Positions 1 through 41,639 of a DNA stretch of 41,639 bases are shown one piece after another. The notes under the pieces are model-generated. The model ran no database searches and was not told where the DNA came from. It saw only the letters and a list, made by a program, of their open reading frames with translations. The stretch covers positions 7,161-48,799 of the forward strand of contig PLUC01000219.1 in NCBI GenBank assembly GCA_003165415.1. Direction: 5' to 3'. The DNA comes from Holophagaceae bacterium (lineage in GTDB: Bacteria > Acidobacteriota > Holophagae > Holophagales > Holophagaceae). Each line of letters opens with the position of its first letter. Position 1 is the first letter of the stretch. The position numbers and the translations under genes are program-made.

Positions 1-28
1 GAACGGCCCTCGGAAGGGGGCCGTTCAT
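1..28 (-). terminator. Terminator hairpin downstream of ssrA
   Basis: Directly 3' of the tmRNA on the minus strand lies an inverted repeat with nine-base arms (GAACGGCCC and GGGCCGTTC) around an eight-base loop. It has the position and shape of a factor-independent terminator. Any following T-run would lie outside the window, so the call rests on stem and position only. Confidence 0.6.
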
Positions 29-416
29 TGGTGGAGGTGGCGGGAGTTGAACCCGCGTCCAAGAAGCGTGACATGGAGGGTCGTTACAGGCTTGGTCCGA
101 ATCCCGTGACCTCTGCAGGGGGTCGGACAACCCTGATCGAGGACTTGTCCCCTGGTCTCGGCTGCCGTCAGGGGACGTCGCGGCAACCTATCCTGTGCCA
201 CTGTCCGGCAGACCGAGGTCACCCTTTCAGTGGTTTAACGAGCCCGGTACCAGGAGATCCCGGGGACTCGCCGAGTTGCTGTTTAGGCAGCTTGGAGCAT
301 GTACTCGTTAGAGTCAGTGGCTTTTTTGTTTTTATCGGCTTGATGAGGGGGCCAGCCGATAAACCCCCGCCTGCACCTCGCACACCTACAGCAACCTGTC
401 GAAACCAGTCACCCCC
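29..416 (-). ncRNA. ssrA: Transfer-messenger RNA (tmRNA)
   Basis: tmRNA rescues stalled ribosomes by acting first as alanyl-tRNA and then as a short mRNA for a degradation tag. The 5' end (GGGGGTGACTGG, then the conserved TTTCGACAGG) pairs over seven bases with CACCTCC before an encoded ACCA. The T-arm (GCGGG, TTCAACT, CCCGC) is intact. Upstream of the tag a clear pseudoknot is visible: the complement of 364-368 pairs with 347-351, and the complement of 354-360 pairs with 334-340, in crossing order. An A-rich single strand follows, then a GCC resume codon (321-319). The predicted tag is ATDSNEYMLQAA, ending at a TAA at 285-283. An alternative GCC at 339-337 would give 18 residues, but it lies inside the pseudoknot stem. 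Length is 388 nt. Confidence 0.96.
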
Positions 417-472
417 GGTGGTGCCTCCGGACCTCCTCACCCCGCGGGGCCTGGAAGTATCCGGCAAGCTCG

Positions 473-501
473 AGTATGGGACGCCCAACCGGCGGCCACA
501 A
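473..501 (-). promoter_or_regulatory. Possible ssrA promoter
   Basis: On the minus strand a TTGTGG element (501-496) is followed after 17 bases by CATACT (478-473), an acceptable sigma-70 pair about 55 bases upstream of the mature tmRNA 5' end. The matches are partial (3/6 and 4/6), and the leader would have to be removed by RNase P. Low confidence. Confidence 0.3.
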
Positions 502-530
502 GTGGCTAAGATTATGGGCAGGAGTTGCCA

Positions 531-1145
531 TTGTTGCGTCATTCGGGAAATGTGTTCGTGCTTTCGGCGCCGTCCGGAACCGGCAAGTCGACTTTAGCCA
601 GGCAATTGGTCAAACAGGTTGGGGATCTCAACTTCTCGGTGTCGTTCACCACCCGCCAGCCCCGGGCGGGGGAGGTGCACGGCCGGGACTACTTCTTCGT
701 GGACGACGCCACCTTCGACGACATGGTGGCCCGGGACGGGTTCGTGGAATGGGTGCGGGTCTACGAGCGCCGCTACGGCACCGGCAAGGCCTGGATCCAG
801 GAAAAGCTGGAATCGGGCGTGGATATCCTGCTGGACATCGAAAGCCAGGGGGCCCGCCGGGTGCACCAGGCCATCCCCGACGCGGTGATGGTGTTCCTCC
901 TGCCCCCCTCCTCCCGGGAACTGGCGGCCCGGCTCCGGGGCCGGGGCGACGAATCCGAGGAGCAGGTGCGGATCCGCCTGGAATACGCCAAGCACGAGTT
1001 GGTCCAGTACGAGGGTTATGACTATCTTGTAGTGAATGATACGGTGGAGCAGGCCTACCGCAGGCTTGAATCCATCATCACCGCCACCCGCTGCCGCCGG
1101 GAGCGGATGGGGGCCACGGCGCGGCAGATCCTGGACAGTTTTTGA
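531..1145 (+). CDS. gmk: Guanylate kinase
   Basis: Phosphorylates GMP to GDP with ATP in the cytoplasm, an essential step of guanine nucleotide synthesis. The P-loop SAPSGTGKST sits near the N-terminus, followed by the GMP-binding stretch FTTRQPRAGEVHGRDYFF and the lid region around YGTGKAWI. At about 204 residues it has the usual family length. The start is TTG: an AGGAG at 520-524 sits six bases before the TTG at 531, whereas the TTG at 525 has no room for a ribosome site. A TTG at 534 is the only other reasonable choice. The gene is head-to-head with ssrA and is followed after about 26 bases by the peptidase gene. Confidence 0.96.
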   Translation: MLRHSGNVFVLSAPSGTGKSTLARQLVKQVGDLNFSVSFTTRQPRAGEVHGRDYFFVDDATFDDMVARDGFVEWVRVYERRYGTGKAWIQEKLESGVDILLDIESQGARRVHQAIPDAVMVFLLPPSSRELAARLRGRGDESEEQVRIRLEYAKHELVQYEGYDYLVVNDTVEQAYRRLESIITATRCRRERMGATARQILDSF

Positions 1146-1171
1146 CCCGCAACCTGCGAAACGAGCAACCT

Positions 1172-2782
1172 ATGGGACGCAACATGGCGCGATGGCTGAA
1201 AAAGTATTGGATCGGAGCGGTGATCGTGGCCACCACCGCGGTGTATGTGCCCCTGGCGGGAAGGACCGGGGATGACCGGGCCAGCCAGAAGAGCCTGGAC
1301 ACCCTCACCGAGATCATGGGCCTGGTGCAGAAGGAATCGGTGGACCCGCCCACGCCCAAGCAGGTCGCCCACGCCTTCATCTCCGAAGGGCTCAGGACGC
1401 TGGATCCCCACTCCTACTACATGGACGAGGCCGAGTTCCGGGCCATGCGGGACGAGCAGCGCGGCTCCTTCTTCGGCATCGGCTCCATCATCGTGCAGCA
1501 GCCCGACGGCATCGTCATCGTCAGCACGGTGCGCGGCGGGCCTTCGGAGAAGATGGGCCTGCGGGCCGGGGACATCATCAAGGAGATCGACGGCAAGTCC
1601 ACGGAGAACTGGACCAGCGCCGCCGCGGTGCAGAAGCTGAGGGGCGACAAGGGCACCGTGGTGGAGGTGGCGGTTCAGCGCATGGGCTTCCCGGGCCTGA
1701 TCCGGTTCAGCCTCACCCGCAGCGAGATCCCCTCCAACAGCGTCTACTACAGCTTCATGCTCAACCCCACCACCGGCTTCATCACCATCAAGGACTTTGG
1801 CGAGACCACCTCGGAGGAGTTCGAACGGGCCGTGCGCAACCTCAAGAGCCAGGGCATGCAGTCGCTGATCCTGGACCTGCGCTACAACGGCGGGGGCATG
1901 CTCGACGCGGCCCTGGGCATCTGCCGGCAGCTGCTGGGCCCCAACGAGCTGATCGTCACCCAGCGCGGCCGCGACCCCAAGGACGTGGTGGAGACCCGCA
2001 CCCCCAAGGGCTCCGGCAGCGACCCCTTCCCCATGGTGGTGCTCATCAACCGCGGCTCGGCCTCGGCCTCTGAGATCGTCACCGGCGCGGTGCAGGACCA
2101 CGACCGCGGCCTGGTGGTGGGCCAGACCAGCTGGGGCAAGGGGCTGGTGCAGGCGGTCATGGCCATCAACCGCACCCGCGGCCTGGCCCTGACCACGGCC
2201 CGCTACTACACCCCCTCCGGGCGCTGCATCCAGCGCGACTACATGCACGGCATCGACGACTACCTGCTGCCCGAAGAGGACCCCAAGGAGCCCATCCAGC
2301 CCCAGGGCCCCAAGTTCAAGACCGACCTGGGCCGGGTGGTGTACGGGGGGGGCGGCATCACCCCGGACTTCGTGGTCAACGGCGGCAAGCTCACCACCTT
2401 CGTGGGCGACCTGAGGTTCCAGCACAGCGCCTTTTTCAAGTTCGCGGTGCTGGAGAAGGAGAAGTACGGGATCAAGCCGCAGCAGGACGTCAATGACGCG
2501 ATCATGGCGCGGTTCAAGACCTGGATGGCGGAGCAGAAGATCGAGTGCACCGAGGCCGAATGGAAGGACCCGCAGAACCAGGCCGACATGCGCGACCAGC
2601 TGGCCATCGAGATGCAGAACGTCGCCTACGGGGTGGAGGCGGGCTTCCGCTACACCTGCGGCCGCGACCCCCAGGTGCGCAAGGCCCTGGAGGTCATGCC
2701 CGAGGCCGATGCCCTGCTCAAGCGCAAGATGCTCACCTTCCAGCAGGCCCCGCCGCCCAAGTCCCAGGTGGCCCGGCAATGA
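1172..2782 (+). CDS. S41 family C-terminal processing peptidase (CtpA-like)
   Basis: A periplasmic serine protease of the tail-specific/CtpA family, which trims or degrades envelope proteins from the C-terminus. Residues 11-30 form one hydrophobic segment (signal anchor). A PDZ domain spans about 95-175 and the protease core about 195-370. The Ser-Lys dyad fits S298 (in GSASASEI) and K323 (in SWGKG), with the 25-residue spacing usual for the family. The C-terminal 150 residues are an uncharacterised tail. The start is the ATG at 1172; an in-frame ATG at 1184 is also possible, and upstream TTG 1142 is unlikely because it overlaps the gmk stop. The substrate is unknown. Confidence 0.93.
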   Translation: MGRNMARWLKKYWIGAVIVATTAVYVPLAGRTGDDRASQKSLDTLTEIMGLVQKESVDPPTPKQVAHAFISEGLRTLDPHSYYMDEAEFRAMRDEQRGSFFGIGSIIVQQPDGIVIVSTVRGGPSEKMGLRAGDIIKEIDGKSTENWTSAAAVQKLRGDKGTVVEVAVQRMGFPGLIRFSLTRSEIPSNSVYYSFMLNPTTGFITIKDFGETTSEEFERAVRNLKSQGMQSLILDLRYNGGGMLDAALGICRQLLGPNELIVTQRGRDPKDVVETRTPKGSGSDPFPMVVLINRGSASASEIVTGAVQDHDRGLVVGQTSWGKGLVQAVMAINRTRGLALTTARYYTPSGRCIQRDYMHGIDDYLLPEEDPKEPIQPQGPKFKTDLGRVVYGGGGITPDFVVNGGKLTTFVGDLRFQHSAFFKFAVLEKEKYGIKPQQDVNDAIMARFKTWMAEQKIECTEAEWKDPQNQADMRDQLAIEMQNVAYGVEAGFRYTCGRDPQVRKALEVMPEADALLKRKMLTFQQAPPPKSQVARQ

Positions 2783-2804
2783 CCCCGTCCGCACCCGGCC
2801 AAGC

Positions 2805-3071
2805 ATGGGCACGGTGATCCGCGGCCTGCGCTTCTTCTATCTCCTCTGGGGCGGCCTGCTCCTGGGCACGCTCGCGGTGAACAACCGGATCCGGCTGCCG
2901 GAGCTGGTGTGGCACTGGACCTGGCTGGCGCGATTCTTCTTCACGGTGTGGGGGCGGGGGCTGCTGCTGGGCATCGCCGCGGCCATGTCCCTGGCCGCCC
3001 TGGCCGAGGTCTGGGAGCTGGTGGACCGGATCCTTTCCCGGTTCATCCATGATCCGGAAAGGGAACACTAG
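2805..3071 (+). CDS. Small two-helix membrane protein, function unknown
   Basis: An 88-residue protein with two hydrophobic segments, about residues 10-25 (FFYLLWGGLLLGTLAV) and 50-68 (GLLLGIAAAMSLAALAEVW), joined by a Trp/Arg-rich loop. The C-terminus is charged. I recognise no family. It lies 22 bases after the CtpA-like gene and 3 bases before the LolC-type permease, so it is probably co-transcribed with both and belongs to an envelope operon. The start is ATG 2805; no better in-frame start precedes it and the ribosome site is weak. Similar small proteins next to Lol permeases could be accessory subunits, but nothing in the sequence proves this. Confidence 0.7.
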   Translation: MGTVIRGLRFFYLLWGGLLLGTLAVNNRIRLPELVWHWTWLARFFFTVWGRGLLLGIAAAMSLAALAEVWELVDRILSRFIHDPEREH

Positions 3072-3074
3072 CCC

Positions 3075-4310
3075 ATGCGAAGCTTCGAGGCCTTCGTCGC
3101 CCAGCGCTACCTGAGGACCCGCAAGAAGGGGGCCTTCGTGCGGGTGATGGTGGGCTTCGCCCGCTGGGGCATCGCCCTGGGCGTGTTCGCCATGGTCATC
3201 GCCCTGGCGCTCATGAACGGGTTCCGGGAGGACATCCAGGCCAACCTGTTCTCGGCCACGGCCCACTTCACCGTGGCCAATTTGAGCGGGGAGATCCCCG
3301 ACACCGAGGAGTCCCTGCGCATCATCCGCGCCACCCCGGGCGTGGTGGCGGCCAGCCCCATGCGCATGGACCATGGCCTGCTGAAACCGGCCTCCAGCGA
3401 AGCGCCCCCGGCCCCGCTGATGCTCAAGGCGGTGGACCCGGCCTCGGCCCACGGCACCTCCAGCATCTTCGACAGCCTCAAGCCCAATCCGGTGGAACGC
3501 CTGCAGGAGGGCGAGATCCTCATCGGCCAGGAGCTGGCCCGGAACCTGGGCCTGCGCATCGGCGACCAGGTGGCGGTGGTGTTCCTGCGCATGGACCTGG
3601 GCCTGGCGGGGCTCCAGCCCAAGATGGCCGGGTTCAAGGTGGCCGGGACCTTCCAGAGCCACATCAGCGAGTACGACAAGGGCTGGGCCTTCATCCACAT
3701 CAAGGACGCCGAACGGCTGGCGGACACCGACCAGGCCGAGATGATCGAGGTGCGGGCCCGGAGCATCGACGCCATCGACCAGGTCAAGCCGGCGGTGCTC
3801 ACCGCCCTGAACGGCAGCGGCCCGGGCCCCTTCTTCGCCCAGGACCTGCGCGACACCAACCGGGCCCTGTTCGCGGCGCTGCGGGTGGAGAAGTGGATCT
3901 TCGGGGCGGTGCTGGCGCTGATCGTGCTCATCGCCGCGTTCAACATCGTCGGCAGCCTGGTGCTGCTGGTGACCGAGAAGCGGCGCGACCTGGGCGTGTT
4001 CCTGGCCCTGGGCGCCACGCCCAGGCAGATCCAGCGCCTGTTCGAGCTGCAGGGCCTGCGCATCGGTGCGGTGGGCACCGCCTGGGGCCTGGGCCTCTCG
4101 GTGCCGTTCTGCCTGGTGGCGGACCACTACCGCCTGATCAAGCTGCCGGCCGCGGTCTACGACTTCATCACCTTCGTCCCGTTCCGCCTCAACCCCTTCG
4201 ACCTGGCGCTGGTGGCGGTGTTTCCCCTCCTGGTCGCGTGGGGGGCCTCCCGCTATCCGGCCCGCCGCGCCGCCAGCGTCGATCCCGTCGACGCCCTCCG
4301 TGCGGATTGA
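3075..4310 (+). CDS. lolC: LolC/LolE-type lipoprotein-releasing ABC transporter permease
   Basis: Inner-membrane permease of the MacB/FtsX-like class, in Lol systems the part that extracts lipoproteins from the inner membrane for transfer to the outer membrane. The N-terminus (SFEAFVAQRYLRTRKK) matches the LolC/E start. A first membrane helix lies near residues 29-48, then a large periplasmic domain to about 275, then three C-terminal helices of the FtsX fold containing the EKRRDLGVFLALGAT coupling segment. Length (411) is normal. A LolD-type ATPase is encoded two genes downstream with an exonuclease gene between them. Only one permease is present here, suggesting a homodimer (LolF-like) rather than a C/E pair. 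Confidence 0.88.
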   Translation: MRSFEAFVAQRYLRTRKKGAFVRVMVGFARWGIALGVFAMVIALALMNGFREDIQANLFSATAHFTVANLSGEIPDTEESLRIIRATPGVVAASPMRMDHGLLKPASSEAPPAPLMLKAVDPASAHGTSSIFDSLKPNPVERLQEGEILIGQELARNLGLRIGDQVAVVFLRMDLGLAGLQPKMAGFKVAGTFQSHISEYDKGWAFIHIKDAERLADTDQAEMIEVRARSIDAIDQVKPAVLTALNGSGPGPFFAQDLRDTNRALFAALRVEKWIFGAVLALIVLIAAFNIVGSLVLLVTEKRRDLGVFLALGATPRQIQRLFELQGLRIGAVGTAWGLGLSVPFCLVADHYRLIKLPAAVYDFITFVPFRLNPFDLALVAVFPLLVAWGASRYPARRAASVDPVDALRAD

Positions 4311-4315
4311 ACCCC

Positions 4316-4882
4316 ATGACGCAGCCTTTCCTCTTCCTTGATACCGAAACCGGGGGCCTGGACCCCCGCGGCAACAGCCTGCTGAGTCTCGGGCTGGTGG
4401 TGGGCGACGGGCCCAGGGTGGTCAACAGCCTGGAGATCCTGCTCCGCCACGAGCCCTACGTGGTCTCCGCCGGAGGGATGAAGGTCAACCGCATCGACCT
4501 GGTCCGGCACCACGAGGCTGCCCTGGATCCCCCGGTGGCCATGGCCGTGCTGGAGGTGTTCCTGGAGCAGCACTTCCCCCACCGCTGCCAGCCCATCACC
4601 CTGGCCGGGCACAACGTCGCCTTTGACCAGGCCTTCCTGGAGGTGTTCCTGGCCAGCCAGGGCCGGGAGATGGAGCCGCGCTTCAGCCACCGGCTGGTGG
4701 ACACCCACAGCCTGGCCGCGGGGCTCCGGGACGCCGGCCGGCTGCCCCTGGCCAACCTGAGCTCCACGGCGCTGTTCGCCCACTTCGGGATCCTGGTGCC
4801 CGAGGACAAGCGGCACACGGCGCTGGGCGATGCCCTGGCCACCTTCGAGCTGTACTGGAAGCTGGTGGAGCTAATGAAATGA
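4316..4882 (+). CDS. DnaQ-like 3'-5' exonuclease (RNase T-like)
   Basis: A 188-residue single-domain DEDDh exonuclease. Exo I is FLDTETGGLD (Asp and Glu metal ligands), Exo II is AGHNVAFDQAF and Exo III is HTALGDA, so all four acidic ligands and the catalytic His are visible. The general layout resembles RNase T, a tRNA and RNA 3' trimming enzyme, but DNA proofreading or a nanoRNase role cannot be excluded. It starts 5 bases after the permease gene and its stop overlaps the ATPase start (ATGA), so it is translationally coupled inside a Lol operon, an unusual place for a nuclease. Confidence 0.88.
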   Translation: MTQPFLFLDTETGGLDPRGNSLLSLGLVVGDGPRVVNSLEILLRHEPYVVSAGGMKVNRIDLVRHHEAALDPPVAMAVLEVFLEQHFPHRCQPITLAGHNVAFDQAFLEVFLASQGREMEPRFSHRLVDTHSLAAGLRDAGRLPLANLSSTALFAHFGILVPEDKRHTALGDALATFELYWKLVELMK

Positions 4883-5550
4883 CCGGCCTCCCCCTCTCCG
4901 TCCGGAACCTGCACAAGACCTACGCCGGGGCCGAGCACCCGGTGTTCGACGGGTTCTCCCTGGAGGTGGAGGCCGGTTCCCTGTGCGCCGTGGTGGGGCC
5001 TTCCGGGGTGGGCAAGACCACCCTGCTGAACTGCGTGGCCGGACTGGACCACTGGGAGTCCGGCAGCATCCAGGCCGGCAACCAGATGGTGCCCATGGGC
5101 CAGCCGGAAGCCTCGGCCTTGTACCGGCGCGCCCACGTGGGCCTGGCGTTCCAGCAGCCGCACCTGCTGCCGGAGTTCACCGTGGAGGAGAACCTGCTGA
5201 TGCCGTTCCTCATCGCCGGGGACCTGGAACCGGGGCACCGGGCCTGGGTGGCGGAACTGCTGGCCACGGTCGGCCTGACCGCCCTGGCCCAGCGCCTGCC
5301 GGCCACCCTTTCCGGGGGCCAGGCGGCCCGGGTCGGCCTGGTCCGGGCGCTGGCGCGGCGGCCCGGCCTGTGGCTGCTGGACGAGCCCACCGGCAACCTG
5401 GACCCGGCCACGGCCCAGGAGGTGTTCGAGTTCCTCCTGGCCCTGCACGCCGAACTGCGGCCGACCACCCTCCTGGTCACCCACAACCTGGCCCTGGCCG
5501 AGCGCTGCGGGCGTATCGTCCGGCTGGGGACCCTGGTCGCGGTCTCGTGA
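4879..5550 (+). CDS. lolD: LolD-type ABC transporter ATPase
   Basis: The cytoplasmic ATPase that would power the LolC-type permease. Walker A is GPSGVGKTT (about residue 38), the Q-loop is AFQQPHLLPE, the signature is LSGGQAAR, Walker B is LWLLDEPTGNLDP and the switch His is in LLVTHN. The 223-residue length and the EPTGNLD stretch fit the LolD/MacB/FtsE branch. The ATG overlaps the exonuclease stop codon. Alternative identity: ATPase of another MacB-type exporter. LolD is favoured by the nearby permease. Confidence 0.88.
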   Translation: MTGLPLSVRNLHKTYAGAEHPVFDGFSLEVEAGSLCAVVGPSGVGKTTLLNCVAGLDHWESGSIQAGNQMVPMGQPEASALYRRAHVGLAFQQPHLLPEFTVEENLLMPFLIAGDLEPGHRAWVAELLATVGLTALAQRLPATLSGGQAARVGLVRALARRPGLWLLDEPTGNLDPATAQEVFEFLLALHAELRPTTLLVTHNLALAERCGRIVRLGTLVAVS

Positions 5551-5582
5551 TACCTTCAAGCCCGACCCTCGCAGGAGATCCC

Positions 5583-6743
5583 ATGGCCGCCCTGGAGCTC
5601 GAACGGGACATGACCGCCTGGCGGCACCATCTGCACGCCCATCCCGAAACCGGGTTCGAGGAGCGCCAGACCGCCGAGTTCGTGGCCGGCACCCTGGCCT
5701 CCCTGGGCCTGGAGGTGGCCCGGGGCATCGGCGGCACCGGCGTGGTGGGCACCCTGCGCCTGGGCCGGGGCTCGCGCGCCATCGGCTTCAGGGCCGACAT
5801 GGACGCCCTGCTGATCCAGGAGACCGGGATCCACCCGTACACCTCCCGCCACCCGGGGAAGATGCATGCCTGCGGCCACGACGGCCACATGGCCATGGTG
5901 CTGGGCGCCGCCGCCCTGCTGGCCCAGGCCCAGGACCTGGACGGCACCATCCACTTCGTGTTCCAGCCGGCGGAGGAGCATGGCCGCGGCGCCAAGGCGA
6001 TGATCGCCGACGGCCTGTTCACGCGCTTCCCCATGGAGGAGATCTACGGCGTGCACTCCATGCCGGGGATCCCCGCCGGCCGGTTCGCCACCCGCCCCGG
6101 CGGCATCATGGCCTCCGAGGACAACTTCGTGATCCGCATCCACGGGCGCGGGGCCCACGCGGCCCGGCCGCACATGGCCATCGATCCCATCGTGGTCGCC
6201 TCGGAGATCGTCCTGGTGCTGCAGACCATCCTGGCCCGCAACGTGGACCCCACCGAGCAGGCCGTGGTCTCCGTCACCGAGTTCATCGCCGACGGCACCC
6301 GCAACGTCATCCCCGCCAACGTGGTGCTCAAGGGCGACACCCGCAGCTACACCCCCACCGTCCAGGGGCTGCTGCAGGAACGCATGGCGGCCATCGTCAG
6401 CGGGATCTGCGCCGCCCACGGCGCCGGCCACGACTTCGAATACAGTTTCGAGTTCGAGCCCACCTTCAACGCCCCCATGTGCGTGGCCACCGCGGTCCAG
6501 GCCGCCACGACGGTGGCGGGCAAGCAGAACGTGGACGGCAACTGCCCGCCGGTGCTGGCCTCCGAGGACTTCGGGGCGTTCCTGCTGGTGGTGCCCGGGA
6601 ACTACATGTTCATCGGCAGCGGCACCCAGGGGGAAGCCGGTGGCACCCCCCTGCACAGCCCCCTGTTCGACTTCAACGACAGCCTGCTGCTGCCCGGCGC
6701 CCGCTATTTCGCCACCATCGCCCAGCAGTTGCTGGGCCGCTGA
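5583..6743 (+). CDS. M20 family amidohydrolase (hippurate hydrolase/aminoacylase type)
   Basis: A 386-residue metallo-amidohydrolase of peptidase family M20D, which removes acyl groups from N-acyl amino acids or cleaves small amide conjugates. Metal ligands are visible in HACGHDGH (residues 95-102), the EE pair at 131-132, VHSMPG near 157 and LHSP near the C-terminus. DMDAL (72-76) is the usual N-terminal motif. The lid domain lies about 185-295. The start is ATG 5583 with AGGAG seven bases upstream. RidA follows after 10 bases and a HAD hydrolase after that, forming a three-gene unit just before the HypD locus. The substrate is not readable; an acylated or peptide-bound amino acid feeding the downstream enzymes is a reasonable guess. 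Confidence 0.9.
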   Translation: MAALELERDMTAWRHHLHAHPETGFEERQTAEFVAGTLASLGLEVARGIGGTGVVGTLRLGRGSRAIGFRADMDALLIQETGIHPYTSRHPGKMHACGHDGHMAMVLGAAALLAQAQDLDGTIHFVFQPAEEHGRGAKAMIADGLFTRFPMEEIYGVHSMPGIPAGRFATRPGGIMASEDNFVIRIHGRGAHAARPHMAIDPIVVASEIVLVLQTILARNVDPTEQAVVSVTEFIADGTRNVIPANVVLKGDTRSYTPTVQGLLQERMAAIVSGICAAHGAGHDFEYSFEFEPTFNAPMCVATAVQAATTVAGKQNVDGNCPPVLASEDFGAFLLVVPGNYMFIGSGTQGEAGGTPLHSPLFDFNDSLLLPGARYFATIAQQLLGR

Positions 6744-6753
6744 AGGGAGACTC

Positions 6754-7134
6754 ATGGCACGCAAAGTGATCACCGCCGAAGGGGCCTGCGTGGTGGGACC
6801 CTATTCCCACGCGGTCCGGGCCGGGAAGCTGCTCTACCTGTCCGGCCAGACCCCGCTGGATCCGTCCACCGGCCAGGTCCTGGAAGGGGATGTGCGGGCC
6901 CAGACCGGGCAGTGCTTCCAGAACCTGTTCGCGGTCCTGAAGGCGGCCGGCCTGACCCCGGACCAGGTGGTGAAGGTGAACGTCTTCCTCACCGACATGA
7001 ACGACTTCGACGCCATGAACGAGGTCTACGCCGCCCACTTCGCCCAGCCGTTCCCCGCCCGCACCACCATCGGCGTGGCCGCGCTGCCCCTGGGCGCCCG
7101 CATCGAGATCGAGCTGATCGCGCGCAGGGACTAA
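6754..7134 (+). CDS. ridA: RidA family enamine/imine deaminase
   Basis: A 126-residue RidA (YjgF/YER057c/UK114) protein, which hydrolyses reactive enamines and imines made by PLP enzymes and amino acid dehydratases. Family signatures are present: GPYSHAV near the N-terminus, LYLSGQTPLDP, and the Arg-containing PARTTIGVAALPLGA that holds the substrate carboxylate. The C-terminus (IEIELIARR) is typical. It sits between the M20 amidohydrolase and the HAD hydrolase with gaps of 10 and 7 bases. Its place beside a hydroxyproline dehydratase gene is chemically apt, because that pathway yields a cyclic imine (see findings). Confidence 0.93.
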   Translation: MARKVITAEGACVVGPYSHAVRAGKLLYLSGQTPLDPSTGQVLEGDVRAQTGQCFQNLFAVLKAAGLTPDQVVKVNVFLTDMNDFDAMNEVYAAHFAQPFPARTTIGVAALPLGARIEIELIARRD

Positions 7135-7141
7135 GGCTCTA

Positions 7142-7795
7142 ATGCGCCCCCCCCTGCCCGCCCTGGCGGTGTTCGACCTGGCCGGAACCACCATGGTGGA
7201 CGACGGCACGGTGGCCGCCGTGTTCACGGAAGTCCTGGCCGCCGAAGGCATGGCCCTCGGGCCGGAACAGCTGGCGCGGGTGCGCGGGGCGGCCAAGCGG
7301 GAGGCGTTCCGGACCCTGGCCGGTCCGGGCCCCCTTGCCGAGCGGATGTTCGGCATGTTCATCCGGACCATCCGCCTGCGCTTCGCCGCCCGGTTGCCCC
7401 GGGAGGTGGCCTGGGCTTCCGCCACCTTCGCCTGGCTGCGGGCGCGGAGCATCAAGCTCGCCTTCAACACCGGCTTCGACCGGGCCACGGCGGAACCTCT
7501 CATCGCGGCCCTGGGCTGGGAGGCGGGGTTCGACGCCCTGGTCTGCGGCGACGAGGTGGAGGCCGGCCGGCCCTCCCCCGCCATGATCCTGGAGGCCATG
7601 GCCCGGACCGGCGTGACCGAGGCCTCGGGGGTGATGGCGGTGGGGGACACTGTCCTGGACCTCCAGGCGGGAAACGCCGCCGGGGCGGGCTGGGTGGTGG
7701 GCGTCCTGTCCGGGGCCCACAACCGGGCGAGGCTCATCCAAGTCACACATACGCATATACTTGCCAGCGTCGCGGAGCTTCCGGGCATCCTTTGA
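7142..7795 (+). CDS. Phosphonatase-like HAD hydrolase
   Basis: A 217-residue haloacid dehalogenase-superfamily protein. The nucleophile motif is FDLAGTT: D12 is the nucleophile and the usual second Asp is Ala (A14), the arrangement of phosphonoacetaldehyde hydrolase (PhnX) rather than ordinary HAD phosphatases. K52, in GAAKREAF of the cap, falls one residue from the position of the Schiff-base lysine of PhnX. The C-terminal acidic motif is GDTVLDLQAG. The protein is shorter than PhnX (about 265 residues) and closer in size to the phosphonatase-like subgroup. No phnW is visible nearby, so the substrate is open. It ends the M20-ridA unit. Confidence 0.85.
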   Translation: MRPPLPALAVFDLAGTTMVDDGTVAAVFTEVLAAEGMALGPEQLARVRGAAKREAFRTLAGPGPLAERMFGMFIRTIRLRFAARLPREVAWASATFAWLRARSIKLAFNTGFDRATAEPLIAALGWEAGFDALVCGDEVEAGRPSPAMILEAMARTGVTEASGVMAVGDTVLDLQAGNAAGAGWVVGVLSGAHNRARLIQVTHTHILASVAELPGIL

Positions 7796-7836
7796 TCCAG
7801 GGCTCCGGAAAAATATCCGGGCGCAGGCCTCGGCAA

Positions 7837-7855
7837 CTGATATATTAGATATCAG
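7837..7855. promoter_or_regulatory. Perfect palindrome abutting the GntR start codon
   Basis: CTGATATATTAGATATCAG has perfect seven-base arms around a five-base centre and ends on the base before the ATG of the GntR-type gene. This is the usual size for a GntR/FCD operator. TATATT (7841-7846) within it could serve as a -10 element, putting the transcription start at or near the ATG. That would let the regulator block its own promoter. No good -35 is visible. Confidence 0.55.
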
Positions 7856-8560
7856 ATGCTACCCACCCTCTCCAGCCCCTCCCCCCTCCAGACCCGCTCC
7901 CTGCGGGAGCAGGTGTACGACTATCTGCGCGAGGAAATGAACCGCGGCCAGCTGCAGCCCGGCGCCTTCCTGGACCTCAACGCCATCGCCAACCGCCTGG
8001 GCATCAGCCGCACGCCCCTGCGCGAGGCGCTGCTGCAGCTGGAAACCCAGGGGTTCGTCACCGTCCTGCCGCGCCGGGGGTTCCGCCTGAACTCCCTATC
8101 CCTGGACGATATCCGCCACTACTACCAGATCATCGGCGCCCTGGAGGCGGCCACCCTGAAGGACTGCGGCGGCGCGCTCACCCCCGGCGACATCCAGCGG
8201 ATGCGGGCCCTGAACGCCGACATGGCCGCCGCGGTGGCCGACGGCGACTTCAACCGCTACTACGACCTGAATCTGGCCTTCCATGAGGTCTACCTGGGCC
8301 TGAGCGACAACAGGGCCGCCCTCGCCCTGGTCCGCTCCCTGAAGCAGCGGCTCTATGACTGGCCGCGCCGGGCGGGCTTCGTCAAGAGCTGGGAGGAGCA
8401 CTCCATCGCCGTGGAGCACGCGCGGTTCCTGGACCTGCTGGAGCGCGGGGCCCTGCGGGAGGCGGCCGCGTTCCTGGAGGACGTGCACTGGTCCTTCGAG
8501 GTGCAGAAGGACTTCATCCACGCCTACTACTGCGCCAGCCAGTCCCGGGGGCTGGAATGA
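7856..8560 (+). CDS. GntR family transcriptional regulator (FCD domain)
   Basis: A 234-residue regulator: the N-terminal winged helix (about 15-80, with LGISRTPLREALLQLE as recognition helix) is followed by an all-helical FCD ligand-binding domain (about 95-220) that usually binds a small organic acid, often with a metal. It is the first gene of a tight unit with the activase (ATGA overlap) and glycyl radical enzyme, so it most likely controls them. The start is fixed: an in-frame TGA lies at 7838-7840 and no other start codon follows before the HTH. There is no ribosome site before the ATG, so the mRNA is probably leaderless. Confidence 0.92.
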   Translation: MLPTLSSPSPLQTRSLREQVYDYLREEMNRGQLQPGAFLDLNAIANRLGISRTPLREALLQLETQGFVTVLPRRGFRLNSLSLDDIRHYYQIIGALEAATLKDCGGALTPGDIQRMRALNADMAAAVADGDFNRYYDLNLAFHEVYLGLSDNRAALALVRSLKQRLYDWPRRAGFVKSWEEHSIAVEHARFLDLLERGALREAAAFLEDVHWSFEVQKDFIHAYYCASQSRGLE

Positions 8561-9429
8561 GTAAGGGTTCGGTCTTCAACATCCAGCGCTTCTCCCTCCA
8601 GGATGGCCCCGGACTGCGGAGCACCGTGTTCATGAAGGGCTGCCCGCTGTCCTGCCTCTGGTGCCACAACCCGGAGAGCCAGGCGCCCGAGGCGGCCATC
8701 GTGCGCATGGAGAACCGCTGTATGGCCTGCGGCCACTGCGGCGAGGAGGAGCTGGCGGGGCGCGGCCGGGTCCCGGGCGACGCCGACCTGGAGGCCTGCC
8801 CCACCGGCGCCCTGCAGCGGGTCGGGGAGGAGCTGGAGCCGGCGGCGCTGGTGCAGCGGCTGCTCCGGGACCGGGTCTTCTTCGACCAGTCCGGCGGCGG
8901 GGTGACCTTTTCCGGCGGAGAGCCGCTCCTGCAGGCGCCCTTCCTCACGGAGACCCTGGGCCGCCTGCGGGCCGAAGACGTGCACACCGCCCTGGACACC
9001 TGCGGGTTCTCCCCCTGGGAGGCGCTCCGGGAGGCGGCGGGCCTGACCTCACTGGTGCTCTACGACCTCAAGCTGATGGACGACGCCCGCCACCGGGCGG
9101 CCACCGGCCAGTCCAACCGGATCATCCTGGACAACCTCAAGGCCCTTTCCGGGCTCCATCGGAACATCTGGGTCCGGGTGCCGATCATCCCCGGCATCAA
9201 CGACGACGAGACCAACCTGGAGGCCACGGCCCGGTTCCTGGCGCCCCTGGCGGGGATCCGCCAGGTGGACCTGCTGCCCTACCACCGCACCGGCGAGGCC
9301 AAGTTTGCCCGCATGGGCCGGACCTATGCCCTGCCCGGGCTGCAGCCCCCCACAACGCAACGACTGGAGGCCCTGGCGGCGATCTTCCGCGCCCGGGGAC
9401 TCACCACCACCCTTGGAGGCCACCCATGA
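8557..9429 (+). CDS. Glycyl-radical enzyme activating enzyme (HypD activase)
   Basis: A 290-residue radical SAM enzyme that would install the glycyl radical on the next gene's product. The SAM-binding cluster motif is C29-x3-C33-x2-C36 in GCPLSCLWC. The following insert holds C55, C58, C61 and C81, enough for only one auxiliary 4Fe-4S cluster where many activases of this class have two. SGGEPLLQ is the glycine-rich SAM motif and YDLKLMD a typical core segment. Its ATG overlaps the GntR stop, and its stop overlaps the start of the glycyl radical enzyme. The name hypE has been used for such activases, but it clashes with the hydrogenase maturation gene of that name. Confidence 0.93.
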   Translation: MSKGSVFNIQRFSLQDGPGLRSTVFMKGCPLSCLWCHNPESQAPEAAIVRMENRCMACGHCGEEELAGRGRVPGDADLEACPTGALQRVGEELEPAALVQRLLRDRVFFDQSGGGVTFSGGEPLLQAPFLTETLGRLRAEDVHTALDTCGFSPWEALREAAGLTSLVLYDLKLMDDARHRAATGQSNRIILDNLKALSGLHRNIWVRVPIIPGINDDETNLEATARFLAPLAGIRQVDLLPYHRTGEAKFARMGRTYALPGLQPPTTQRLEALAAIFRARGLTTTLGGHP

Positions 9430-11783
9430 GTGAGCGCACGGAACGACTTCGCCGGGACAGCCTGGCGGCGACGCCCTGCATCACCGGCGAGCGGGCGGAA
9501 ATCGTCACCCGCTTCTACCGGGAGAACTTCGGCAAGTTCAGCATGCCGGTGCTCCGGGCCAAGAACTTCCGCGCCATCGTCGAGCAGAAGGAACTCTGGC
9601 TGGGGGAGGACGAACTGATCGTCGGCGAGCGGGGCCCCAGGCCCAAGGCGGTGCCGACCTTCCCGGAGCTCACCTGCCACAGCGCTGAGGATCTGCGCAT
9701 CCTGGACTCCCGCAAGCTGACCCAGTACCGGGTGGAGCCTTCGGTGATCGAGCTCTACCAGCGGGAGGTCATCCCCTACTGGACCGGCCGCTCCATGCGC
9801 GAGCAGATGTTCGCGCAGCTGCCCCAGGAGTGGATCGACGCCTACGAGGCCGGCTGCTACACCGAGTTCATGGAACAGCGCGCCCCGGGCCACACGGTGG
9901 CCGACGGCAAGCTGTACCGCAAGGGCATGCTGGACTTCCAGGGGGACATCGCCGCGGCCATGGCCGCCCTGGATTTCGAACGGGATCCCGAGGCCCTGGA
10001 CAAGCGCGAGGAGCTGCAGGGCATGGCCATCTCCTGCGACGCCGTCATGCGCTGGGCCCAGCGCTACGCCGAGCTGGCCGAGTCCCAGGCGGTGGTTGCC
10101 GACCCCGCACGCCGACGCGAGCTGCTGAAGATCGCCGACGTCTGCCGCCGGGTCCCGGCCCAGGCGCCCAGGGACTTCCAGGAGGCCCTGCAGTACTACT
10201 GGTTCTGCCACCTCAGCGTCATCACCGAGCTGAACGGCTGGGACGCCTTCAGCCCCGGGCACCTGGACCAGCACCTCTGGCCCTTCTACCAGCGGGGGCT
10301 GGCCGATGGCAGCCTCACCCGGGAGCAAGCCAAAGAACTGCTGCAGTGCTTCTTCATCAAGTTCAACAACCACACGGCCCCGGCCAAGCAGGGGGTGACC
10401 GCCGCCGAAAGCGGCACCCTCACCGACTTCGCCAACCTCAACCTGGCCGGCCTGCTGCGCGACGGCTCCGACGGTTCCAACGAGCTCACCCACCTGCTGC
10501 TGGAGATCATCGAGGAGATGCACCTGCTGCAGCCCAGCAGCAATATGCAGATCTCGCGCAAGACCCCCGACGCCGTGCTGAAGCACGGGCTGAAGGTGAT
10601 CCGCCGCGGCTACGGCTTCCCCTCCCTGTTCAACGCCGACTCGGTGGTGGAGGAGCAGCTGCGCCAGGGCAAGACCCTGGAGGACGCCCGGGAGGGCGGC
10701 TGCTCGGGCTGCGTGGAGGTGGGCGCCTTCGGCAAGGAGGCCTACATCCTCACCGGCTACTTCAACCTGATGAAGATGCTGGAACTGGCCCTGCACGACG
10801 GGGTCGACCCGCGCACCGGCAGGCGGATCGGCGCCAGCACCGGCGATCCGGCCGAATTCAAGAGCCACGACGACCTGTTCGCCGCCTTCGAGGCCCAGAC
10901 CCGGCACATCCTGGACATCAAGATCCGCGGCAACCAGCTCATCGAGCGGCTCTACGCCACCCGCATGCCGCACACCTTCCTGTCGGTCATCACCGACGAC
11001 TGCATCAGTAAGGGCAAGGACTACAACGCCGGCGGCGCCCGCTACAACAACAGCTTCATCCAGGCCGTGGGCATCGGCAGCGTCACCGACAGCCTGTCGG
11101 CGCTCAGGTCGGTCGTGTTCGACAGCGGCGAGCTGTCCCTGCCCCGGTTCATCCAGGTCCTGGACGGGGATTTCCAGGGGATGGAGTTGCTGCGCCAGCG
11201 GCTGCTGAACAAGACCCACAAGTACGGCAACGACGACGACTACGCCGACGCGCAGATGACCCGCACCTTCGCCATGCTGTTCGCGGCCATCGACGGCCGC
11301 CCCAACACCAAGGGCGGGGCCTACCGGGTGGAGATGCTGCCCACCACTTGCCACGTCTACTTCGGCGAAGTCTGCTTCGCCTCCGCCGACGGCCGGCACC
11401 GGGGCCTGCCCCTGTCCGAGGGCATCAGCCCGGTGCAGGGCGCCGACCGCCAGGGCCCCACCGCCGTGCTCAAGTCCGCCAGCAAGATGGACCACGTGAA
11501 GACCGGCGGCACCCTGCTGAACATGAAGTTCTCCCCCAGCCTCCTGGAGGGCGAAGCCGGCATCAACAACCTGCACAGCCTCGTGCGCTCCTACTTCAAG
11601 CTGGACGGCCACCACATGCAGTTCAACGTGGTGGGCGCCGAGAAGCTGAGGGAGGCCCAGGCCAGGCCCGAGCAGTTCCGGGACCTGATCGTGCGGGTGG
11701 CGGGCTACAGCGACTACTTCTGCGACCTGTCACCGGCGCTGCAGGAGGAGATCATCCAGCGGACGGAGCACGCGGAGTTCTGA
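9426..11783 (+). CDS. hypD: Glycyl radical enzyme, trans-4-hydroxy-L-proline dehydratase type
   Basis: A 785-residue glycyl radical enzyme, predicted to dehydrate trans-4-hydroxy-L-proline to 1-pyrroline-5-carboxylate. The radical Gly is G760 in RVAGYSDYF and the thiyl Cys is C429 in GCSGCVEVGAFGKEAY. Residues recalled for the characterised Clostridioides difficile HypD align with a constant shift of four to five: F148, H156, D273, S329, D334, F335, C429, E431, Y445 and G760. GCVEVG instead of GCVEP argues against glycerol, propanediol or choline lyase activity. The late segments KYGNDDDYAD and MLPTTCHVYFGE are HypD-like. GGAGG precedes the ATG. A pyrroline-carboxylate reductase is not in the window. 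Confidence 0.9.
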   Translation: MSERTERLRRDSLAATPCITGERAEIVTRFYRENFGKFSMPVLRAKNFRAIVEQKELWLGEDELIVGERGPRPKAVPTFPELTCHSAEDLRILDSRKLTQYRVEPSVIELYQREVIPYWTGRSMREQMFAQLPQEWIDAYEAGCYTEFMEQRAPGHTVADGKLYRKGMLDFQGDIAAAMAALDFERDPEALDKREELQGMAISCDAVMRWAQRYAELAESQAVVADPARRRELLKIADVCRRVPAQAPRDFQEALQYYWFCHLSVITELNGWDAFSPGHLDQHLWPFYQRGLADGSLTREQAKELLQCFFIKFNNHTAPAKQGVTAAESGTLTDFANLNLAGLLRDGSDGSNELTHLLLEIIEEMHLLQPSSNMQISRKTPDAVLKHGLKVIRRGYGFPSLFNADSVVEEQLRQGKTLEDAREGGCSGCVEVGAFGKEAYILTGYFNLMKMLELALHDGVDPRTGRRIGASTGDPAEFKSHDDLFAAFEAQTRHILDIKIRGNQLIERLYATRMPHTFLSVITDDCISKGKDYNAGGARYNNSFIQAVGIGSVTDSLSALRSVVFDSGELSLPRFIQVLDGDFQGMELLRQRLLNKTHKYGNDDDYADAQMTRTFAMLFAAIDGRPNTKGGAYRVEMLPTTCHVYFGEVCFASADGRHRGLPLSEGISPVQGADRQGPTAVLKSASKMDHVKTGGTLLNMKFSPSLLEGEAGINNLHSLVRSYFKLDGHHMQFNVVGAEKLREAQARPEQFRDLIVRVAGYSDYFCDLSPALQEEIIQRTEHAEF

Positions 11784-11786
11784 CGG

Positions 11787-11906
11787 CTACGGCGCTTTGA
11801 TCTCGGCCTTCAGGGCGAGGGCCGGGGCTGGCGGCTTGATCTTGATGGAGAGCTTGGCCAGCGCTTCACCGATGGGGATGAAGAAGTTCATGTTCCCGCC
11901 TGTCAC
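11787..11906 (-). pseudogene. Probable C-terminal remnant of a trypsin-like protease gene
   Basis: A 39-codon minus-strand frame (GTG 11906, or ATG 11891) carries NMNFFIPIGEALAKLSI, which resembles the end of trypsin-like/DegP-type protease domains, where a substrate-pocket strand reads roughly GxNxxFAIPI. A stop (TAA) lies in frame just upstream, and none of the catalytic domain is present. I read it as a leftover of a deleted gene between two convergent genes. It could also be an independent small protein; the family match is by eye and weak. Confidence 0.35.
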
Positions 11907-11968
11907 GGACCGCCCTTAACAGCAATCCAGGATCTCCGAAACCTTGGTGTGCCAACCATTCCGGGCTA

Positions 11969-14566
11969 TCAGTAGCGCACTTCCACCACCCTGCCCCGGG
12001 ACACAGGCCCAGCCGGTAGGTCCACCTCCAACACATCCGCATCCAGAGCCGGCCCCTTCAACTGGAATGGCGTGGCTGCCAGACCCCTTGGCACCAGCCG
12101 CCATCTGGCCGCCTCGCGACCATCCACCCACACCCCCTGGATCTTCCCCATCTCCGGAATCACGTGCAGGCGGAGGGACCAGGCCCTGGCCTGGGGCGCG
12201 CCGGGAAAGCTTCCGGCGGCCTCGCCGATCCGCACCGTCATCCTGCGCCCCTCCATCCGCGTCCGCAGCGGGGTCCGCCGGCACTGCCCGGCCCGGTAGC
12301 CGTTGGAAATCCCATCATCTTCGTAGAGCTCCGCCTCGGCCGCCACCGCCGGATGCGGATAGACGTCCAGGGTGAGCGGATCCCAGGGCTTCTCCCCGGT
12401 GTGCTGCATGTCCGGGGCCAGCGGGAACAGGCTGCCGGCGCGCAGGAACATGGGGATCTCCGTGGCCGCGGCCGCCACCTCCAGGCGGCGGGGGCCCTGG
12501 ATCCGCTCCCCGGTCCAGGCGTTGATCCACACCCCTTCCGGCAGCCACACCTGGCGCCGGGCCGGCCGGGACGGCAGCTCCATGGGCCGGAAGAACAGCT
12601 GGCAGGCGGCGTCCCCTTCGCCGTGCCGCAGTTCCACCTTCAGGTCGTGGGTCCGGCCGGGCTCCAGGGTCACCTGGTCCAGCCCAAGGTTGCGGGCGGC
12701 GGGGATCCACTGGTCCACCACCATCCGCCCGTCCAGCCACAGGCGGCCGCCCTCCTCCATGCGGATGCCCAGTTGCGCGGGGCGGTCGGGGGTGACCGTC
12801 CCGGTCCAGCGGGCGGAGAAGTGCTCCAGGGGGATCCCCGGAGCGGGCGGGGTGTCGCTCCAGTTGTCGTCCACCATGGGTTCCCGACCGGTGGCCCCGG
12901 GCGGCCCCAGCAGGTTCTCGTTGGGGAACAGGTCCAGGACCAGGCCGGGCTGGCCGCCGGCGGTCTTCAGCCACCCGGCCGGCACCGGCCGCAGGCAGGG
13001 CTCTCCGTCGGTGATGGGCGCCACCAGGAGGCCGTCGCCCAGCAGGTACTGGTCGCTGGCCGCCGCTTCCGGGTGCCCCGGATACGCCAGGTCCAGGCGC
13101 CGCAGCAGCGGCTCGCCGGTATCGAAATTGCGCCGGGCCGCGGCGTAGAGGTGCGGCAGGAGGCGGTAGCGCATGCGCAGGCAGTCCCGGGCGGCGGCCT
13201 CCACCTGGCGGCCGAAGGCCCAGGGTTCCCGGACGAAATAGAGGCTGTTGGAGCAGTGCGGCCGCACCACCGCGGACAGGACGCCGAACTGGAAGGAGCG
13301 CAGGTACAGCTCGGGCGAAGGGATCCCCTCGTGGCCGCCCAGGTCCTCGCTGATGTAGGGCACCAGGGAATGGACCCCCACCTTCACGGCGTTCTCCACC
13401 CCCTCCCGCACCGAGCCCCAGCCCACCTGGGTGTCCCCGGTCCACTGGAACGGGAAGCGGTGGGCCGCCACATCCGACGGCCGGTTCAGGTGGCCGTTGT
13501 CCACCCCGTCCACGTTGGCCATGATCAGCGGCCGCCGGTCCGGGACCGCCTCCAGGGCGGTGTCGTGGTACACCTGCATGCCCCATGTCTCCTTGCGCAG
13601 CCCGGGCAGTGGCTCGGCCAGGCTCACCTCCCAGTTCCGGTCGAACCACCAGAAGTCCACGCCGAGCCTGAGCCACCGGCCCAGGTTGTCGAAGCGGAAT
13701 CGCATCTCGGCGGGATCCAGCGCCAGGTCGGCCACCGGCCTGGGGTGGTCGTTGAAGCCCACCCGGACCCCCAGGGCGTGGGCCTGCTCCAGGAACTCGG
13801 CCATGTCCGGGAACAGCTTCAGGTTCTCGTCGTAGCCGAAGCTGGCGCTCACCCGCCAGTCGGTGTCCACCATGAACACGTCCAGGGGCAGCTCCCGCTC
13901 CCGGTACTCCCGGATCAGCCCCAGCACGCCGCGGTCGGTGTAGGGGTAGAAGCGGCTGTGGAAGGCGCCGAACAGGTAAAGGGGCGGCAGCTCGGTGGGC
14001 CCGGTGAGCCGAAGCAGGTCGGCGCGCAGGCGGGCGTAGTCCCCGCCGGGCAGGAACACGTACAGGTCCGGGGCATCATTGCCCAGGTCCCAGCCGCTGG
14101 TGTCGGGGAAGGGCGCACCCGGCGGCGCCGGGGTGGCGCCCCAGGGCGGCGGGACGATGCGGGGGGCGTCGGCCACGGCCCAGACCAGGGGTTTCGACCC
14201 GGGCGCCGGCAGGGCGCGGGTGCTGGTGAGCAGGCCGTCCCAGGTGTAGAGAGTGGCCCCCCGGGCGTCCTCGATGCGCAGGCCCCGCAGGTCCCGGGCC
14301 CCGGCGGGCACCCGCACGCTCCAGGTCCCGGTGCGCAGCATCACCTCGCCGCCGGACTCGGTGCGCTGGAGGGGCGTCCCGGGCCAGGCCCGCTCCACCA
14401 CATGGAACGTGGACCGGTCCTCGAAACCCCGCGGCCCCTGTACCTCCAGCCGGACCAGGGTGGGGGAGAGGGCCTGGATCCGCAGGGGCCCGATCTCCAC
14501 GGAAGGAACGCTGCCCGCAAGCACAAAGACATTGGTAAAAAAAACAATAAAAAGCCAGAACTTCAA
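11969..14566 (-). CDS. Secreted GH31 family glycosidase with PA14-like insert
   Basis: About 865 residues. A signal peptide (FWLFIVFFTNVFVLAG) is followed by the GH31 N-terminal beta domain, a TIM barrel (about 200-480), a PA14-like domain (starting near DNWSDTPPAPGIPLEHFSA) and C-terminal beta domains. The nucleophile region is DFWWFDRNWE, where GH31 enzymes usually have WxDMNE; the acid/base region is FQWTGDTQVGWGSVR. The family covers alpha-glucosidases, xylosidases and galactosidases, and the altered nucleophile motif means the sugar cannot be named. The start is taken as TTG 14566, because GGAGGA lies four bases before it and it gives a compact signal peptide; ATG 14596 or 14626 are alternatives. 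It is divergent from murB. Confidence 0.87.
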   Translation of the reverse strand: MKFWLFIVFFTNVFVLAGSVPSVEIGPLRIQALSPTLVRLEVQGPRGFEDRSTFHVVERAWPGTPLQRTESGGEVMLRTGTWSVRVPAGARDLRGLRIEDARGATLYTWDGLLTSTRALPAPGSKPLVWAVADAPRIVPPPWGATPAPPGAPFPDTSGWDLGNDAPDLYVFLPGGDYARLRADLLRLTGPTELPPLYLFGAFHSRFYPYTDRGVLGLIREYRERELPLDVFMVDTDWRVSASFGYDENLKLFPDMAEFLEQAHALGVRVGFNDHPRPVADLALDPAEMRFRFDNLGRWLRLGVDFWWFDRNWEVSLAEPLPGLRKETWGMQVYHDTALEAVPDRRPLIMANVDGVDNGHLNRPSDVAAHRFPFQWTGDTQVGWGSVREGVENAVKVGVHSLVPYISEDLGGHEGIPSPELYLRSFQFGVLSAVVRPHCSNSLYFVREPWAFGRQVEAAARDCLRMRYRLLPHLYAAARRNFDTGEPLLRRLDLAYPGHPEAAASDQYLLGDGLLVAPITDGEPCLRPVPAGWLKTAGGQPGLVLDLFPNENLLGPPGATGREPMVDDNWSDTPPAPGIPLEHFSARWTGTVTPDRPAQLGIRMEEGGRLWLDGRMVVDQWIPAARNLGLDQVTLEPGRTHDLKVELRHGEGDAACQLFFRPMELPSRPARRQVWLPEGVWINAWTGERIQGPRRLEVAAAATEIPMFLRAGSLFPLAPDMQHTGEKPWDPLTLDVYPHPAVAAEAELYEDDGISNGYRAGQCRRTPLRTRMEGRRMTVRIGEAAGSFPGAPQARAWSLRLHVIPEMGKIQGVWVDGREAARWRLVPRGLAATPFQLKGPALDADVLEVDLPAGPVSRGRVVEVRY

Positions 14567-14658
14567 AAGATCCTCCGGAACGACCGTGCCGGTCATATTA
14601 CCCAGGGAAGAAGCGTGGCGAACCATGATGTTCCGGTCCGGTCCGCCATAATGGGGAT

Positions 14659-15561
14659 ATGCCGTTCCCCTTGCCGGACGCCCTGGCGTCCATCCCCCAC
14701 CGCCGCGACGTGCCCTTCGCCAGGCTCACCACCCTGGGCGTGGGCGGGATCTGCCGCTGGCTGTTCGAGCCGGTTTCCGTTGCCCAGGCCCAGGCCTTCG
14801 TGCGCGCCTGCGCCCGGGAGGGGCTGGCATGGCGCATGCTGGGCGGCGGCAGCAACCTGGTGGTCCTGGGCGACGTGGATCTGGCCTTGCGCCTGCGCTT
14901 CCCGGAAGAGCCCCGGCGCGCGGGGCTGGAGCTGGAGGCGCCCGCCAGCTTCGGCCACATCAAGCTCAGCCTGGCCGCGGCGGATCTGGGCCTCGCCGGC
15001 CTGGAGTACGCCTCGGGCATCCCCGGCTCGGTGGGCGGCGCCATGCACATGAACGCCGGGGCCTACGGCCGGGAACTGGTGGACGTCCTGGCCCGCTACC
15101 AGTTCCTCACGGCCGAAGGCGAACTGGTGGAGAAGGCGCCGGAGCCCGGGGAGTTCCGCTACCGCTGGAGCGTGCTGGGCGGCGGCCGGGTGGCGCTGGG
15201 GCTCACCGTGCGCCTGGCGGAGGGGGATCCGGACCGCATCCGCGCCCTGGTGGAGGACTACCGGCGCCGGCGCGGCACCAGCCAGCCCCTGCACAAGCGC
15301 AACGCCGGCTGCATCTTCAAGAACCCGCCGGGGCAGAGCGCCGGCCGGCTCATCGACCAGGCCGGGCTCAAGGGGCTGCGGGTGGGGGACGCGGAAGTGA
15401 GCCCGGACCACGGCAACTTCCTGGTCAACCACGGCGCCGCCACCGCCGCCCAGTTCGCCGAGCTGATGGCGCTGGTGCGGACCCGGGTGCGGGAAGCCCA
15501 CGGCGTGGAACTGGAACCGGAAGTGGAGATCTGGGCTGCCACTGACATGATAACTCGCTAA
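14659..15561 (+). CDS. murB: UDP-N-acetylenolpyruvoylglucosamine reductase
   Basis: FAD enzyme that reduces UDP-GlcNAc-enolpyruvate to UDP-MurNAc in peptidoglycan precursor synthesis. The FAD-binding domain shows LGGGSNLVV (61-69) and ASGIPGSVGGAMHMNAGAYG (118-137). The catalytic segment NAGCIFKNPPG has Cys at 218 where the E. coli enzyme has Ser; Cys occurs here in other MurB proteins and can serve as proton donor. Length 300 fits the short type II form. A GGGGAT ribosome site precedes ATG 14659. It is followed by ftsQ after 12 bases; ddl, often found between murB and ftsQ, is absent. Confidence 0.96.
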   Translation: MPFPLPDALASIPHRRDVPFARLTTLGVGGICRWLFEPVSVAQAQAFVRACAREGLAWRMLGGGSNLVVLGDVDLALRLRFPEEPRRAGLELEAPASFGHIKLSLAAADLGLAGLEYASGIPGSVGGAMHMNAGAYGRELVDVLARYQFLTAEGELVEKAPEPGEFRYRWSVLGGGRVALGLTVRLAEGDPDRIRALVEDYRRRRGTSQPLHKRNAGCIFKNPPGQSAGRLIDQAGLKGLRVGDAEVSPDHGNFLVNHGAATAAQFAELMALVRTRVREAHGVELEPEVEIWAATDMITR

Positions 15562-15573
15562 TCTGGTTTTCCC

Positions 15574-16368
15574 ATGGCCATGCAAACCCGCAGCCGTCCC
15601 CGCCGCCCCTGGCTACCCTGGGCCAGGGTGGCCCTGGTCGGGCTGCTGGTGAGCGGCGCCGGCTACGGCGCGCTGGAGCTGGGCCACCGCTACCTGGGCC
15701 TGCAGAAGCTGATCATCGAGCAGGTCACCATCACCGGCTGCCGGGGCCAGCGCCTGGCCCAGGCCCAGGCCATCGCCGACCGGCTCTGCCTGGGCAAGCC
15801 GCTGTTCTGGTTCGACGCCGAAAGGCTGCGCACGACCATGGAGACCCAGCGCTGGGTCAAGGACCTCATGATCCGGCGCGACCCGCCGGACCGGCTGAGC
15901 CTGGTGGTGGAGGAGCGCAAGCCCGTGCTCTGGCTGGCCCGGCCCCAGGGGGTGTTCCTGGTCTCGGACGACGGCATCGTGCTCGATCGCCTCAATCAAG
16001 TGGATTTAATCCCCATTCCGGTGGTCGCCGATCCGAAAAGCCAGGAGAACGTCCCCATGGTCCAGCTCATCCGGGCTGCCACTAGCCTCCGTAACAAACA
16101 GAAGGAATTTTACGACCGCCTCACCGAGTTGCGCTGGAGCGAAAAGGGGCCGGTGGCGTACCTGGAAGGGCTTGAGGCGCCCATCTACCTGTCCCGGGAG
16201 GATGCGACCAAGAATATCCCCAATTTTCAGATGCTGTTCCTGAATGAATTGTCCAAGCGCCCCGACATCGCCCGCCTGCGCTATGTGGACCTGCGCTGGG
16301 ACGAGGAAATCGCGGTGGGCGAGCCGCTGGCGACGCAACCTCCCAGGGCTCAGGCAGAACCGCGCTAG
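15574..16368 (+). CDS. ftsQ: Cell division protein FtsQ
   Basis: A bitopic inner-membrane protein that links early and late divisome proteins. A basic, Pro-rich cytoplasmic start (about 1-16) leads to one membrane helix (about 17-35), then a POTRA domain (about 45-115) and a beta domain (about 120-245). The segment after the POTRA domain, VVEERKPVLWLARPQGVFLVSDDG, is cited here only as starting near residue 109 and is typical of FtsQ (read as P-x-A-x followed by a hydrophobic strand and D-x-x-G). Length (264) is normal. It lies between murB and ftsA, the expected order. The 5' part of the gene is very GC-rich and the middle is visibly less so. Confidence 0.9.
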   Translation: MAMQTRSRPRRPWLPWARVALVGLLVSGAGYGALELGHRYLGLQKLIIEQVTITGCRGQRLAQAQAIADRLCLGKPLFWFDAERLRTTMETQRWVKDLMIRRDPPDRLSLVVEERKPVLWLARPQGVFLVSDDGIVLDRLNQVDLIPIPVVADPKSQENVPMVQLIRAATSLRNKQKEFYDRLTELRWSEKGPVAYLEGLEAPIYLSREDATKNIPNFQMLFLNELSKRPDIARLRYVDLRWDEEIAVGEPLATQPPRAQAEPR

Positions 16369-16446
16369 GGCCATTTTCCTCATTTTCAATTCTGAAATTC
16401 CGCGCCGGAAGCGGTTATGATTGGCACCAAGGAAACAGGAATACTC

Positions 16447-17661
16447 ATGGTGCAACCAGCCGTTCTCCTCGGATTGGATCTCGGAGCAAGTAAAATCGTC
16501 GCGGTCGTTGCAGTCCAGGAGGAAGGCGGCGCTCTCAACGTCACCGGCGCCAGCCTGGCCAACCCCGAAGGCGGCATCCTGCGGGGCGAGATCACGGACA
16601 TCAACCTGACGGTCACCGCCGTGAACCGGGCCGTGGAAGAAGCCATGCGCACCGCCGGCCAGACCCGGCTGGACGGCATCCGGGTCTCGGTGGACGGCAT
16701 CCAGTTCAAGGGCGAGAACCTGCGCGACTCCATCACCATCGCCTCCGCGGACCGGATCATCACCGTCCAGGACCGGGACCGGGTGCTGGAGCAGGCCACC
16801 AACGGCTGCAAGCTGGCCAAGGAGGAGACGGTCCTGCACCGCATCCCGCAGATGTTCCACATCAAAGGCCAGCGGGACATCCGCAACCCGGTGAACATGA
16901 TCGGCGACACCCTCGAGGCCGAGGTGCGCATCATCGTGGCCCCGGGCTCGGTGCTGGAGAACATCAACCGGGCCATGCACCTGTCCAGCCTGCAGGGGGC
17001 GACCCTGATGTACTCGCCCCTGGCCTCGGCGGAGGCGGTGCTGTCCCGGGAGGACGCGGAGAACGGCGCCGTGGTGGTGGACATCGGCGACCAGCTCACC
17101 CATCTGGGGGTGTTCCTGCGCGGCACCCTGTTCCACAGCGCGGTGATCCCCATCGGCGGCATGCACTTCACCAAGGACCTGGAGATCACCAAGCACCTGG
17201 GCGGCATCGCCATGGCCGAGCGGATCAAGCGGGTCTATGGCACCGCCCTGCCCAACCAGGTCCCCCCGGAGGAACACATCGAACTGGAAGAGGAAGGCCG
17301 CCAGGTCTCGCGCCGGGAGCTGGCCGAGGTGCTGCACGCCCGCGCGGTGGAGCTGCTCAACATGGTGCTGGCCGAGATCGGCCGCTCCGGGCTCATCCAC
17401 GAGATCCACGGCGGGGTGCACCTGGTGGGCGGCGGCGCCCTGCTGCCGCACCTGCCCATCCTCGCCCAGAACATCCTGGGCCGGCCCCGGGTGGTGCTGG
17501 GCCGGGTGACCGGGGTCCAGGGCCTTTCCCAGGTCATCGCCAATCCGCTTTACACCAACGCCCTCGGCGCGGTGAAAGCGCTCTACCGCGGACTCAACGA
17601 GACCCATACCAAGTCCAGCCGCGGCAATGGTTTCATGGAGAAAATCAAGCGATGGATCTGA
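16447..17661 (+). CDS. ftsA: Cell division protein FtsA
   Basis: Actin-like ATPase that tethers FtsZ to the membrane. Phosphate 1 is LGLDLGASKIVAVVA, phosphate 2 is VVVDIGDQLTHLGV, and the adenosine motif is HLVGGGALLPHL. The family-specific 1C domain lies about 85-165. The C-terminus ends in the amphipathic membrane-targeting helix NGFMEKIKRWI. The start is ATG 16447, which has AGGA at proper spacing; ATG 16417 would add ten residues without a good ribosome site. The end overlaps the annotated upstream option for ftsZ by 10 bases, so the pair is coupled. Confidence 0.95.
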   Translation: MVQPAVLLGLDLGASKIVAVVAVQEEGGALNVTGASLANPEGGILRGEITDINLTVTAVNRAVEEAMRTAGQTRLDGIRVSVDGIQFKGENLRDSITIASADRIITVQDRDRVLEQATNGCKLAKEETVLHRIPQMFHIKGQRDIRNPVNMIGDTLEAEVRIIVAPGSVLENINRAMHLSSLQGATLMYSPLASAEAVLSREDAENGAVVVDIGDQLTHLGVFLRGTLFHSAVIPIGGMHFTKDLEITKHLGGIAMAERIKRVYGTALPNQVPPEEHIELEEEGRQVSRRELAEVLHARAVELLNMVLAEIGRSGLIHEIHGGVHLVGGGALLPHLPILAQNILGRPRVVLGRVTGVQGLSQVIANPLYTNALGAVKALYRGLNETHTKSSRGNGFMEKIKRWI

Positions 17662-17678
17662 ATCCGCACGGAGATTTC

Positions 17679-18899
17679 ATGCCCGATATTCCCTTCCTTC
17701 CCAGCCCCATAACTCTGCCCGGCGCCAACATCAAGGTGGTGGGCGTGGGCGGCGCGGGCTGCAATGCCATCGACCGGATGATCCAGAGCGGCGTGACCGG
17801 CGTCCAGTTCATCGCCATGAACACGGACCAGCAGAGCCTGGCCCAGAGCAAGGCCCACGTGAAGGTCCCGCTGGGGCCCATCAGCATGCGCGGGCTGGGG
17901 GCCGGCGGCAACGCCGAGCGGGCCGCGGTGGCCGCCGAGGAGAGCCGGGAGGAGATCCTGGCCCAGCTCCAGGGCGCGGACATGGTCTTCATCACCGGCG
18001 GCATGGGCGGCGGCACCGGCACCGGCGCGGCGCCCATCGTGGCCAGCTGCGCCCGGGAGTTCGGCGCGCTCACGGTGGCGGTGGTGCTCACCCCGTTCCG
18101 CTGGGAGGGCGTGAACAAGGCGGACAAGGCCGCCCAGGGCCTGGCGAACCTGCGCGAAACCGCCGACACGGTGATCGTGGTATCCAACGAGAAGCTGCTC
18201 AGCCTCTGCGAAAAGGGGGTGAAGGTCAAGGAGGCCTACCGGGTGGCCGACGGCGTGCTGATCCAGGGCGTGCGGGGCATCACTGACCTGATCCTGCGGC
18301 CGGGCTCACTCAACGGCGATTTCGCCGACGTGGAGGCGGTGCTGCGCAACGGCCGGGAAGCCCTCATCGGCACCGGCAACGGCCGGGGCGACGAGGCCAT
18401 CCTGGACGCCCTCACCCGGGCGCTGGACTGCCCCCTGCTGGAGCGGGAGAACACCGGGGTCGCCTCCCAGGTCATCGTCTCCATCATGGCCGACTGGGAC
18501 CGGGTGGAGCTGTCCGCGGTGGAAACCGCCATGGGCTACCTGAGCCGGCACTACCACGGCCACGCCGACATCAAGCTCTGCCAGGTGGACGCCCCGGAGC
18601 TGGACGACCGGGCGCTGGTCACCGTGCTGGCTTCCGGCTTCTCGGACCACCTGGAGAACCTGCCCGCGCCCCCGGACGCCATCGTCCCGGCCCATCCCGA
18701 ACCCGCGCGGGCCGGCGGCGACAACGGCCGGGTCTACGGGGACGCGCCCCAGGGCCAGCAGCCCGGCGAGCAGCCCCTGACCCCCACCCGCCTCCTGCCC
18801 CAGGCCCCCACCCCCAGCGGCGAACTGAACACTCTGGCCGAGGACCTGCACGTGCCGGCCATCATCCGCATGACCCAGGGGCGGCTGCCCATCGAATAG
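17679..18899 (+). CDS. ftsZ: Cell division GTPase FtsZ
   Basis: Tubulin-like GTPase that forms the division ring. VVGVGGAGCNAIDRM opens the nucleotide domain, the tubulin signature is GGMGGGTGTGAAP, and the T7 loop LNGDFADVEAV keeps the two catalytic acids. The stretch after T7 reads GREALIGTG instead of the common MGMAMMGTG. The C-terminal tail from about residue 325 is Pro/Gln-rich and ends in DLHVPAIIR, the FtsA/partner-binding peptide. ATG 17679 has GGAG five bases upstream and is preferred; ATG 17652, inside ftsA, is the alternative and would add nine residues. Confidence 0.96.
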   Translation: MPDIPFLPSPITLPGANIKVVGVGGAGCNAIDRMIQSGVTGVQFIAMNTDQQSLAQSKAHVKVPLGPISMRGLGAGGNAERAAVAAEESREEILAQLQGADMVFITGGMGGGTGTGAAPIVASCAREFGALTVAVVLTPFRWEGVNKADKAAQGLANLRETADTVIVVSNEKLLSLCEKGVKVKEAYRVADGVLIQGVRGITDLILRPGSLNGDFADVEAVLRNGREALIGTGNGRGDEAILDALTRALDCPLLERENTGVASQVIVSIMADWDRVELSAVETAMGYLSRHYHGHADIKLCQVDAPELDDRALVTVLASGFSDHLENLPAPPDAIVPAHPEPARAGGDNGRVYGDAPQGQQPGEQPLTPTRLLPQAPTPSGELNTLAEDLHVPAIIRMTQGRLPIE

Positions 18900-18957
18900 G
18901 ACGGTGCCATCACCACGGTGACGCGGCGGTGGGGATCCCTATGTTTTTTTTACTCAA
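18900..18957 (+). terminator. Possible weak terminator after ftsZ
   Basis: A GC-rich stretch with short, imperfect inverted repeats (GGGGATCCC at 18931-18939 is the clearest) runs straight into an eight-T tract at 18944-18951. The T-run is convincing but the stem is short, so efficient termination is uncertain. Confidence 0.35.
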
Positions 18958-19050
18958 TTGTTCCCAACCGACCCGCCCGGATTGGGCCATCCTGGAGTTT
19001 CCGCCCAGGAGGTCCAAAGCGCCTGAAGCGCCATTCCATGCGAGGTTCCG

Positions 19051-20283
19051 ATGAAAAGCTCCAAGACCCGCTGCCTGGGCATCCTCACCGCCGGCGGGGA
19101 CTCGCCCGGGCTCAACGCCGTAGTGCGGGCCATCACCAAGGTGGCCATGAACGAGTTCGGCATGCGCGTGCTGGGCATCCAGGACGGCTTCCGGGGCCTG
19201 GTGGAGAACCGGATCGTGACCCTGGACGACATCACCGTCTCCGGGGTGCTCACCCGGGGCGGCACGATCCTGGGCACCAGCCGGGACAAGCCGCACAGCA
19301 TGCCCATGGGCGGCAAGCTGCTGGACATGACCGACTCGGCGGTGGAGAACGCCAGGAAGCACCAGATGGACTGCCTGGTCTGCCTGGGCGGCGGCGGCAC
19401 CGCCAAGAACGCCTACCGGCTCTGGCAGAAGGGCGGGGTCAACGTGATGACCCTGCCCAAGACCATCGACAATGACGTCTTCGGCACCGATGTGTCGTTC
19501 GGGTTCGACACCGCTGTGAGCATCGCCACCGAGGCCATCGACCGCCTGCACACCACCGCCACCAGCCACCACCGGCTGATCGTCTGCGAGGTCATGGGCC
19601 ACCGGGCCGGGTGGCTGGCCCTGCATTCGGGCATCGCCGGCGGGGCCGACGTGATCCTGATCCCGGAGATTCCCTACGACCTGGAGAAGATCGCGGAGTT
19701 CCTGCTGGAGCGGCGCCGGCACGGGAAGCGCTTCTCGATCATCGCCGTGGCGGAGGGGGCCCGGTCCGTGCGCGAGGCCGCGGAGGCCGCCGTGTTCAAG
19801 GCCAAGGACAAGGACAAGGACCGCAAGAAGACCAAGGAGAATGGCCGGCCGGACAAGGGCGAAATCCCCCTGGACGCGCCCGCGGAGGAGGAAGCCGTGG
19901 ACGCCTACCGGGCCGACCTGCCCCTCAACGTCCAGCGGCTGCACGACGAGACCATGGCCTTCCACGTGGTGCAGGAGTCCATGGCGTCCCGCCTGGCCCG
20001 GCACCTCCAGGCCCTCACCGGGGTGGAGGCGCGGGTGACCTCCCTGGGCCATGTGCAGCGGGGCGGAATCCCCACCGCCTTCGACCGCACCCTCAGCACC
20101 ATGATGGGCGCCAAGGCCGCCGAGCTGCTGGCGGAGGGCACTTACAACGTGATGGTGGCCTACCGGAACGGAATCTGCGTGCCGGTGCCGCTTCAGGATG
20201 TGGTGGGACAGCGCAAGCTGGTGCCTTCCGACCACCACCTGATCCATTGCGCCCGCCAGGTGGGCACCTGTTTCGGGGATTAA
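19051..20283 (+). CDS. pfkA: 6-phosphofructokinase
   Basis: Phosphorylates fructose 6-phosphate in glycolysis. TAGGDSPGLNAVVR (13-26) opens the fold, and PKTIDND (136-142) contains the catalytic Asp with Lys where E. coli PfkA has Gly. The nucleotide motif reads GGGGT (113-117): the Mg-binding Asp of the usual GGDGS is replaced by Gly. A related clade I recall has GGNGT here, so this seems a subfamily trait. HVQRGG near residue 335 is the usual substrate loop. A strongly charged insert of Lys, Asp and Glu (about 248-285) makes the protein 410 residues long against about 320 in E. coli. Phosphoryl donor (ATP or PPi) is not settled by these residues. Confidence 0.92.
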   Translation: MKSSKTRCLGILTAGGDSPGLNAVVRAITKVAMNEFGMRVLGIQDGFRGLVENRIVTLDDITVSGVLTRGGTILGTSRDKPHSMPMGGKLLDMTDSAVENARKHQMDCLVCLGGGGTAKNAYRLWQKGGVNVMTLPKTIDNDVFGTDVSFGFDTAVSIATEAIDRLHTTATSHHRLIVCEVMGHRAGWLALHSGIAGGADVILIPEIPYDLEKIAEFLLERRRHGKRFSIIAVAEGARSVREAAEAAVFKAKDKDKDRKKTKENGRPDKGEIPLDAPAEEEAVDAYRADLPLNVQRLHDETMAFHVVQESMASRLARHLQALTGVEARVTSLGHVQRGGIPTAFDRTLSTMMGAKAAELLAEGTYNVMVAYRNGICVPVPLQDVVGQRKLVPSDHHLIHCARQVGTCFGD

Positions 20284-20308
20284 AGAATTTTTTAATTTAT
20301 TATTAATG

Positions 20309-20475
20309 TTGAAATTCATGTTTCAAAGGCTGTCACGTTTCGCCAACTCCCAACACATGAGGTATGGCCTGTTCGGAAAGGAAGGCCTCGTTGGAGCGAA
20401 AGCTCTGTCCTTTTAATGTGGTTTTTCATCTAGTTAGCGAAAAACACATCCCCCCAACCTTTGAAAGGAGAAGGC
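20309..20475 (+). promoter_or_regulatory. Structured leader upstream of the outer-membrane barrel gene
   Basis: Between pfkA and the barrel gene lies a low-GC stretch followed by dense inverted repeats. TTGAAATTCATGTTTCAA (20309-20326) has perfect six-base arms and could be an operator. A long imperfect stem joins 20338-20352 (TTTCG, CTC, CAAC) with 20390-20401 (GTTG, GAG, CGAAA), enclosing GGCCT/AGGCC (20366-20370 and 20382-20386 region). GAGCGAAAGCTC (20394-20405) is an alternative GNRA-looped hairpin that competes for the same GAG. A further A/T-rich hairpin spans 20418-20447. It matches no riboswitch class I recognise. Confidence 0.45.
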
Positions 20476-21081
20476 ATGACTCGTCCTGTTGCTAGTATCG
20501 GCCGTTATGGGCTGCTTTGTGCCGCGGCGTGCTGCGCCATGGCCGTCGAGGCACCGCAAATCGGCGCCCAGGTTCTGGGCAGTTCCCCGACCGGGGCCAC
20601 GAGGGATCATTTCACTTCCAATACCGGCTGGGGCCTGGGCGTGTTCGCCGACTGGGAAGTGGGGGCCGGCAAGGTCATCAGGCTGGCCTATGACGGCATC
20701 TGGTATCCCAACGGCGGCCATGCGGACGCCATCCCCGGACTGGCCGCGAACAGCTATTCCGAATCGGACCGCACGTGCCGCAGCCACGCCTTCACCAGCC
20801 AGTACCTGTACTATCCCTCCGGGAACCGGGAGGGGGTCTACTTCAAGGTGGGCCTGGGGGGAATGAAATACCTGACCAGGATCAACACCACCTTGAACCT
20901 CCCCGGGGCCCAGGGAGTTGGGTTGACCGTCCTCAACGAGTCGGGCACCAAGCTGAACATGCTGGCGGGATTGGGCTACGATTTCAACAAGAACTGGGGG
21001 GTCAATGCCCAATATTCGTTCATAACAGTCCATGGACGCACGCTTGGCGCGGTGCAGACGGGGCTTTCCTATCGATTCTAG
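20476..21081 (+). CDS. Small outer-membrane beta-barrel protein (opacity/OmpW-like)
   Basis: A 201-residue protein with an N-terminal signal peptide (hydrophobic about 10-24) and alternating short amphipathic strands of an eight-stranded barrel: GWGLGVFADWEVG, VIRLAYDGIWY, TSQYLYYP, VYFKVGLGGMKYL, LNMLAGLGYDF, WGVNAQYSFI and a final VQTGLSYRF with the terminal Phe recognised by BAM. AAGGAGAAGGC precedes ATG 20476. The family is unspecific and may be a structural or adhesion protein. It has its own AT-rich promoter region and structured leader, and a hairpin follows its stop codon. Confidence 0.8.
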   Translation: MTRPVASIGRYGLLCAAACCAMAVEAPQIGAQVLGSSPTGATRDHFTSNTGWGLGVFADWEVGAGKVIRLAYDGIWYPNGGHADAIPGLAANSYSESDRTCRSHAFTSQYLYYPSGNREGVYFKVGLGGMKYLTRINTTLNLPGAQGVGLTVLNESGTKLNMLAGLGYDFNKNWGVNAQYSFITVHGRTLGAVQTGLSYRF

Positions 21082-21086
21082 TGCAC

Positions 21087-21110
21087 CCCCCTCCGCCGGC
21101 GCGGAGGGGG
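21087..21110. terminator. Strong GC hairpin after the barrel gene
   Basis: A perfect ten-base stem (CCCCCTCCGC and GCGGAGGGGG) with loop CGGC starts six bases after the stop codon. No T-run follows, so it may be a 3' stabiliser or a pause/Rho-assisted end rather than a classical terminator. Confidence 0.5.
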
Positions 21111-21156
21111 AAGCTAGCCGGGTGCCAATCCTTTGGCTTCCGGCTAGGCTGGAGGC

Positions 21157-21936
21157 ATGCCGTTTGAATCCCAGATCAACAGCCGGGCCAATCCCCGCTT
21201 CAAGGCGCTGAAGGCGCTGCTCGCCGCGGGCGGGGCGCGGCGCAGCCATACCCTGCTCCTGGGGGAGAAGCTGGTGCTGGCCTGGTCGCAGGCGCCAGCG
21301 GACTGCCGAGACCGGCTGCGGCCGGAAACCTGGCTGCGCCTGGAAGGCTCGGCCCCCCATCCCCTGGAGCGGCGCCTGGCCCGGGAAACCCTGGTACTGG
21401 GCGAAGCCCTCATGCGCGACCTGGCCGATGCCAGCAGCCCGCCGGAGCACGCCCTGCTGGCCGGCCTCGGGCCGGAGCCGGGAGGGCCGCTGCCGGCGCG
21501 GGTGATCGTGCCATGGGGGATTCAGGATCCCGGCAACCTGGGCGCCATCCTGCGCAGCGCCGCGGCGTTCGGCTTCCAGGAAGCCCTGCTGGGGCCCCTG
21601 TGCGCCGACCCGTTCAGCCCCAAGGCCCTGCGGGGCAGCATGGGCGCAGCTTTCCTGATGCCGCTGAGGCGGATCGACAGGATCGATGCGCTGGCCCTGG
21701 ACGGCGGGCACTGGCTCGCCCTGGACGGGGGCCCTGGCGCCCTGCCCCTGGCCCGGGCCGAGCTGCGGGAGCCGCTGCGGATCCTGGTGGGCAACGAAGG
21801 GCATGGCTGGGAGGGCTCGGACCTGCCCGCCGCCGTGCTGCGGGTGGCCATTCCCACCCGCGGGGTGGAAAGCCTCAACGCCGCCGTGGCCGCGGGCATC
21901 GCCTGCTACGAAACCGCGCGCAGGGAGTTCCGGTGA
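21157..21936 (+). CDS. SpoU/TrmH family RNA methyltransferase
   Basis: A 259-residue SPOUT enzyme predicted to 2'-O-methylate a tRNA or rRNA ribose with SAM. The N-terminal third is a substrate-binding domain. The catalytic domain shows motif 1 (WGIQDPGNLGAILRSAAAFG, including the key Asn and Arg), motif 2 (ILVGNEGHGW) and motif 3 (IPTRGVESLNAAVAAGIACYE begins near 240; the Ser-Leu-Asn triad is intact) that forms the trefoil knot. The target nucleotide is not predictable. The stop overlaps the GTG start of lnt, so the two genes are coupled. Confidence 0.9.
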   Translation: MPFESQINSRANPRFKALKALLAAGGARRSHTLLLGEKLVLAWSQAPADCRDRLRPETWLRLEGSAPHPLERRLARETLVLGEALMRDLADASSPPEHALLAGLGPEPGGPLPARVIVPWGIQDPGNLGAILRSAAAFGFQEALLGPLCADPFSPKALRGSMGAAFLMPLRRIDRIDALALDGGHWLALDGGPGALPLARAELREPLRILVGNEGHGWEGSDLPAAVLRVAIPTRGVESLNAAVAAGIACYETARREFR

Positions 21937-23447
21937 ACGGGACCCGAAGCCGGCCGGCCGGCGCCCTGGGGCTGGCCCTCATCCTCGCCCTGGTGTTCGT
22001 CCTGGCCTTCCGCTTCCCGGCGGATTCGGGCCGGGGCTACCTGGAGGCCGCCGCCGCGCTGCTGTTCCCCACCCTGCTGTTCGCCGCCCTGTTCAGGGGT
22101 CTGCGGGCGGGCTGGATCTACCTGGCCCTGTTCCTGGGGCTGGTGGGCATCTTCCACTGGGTCCCGGGCACCATCGCCGTCAAGGGTCCGCTGCCCTACC
22201 CCCTGGCCCTGCTGGGGGCCGGACTGTTCTATGGCTGGGAGGCCCTGGGGTTCCTGGCGGTGGCCCTGGCGGCCCGCTGGGCCCAACGCCGGGGCGGCCC
22301 CTGGGCCGCGGCCTGCGCCGCGGCGCTGGCCATGCTGCTGTGGGAGATCCACGGGTTCCACGTGTACTCCTGGAGCTGGGGCGCCGCGCTGGGCGGGGTG
22401 CCCTGGCTGGCCCGGTCCGCCGCGTTCCTGGGCAGCCACGGTCTGGCGGCGCTGCTCTGGGCCTGCGGCGCCTTCACCGGGGCGGAGCTGGCGGCGAAGC
22501 GGGGGCCGCGGCGGATCCTGGCCGGCCCGCTGGTGCTGCTGCTTCTGCTCACCGCCGGCGCGGGCCTCTGGCGGATGCTGCCCCGGGGGCCCCTGCGGAT
22601 GCTGGACGTGGTCATGATCCAGCCGAATTTCGAGGCCGGCCTGCGCCGCCCCGGCATGGAGCAGGACATGTGGCGGCGCTCCGACGCTGAACTCAAGGCC
22701 CTGGGCTGGCCGCGGCCCGGGGTGGCCACGCTGCTGCTGTGGCCCGAGAGTTCGGTGCTGGGACGGGACGACCGCCGGCCCAGCGAGCGCATGGCCCTGG
22801 AGGCCCAGCTCCGGGGCGTCGCCTGGCTGTTCGGGACCGAAGGCGGCGATTTCAACCTGGTGCGGGGCGAGGCGGCTGGCCAGCCCAGCTTCATCCAGGC
22901 CAAGGTGGAGCCCATGCCCTTCGGCGAGCGCATGCCCGGACCGCCCTGGCTGCGCCAGTGGCTGGACGAGCACCTGGGCTTCGTCTCCCAGCGGGCCGGA
23001 ACCCTGACCGCGGCCAGCAGCTTCCAGTTCCCCACGCCCCAGGGACCGCTCAAGGTCCACCCGCTGATCTGCAGCGAGGCGCTCATGGGCGACCGGGTGC
23101 AGGCGGGCCTGGCCCTGGCCGGGGGCGACCTGCTGAGCAACCATACCAATGACGGCTGGTTCGAGCAGAGCCCGGCCACCGACCTGCATGCCGCCCAGAT
23201 CCGCCTGCGGGCGGTGGAGACCGGCCTGCCGCTGCTGCGGGCGACCCTCACCGGCAAGTCCGGGGTGTTCCGGGAAGACGGCTCCTGGGTCCTCTGGGGC
23301 CGGCCCATGACCGAGGCCGCCCACGGCGTGCAGCTGCGCTGGCGCCCCATCTCAACCCCGGCCCGGAACCCGTGGGTGCTGCGCTGCATCATGGCCGCCC
23401 TGGCGCTGATCCTGGCCTATCGGCTGACCAGGAAGCGCATTTCCTGA
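21933..23447 (+). CDS. lnt: Apolipoprotein N-acyltransferase
   Basis: Inner-membrane enzyme that adds the third acyl chain to lipoproteins, usually needed for Lol sorting. Six to seven hydrophobic helices fill residues 10-210, a nitrilase-like periplasmic domain spans about 222-475, and a final helix lies at 485-500. The Glu-Lys-Cys triad is visible as E272 (WPESS), K324 (QAKVEPMPFGE) and C380 (LICSEA); TNDGWF follows at 405-410. Length 504 is normal. The GTG start overlaps the preceding TGA with AGGGAG upstream. Its presence fits the Lol genes at 3-5.5 kb and the many lipoproteins encoded at 24-38 kb. Confidence 0.93.
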   Translation: MNGTRSRPAGALGLALILALVFVLAFRFPADSGRGYLEAAAALLFPTLLFAALFRGLRAGWIYLALFLGLVGIFHWVPGTIAVKGPLPYPLALLGAGLFYGWEALGFLAVALAARWAQRRGGPWAAACAAALAMLLWEIHGFHVYSWSWGAALGGVPWLARSAAFLGSHGLAALLWACGAFTGAELAAKRGPRRILAGPLVLLLLLTAGAGLWRMLPRGPLRMLDVVMIQPNFEAGLRRPGMEQDMWRRSDAELKALGWPRPGVATLLLWPESSVLGRDDRRPSERMALEAQLRGVAWLFGTEGGDFNLVRGEAAGQPSFIQAKVEPMPFGERMPGPPWLRQWLDEHLGFVSQRAGTLTAASSFQFPTPQGPLKVHPLICSEALMGDRVQAGLALAGGDLLSNHTNDGWFEQSPATDLHAAQIRLRAVETGLPLLRATLTGKSGVFREDGSWVLWGRPMTEAAHGVQLRWRPISTPARNPWVLRCIMAALALILAYRLTRKRIS

Positions 23448-23476
23448 GACCATGGAGGAATCCCCAAGGAGCTTCC

Positions 23477-24769
23477 ATGTCCGCCGCGCTGCAACCCATC
23501 CTTGACCTCATGCTGGACGGCGGCTGCAAGGGCTTCCCCCAGGACCGCCCGGCCACCCGTCTCGGGGACGTGGGCGGTCTGGGGCTCCGGCTCACCGAGG
23601 GCGGACTGGACTTCCCGGTGGCGGTGCTCAAGCGCTCGGCGCTGGCGCACAATGCCCAGTGGATGGCCGAGTTCATCCGCAGGACCGGGGTCAGCCTCTG
23701 CCCCCACGGCAAGACCACCATGGCGCCCCAGCTGTTCCACCGCCAGCTGGCGGACGGCGCCTGGGGCATCACCCTGGCCACCGTCCAGCAGGCGCGGGTG
23801 GCCCACCGCTATGGCATCAAGCGGATCCTGCTGGCCAACGAGCTGGTCCACCCCGCGGCCATTGGCTGGGTCCAGGCCACCCTGGACGCCGACCCGGCGT
23901 TCGACTTCACCTGCCTGGTGGATTCCCCGGAAGGGGTGGCCCGGCTGGAGGCTTCGGCCCAGGGCAGGCGCCCCCTCCCGGTGCTGGTGGAACTGGGGAT
24001 CCTTGGCGGCCGCACCGGGGCCCGCGGGCTCGAAGCCGCCCTGGCCGTGGCCCGGGCGGTCAAGGCCTCGCCCAGGCTTCAGCTGCGCGGCGTGGAGTGC
24101 TACGAAGGGATCATCGGCAGCGCGGACCCCGCCGCCGACCGGGCCCGGATCCAGGAATGGCTGGACCAGCTGGCGGCACTGGCCCGGCGCTGCGACGCGG
24201 AGCAGCTGTTCGAGACCGGCTGCGTGCTGCTCTCCGCCGGCGGTTCCGCCTATTTCGACCTGGTGGTCCAGGCCCTGGCCGAGGTCAAGCTGTCCAGCCC
24301 GACCCAGGTGGTCCTGCGCAGCGGGTGCTACTTTTCCCATGACGCCGGCCACTACCGGCACCTCCTGGAGCTGCTGGAAGAACGCCTGCCCGAGGCGCTG
24401 CGGATGGAGCGGCGGCTGACCCCCGCGCTGGAAATCTGGGGCCAGGTGCTGAGCCGCCCGGAGCCGGGCCTGGCCTACCTGGGCCTGGGCAAGCGCGACG
24501 TCTCCTATGACATGGACCTGCCCATCCCCATCCTCTGGACCCGCCCCGGCACCCCCGGCGCCCCCCGCCCGGCGCCCGCGGCCTGGCGCATCACCCGCCT
24601 GAACGACCAGCACGCGCGGCTGGAACTGCCGGCGGAAGCCGAACTGCAGGTGGGCGACCTGGTGGGCTGCGGCATCAGCCATCCCTGCACGGCCTTCGAC
24701 AAGTGGCAGGTTCTGTTCGAAGTGGACGACGACTACCGCGTGCTGGGCGCGATCCGCACGTTCTTTTAG
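23477..24769 (+). CDS. D-serine dehydratase-like PLP enzyme (DSD1/fold-III type)
   Basis: A 430-residue fold-III PLP enzyme with an alanine racemase-like barrel and a small C-terminal domain. PLP lysine K79 lies in CPHGKTTMAP. The C-terminal GISHPCTAFDKW supplies the His and Cys that bind zinc in eukaryotic-type D-serine dehydratase. Relatives act on D-serine, D-threonine or other beta-hydroxy D-amino acids, so the substrate is not fixed. AAGGAG lies six bases before ATG 23477. The gene ends three bases from the convergent DUF4382-like gene. Confidence 0.87.
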   Translation: MSAALQPILDLMLDGGCKGFPQDRPATRLGDVGGLGLRLTEGGLDFPVAVLKRSALAHNAQWMAEFIRRTGVSLCPHGKTTMAPQLFHRQLADGAWGITLATVQQARVAHRYGIKRILLANELVHPAAIGWVQATLDADPAFDFTCLVDSPEGVARLEASAQGRRPLPVLVELGILGGRTGARGLEAALAVARAVKASPRLQLRGVECYEGIIGSADPAADRARIQEWLDQLAALARRCDAEQLFETGCVLLSAGGSAYFDLVVQALAEVKLSSPTQVVLRSGCYFSHDAGHYRHLLELLEERLPEALRMERRLTPALEIWGQVLSRPEPGLAYLGLGKRDVSYDMDLPIPILWTRPGTPGAPRPAPAAWRITRLNDQHARLELPAEAELQVGDLVGCGISHPCTAFDKWQVLFEVDDDYRVLGAIRTFF

Positions 24770-24772
24770 TTT

Positions 24773-26002
24773 TTAGAAGGAAAGATTCGTCTTGGCCCCG
24801 GCCGACACCACGAACCCGCCGGAGGCCTCCGGCTGGTCCACCAGGCCCTGTCCGGAGACCTGGGTGTAGTCGTTCAGGACCGCGGAATAGGTCCCGGGCG
24901 GCACCGCGGGGAAGCTGAAGCTGAATCCGTCCTTCGCCGTCACCACCGCGGCCGAACCGATCACGAATCGGTAGGGCACGCCGCCGATGGGAATCTCCTG
25001 GATGAGATCCACCACATCCTCCTGGCCCACGCCGGGCGAGGCCCCCACGGTTCCGGCCAGGATGCCCGGCACGGGCGCCGTGAGGAACGCCAGGCTGGTG
25101 GCGTAGGTATCCGTGGGCGCGTCGCCCAGCGCAAAGCCGGGACTCGCCTGGGGGTAGTAGACGGCCGTGCCGATGACCGGCTGGCTGACCACGCACCAGG
25201 TGTAGCCCTTGGGCAAGAGGTCGAGGGTGAAGGCGCCGCTGGCATCGGCCTGCACGCTCCGGAAGGCGATGGCCGCCCCCGGCTGGCCGTCCTGGAACTG
25301 CAACTGGGCGGTGACGGCCGCGGCCCCCAGCGGAGCGGCGGCTACCGCCGGGGGCCCGGCGACGGCCTGGGTGGTGAGGGTGCCGGTGATCTGGCCGGTG
25401 GCCCCCTTGTCGTAGCCCCGGATCGGGCCCGGGAGGAGCACATAGCCGCCGTTCTCGGTCCCGTCCGGCAGGACCACGTTCTCCACGTCGAAGGTGATCC
25501 AGAGCTCGGTCCCGGTCTGGGCGGTCACGGTGAAGCTGCCGGGCAGGCCCATGAGGCCGGAGAGCCCCTGGGGCGCGGCGAGGTTGTGGGTGGTGTCCGG
25601 GTCATCGGTGCTGAACTGGACCGTGCCGCCAGCCCCCACGCTGAACTGCAGGGCATCGTTGCTGCCCACGGGCCAAGGCACCTGGGCGGCCAGGACCACG
25701 GGGCTCTGGGAGGTGGCGGCCATGAGGTCGATGGTCTGGCCGGGCACCGTCAGGGGCACCGGACGCCAGACCCCTCCCACCCGCACCTGCAGGTCCCCCA
25801 GGACCAGGTTCAGGTGGCTCAGGGTCCCCGGGTTGCCGTCCTGGACCAGCTTCACGGTCAAGGTGCCGGAGTTGGCCGGTGTCAACGGAGCGGAGCCCTG
25901 GGCCTGGGAGCCGGAGGGGTTGCTGCCGCCGCAGCCCAGCCCCCCCAGGGCCAAGGCCAAGGTCAGCCCGCCCATGCCCACGCAGGTTGGTGTCCTCATC
26001 AT
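24773..26002 (-). CDS. DUF4382-like lipoprotein
   Basis: A 409-residue secreted protein. The signal peptide ends at a lipobox-like GGLGC with Cys at 24, followed by a low-complexity Gly/Ser/Pro linker. The region 45-200 begins GTLTVKLVQDG and continues LNLVLGDLQVRV, a pattern of the DUF4382 beta-sandwich domain found in surface lipoproteins. The C-terminal half contains carboxypeptidase-regulatory-like or Ig-like strands (GAFTLDLLPKGYTW, FSFSFPAVPPGTYSAVL). Function is unknown. A consensus -10 (TATAAT) on the minus strand sits upstream, divergent from the Crp/Fnr-type gene. Confidence 0.75.
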   Translation of the reverse strand: MMRTPTCVGMGGLTLALALGGLGCGGSNPSGSQAQGSAPLTPANSGTLTVKLVQDGNPGTLSHLNLVLGDLQVRVGGVWRPVPLTVPGQTIDLMAATSQSPVVLAAQVPWPVGSNDALQFSVGAGGTVQFSTDDPDTTHNLAAPQGLSGLMGLPGSFTVTAQTGTELWITFDVENVVLPDGTENGGYVLLPGPIRGYDKGATGQITGTLTTQAVAGPPAVAAAPLGAAAVTAQLQFQDGQPGAAIAFRSVQADASGAFTLDLLPKGYTWCVVSQPVIGTAVYYPQASPGFALGDAPTDTYATSLAFLTAPVPGILAGTVGASPGVGQEDVVDLIQEIPIGGVPYRFVIGSAAVVTAKDGFSFSFPAVPPGTYSAVLNDYTQVSGQGLVDQPEASGGFVVSAGAKTNLSF

Positions 26003-26045
26003 CGGCGGCCCCCCAGCAAGTCTCGATCGATACGGGTCTCACTCT

Positions 26046-26092
26046 ATTATAAATTGTTTAATTTTTTTGCCACCCCACACCCAGGCTATTCT
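26046..26092. promoter_or_regulatory. Divergent promoter pair, lipoprotein and Crp/Fnr-type gene
   Basis: On the minus strand a perfect TATAAT (26051-26046) serves the DUF4382-like gene; its -35 is poor. On the plus strand TATTCT (26087-26092) is preceded at about 17 bases by a T-tract ending TTTTTG. Transcription would begin within a base or two of ATG 26100, making the regulator mRNA leaderless. The 98-base region is clearly AT-rich against its surroundings. Confidence 0.45.
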
Positions 26093-26099
26093 GTAGGAC

Positions 26100-26738
26100 A
26101 TGGCGACCCCCACCTGGACCCAGGCTCCCCTCTTCGCGTCCCTGCAGCCGGCCCAGCGGGAACGGCTGCAGGGCCTGGTCCGGCCCAGGCAGCTGGACCC
26201 GGAGGCCATCCTGTTCATGGAGGACGACCCCTGCACTGGGTTCTTCGTGCTGGTGGAAGGGGCCATCCAGTTGACCCGCTGCGCCGAGAACCCCGGGGCC
26301 CACCCGACCCTGGCAGTCATCATGCCCGTGGCCAGCTTCGCCGAGGCGGCCATGTTCGGCGGCGAGGCTTTCCCGGCCACCGCCACCGCCCTGAAGCCTT
26401 CCAGGGTCTTCCATTTCCCCAAGGGCCCCTTCCTGGTGGCCATGCGCGAGGACCCCGACCTGGCCCAGGCCATCATCCACGCCCAGGCGGTGTGGCTGCG
26501 CAAGCTCACCCACACGGTGGAGCAGCTCACCGGTTCGGACAGTTCGGACCGGCTCCTGAACTGGGTCCGGGAACAAGTGCCGGCGGGCGGGTCCATGGTG
26601 CTCCCGGTCACCAAGAAAGTGCTGGCGGCCCAGCTGGGCATGACCCCGGAAACCCTCTCCCGGGGTCTGCGCAATCTGCAGAATCTGGGCATCCTACGCG
26701 TGGCCGGGACCACCCTTTCCCGGCCCCCGGAATCCTAG
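26100..26738 (+). CDS. Crp/Fnr family transcriptional regulator
   Basis: A 212-residue regulator with an N-terminal cyclic-nucleotide-binding-like beta domain (about 10-120), a dimer helix and a C-terminal winged helix in which KKVLAAQLGMTPETLSRGL forms the HTH. The Cys residues typical of FNR 4Fe-4S sensing are not arranged as a cluster (only C41 and C61 are evident), so it is not a standard oxygen-sensing FNR. It precedes an Rrf2-type regulator and lies near cytochrome assembly and multiheme genes, which suggests a role in redox control. No ribosome site at normal spacing precedes the ATG. Confidence 0.88.
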   Translation: MATPTWTQAPLFASLQPAQRERLQGLVRPRQLDPEAILFMEDDPCTGFFVLVEGAIQLTRCAENPGAHPTLAVIMPVASFAEAAMFGGEAFPATATALKPSRVFHFPKGPFLVAMREDPDLAQAIIHAQAVWLRKLTHTVEQLTGSDSSDRLLNWVREQVPAGGSMVLPVTKKVLAAQLGMTPETLSRGLRNLQNLGILRVAGTTLSRPPES

Positions 26739-26754
26739 ACTCCCGTTGATATAT

Positions 26755-26794
26755 AAGGAATTTCCCTTGCAAAAATAAACGATGAACGTATCCT
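26755..26794 (+). promoter_or_regulatory. Promoter and operator-like repeat of the Rrf2 gene
   Basis: TTGCAA (26767-26772), a 16-base spacer and TATCCT (26789-26794) form a plausible sigma-70 promoter ahead of the Rrf2-type gene. An imperfect palindrome, AAGGAATTTCCCTT (26755-26768), overlaps the -35 from upstream and is a reasonable autoregulatory site. Confidence 0.45.
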
Positions 26795-26816
26795 TAATTA
26801 TCCAGGGGATGAGAAA

Positions 26817-27314
26817 ATGCTGTTTTCTACGGCCACCGGGTACGCGCTTCGCGCATTAGCTGCAATGCCAGAGGATGGTACTTACAGTCTGGCCAAGGAC
26901 CTGGCCAGCAAGCTGGGCCTGCCGGGTCCGTACCTGGCCAAGATCCTGCAGACCCTGGCCCAGGAAGGCATGTTGAATTCAGTCCGGGGCCCGCGGGGTG
27001 GGTTCCGGCTGTCCCGTCCGGCCCACCGCATCACCGTGGGTGAAGTGGTCAATGTCCTGGACGGCATGGACGCCATGACCGGCTGTGTGATGGGATTCGT
27101 CAACTGCGACGGCCGCGACAAGCCCTGCCCACTCCATGAAGCCTGGTGCGAAGTGAAAGCCCACCTGGACACCACCATGTCCATGGTCACCATCCGCGAT
27201 CTGCAGCTCCTGGACCTGCGCAACCAGAGCGGGTCTCCCCGGGCCCGGTGCACGGCCGCCAAGAACCCGATCATCCTGCCCGCCAGCGTTCCCACCGGGA
27301 GCCTGGGCAAGTAA
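26817..27314 (+). CDS. Rrf2 family transcriptional regulator, likely Fe-S type
   Basis: A 165-residue Rrf2 regulator. The winged helix covers about 1-75 (SLAKDLASKLGLPGPYLAKIL, with the wing GPRGGFRL; the first stretch is the HTH at 24-44). Four cysteines follow at 90, 97, 104 and 111, spaced as in cluster-binding members such as NsrR or IscR-like proteins, with the common CPLHEAW segment. It probably senses oxygen, NO or iron-sulfur status. The 45 residues after 120 include a disordered Ser/Arg/Pro tail. It is convergent with the ccsBA gene. Confidence 0.88.
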   Translation: MLFSTATGYALRALAAMPEDGTYSLAKDLASKLGLPGPYLAKILQTLAQEGMLNSVRGPRGGFRLSRPAHRITVGEVVNVLDGMDAMTGCVMGFVNCDGRDKPCPLHEAWCEVKAHLDTTMSMVTIRDLQLLDLRNQSGSPRARCTAAKNPIILPASVPTGSLGK

Positions 27315-27347
27315 TTAATTTTTTATCCATTCCAGGAAGGCCAACTG

Positions 27348-27367
27348 GGTCGGCGGGGCGGCCGACC
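27348..27367. terminator. Hairpin between convergent Rrf2 and CcsBA genes
   Basis: Seven-base arms GGTCGGC and GCCGACC with a six-base loop lie between the two convergent stop codons. No T-run follows on either strand, so it is only a possible shared transcript end. Confidence 0.3.
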
Positions 27368-27406
27368 TGTCCCTGGCCGGCCTGCCCGCGTGCGGTTCCT
27401 CATCCG

Positions 27407-29704
27407 CTATTCCGACGGCCTGAACCCGGTGGTGCGCATGACGCCGCGCCGGTAGGCCACAGCGCCCCAGGCCAGGAAGATCACCTCGGCCGCCGCCACC
27501 AGCAGCATCCACATCAGCACTGGGGTGTCGCCCATGGCGTAGGAGTGCTTGCCCGTGGTCAGCACGAAGTTCACCCCCAGGTAGGTCATGAGGATGGTCT
27601 GGAAGGCGGCGATGCTGATGGCCGCCACCCCGAACTTGCCGATGATCCGGTCCAGCCGGGCGTGCAGGATCGCCATGTAGGCCAGGAACGCCACCAGCGA
27701 CCACACTTCCTTGGGATCCCAGCCCCAGTAGCGGCCCCAGCTTGAAGCCGCCCACATGGAGCCGGTGATGATCCCGGCAATGAGGAAGAGGGAGCCCACG
27801 AAGATGTACCAGTAGAGCAGGTCGTACATCCGGTCGATGAGTTCGACGCGCTCGGGCTTGAAGATGGTGAAGCCGATCTGCATGTGGGCCACCACCAGAC
27901 CCAGCGCCAGGATGGAGTAGCTCACCATGATGATCGGCACGTGGATGGCCAGCCAGGGCGTGCCGGCCAGCACCGGCGCCACCGGGTGGATGAAGGAATC
28001 GATGGGCAGAAGATCCACCAGGACCATGGCCAGGGCGGCCATGCCCGCGGCGTTGAACACCACCACCCGGTTGCGCAGCACCGCGAAGGCGACGATGCCG
28101 AACAGGCCCACGCCCCAGGCCAGGAACAGCATGGACTCGTACATGTTGGCCGCCGGGATGCGCCCGCCGGAGACCCAGCGCAGCTGGATGCCCCAACTCA
28201 TCATGGCGAAGCCGGCGACCAGGGTCCCGAAGGCGATCACGTCCAGGAGCCTGCTCTGCTTCCTCCAGGCGACGATGCACACCGCCAGGGAGGCCAGCAG
28301 GATGATCCAGGCCAGGCGGACCGGGTGCAGCCAGTTGTAGAGGACTTCCGTATCCATCCGGCCGGAATCTGGCCAGTCGGGCGACCGGGGGCCGGTGGCC
28401 AGGGTGGTGAAGACCTCCGCGCTCACCCCGGTGGGGATGTTCCAGGCAGCCTTGGGATTGCCCGGGACCGGGATGGGCCGCGCCATCTGCTGCTGGAGGG
28501 TGGTCTGCATGAGGCCCAGACGCTTGTCGATGTTCTCGCCGTCCACCAGGATTCCGGTGCGGGGGCGGTTCTCCGATTCCGCCTGGCGGGCGTCCTGTAC
28601 GATCTCCAACAGCTTCGGAATCTTCACCAGGGCGTTGAAGGAGGCGTGAGTGGTGCCGGCGGGGAGGCCGAGTGCACGCGCGAAGGCGCCGGATCCCACC
28701 TTGATGACGGGCGCGTCGGCGCCGGCGTTGGGATTGAACAGCCAGCCGGTGAAGGTGGCCGTGGGATCCTCGCCCTTCCAGGAGGAGGCTCCGGTGATCT
28801 CCCACACGGTCTCCCGGGCCAGGGTGTCCAGGGGCATGACCCGGCCATCGTGCTGCACCGGGAGCGTGCGCACGGTATCGGCGACCGTGGCGGATGAAGC
28901 CGCCGCCGCCCCGCCGAGCAGGACCAGCACCAACAGAGCCTTGCGGCCCGCCCCGCGGACGGGACGGTCCGGCGCCCCGCCCTCCCGGGCCGCGGTGTCC
29001 CTGGCCTGGGCGATGCGGGTGGCGAGCACGATGATCATGCCCAGGAGGAGGGTGATGTAGCCGGCGAACACCAGGTTCTGGCCGGGATCCTTGGACACCG
29101 AGAGCACCGTGCCCTGGCGTCCCGCATCCTGGGTGTAGCTGGACTGGAACAGGGCGAACCCGCGGTAGTGCAGCTCGTGGTTCATCCAGATGGCCGCCGG
29201 GAAGGTCCGGCCGGTCTCATGGTCGGTGATCTCCACCTCGCTCCGGAAGCCGGCGGGGCGCCTGGTCCCCGGGTAGGTCTCCAGCTCGAACTTGTCCAGC
29301 TTCACGTCGAAGGGGAGCTGGTGCTGGGACAGGAGATTCTGCTCCTTGTCGCGGTTCTCGATGACCGAGGCGCGATCGCCCTCCCGGATGCTCATCATGC
29401 CTTCGATCTTGAGGAAATAGCTGGTGCACGCCCCGGCCAGGATCAGCAGCAGGGAGGCATGGGTCACCACGAAGCCGATGCGCTTCCTGGTCCAGGGGAA
29501 CAGGTTCGCCAGGGACAACGCCAGGTTGATGGCCAGCAGGCCCTGCAGGCCCAGGAACCACCAGGAGTAGTAGACCTGCTGGCCGGCGATTTCGGCCCCC
29601 ACCCGGGTCTCGACGATGGTCCCCGCCGACAGTCCCGCCAGGAGCAGGAGCAGCAGGATCACGGCGAGCTTCAGCGAAGCGAGGAATTCAAACAGCTTTT
29701 TCAT
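27407..29704 (-). CDS. ccsBA: Cytochrome c synthetase CcsBA (fused ResB-CcsA, system II)
   Basis: A 765-residue fusion that carries haem out of the cytoplasm and joins it to CxxCH motifs. The N-terminal ResB/CcsB half has helices near 10-28, 50-68 and 78-95, then a periplasmic domain and a helix near 212-230. After a linker helix (about 255-272) comes a second periplasmic region. The C-terminal CcsA half has about eight helices, with the WWD haem-handling motif WGRYWGWDPKEVW near 640. Histidines flanking that motif are present in HVPIIM and SFIHPV. It would serve the multiheme lipoproteins encoded upstream on the same strand. Confidence 0.94.
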   Translation of the reverse strand: MKKLFEFLASLKLAVILLLLLLAGLSAGTIVETRVGAEIAGQQVYYSWWFLGLQGLLAINLALSLANLFPWTRKRIGFVVTHASLLLILAGACTSYFLKIEGMMSIREGDRASVIENRDKEQNLLSQHQLPFDVKLDKFELETYPGTRRPAGFRSEVEITDHETGRTFPAAIWMNHELHYRGFALFQSSYTQDAGRQGTVLSVSKDPGQNLVFAGYITLLLGMIIVLATRIAQARDTAAREGGAPDRPVRGAGRKALLVLVLLGGAAAASSATVADTVRTLPVQHDGRVMPLDTLARETVWEITGASSWKGEDPTATFTGWLFNPNAGADAPVIKVGSGAFARALGLPAGTTHASFNALVKIPKLLEIVQDARQAESENRPRTGILVDGENIDKRLGLMQTTLQQQMARPIPVPGNPKAAWNIPTGVSAEVFTTLATGPRSPDWPDSGRMDTEVLYNWLHPVRLAWIILLASLAVCIVAWRKQSRLLDVIAFGTLVAGFAMMSWGIQLRWVSGGRIPAANMYESMLFLAWGVGLFGIVAFAVLRNRVVVFNAAGMAALAMVLVDLLPIDSFIHPVAPVLAGTPWLAIHVPIIMVSYSILALGLVVAHMQIGFTIFKPERVELIDRMYDLLYWYIFVGSLFLIAGIITGSMWAASSWGRYWGWDPKEVWSLVAFLAYMAILHARLDRIIGKFGVAAISIAAFQTILMTYLGVNFVLTTGKHSYAMGDTPVLMWMLLVAAAEVIFLAWGAVAYRRGVMRTTGFRPSE

Positions 29705-29898
29705 GGCAGAAGCCCCACAGGCCTGACGCCCGGGAGGGCTGGACCTGAAAACGTGTGCGAAGCCGCAGATGGTGAAACTGAAGTCTTGCCGACAGGAGTA
29801 AAAGGCACCACTGCATTAAGATCCTAATCCTTTTTTCTAGCAGACGCGGCCGCCCCTGTCAATGGGACCGGCCGCCCTTGGGGATCCGCTGGCGGACG
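29705..29898 (-). promoter_or_regulatory. Upstream region of ccsBA
   Basis: This 194-base gap holds a GC-rich inverted repeat (CGGCCG arms around 29848-29876) just after the helix-hairpin-helix gene, without a T-run in the reading direction, and an AT-rich block (29811-29839). The AT-rich block is where a ccsBA promoter would be expected, but I could not identify convincing hexamers. Confidence 0.3.
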
Positions 29899-30234
29899 CT
29901 ACTTCTTGGCCGGCAGGGTGGCGATGACGAAGATCCGGGTCCGGATCGCCTGGTAGGTCACCATGGGGATCACATTGTGGGTCACCAGGTTGGTTTTGCT
30001 GAGGTAGGGACGGCCGGCGATGATCTTGTCGGCCAGGTCCGCGCTGATCTGCGGCAGCTTCATCAGCTCCGCCTTGGAGGCCTTGTTGATGTCGATTTGT
30101 TTCACCTGCTTGGCCGGCTTCTTGGCCTTGGGCGCCGCAGCCTGGGCCGGCTGGGTCTGGGCGGCCAGGGAGAGGCTGGCCGCGCACAGGAGCGCGCCGA
30201 CCAGGAGCCCGAAATTCTTGGAGCTTGACTTCAT
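29899..30234 (-). CDS. Secreted helix-hairpin-helix protein (ComEA-like)
   Basis: A 111-residue protein with a signal peptide (hydrophobic about 8-24, ending near AAQ), a Lys/Ala/Pro linker and one helix-hairpin-helix unit: IDINKASKAELMKLPQIS then ADKIIAGRPY. The final 30 residues are beta-like. Such small secreted HhH proteins bind DNA non-specifically, as in competence protein ComEA, though many sit outside competence operons. It lies between the multiheme operon terminator and ccsBA, with only about 35 bases for its own promoter. Confidence 0.82.
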   Translation of the reverse strand: MKSSSKNFGLLVGALLCAASLSLAAQTQPAQAAAPKAKKPAKQVKQIDINKASKAELMKLPQISADLADKIIAGRPYLSKTNLVTHNVIPMVTYQAIRTRIFVIATLPAKK

Positions 30235-30267
30235 TCAGCACCTCAGAGGATCCCCGCTCGGGGGGGG

Positions 30268-30310
30268 AGAAAAAAGATGACCCAGATGTTATAGCACATC
30301 CGGGTCATCT
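30268..30310 (-). terminator. Factor-independent terminator of the multiheme operon
   Basis: On the minus strand a 15-base stem (AGATGACCCGGATGT pairing with ACATCTGGGTCATCT, one G-U pair) with loop GCTATA is followed immediately by six T residues. This is a textbook terminator 56 bases after the decaheme gene stop. Confidence 0.9.
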
Positions 30311-30328
30311 GCCTGTCAGGAAGCAAGC

Positions 30329-30358
30329 CTCCGGGGCGGGATCGCTCCCGCCCCGGAG
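30329..30358 (-). terminator. Second, GC-rich hairpin after the decaheme gene
   Basis: A perfect 13-base stem (CTCCGGGGCGGGA and its complement) with a four-base loop sits seven bases after the stop codon, before the T-tailed hairpin. Lacking a T-run, it probably protects the 3' end or supports the following terminator. Confidence 0.6.
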
Positions 30359-30365
30359 AGGGACA

Positions 30366-33300
30366 TTAGTTGGCCGGATTGGCGCCAAAGAAGTTCAGGT
30401 GGACCGCCTGGATGTCCGCGGTGCCGTAGGCGCCGTGGCAATCAAGGCACAGTTCCTGGTTCTGCAGGACAGGATAGGGCGAGGCAACCTGCGACGCGCC
30501 CTTGTTGCCACCCACAGGAGCCAGGGGCACCATGTTGGCGGGCTGGTAGAACACGCCGCCGGCAACGGCACTGGTCATGTGGCTGATGGCGTCCTGGGTA
30601 TCATGGCAGCCCGCGCAGGCGGCCGTGATGGGGGACGTGACCAGACGGCCGGGGTCAGGCTGCTGCAGGACGAACGCCGAGGGGGCGCTCGCGACCCACT
30701 GGCCGGCATAGAAGGTCGGAGCCGGGGTGGTGGTCACGCCATTCTTCGTGGTGTTGGCGCCCTGGATGGGGTTGAGCCCATAGAGGCCCGAACCCTGGGA
30801 CATGCCCGCGTAGGCGGTGCTGACCGTGGTGGGCGTGGTGGTGGTGGTGACGGTGCCCGCAGGGGTGACCCAGGGGGCAACATAGCTGCCGTTGGTCGTG
30901 GGAAGGACGGTAGCCCCTGCCAGGATGGACGCGGCGCTCGCGGTGGGCGCGGGCTGGTAGTCAGGGAAGCTGCCGTTGCCGGAAGCGGCGCCGACGATGG
31001 TCTTGGTGACCGGGTAGTAGCCGACGGCGTTGGTGTCCCAGAGCATGTTGGAGATCTGCCCGTTGTTGGTGGCGGCACTGAAGTCGTAGGAGCCGGGAAC
31101 GTGGCAGGCTTCGCAGTCGTTGAGCACGCCGGGGTAGTTGATCAGCGGGAAGTTCGGCTGAGCAGTGTAGGCGTTGGCTCGGAAAGCGGCGGAGTGCAGG
31201 CCGTGGATCCAGGTCTTGGCGTTGTAGCTCCAGCCGCCGGTGGTTCCAGCCACGGTGTGGCAGAAATCGCAGTGCTGGGGGTCGTTCATGAAGCCGTTGT
31301 GGAAGTTCGACGCGTAATTGTTGATAGCCGTGGTGTTGGGCGTGAAGATGCCCAGGTCGCCATGGCAGCTGCTGCAGGCGTTCTCTGCGATGATGGTGCG
31401 GCGCGGAGAGTAGCCGCCCTTGCTGGCGTCGAGCCAGACGTTCTGCGCGGGCAGCTGGAGGCCGCCGGTGCCGTTGGTCGCGTTGTAGGCGAAGTTGACC
31501 GCGCCTTCATTGTCCAGGTTGGCCAGGTCGGAGACCACGACGCCGAGGTTGGTCTGGATGAAGGGCGACCAGCCGAGCCCGATGCCCACCAGCGAGCAGG
31601 TGGCGGTGGAAGGCAGGGTGATGCCGTCCAGGGTGATCGTGTAGGTGTTGGTTCCGGCGGCGGCGGTGATGCCGTTGGTGGAGACCGGAATGGCGGAGGC
31701 GCCGGAGCCGATGGTGGCCGTCTTGGCCCAGAGGGTCTGCAGGGTCCAGTCGGTTTCCTTGGCGACGTTGTAGTCGCTGGGAGTGGCGGTGCCGTCCTGG
31801 GAGATGCCGGCCTGGATGCCGAGGGTCGGGCCGTTAACCAGCGGGAGGCTGCCCATCATCGTGGAACCGGCCGCGTAGGGAACCGTGATCGCCGCGGGGG
31901 TGCCAGGGTTGGCGGCGGTGATCGGCGATGCGCTGGTCAGGATCTGGAAGGTGACAACCGGGTGGCTGGCAACGACCGTCACGCTGGTGAGGTTGTAGGC
32001 GACATACAGGGCGCCGGCGGGCATGTTGGAGACCGAGGCGGCCTGCCAGGAGTCGGTGTTGGCCGCGGCGGCGTGGGAGTTGCTCCCGTTGCTGCCGTTC
32101 TCGGCCGGGCTCTGCAGCGGCGTGTGGTAGATAGTGATGTCGGCAGGCTTGTGGCACAGGGCGCAAAGCGTGTCGTCGGCCTGGGCGCCGCCATTGTGGG
32201 TACCAGGCGTGGCGGTGCCGTTGGCGGTGTTGCCCGTGACGAAGTTCACGGCGTCGTGGCAGGAGCCGCAGGCCTCACGGCTGGGAACGGTCTGGAAGTT
32301 GGACCACTGGGGATTCACCACCTTGCCGGCGACAGTGATCGGCTGGTGGCAGGTGTCGCAGCGGCGGATATCCTGGGGATACCAACCGGTGTTCATCAGG
32401 GTCTCGGAGTTGTTGGAATACTTGAGGTTGACATTCATGTGGAACTTGTGGATCCACATGGGCGTCGAGCCAACGGAGAAGCCGTTCATCTTCAGGGAAG
32501 ACGTGGGGCTCTTCTCACCGGCGGCGCCGGTGTCCAGGACCATGCTGGCGATGTTGGTGGCGGGGTTGGGTAGGCAGTCGGCCGAACCGTACTTGTTCTG
32601 CTCATTGTGGCAGGCATAGCAGTAGTTGACTTCGTTGCGCTGGCCGCTGTGGAACGCCAGGCCCTGCTGGCCGGTGCCGCCGGAGGCGTTGCTCAGGGTG
32701 CCGGTGCCGCCGAGGACGGTGTGGCAGTTAAGGCAGACCTGCGTGCTGACGACCTGCCGCCCGGTGGTGATGGGGGTGGCGTTGGGCGCGATCTGGGTGG
32801 GGCCGGGGACGAAGTCGTAGACGACGTTCGCGGTCTTGGCCGGAAGGGCGGAGGGACCGGCGGTGGACGAAGCGACCAGCGAGCCCGCGAGCGGGGTGCT
32901 GCCGGTGCCGGGGAAGGCGCCGCCGATCATGATGCCGACCCGGTGGGTCAGGGTGGGATCGTAGCTCACGTTGCCCAGGTCAGAGGCGAGGTTGTTGCCG
33001 GTGAAATAGCCGTTGGCCACTTGGGTGGCCAGCCAGGCGGCTTCGCCCTTGATGTTGCGCCGGAACGTGTAGGTGTAGTTGCCATAGCCGTCTTCGGTCA
33101 TGGTCCCGGTGGTGTCGGTGGTGGGATGAGCCGGGGTGGCCGGAGTGGTGATGGTGGGATTGCTGTCGATCAGGTAGCCGACCCAGGTGGTGGTGTTGCT
33201 GCCGTCAGGCGCGGTGCCGGCGGCATTGAGGGTCGGAGCCAGCTTCAGGAGGGTGAACGCGAAGAGAGGATACGACGGGTACACAGCCGTGGCGGACTGG

Positions 33301-33656
33301 GACTGGATGGTGGAGAGCCCGGCAATGGGAACGCCGGCGCTGTTGGCCACGCTGAACTTGACCACCGGGGTGGTGCCAGTCAGGTCGACCGAAGTGAGCG
33401 AACCGGTCAGGGCCGTGCCCGTCCAGTCGGACGAGGTCATGTTGGCGATGTTGAGGGGAGCCTGGGCGCCGGGGGTGCCGTTGGTACCGTTGGTCCCATT
33501 GGTCCCGTTAGTGCCGTTGGTGCCGGCGGGGCCGGTGGCGCCGGCGGGGCCGGTAGCTCCAGTCGCGCCTGAAGAGCCATTACAGCTGATCAGGGCGAGG
33601 GCCGTAGCGGCTGCCAGTACCAGGCCGCTCAACCTCATGAGAGGTTTGTGTTGCAT
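30366..33656 (-). CDS. Decaheme c-type cytochrome lipoprotein, OmcA/MtrC family
   Basis: A 1096-residue surface cytochrome expected to pass electrons to extracellular acceptors such as Fe(III) oxides. The signal peptide ends at the lipobox LISC (C25). Residues 27-63 are a collagen-like run with Gly at every third position, including five GTN triplets. A haem-free domain follows to about 300. Ten CxxCH motifs fall in two groups of five: CLNCH at 308 to CALCH at 498, and CSSCH at 761 to CLDCH at 1070. This is the two-pentaheme layout of OmcA/MtrC. The start is ATG 33656 behind GAGGAGGAAATAGC. It is the last gene of a four-gene operon and is followed by two hairpins. Confidence 0.93.
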   Translation of the reverse strand: MQHKPLMRLSGLVLAAATALALISCNGSSGATGATGPAGATGPAGTNGTNGTNGTNGTNGTPGAQAPLNIANMTSSDWTGTALTGSLTSVDLTGTTPVVKFSVANSAGVPIAGLSTIQSQSATAVYPSYPLFAFTLLKLAPTLNAAGTAPDGSNTTTWVGYLIDSNPTITTPATPAHPTTDTTGTMTEDGYGNYTYTFRRNIKGEAAWLATQVANGYFTGNNLASDLGNVSYDPTLTHRVGIMIGGAFPGTGSTPLAGSLVASSTAGPSALPAKTANVVYDFVPGPTQIAPNATPITTGRQVVSTQVCLNCHTVLGGTGTLSNASGGTGQQGLAFHSGQRNEVNYCYACHNEQNKYGSADCLPNPATNIASMVLDTGAAGEKSPTSSLKMNGFSVGSTPMWIHKFHMNVNLKYSNNSETLMNTGWYPQDIRRCDTCHQPITVAGKVVNPQWSNFQTVPSREACGSCHDAVNFVTGNTANGTATPGTHNGGAQADDTLCALCHKPADITIYHTPLQSPAENGSNGSNSHAAAANTDSWQAASVSNMPAGALYVAYNLTSVTVVASHPVVTFQILTSASPITAANPGTPAAITVPYAAGSTMMGSLPLVNGPTLGIQAGISQDGTATPSDYNVAKETDWTLQTLWAKTATIGSGASAIPVSTNGITAAAGTNTYTITLDGITLPSTATCSLVGIGLGWSPFIQTNLGVVVSDLANLDNEGAVNFAYNATNGTGGLQLPAQNVWLDASKGGYSPRRTIIAENACSSCHGDLGIFTPNTTAINNYASNFHNGFMNDPQHCDFCHTVAGTTGGWSYNAKTWIHGLHSAAFRANAYTAQPNFPLINYPGVLNDCEACHVPGSYDFSAATNNGQISNMLWDTNAVGYYPVTKTIVGAASGNGSFPDYQPAPTASAASILAGATVLPTTNGSYVAPWVTPAGTVTTTTTPTTVSTAYAGMSQGSGLYGLNPIQGANTTKNGVTTTPAPTFYAGQWVASAPSAFVLQQPDPGRLVTSPITAACAGCHDTQDAISHMTSAVAGGVFYQPANMVPLAPVGGNKGASQVASPYPVLQNQELCLDCHGAYGTADIQAVHLNFFGANPAN

Positions 33657-33821
33657 GCTATTTCCTCCTCGTGAAGAATTGATTGTTATTTTTTCGGATG
33701 TCCTGTTCTGCTTTTGAGTAACTAGGATCGAAGTTCGCAACAAGTCGGGCACCTCCCTGGAGATATGGGCGAGACCCGTGGGGGTCCTGAGCCTGGTGAG
33801 TGAGACATTGGAGACATCGCC
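33657..33821 (-). other. Spacer within the cytochrome operon
   Basis: This 165-base gap before the decaheme gene is long for an otherwise tight operon (gaps 0 and 10 bases). It has a small GACCC/GGGTC hairpin near 33775-33790 and an AT-rich stretch close to the decaheme ribosome site. It could hold an internal promoter or a processing site; no clear hexamers were found. Confidence 0.35.
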
Positions 33822-34496
33822 CTAGAAGCTGGCGTTGTGGCAGAGCGTGCCGTTGAAACAGCCGGGCGCGGTGCCGGGAGCGGCGGGGGACACGGGGGTG
33901 ATGGTGCTGTTGCCTCCGCCGGTATGGCACTTGGCGCACTCGGGAGCGTTGCTGACATCGACCAGGTCATGCCTGGGCTGGGTGGCCGGGAGACCCAGTC
34001 CGGCGCCCCAGGGTTTCGGGGGATGCGGCGCGGTGGTGTGGCAGGAGTAGCAGGAGGGCGCGTAGCCGTTGGCGGGATTGTTGTACAGGGCGCCGTGGCA
34101 GGGGGTGCAGGAGGCGAAGCCCTGGTTGGGGAACACCGGCGCGGTGGGATCGAAAGCCGGGCCGGCGGGGGCCATGGCGGCTAGGCCGTGGTCGGGGGTG
34201 GGCACCGCGAGGTTCCAGGTGTCCGGGTGGTTGGGCCCCTGGGGGTGATGGCAGCCGAAACAGGTCACGCCCGACGGGACTGCGGTGGCGGGTTGGACCG
34301 CGGCGGATCCATGGCAGGTGGTGCATGACCCGGGATTCTGGAGGTAGCCGGACCAGTGGGTGGTCAACCAGGTGGCCGGGTGCTGGCCGGTGATGGGGCT
34401 CACGGCAGGGGCCGACCCGCCGCCGGAGGTGCAGGCCATGACCATGAGGGCCGCCGCCGTGGCGAGGAAGGTTCTGACAATCAAGCTGGTTTTCAT
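33822..34496 (-). CDS. Multiheme c-type cytochrome lipoprotein (five canonical haem sites)
   Basis: A 224-residue protein with a signal peptide ending in VMAC (lipid Cys 22), then Gly/Ser. Canonical haem motifs are CTTCH, CFGCH, CTPCH, CYSCH and CAKCH. A sixth candidate near the C-terminus, CFNGTLCH, has five residues between the cysteines. Extra histidines (HPATW, THW, CHHPQGPNHP, DHGL, PHPPKPW) could be distal ligands. Together with the pentaheme protein it would form the wire between periplasm and the surface decaheme protein. The start is ATG 34496 with AGGGGA upstream, 10 bases after the pentaheme gene. Confidence 0.88.
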   Translation of the reverse strand: MKTSLIVRTFLATAAALMVMACTSGGGSAPAVSPITGQHPATWLTTHWSGYLQNPGSCTTCHGSAAVQPATAVPSGVTCFGCHHPQGPNHPDTWNLAVPTPDHGLAAMAPAGPAFDPTAPVFPNQGFASCTPCHGALYNNPANGYAPSCYSCHTTAPHPPKPWGAGLGLPATQPRHDLVDVSNAPECAKCHTGGGNSTITPVSPAAPGTAPGCFNGTLCHNASF

Positions 34497-34506
34497 GATC
34501 AGTCCC

Positions 34507-34974
34507 CTACCGGTGGCAAGCGGTGCACGTTTCGTTGTTGGAGCGGCCATGGCACTTGAAGCAGCTGGTGGGGTCGATCTTCCCTTCGATGCGGTGCAAG
34601 GTCATGTAGTCGCCCCGGTGCGGCGACACGCGGTCCGGACGGTTGCCCAGCTTGGTGGAGGGCAGCAGGGCGGTCTTGCCGCCGTGGCAGTCCGCGCAGA
34701 AGGACTGGGCGTGGCAGGCGGCGCAGGTGGCGGGATCCTGGTTGGCCTGGATCTTGTGGTTGGAGATGAAGGCCTCGGTGTGGTTGAAGGAGGCGAAGGT
34801 CTTGTCGGTGCTCGCCACCCGGTCGGTGCCGTGGCAGTCGGAGCAGGTGGGCCGGCCCTGCTCCAGCGCCTGGGGATGGGTGGGCGCGAAGCTGCCCTTG
34901 GGCGAGATCCAGGAACAGGCCACCATCAGCCCGAGGCCGAGGGCGACAGAAAGGAGCGCGAATTTCTTCAACAT
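34507..34974 (-). CDS. Pentaheme c-type cytochrome lipoprotein
   Basis: A 155-residue protein with lipobox MVAC (Cys 20) and five haem motifs: CSDCH, CAACH, CADCH, CFKCH and CTACH, the last almost at the C-terminus. Free histidines at HPQ, FNHTEAF, SNHK, PHRGDY and LHRIEG match the number needed for bis-His ligation of five haems. Its ATG directly follows the barrel gene's stop codon, with AAGGAG inside the barrel's last codons, so the two are translationally coupled. The family is common in operons for outer-membrane electron conduits. Which face of the membrane it occupies is not readable. Confidence 0.9.
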   Translation of the reverse strand: MLKKFALLSVALGLGLMVACSWISPKGSFAPTHPQALEQGRPTCSDCHGTDRVASTDKTFASFNHTEAFISNHKIQANQDPATCAACHAQSFCADCHGGKTALLPSTKLGNRPDRVSPHRGDYMTLHRIEGKIDPTSCFKCHGRSNNETCTACHR

Positions 34975-36375
34975 CTACTTGTCTCCTTTTCCGGCCAGGC
35001 CGAACCGGTATTCGAGGCGCAGGAGTGCGATGGTCTGCTTCCCGAAGATGGGGCTGTCCTCCAGGGTCAGGTCTCCGGAGACCTTGGCGCCGTTCTTGGC
35101 CTTGTAGCCCACGGAGCCGACGATGGCCGATTCGATGCTCTGGCCGTTCAGGCTCGGGTTGAGGTAGGGGTCGGCATAGTGCAGCCGGATGGCGTCCAGG
35201 CTCGCCGAGTAGGCGCCCTTTTCGGCCATGATCCAGGCCCGGGCTTCGCTGTGGCTGAGGCTGTAGGCCGGCACCAGGAGGTCCACGGCCTGCACCTGGG
35301 CGGCATTCACCTTGTGGAAGCCGACCCCGGCGAGGATGTGCGATTCGGGGAGGGTGTAGCGGAGATCTGCGCCGCCCCGGGTGGTGGTGCCGTAGCTTTC
35401 GCGGTCGGTGCGGCGCACGTCGCCCACCACCTGCAGGTTCCCCGGCGCCTGCCAGGTGAGCTTGGCGCCGGTGGCCTTGAACATGCCCTGCTCGTTCTGG
35501 TTGAACAGGGACGGCAGGGTGGAGCCCGCGAAGTAGGAGAACAGGTTGCGCTCCACGAAGGTGCCGGCGAGGGAGAACGTCTGGAGGAACTTGAGGGTGG
35601 CGGTGTAGTCGTCCTCGGCGAGCCTGGAAATGTTGATGCCGGCCGCCGGCGCGAGGAGGGGCGCAACATCCGTCACCGTGCGTCCGCTGAAATCGAAGCT
35701 GTCGCAGGGGGTGAGTTTCATGTCCACACCCAGCAGCCTGCGGGTGTAGACCATCGCGGTCGGGTTGGTCGCGGGGGCCGGAGCGGTCTGGGTGGCGGGA
35801 GAACTGCCGTCCTCCAGGTAGTCCACGCCGATCTCGCCCACCTTGGCCGCATGCCAGGCCAGGCGTCCGCCGAACATGAAGTCCCGCTGGGAGGCCGCCA
35901 CGCTCTGGTTCTGGTTGCTGTAGTTCTTGAAGATCACCGGCGTGCCGGCGAAGGCGGACACGGTGAACCCGCAACGCAGGTCGGTGCTGGCGCTGACGCC
36001 GTCCACCGGCTCGTTGCCGATGCCCTGGGTGACGCTGAACCGGCCGGCCTTGAGCTGGGCGTTGGCCTGGGCGAAGTTGTACTGCAGGTATCCGTAGGTG
36101 AAGTCGCCGGTGCTCTTGCCGCCGATGTAGGACTGGTCCGCCAGGTCCGCCATGCCCCAGCCGTAGAAGTGGAGGGAGAGAGCGTCCTTGCCGCCGAGCT
36201 TGACGGCGTCGATGCCCACGTACTCGGTGGCGGGGGTGAAGGTGCCAGTGCTGAACCCGGGCGTGTTCTGCTTCCAGGTCTGGGCGATGGTGGTGGTGGA
36301 GACGGACACATCCTGGGCCATGGCCGTGCCGGCGACCAGAGTGGCGAGGAGGGCCAATGGGGTGCGGTGCTTCAT
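34975..36375 (-). CDS. Outer-membrane beta-barrel of a porin-cytochrome conduit
   Basis: A 466-residue protein with a signal peptide cleaved after AMA (about residue 19) and repeated alternating strands to the C-terminus, for example LSLHFYGWGMADLAD, GYLQYNFAQANAQLKAGRF, FMFGGRLAWHA, LRYTLPESHILAGVGF and IALLRLEYRFGL. No CxxCH is present. It is shorter than MtrB (about 700) and nearer in size to the porins of Geobacter-type conduits. As first gene of an operon with three cytochrome lipoproteins it is the likely pore through which the haem wire runs. ATG 36375 has GGAGG at good spacing; an upstream in-frame extension to 36483 would spoil the signal peptide. Confidence 0.87.
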   Translation of the reverse strand: MKHRTPLALLATLVAGTAMAQDVSVSTTTIAQTWKQNTPGFSTGTFTPATEYVGIDAVKLGGKDALSLHFYGWGMADLADQSYIGGKSTGDFTYGYLQYNFAQANAQLKAGRFSVTQGIGNEPVDGVSASTDLRCGFTVSAFAGTPVIFKNYSNQNQSVAASQRDFMFGGRLAWHAAKVGEIGVDYLEDGSSPATQTAPAPATNPTAMVYTRRLLGVDMKLTPCDSFDFSGRTVTDVAPLLAPAAGINISRLAEDDYTATLKFLQTFSLAGTFVERNLFSYFAGSTLPSLFNQNEQGMFKATGAKLTWQAPGNLQVVGDVRRTDRESYGTTTRGGADLRYTLPESHILAGVGFHKVNAAQVQAVDLLVPAYSLSHSEARAWIMAEKGAYSASLDAIRLHYADPYLNPSLNGQSIESAIVGSVGYKAKNGAKVSGDLTLEDSPIFGKQTIALLRLEYRFGLAGKGDK

Positions 36376-36607
36376 GACTGGCCTCCACCCGCCAAACACC
36401 GCGCCGTTGCGGTCGGCAGGATCATGGATCGCGTTCGCATTGAGGACCTCCTGCATGGGGTTGACATGGGCTACTGCTCGCAATCGGTGGGTGGCAAAGG
36501 GTTAGAAAGACCTAGCCGATCCAAACCAGCTGATCGGCGAAGTCTCGAGGTGCGCAATTTGAAAAATCTAGTCTCTGGATTCTCGATTCAAATTAAGGAC
36601 ACGTCAA
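36376..36607 (-). promoter_or_regulatory. Promoter and long leader of the cytochrome operon
   Basis: On the minus strand TTGACG (36607-36602), a 17-base spacer and GAGAAT (36584-36579) form a good sigma-70 promoter. Transcription would start near 36572, leaving a leader of nearly 200 bases. The leader contains a perfect GCCGATC/GATCGGC hairpin (36515-36538) and a smaller ACCGC/GCGGT hairpin near the ribosome site. I compared it by eye with the GEMM (c-di-GMP/cGAMP) riboswitch and saw no convincing match. Confidence 0.5.
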
Positions 36608-37177
36608 TCTTTTATCTTCGGAACCTTCGGATTTCCGACCCGAACCAGCCCAAGAGGGGCCGGACGGATGGGCCAGCCCCCGGGAACAGAAATTGCTCCA
36701 TTCAGGTGACTTGCACAAAAAACCCGTGCTCCGGGAAAGGCTAGCGCCACTCGGAACCAAGGAGTCCTTTATATAAGATCCGACCTTCCCTTCCCCGCGT
36801 CCGGCCTGCAGAACTGGAATTCCTTTTTGCTGATGCGGGTTTCCCTCAGACCAGGAAGATGCCTCTTTCAGAGATCAAGCTGCGACCTCCAAACGACTGA
36901 GTTTATTGAATGTACGGATCCGCCCAAGGCCCCGCAAGTGGAGATCATACTTGACTCGTCCACTAAGCATTGGGCCGCGGACCTGCTTCAGACTCCTCTG
37001 CCATGGCCTGACTGCGCCCCTAAGCGCTTATTCGATAACGAGATCCGAACATCCTTATTGGGATTTTCCCGGCATCAAAGCCAGAGGAAACCGGACTCCG
37101 AAAATCTGAAACACGTCTCCTCGTCCTCGCGAATTGTGATTTCCGTCCACCCGCAGAACGCCCCTGATAAATTAATT
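36608..37177. other. Long lower-GC stretch without a recognisable gene
   Basis: About 570 bases between the cytochrome operon promoter and rlmH. GC content is visibly lower than in flanking genes and no frame has a start, ribosome site and family resemblance together. It includes TTTATATAAG (36768-36777) and scattered AT-rich blocks, possible further promoter or regulator sites for the operon. It may also hold a decayed gene or a small RNA. Confidence 0.4.
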
Positions 37178-37636
37178 CTATTTGTGGTACGGGGTGCCCT
37201 TGAGGATGGCGAAGGCCCGGTAGAGCTGCTCCAGGAAGAGGACGCGGCTCAGGTCATGGGGAAAGGTCATGGGGCTGAGGCTCAGGTGTTCCCGCACCTC
37301 CGCCTTGAGCTCCGGGTCGAAACCATGGCTGGAGCCCACGGCGAAGGCGAGGCTCTCGCCCCGGTCCATGCGCGCCCCCAGCCACTGGGCGAACGCCTCG
37401 GAACTGCGCGGAGGCCCGTCGGCGCTCAGCAGAACCGGACAGCGAGCCGCCAAGAGGTGCGGCCGGATCCGCTCGGCTTCATCCTTCATCTGGCGCGACG
37501 GCTCGCCCCGGCCTTCGGGCAGTTCCACCACGGCCAGCCGGGCGAAGGCCTTCAGGAGCCCCTGGTAGTGGGTTTCCAGTTCCCGAACCGGCGCCAACTT
37601 GGGGCGCCCGATGGCGATGAGCCAGATCGGATACAT
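37178..37636 (-). CDS. rlmH: 23S rRNA (pseudouridine1915-N3)-methyltransferase
   Basis: A 152-residue SPOUT methyltransferase that modifies pseudouridine 1915 of 23S rRNA in helix 69. The SAM-binding knot includes LAFAVGSSHGFDPE, followed by LSLSPMTFPHDLSRVLFLEQLYRA, of which the core SPMTFPHDL is the family signature, and the C-terminal TPYHK tail is characteristic. Length is normal (about 155). It starts nine bases after the OB-fold lipoprotein gene, with no clear ribosome site, so translation may depend on that upstream gene. Confidence 0.93.
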   Translation of the reverse strand: MYPIWLIAIGRPKLAPVRELETHYQGLLKAFARLAVVELPEGRGEPSRQMKDEAERIRPHLLAARCPVLLSADGPPRSSEAFAQWLGARMDRGESLAFAVGSSHGFDPELKAEVREHLSLSPMTFPHDLSRVLFLEQLYRAFAILKGTPYHK

Positions 37637-37645
37637 GGGGGGCCG

Positions 37646-38389
37646 CTAGGGGACGATCTTCGCGTCCTCGACGATGACGGGATAGGCATAGCCCGCGCCG
37701 AAATCCTTGTCTACGTGGAGAACGCCCTTCACGGTCACCACATCGCCCACTTTGGCGCCCTCCTGGCTCGTGACGGCGAGGTCGAAGTCCTTGGACTGGG
37801 TCTGGCCGCTGCCATCGGCGAGGTGGATCCAGGTTCGCCCCATGATGCCGCCGATGCACCGCGTCACCCTCCCCTTCACCGTCACGGACCGGTCCTTGAG
37901 GTCTTTCCTCTTGGCGTACAGTTCAGCGATGGTGTAGGTGTCAGCGCCTTTCGCCTTCGCCACCTTCTCCTGGATGGGGGCGGCGGGGATGGTGCCGTAC
38001 GAGGGGGCGCCTGGAGCGCCCGGAGCGGCCTGAACGCCCGGAGCGGCCGGCGCGGCGCCGGCCAGGGTGCCCATGTAGACGGCATCGAAGGTCCGGTGGA
38101 GGGAGGAGGACTGGAACTTGTCCATCCTCACCTGCACCTGCACGGTCACGGGGTCGCCCACCTTGACCTCAGCGGTGGGCACGGCGGCCCAGACCTCCCC
38201 CTGGGCGGCCTTGAGCCGGAGATAGGTGTAGGGCGAGGCGGGCAGGACCTCCAGGACCGAGCCCTGGATCGAGTTCGCCGGAGCCGGGGCGGTGGCCGCG
38301 GGGAGGTCCGCCTGGGAGCTGTGGCAGGCCAGGTACGCGCCGGCGGCCAGGGCCGCGACGGAAACGAGCAGGGTGGGGGCAAGGCGCAT
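37646..38389 (-). CDS. OB-fold lipoprotein, NrfJ-like
   Basis: A 247-residue exported protein with lipobox YLAC (Cys near 21). The first domain (about 40-115) starts GSVLEVLPASPYTYLRLK and continues GEVWAAVPTAEVKVGDPV, matching small NrfJ-like domains found beside cytochromes in metal reducers. After an Ala/Pro/Gly linker a second domain (about 155-247) contains VTVKGRVTRC and GRTWIHLADG, an OB-fold of the kind often called nucleic-acid-binding-like. AGGAG precedes ATG 38389. Function is unknown; a link to respiration or envelope assembly is inferred from relatives. Confidence 0.75.
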   Translation of the reverse strand: MRLAPTLLVSVAALAAGAYLACHSSQADLPAATAPAPANSIQGSVLEVLPASPYTYLRLKAAQGEVWAAVPTAEVKVGDPVTVQVQVRMDKFQSSSLHRTFDAVYMGTLAGAAPAAPGVQAAPGAPGAPSYGTIPAAPIQEKVAKAKGADTYTIAELYAKRKDLKDRSVTVKGRVTRCIGGIMGRTWIHLADGSGQTQSKDFDLAVTSQEGAKVGDVVTVKGVLHVDKDFGAGYAYPVIVEDAKIVP

Positions 38390-38705
38390 CGTCAGGACTC
38401 CTGAAGTGTTCAAGCCCAGGATACCGCATCGGCCGCCACGGACCGATCCTGCCCGCCGGTCTATCCTCATGGGTAACTTCTTGTTTTTTCTTGCGTTTGG
38501 CTGCAACCGGTCTGCGCCTGTCTCCGGAAATCCGCCACCGGCGGCCCTTCACTTGGTTCGGCAAGTGCCATTAGTCACGTATCGGCCGCATTCAAGGCTT
38601 TCAGCTATCAACTCGCGTCATAATCATGGAGTTAGGCTGTATCGCCTAGGAACCGTGGCCTGCGCATCAGGCACAATAAGCACAAAACCTTCAAGGAGTG
38701 GAGCT
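38390..38705 (+). promoter_or_regulatory. Upstream region of glutamate dehydrogenase
   Basis: This 316-base region separates divergent genes. It contains CATAAT (38619-38624), a possible -10 without a good -35, and an inverted repeat TAGGCTGTATCGCCTA (38633-38648) that could be an operator or a leader hairpin. A CCGCC/GGCGG hairpin lies near 38532-38545. AAGGAG stands seven bases before the gdhA ATG. Confidence 0.4.
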
Positions 38706-39992
38706 ATGGCTGAGAAAGCCTTCAATCCGTTCGAAATGGCACAGAAGCAGTTCGATGCCGTCGCCGAGAAGCTGGGCCTCGATCAAGGCACCCGGGACCT
38801 GCTGCGCAATCCTTCCCGCGAGCTGCACTTCACCATCCCGGTCCGCATGGACACCGGGTCCGTGAAGATCTTCCGCGGTTTCCGCATCCAGCACAACGAT
38901 TCCCGCGGCCCCGGCAAGGGCGGCATCCGCTTCCACCCGCACGAGACCATCGACACCGTCAAGGCTCTGGCCACCTGGATGACCTGGAAGTGCGCCGTGG
39001 TCGACATTCCCCTGGGCGGCGCCAAGGGCGGCGTCATCTGCGATCCCCGCGAACTGTCCGACCGCGAGCAGGAACAGATCTGCCGCGGCTGGATCCGCCA
39101 GGTCTCCAAGATGGTCGGGCCCTTCAACGACGTTCCGGCTCCGGACGTCATGACCCACGGCCAGCACATGCTCTGGATGATGGACGAGTATGAAGTCATC
39201 AGCGGCGGCAAGCGCCCCGGCTTCATCACCGGCAAGCCCGTGGGCATGGGCGGCTCCCTGGGCCGCACCGAGGCCACCGGCTACGGCGTCATCTATACCG
39301 TGCGCGAAGCCATGAAGCAACTGGGCATCGATATCAAGGGCGCCACCGCTGCCATCCAGGGCGCCGGCAACGTGGCCCAGTACTCCCTCGACCTGTTCAC
39401 CCAGTACGGCGGCAAGGTCATCGCCATCGCCTGCTGGGACAACAACGACAAGGTGCCCTACACCTACCGCTGCAAGGACGGCATCGAGTTCGAGAAGCTC
39501 ATGGGCTCCATCGACAAGTACGGCACCATCGATCCCGCCAAGGCCAAGAGCTACGGCTGGGAGAAGCTGCCCGGCGACGCCTGGATCGAGCAGGACGTGA
39601 CCGTGCTCATCCCGGCGGCCCAGGAGAACATGATCAACTCCGAGAACGTCAACAAGATCCGCCCCTCGGTCAAGCTCATCGCCGAAGGCGCCAACGGCCC
39701 CACCACCCCCGAAGCCGACATCGTCATCCAGCAGAAGGGCATCTTCCTGATCCCCGACTTCCTCTGCAACGCCGGCGGCGTGACCTGCTCCTACTTCGAG
39801 CAGGTGCAGTGCAACATGAACTACTTCTGGGAAAAGGAAGAAGTCCTGACCAAGCTCGACCAGAAGATGACCGCCGGGTTCAAGGCCGTTTCCTCCCTGG
39901 CCCGGGACAAGAAAATCTACATGCGCGATGCCGCCTACATGATCTCCATCAAGCGCGTCGCCGAAGCCAGCCACCTGCGCGGCTGGGTCTAG
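38706..39992 (+). CDS. gdhA: Glutamate dehydrogenase
   Basis: Interconverts glutamate and 2-oxoglutarate plus ammonia with NAD(P). Residues 1-190 form the substrate domain, with GPGKGGIRFHP, MTWKCAVVDIPLGGAKGG (catalytic Lys) and DVPAPDVMT. The Rossmann domain has AAIQGAGNVAQ and ends in a hinge helix. At 428 residues it belongs to the hexameric short class. The acidic D at CWDNNDK after the second strand hints at NAD rather than NADP preference, but this is tentative. Codon use is strongly biased toward C/G endings, as in highly expressed genes. A strong terminator follows. Confidence 0.95.
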   Translation: MAEKAFNPFEMAQKQFDAVAEKLGLDQGTRDLLRNPSRELHFTIPVRMDTGSVKIFRGFRIQHNDSRGPGKGGIRFHPHETIDTVKALATWMTWKCAVVDIPLGGAKGGVICDPRELSDREQEQICRGWIRQVSKMVGPFNDVPAPDVMTHGQHMLWMMDEYEVISGGKRPGFITGKPVGMGGSLGRTEATGYGVIYTVREAMKQLGIDIKGATAAIQGAGNVAQYSLDLFTQYGGKVIAIACWDNNDKVPYTYRCKDGIEFEKLMGSIDKYGTIDPAKAKSYGWEKLPGDAWIEQDVTVLIPAAQENMINSENVNKIRPSVKLIAEGANGPTTPEADIVIQQKGIFLIPDFLCNAGGVTCSYFEQVQCNMNYFWEKEEVLTKLDQKMTAGFKAVSSLARDKKIYMRDAAYMISIKRVAEASHLRGWV

Positions 39993-40018
39993 ACCCCGCG
40001 CTGCGGCGCGTTTCCCCA

Positions 40019-40046
40019 ACGGCCCGCCTTCCGGCGGGCCGTTTTT
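40019..40046 (+). terminator. Factor-independent terminator after gdhA
   Basis: A perfect ten-base stem ACGGCCCGCC/GGCGGGCCGT with loop TTCC is followed by TTTTT, starting 27 bases after the stop codon. It insulates the next gene. Confidence 0.93.
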
Positions 40047-40084
40047 CGATACACTGCCAATACTTCAGATAAGGATCCGGCAGA

Positions 40085-41639
40085 ATGGAAAACAACACCT
40101 TCGGACAGTCCCTAGAGCTGCAGACCATTTTCGAGATCGCCGCAATCCTGAGCCGGGAGGACCTTTCCCTGACCCAGATCCTCCAGGCGGTGGCCGAAGT
40201 GCTGCCCCAGGGCTTCAAGTACCGTGAGGTGTGCCAGGCCCGGATCCACTTCTGGGGCGAGTGCTTCGAGACCAAAGGCTTCACCCCCAGCACCTGGACC
40301 CTGCGCGCGCCGATCCTGGTCAAGGGCGAGACCCTGGGCGAGGTGGAGGTGGTCTACCTGGAGAACCGCTCGTCCCGGGCGCCCAGCAGCCCCTTCCACC
40401 TGGACCAGAAGAAGCTGGTGGACCTGACCGCCCAGAAGCTGGGGCACCTGGCGGAGGTGCGCATCGCCCAGCGCAGCGGCGAGATGGACCATGCGCCCGC
40501 CCAGGCTCCGACCCAGGAGCGCAAGCCCGAGTGGCGGGCCATCCTGGACCTGCTGGGGGAGATCGATCCGCCCATGCACCACCGCATCATCCGCCGGCTC
40601 ATGAACCACGCCACCAAGCTGGGGGTGCCCGGGGTGCACAAGATGATCGCCCAGTTCGATCCGGCCATCTACGCCCAGGGCGACGCCTCCTCCCACGGCT
40701 CCAACGCGCCGCTGCCCAAGCGCGACATCGAGATGCTGCGCAAGACCTTCGCCGAGATCCAGGACGTGGCCTCCATGGTGTTCGAGGACGCGCCCCTCAC
40801 CAGCCTGCTCAAGATGTGGATGCGCCAGGACAAGCTGGGCTACCTGGCCATCGCCACCGAGAAGCGCGACATCCCGCTGGTGGAGATCACCGAACTGGTG
40901 GACCGGTTCTGCCGGGACACCGCCGGGGACGAGATGACCGGCCTGTCCCTGCCGGACGACCTGAACGTCCGGGTGGCGCTGATCCGCCGGTTCCTCACCG
41001 AGAACCTGAAGTTCATCGGCATCGCCAAGAAGCACCTGTTCATCCCCGATTTCGGCCAGATCCTGTCCCATGTGGCCGGACCGGCCCAGGGCAATGGCAA
41101 GCTGGGCGGCAAGGCCGCCGGCCTGATCCTGGCCAAGCGGATCCTGCGCCGCAACGGCAAGGGCAACCCGCTCATCGAGAGCGTCCGCACCCCCAAGACC
41201 TGGTACATTTCCTCGGACGGCATGTGGAATTTCCTCCGGCACAACAGCCTGGAGGACCTCTGGAGCCTCAAGTTCGCGCCCCTGGAGGAGATCCGCCAGA
41301 CCCACCCGTACCTGGAGCAGGTCTTCAAGAATTCCTTCTTCTCCCACGAGATGTACCAGCAGATCCAGTTCGCCATGGACGACCTGGGCGAAGGGCCGCT
41401 GATCGTGCGCTCCTCCAGCCTGCTGGAGGACAGCGAGGGCATGGCCTTCTCCGGCAAGTACCGCAGCCTGTTCCTGGCCAACACCGGCAGCCGCGAGGAC
41501 CGCATCGAAGCCCTCATCGACGCGGTGGCCGAGGTGTACGCCTCGGTGTTCGGGCCCGACCCCATGCAGTACCGCGCCGAGCGCGGCCTGCTGGACTTCG
41601 TGGAGGAGATGGGCATCATCATCCAGAAGGTGGTGGGCA
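40085..41639 (+). CDS. PEP/pyruvate-binding domain protein with N-terminal GAF-like domain (partial)
   Basis: The gene runs off the window after about 518 codons without a stop. Residues 1-130 resemble a GAF-like sensor (SLTQILQAVAEVLPQGFKY; APILVKGETLGEVEVVYL). From about 335 it has the ATP-grasp nucleotide-binding domain of pyruvate phosphate dikinase and PEP synthase: LGGKAAGL (340-347) and IVRSSSLLEDS with the Gly-rich FSGKYRS (about 440-465). The middle is a helical region of unknown role. The phosphohistidine and PEP-binding domains, if present, lie outside, so it may be a kinase-like signalling relative rather than a glycolytic enzyme. AAGGAT precedes ATG 40085. Confidence 0.85.
   Translation, partial: MENNTFGQSLELQTIFEIAAILSREDLSLTQILQAVAEVLPQGFKYREVCQARIHFWGECFETKGFTPSTWTLRAPILVKGETLGEVEVVYLENRSSRAPSSPFHLDQKKLVDLTAQKLGHLAEVRIAQRSGEMDHAPAQAPTQERKPEWRAILDLLGEIDPPMHHRIIRRLMNHATKLGVPGVHKMIAQFDPAIYAQGDASSHGSNAPLPKRDIEMLRKTFAEIQDVASMVFEDAPLTSLLKMWMRQDKLGYLAIATEKRDIPLVEITELVDRFCRDTAGDEMTGLSLPDDLNVRVALIRRFLTENLKFIGIAKKHLFIPDFGQILSHVAGPAQGNGKLGGKAAGLILAKRILRRNGKGNPLIESVRTPKTWYISSDGMWNFLRHNSLEDLWSLKFAPLEEIRQTHPYLEQVFKNSFFSHEMYQQIQFAMDDLGEGPLIVRSSSLLEDSEGMAFSGKYRSLFLANTGSREDRIEALIDAVAEVYASVFGPDPMQYRAERGLLDFVEEMGIIIQKVVG

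Follow-up and report, generated by a model that had tools for sequence, protein, structure and literature searches.

In the ExtABCD and ExtEFG conduits of Geobacter sulfurreducens, a barrel stands beside a pentahaem lipoprotein, with a 12-haem cytochrome as the third component, and Geobacter needs such clusters to reduce metals or electrodes (PMC6148476). The legend to Fig. 9 of that paper also records ExtBCD clusters without a nearby ExtA and clusters in which extE has an additional decahaem lipoprotein upstream. The OmbB-OmaB-OmcB system of Geobacter runs from barrel to haem wire to surface lipoprotein, with eight haems in the periplasmic cytochrome and 12 in the surface protein. In Geobacter sp. 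M18, two Pcc clusters (GM18_3461-3463 and 3467-3469) encode a conduit with a 5-haem and a 6-haem cytochrome as the wire of a porin, the 6-haem protein having one typical and five CX3-4CH motifs (PMC4245776). PMC4245776 also recounts the finding of Liu 2014 that electrons pass through a bilayer by way of an isolated Pcc complex. In the Acidobacteriota, a porin-cytochrome cluster of the ExtB/E family was reported in Holophaga S7 (PMC7399161), a Holophaga metagenome-assembled genome was found to express extEFG and mtrF homologues, and both Holophaga and Geothrix have been implicated in extracellular electron transfer (PMC11748539).

The locus analysed here lies in a stretch of 41,639 nucleotides from a Holophagaceae bacterium, the whole of which we call the window. 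Its operon occupies positions 36375-30366 of the minus strand, in the order barrel, cytA, cytB, cytC and a strong terminator. As in the Ext clusters, the barrel is adjacent to a pentahaem lipoprotein in the same order, and both are homologous to their counterparts in Geobacter-side conduits; the third cytochrome, however, is a single small module, followed by an OmcA/MtrC protein. Within the window, no ExtA-like multihaem frame precedes the barrel, and ExtA may be located elsewhere in the genome, as it is in some genomes. The M18 clusters likewise join a porin to two small cytochromes, whereas section 9 of PMC4245776 does not mention an OmcA/MtrC protein in them. The Holophaga S7 cluster, which comes from a related bacterium and has a porin of the ExtB/E family by that paper's account, is probably the same conduit.

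The kind of conduit is already known from Geobacter and reported in relatives, and the combination of parts found here is little described. The earlier note had proposed an undescribed conduit class. We reject this because the literature already contains a decahaem lipoprotein added next to extE, a conduit of 5-haem and 6-haem cytochromes, and a Holophaga cluster of the ExtB/E type; furthermore, the barrel and cytA family is common to Geobacter-side conduits, where the addition of an OmcA/MtrC protein is also found. What is new is that Holophagaceae conserve the quartet, that cytB has a Cx5CH which may be a haem site, with six histidines to match, that the decahaem protein carries a collagen-like stalk and that the barrel interior is conserved.

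Layout and conservation of the operon

Re-derivation from the sequence gave the same coordinates and gene order as the earlier note, and also its motif counts. The three cytochromes carry 5, 5 and 10 CxxCH motifs, 20 in total, far above shuffled proteins (means 0.01-0.05, maximum 2, in 20,000 shuffles per protein), and no other stop-to-stop frame of at least 60 amino acids in the window has at least two such motifs. The lipobox cysteines were invariant among the aligned proteins (C20 in 47/47 cytA, C22 in 18/18 cytB and C25 in 15/15 cytC).

A single promoter and a single terminator had been assigned to the operon. The intrinsic terminator downstream of cytC (30275-30310, minus strand) held up, with a 15-bp stem, a folding energy of -26.4 kcal/mol and a z score of -6.4; terminator-like sites in the region numbered three, not above shuffles (5.0). 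The single promoter did not stand out, its one 9-of-12 match being not above chance (0.6 ± 0.8 in shuffles). Beyond the terminator lie a conserved neighbour, a secreted helix-hairpin-helix (ComEA-like) protein (29899-30234, minus strand), and a fused CcsBA (System II) haem lyase that is conserved in part (27407-29704, minus strand).

The same gene order recurred in a gene-neighbourhood search, as had been suggested for this operon. A barrel match occurred in 24 other genomes, and the 20 loci fetched first came from 20 of these. Barrel, cytA and cytB were adjacent in all 20; cytC followed in 17 and lay upstream in 1, so that it stood beside the pair in 18/20 of these Holophagaceae loci, and the contig ended in the other 2.

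The barrel and its pentahaem partner

The barrel gene (34975-36375, minus strand) encodes 466 amino acids with a signal peptide and had no Pfam or NCBIfam match; as a single query, its sequence gave no match in a first scan of genome contigs. AlphaFold2 predicted an outer-membrane beta-barrel of 22 strands (pLDDT 83.9, pTM 0.78), with loops that alternate between long and short (means 12.6 versus 3.8); the last strand is followed by a basic tail that is conserved. In a comparison made on this barrel alone, with hydrophobicity used to assign the sides, inward residues were more conserved than outward ones (0.716 versus 0.596, P = 2e-6), and the outward side was the more conserved in 4 of the 22 strands. 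In MtrCAB of Shewanella, by contrast, 28 strands are predicted for MtrB, and the operon described here contains neither MtrA nor MtrB. A genome-wide search, run without a positive control on a genome about 94% complete, returned no MtrB-family match, and MtrB was absent among the 50 Foldseek matches listed for the barrel model. The earlier view of a porin-cytochrome conduit that has no MtrA-sized decahaem protein in its operon is supported, cytC being the only decahaem protein there.

The start codon of cytA (34507-34974, minus strand) abuts the barrel stop (34974 versus 34975). Across the loci surveyed, the two codons share 4 or 1 nt in 72/78 and abut in 2 more; the majority of loci, in two phyla, show overlapping translation. 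A natural barrel-cytA fusion in one locus (L071) was dropped, as an unknown residue (N in the assembly) lies at the junction of the frame. The 155-residue product is a pentahaem lipoprotein in which 47 aligned rows share five invariant histidines outside the motifs, matching the five haems; its predicted model was poor (pLDDT 59.8). Identity to Geobacter/Desulfuromonadia loci was 44-58% for cytA and 29-37% for the barrel. The pair belongs to the same family as the ExtBC/ExtEF-type pairs of Geobacter and relatives, where the choice between ExtB and ExtE as a label follows family architecture and the literature.

The cytA profile also matched four distinct 8-haem cytochromes at 68-80 bits. Three of the four are directly preceded by a barrel that scores 40-62 bits against the barrel profile, and the fourth is close to where its contig begins; the remaining multihaem frames, the pentahaem family aside, scored below 20 bits or not at all. 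Clusters of the OmbB-OmaB-OmcB kind, so named from haem counts and order, match both profiles remotely. The earlier claim that two small lipoproteins replace MtrA needs to be divided. It is cytA that is coupled to the barrel, and it has a remote similarity to the 8-haem cytochromes that take the OmaB position, whereas cytB is like the modules that make up larger cytochromes at the ExtD/ExtG position.

The small cytochrome and the decahaem protein

The cytB gene (33822-34496, minus strand) encodes a lipoprotein of 224 amino acids, a single-module relative of the larger Geobacter-side cytochromes in third position. In addition to five CxxCH motifs it has a C-terminal Cx5CH motif (CFNGTLCH, 33837-33860, minus strand), a candidate atypical haem-c site. 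Small cytB proteins, taken as those that combine five CxxCH with more than 250 bits against the profile, all have this motif (38/38). In 14 larger relatives it comes back at intervals of 111-139 residues, and in three two-module Holophagaceae proteins its copies are 179-180 residues apart. Six further histidines of cytB are invariant, matching six bis-His haems. The earlier count of five or six haems can be read in two parts, five from CxxCH motifs and a sixth that we infer from the conserved Cx5CH and histidines, and cytB is probably best read as a six-haem protein. That Cx5CH is instead a disulfide or structural motif, leaving cytB with five haems only, falls just short of an even chance; section 9 of PMC4245776 left haem binding by Cx>4CH motifs undecided, but the retention and repetition of the motif and the number of invariant histidines argue against it.

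A haem lyase dedicated to Cx5CH was left as an idea. A good CcsBA match lies beside the operon in 3/80 loci (L036, L044 and L052), and a Geobacter-side locus, L086, has a weak one. Good CcsBA matches were also found in L019, L025 and L029 of the first-fetched set, of which L019 and L025, whose contigs have the same lengths, are apparently L036 and L052; CcsBA is missing in several loci with about 5 kb of downstream sequence, and many other loci have short flanks. The genome carries two System II sets.

The product of cytC (30366-33656, minus strand) is a lipoprotein of 1096 amino acids that scored 302.4 bits against TIGR03507 (cut-off 209.3) and, with its ten haem motifs, belongs to the OmcA/MtrC family, as does the surface decahaem protein of MtrCAB. 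Between its lipid anchor and its body lies a collagen-like Gly-X-Y stalk of 13 triplets (33462-33578, minus strand), just below the Pfam Collagen cut-off, and such a stalk was found in 37/37 relatives in the loci scanned. The 165-nt gap between cytB and cytC could hold a second promoter, and given this gap cytC might be expressed separately. It is conceivable, though we consider it rather unlikely, that the conduit consists of barrel, cytA and cytB only and that cytC is an independent surface reductase sharing the operon. Besides the gap, this would fit with cytC being the least conserved member (25-38% identity), with its tandem copies in Geothrix, and with the lack of a cytC match in the Geobacter-side loci of the barrel-pentahaem pair survey, within the flank examined. 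Its regular place beside the pair in Holophagaceae speaks against it, as do three Geobacter-side loci of another clade in which an OmcA/MtrC protein is joined to a like combination.

A proposed route across the outer membrane

The four genes very probably encode a trans-outer-membrane electron conduit. A role as a pore of the secretion or sugar type, by which cytC or other cytochromes would be helped to the surface while the small cytochromes act elsewhere, is improbable: the modelled barrel has no plug of its own, Foldseek placed the alginate exporter AlgE and pilus ushers highest among the 50 matches listed, which otherwise are porins (TM by query 0.25-0.57), and a 2025 review terms a cytochrome-secretion role of these complexes speculative (PMC12307469), but the fold matches are weak and generic, overlapping translation ties the barrel to a pentahaem protein across two phyla, in the majority of loci, and Ext-kind clusters are required for metal or electrode reduction in Geobacter (PMC6148476).

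As a whole, the data are likely best explained by a conduit whose barrel houses the pentahaem protein, an arrangement that we infer. The 22-strand barrel would make a hole in the outer membrane, and co-translated cytA, placed in the barrel or at its periplasmic mouth, would carry electrons through it; this in-barrel role is somewhat favoured. As the next module, cytB with probably six haems would sit at the outer mouth, a position outside that is an even call. From there, cytC on its collagen-like stalk would pass electrons to outside acceptors, which may be Fe(III) or Mn oxides, humics, electrodes or partner cells. More speculatively, two phyla might share a modular conduit built on a minimal six-haem unit with an unrecognised Cx5CH haem-c site, in which large ExtD-type cytochromes are tandem copies of the unit and an OmcA/MtrC decahaem protein is docked by a collagen-like stalk that may be trimeric.

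Holophagaceae such as Geothrix reduce iron in the environment, and their outer-membrane route is little described in the literature that we found. The operon offers a small, conserved and testable conduit. The question of haem in Cx>4CH motifs, as raised in PMC4245776, becomes directly testable on one small protein with cytB, and cytA suggests that a pentahaem protein of 136 residues may suffice to wire a 22-strand barrel.

A barrel gene and three lipoprotein cytochromes

The source genome (4.84 Mb in 273 contigs, ~94% complete) has Holophagaceae (Acidobacteriota) as its closest named relatives, judged by cytA. Four minus-strand genes at window positions 36375-30366 encode a barrel (466 aa), cytA (155 aa), cytB (224 aa) and cytC (1096 aa), the last three with 5, 5 and 10 CxxCH motifs, far above the counts in shuffled sequences. 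We found that the lipobox cysteine is conserved in every aligned protein (cytA 47/47, cytB 18/18, cytC 15/15), and that none of these proteins has Asp directly after it. Asp at this position retains a lipoprotein in the inner membrane of E. coli, so its absence speaks against inner-membrane retention of cytA, cytB and cytC. Coordinates, lipoboxes and motif counts agree with the earlier note, which had described a barrel gene and lipoprotein cytochromes with 5, 5 (or 6) and 10 CxxCH on one strand. The terminator it placed after the last gene was also found, as a 15-bp hairpin plus T run 3' of cytC (z -6.4); the candidate for its single promoter did not rise above chance expectation.

The barrel occurred in 25 of the 60 genomes searched, comprising 25 of 37 from the same family (the window's own included) and 0 of 23 outside it. 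Of the other 24 barrel-bearing genomes, 20 supplied loci at which gene order was checked. Barrel, cytA and cytB were together in all 20, and cytC came after them in 17 (a contig end truncates two of these) and before them in one, the contig ending first in two. A scan of genome contigs with cytA gave 138 related stretches. The best 80 (a few near-duplicates among them) came from Holophagaceae including named Geothrix strains, Geobacter, Geomonas, Oryzomonas, Desulfuromonadaceae and others. Barrel and cytA could both be placed in all but two of the 80, leaving 78 loci; the exceptions are L071, which N residues in the assembly interrupt, and L110, which has no barrel. The barrel stop and cytA start overlapped by 4 nt in 40 loci and by 1 nt in 32, abutted in 2 and were odd in 4, owing to the script's choice of start codon or a broken frame. 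In the window the two genes abut. A tree built from concatenated barrel and cytA sequences placed the window beside two Holophagaceae loci, L036 and L037.

Several neighbouring genes were also recorded. A secreted helix-hairpin-helix (ComEA-like) gene lies at 29899-30234 on the minus strand; of the 24 loci that could be judged, 22 have such a gene starting less than 700 bp beyond cytC. The genome holds two System II haem lyase sets, one beside the conduit (27407-29704) and one on contig C187; in Wolinella, additional sets of this kind serve atypical haem motifs. A tmRNA gene (Rfam RF00023) occupies 29-416, minus strand.

The barrel and the pentahaem cytA

The barrel sequence had no match in Pfam, NCBIfam or PDB. 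Its AlphaFold2 model (52 alignment rows; pLDDT 83.9, pTM 0.78) has 22 predicted strands, no inner plug, and loops that alternate between long and short (means of 12.6 and 3.8 residues). Foldseek matched the model to AlgE, ushers and other porins, all at low TM. Inward residues were more conserved than outward ones (0.716 against 0.596, P = 2e-6, with sides set by hydrophobicity and no control barrel), the reverse being seen in 4 of the 22 strands. Outer-membrane barrels mostly terminate at the final strand; here an unusual conserved basic KGGK-like tail extends beyond it (34975-34996, minus strand).

In 47 cytA proteins of two phyla, five CxxCH motifs and five non-motif histidines are invariant, the pattern expected of five bis-His haems. 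We searched the cytA profile against 288 multihaem ORFs of loci L036-L115 and L122-L139, some of which overlap. Scores exceeded 200 bits in 86 ORFs, with 11 at 120-200, 5 at 50-120, 0 at 20-50 and 30 below 20, and 156 had no match at E <= 10; after deduplication to 274 ORFs the same bins held 80, 11, 4, 0 and 29, with 150 unmatched. The 50-120-bit matches are four distinct 8-haem proteins (L085, L092 (= L136), L124 and L138). Three of their genes come after a barrel scoring 40-62 bits against the barrel profile, and that of L085 sits near a contig start. By haem number and gene order these loci look like OmbB-OmaB-OmcB clusters, whose composition is given in PMC4245776. The OmaB-like place of the 8-haem matches suggests that cytA is the counterpart of OmaB, a wire within the barrel; the profile matches also hint at a remote relation.

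Unusual parts of cytB and cytC

Besides five CxxCH, cytB carries a C-terminal C-x5-CH (CFNGTLCH in the window), kept in 38/38 small relatives (five CxxCH, profile score >250 bits). Six extra histidines are invariant (39, 47, 90, 103, 158 and 176, with the shifted column 83/84 counted as haem-motif His), a supply that would suffice for six bis-His haems, provided that Cx5CH binds one. According to PMC4245776, several surface cytochromes, including GSU_2724, have atypical CX3-15CH motifs, and whether Cx>4CH holds haem is left undecided there. 'CX5CH' together with 'cytochrome' was not found in the literature searched, mostly papers outside subscription.

In most loci of Geobacter and relatives from the cytA scan, the third gene encodes a larger cytochrome (8-24 CxxCH, 47-371 bits against the cytB profile), a few being smaller, broken or missing; some of these third genes lack Cx5CH. 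The pattern C[FYLT][ND]x2-3[LM]CH is repeated, in two or more copies, in 17 proteins, at a spacing of 111-139 residues in 14 and of 179-180 in three Holophagaceae proteins with ten CxxCH. The cytB of three Holophagaceae loci (L056, L057 and L060) consists of two modules and holds ten CxxCH along with two Cx5CH; upstream of the barrel these loci also have a cytC match, which in L060 is a fragment.

The sole TIGR03507 match found in the genome is cytC (302 bits). Its lipid anchor is followed by a collagen-like stretch of 13 Gly-X-Y triplets (33462-33578, minus strand). All 37 distinct cytC-family proteins (>=9 CxxCH) in the best 80 of the 138 cytA-related loci have 7-16 triplets, and 2000 shuffles of the first 200 residues of the window's cytC never gave >6. 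Beyond those 37 proteins the stalk fades, being shorter or absent in three Geobacter-side relatives, which had 6 (L138), 4 (L130) and 4 (L133) triplets, within the shuffle range. The term 'collagen-like' was not used for decahaem outer membrane cytochromes among the literature matches listed. Seven loci from Geothrix genomes (L039-L041, L046, L048, L049 and L061) have additional tandem OmcA/MtrC genes after the conduit.

Relation to known conduits

Two further Geobacter-side clades pair a barrel with a pentahaem protein, at 256-273 and 146-165 bits in the second and at 167-195 and 142-153 bits in the third, where an 11-haem gene is adjacent. An OmcA/MtrC-type decahaem protein lies near such pairs in L130 (329 bits), L133 (447) and L138 (604), as does a small lipoprotein with a weak cytB match (65, 74 and 45 bits; 3, 5 and 3 CxxCH, respectively). 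A non-haem gene separates lipoprotein and decahaem genes in L130 and L133, and the decahaem gene is upstream in L138. No cytC match was listed in the other eight loci (L123, L125, L126, L131, L132, L134, L137 and L139); different 8-10-haem proteins are nearby in L125, L126, L131 and L132.

Published work describes ExtABCD and ExtEFG (PMC6148476), with a legend that mentions extBCD clusters without extA nearby and others where a further decahaem lipoprotein lies upstream of extE; a Holophaga genome with two clusters, one of the ExtB/E family and one with MtrB, the first in Acidobacteria to the authors' knowledge (PMC7399161); extEFG and mtrF homologues expressed by a Holophaga MAG (PMC11748539); and a Geobacter sp. 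M18 conduit of 5-haem and 6-haem cytochromes (PMC4245776). The exact quartet may already be described in print, our search having covered mainly papers free of subscription.

The best reading of the four genes is an Ext-type conduit. The analysis establishes their content, relatives and motifs and the predicted fold of the barrel. The set is a variation on a known type, and is not the undescribed conduit class that had been proposed. As to protein positions, a sixth haem, electron direction and acceptor, we infer that periplasmic carriers would reduce cytA inside the barrel, that electrons would pass to cytB, which may hold the sixth haem, and then to cytC, and that cytC would deliver them to an acceptor outside the cell. 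Two of the parts might be unexpected to a specialist: the Cx5CH unit, which is conserved, and the collagen-like stalk.
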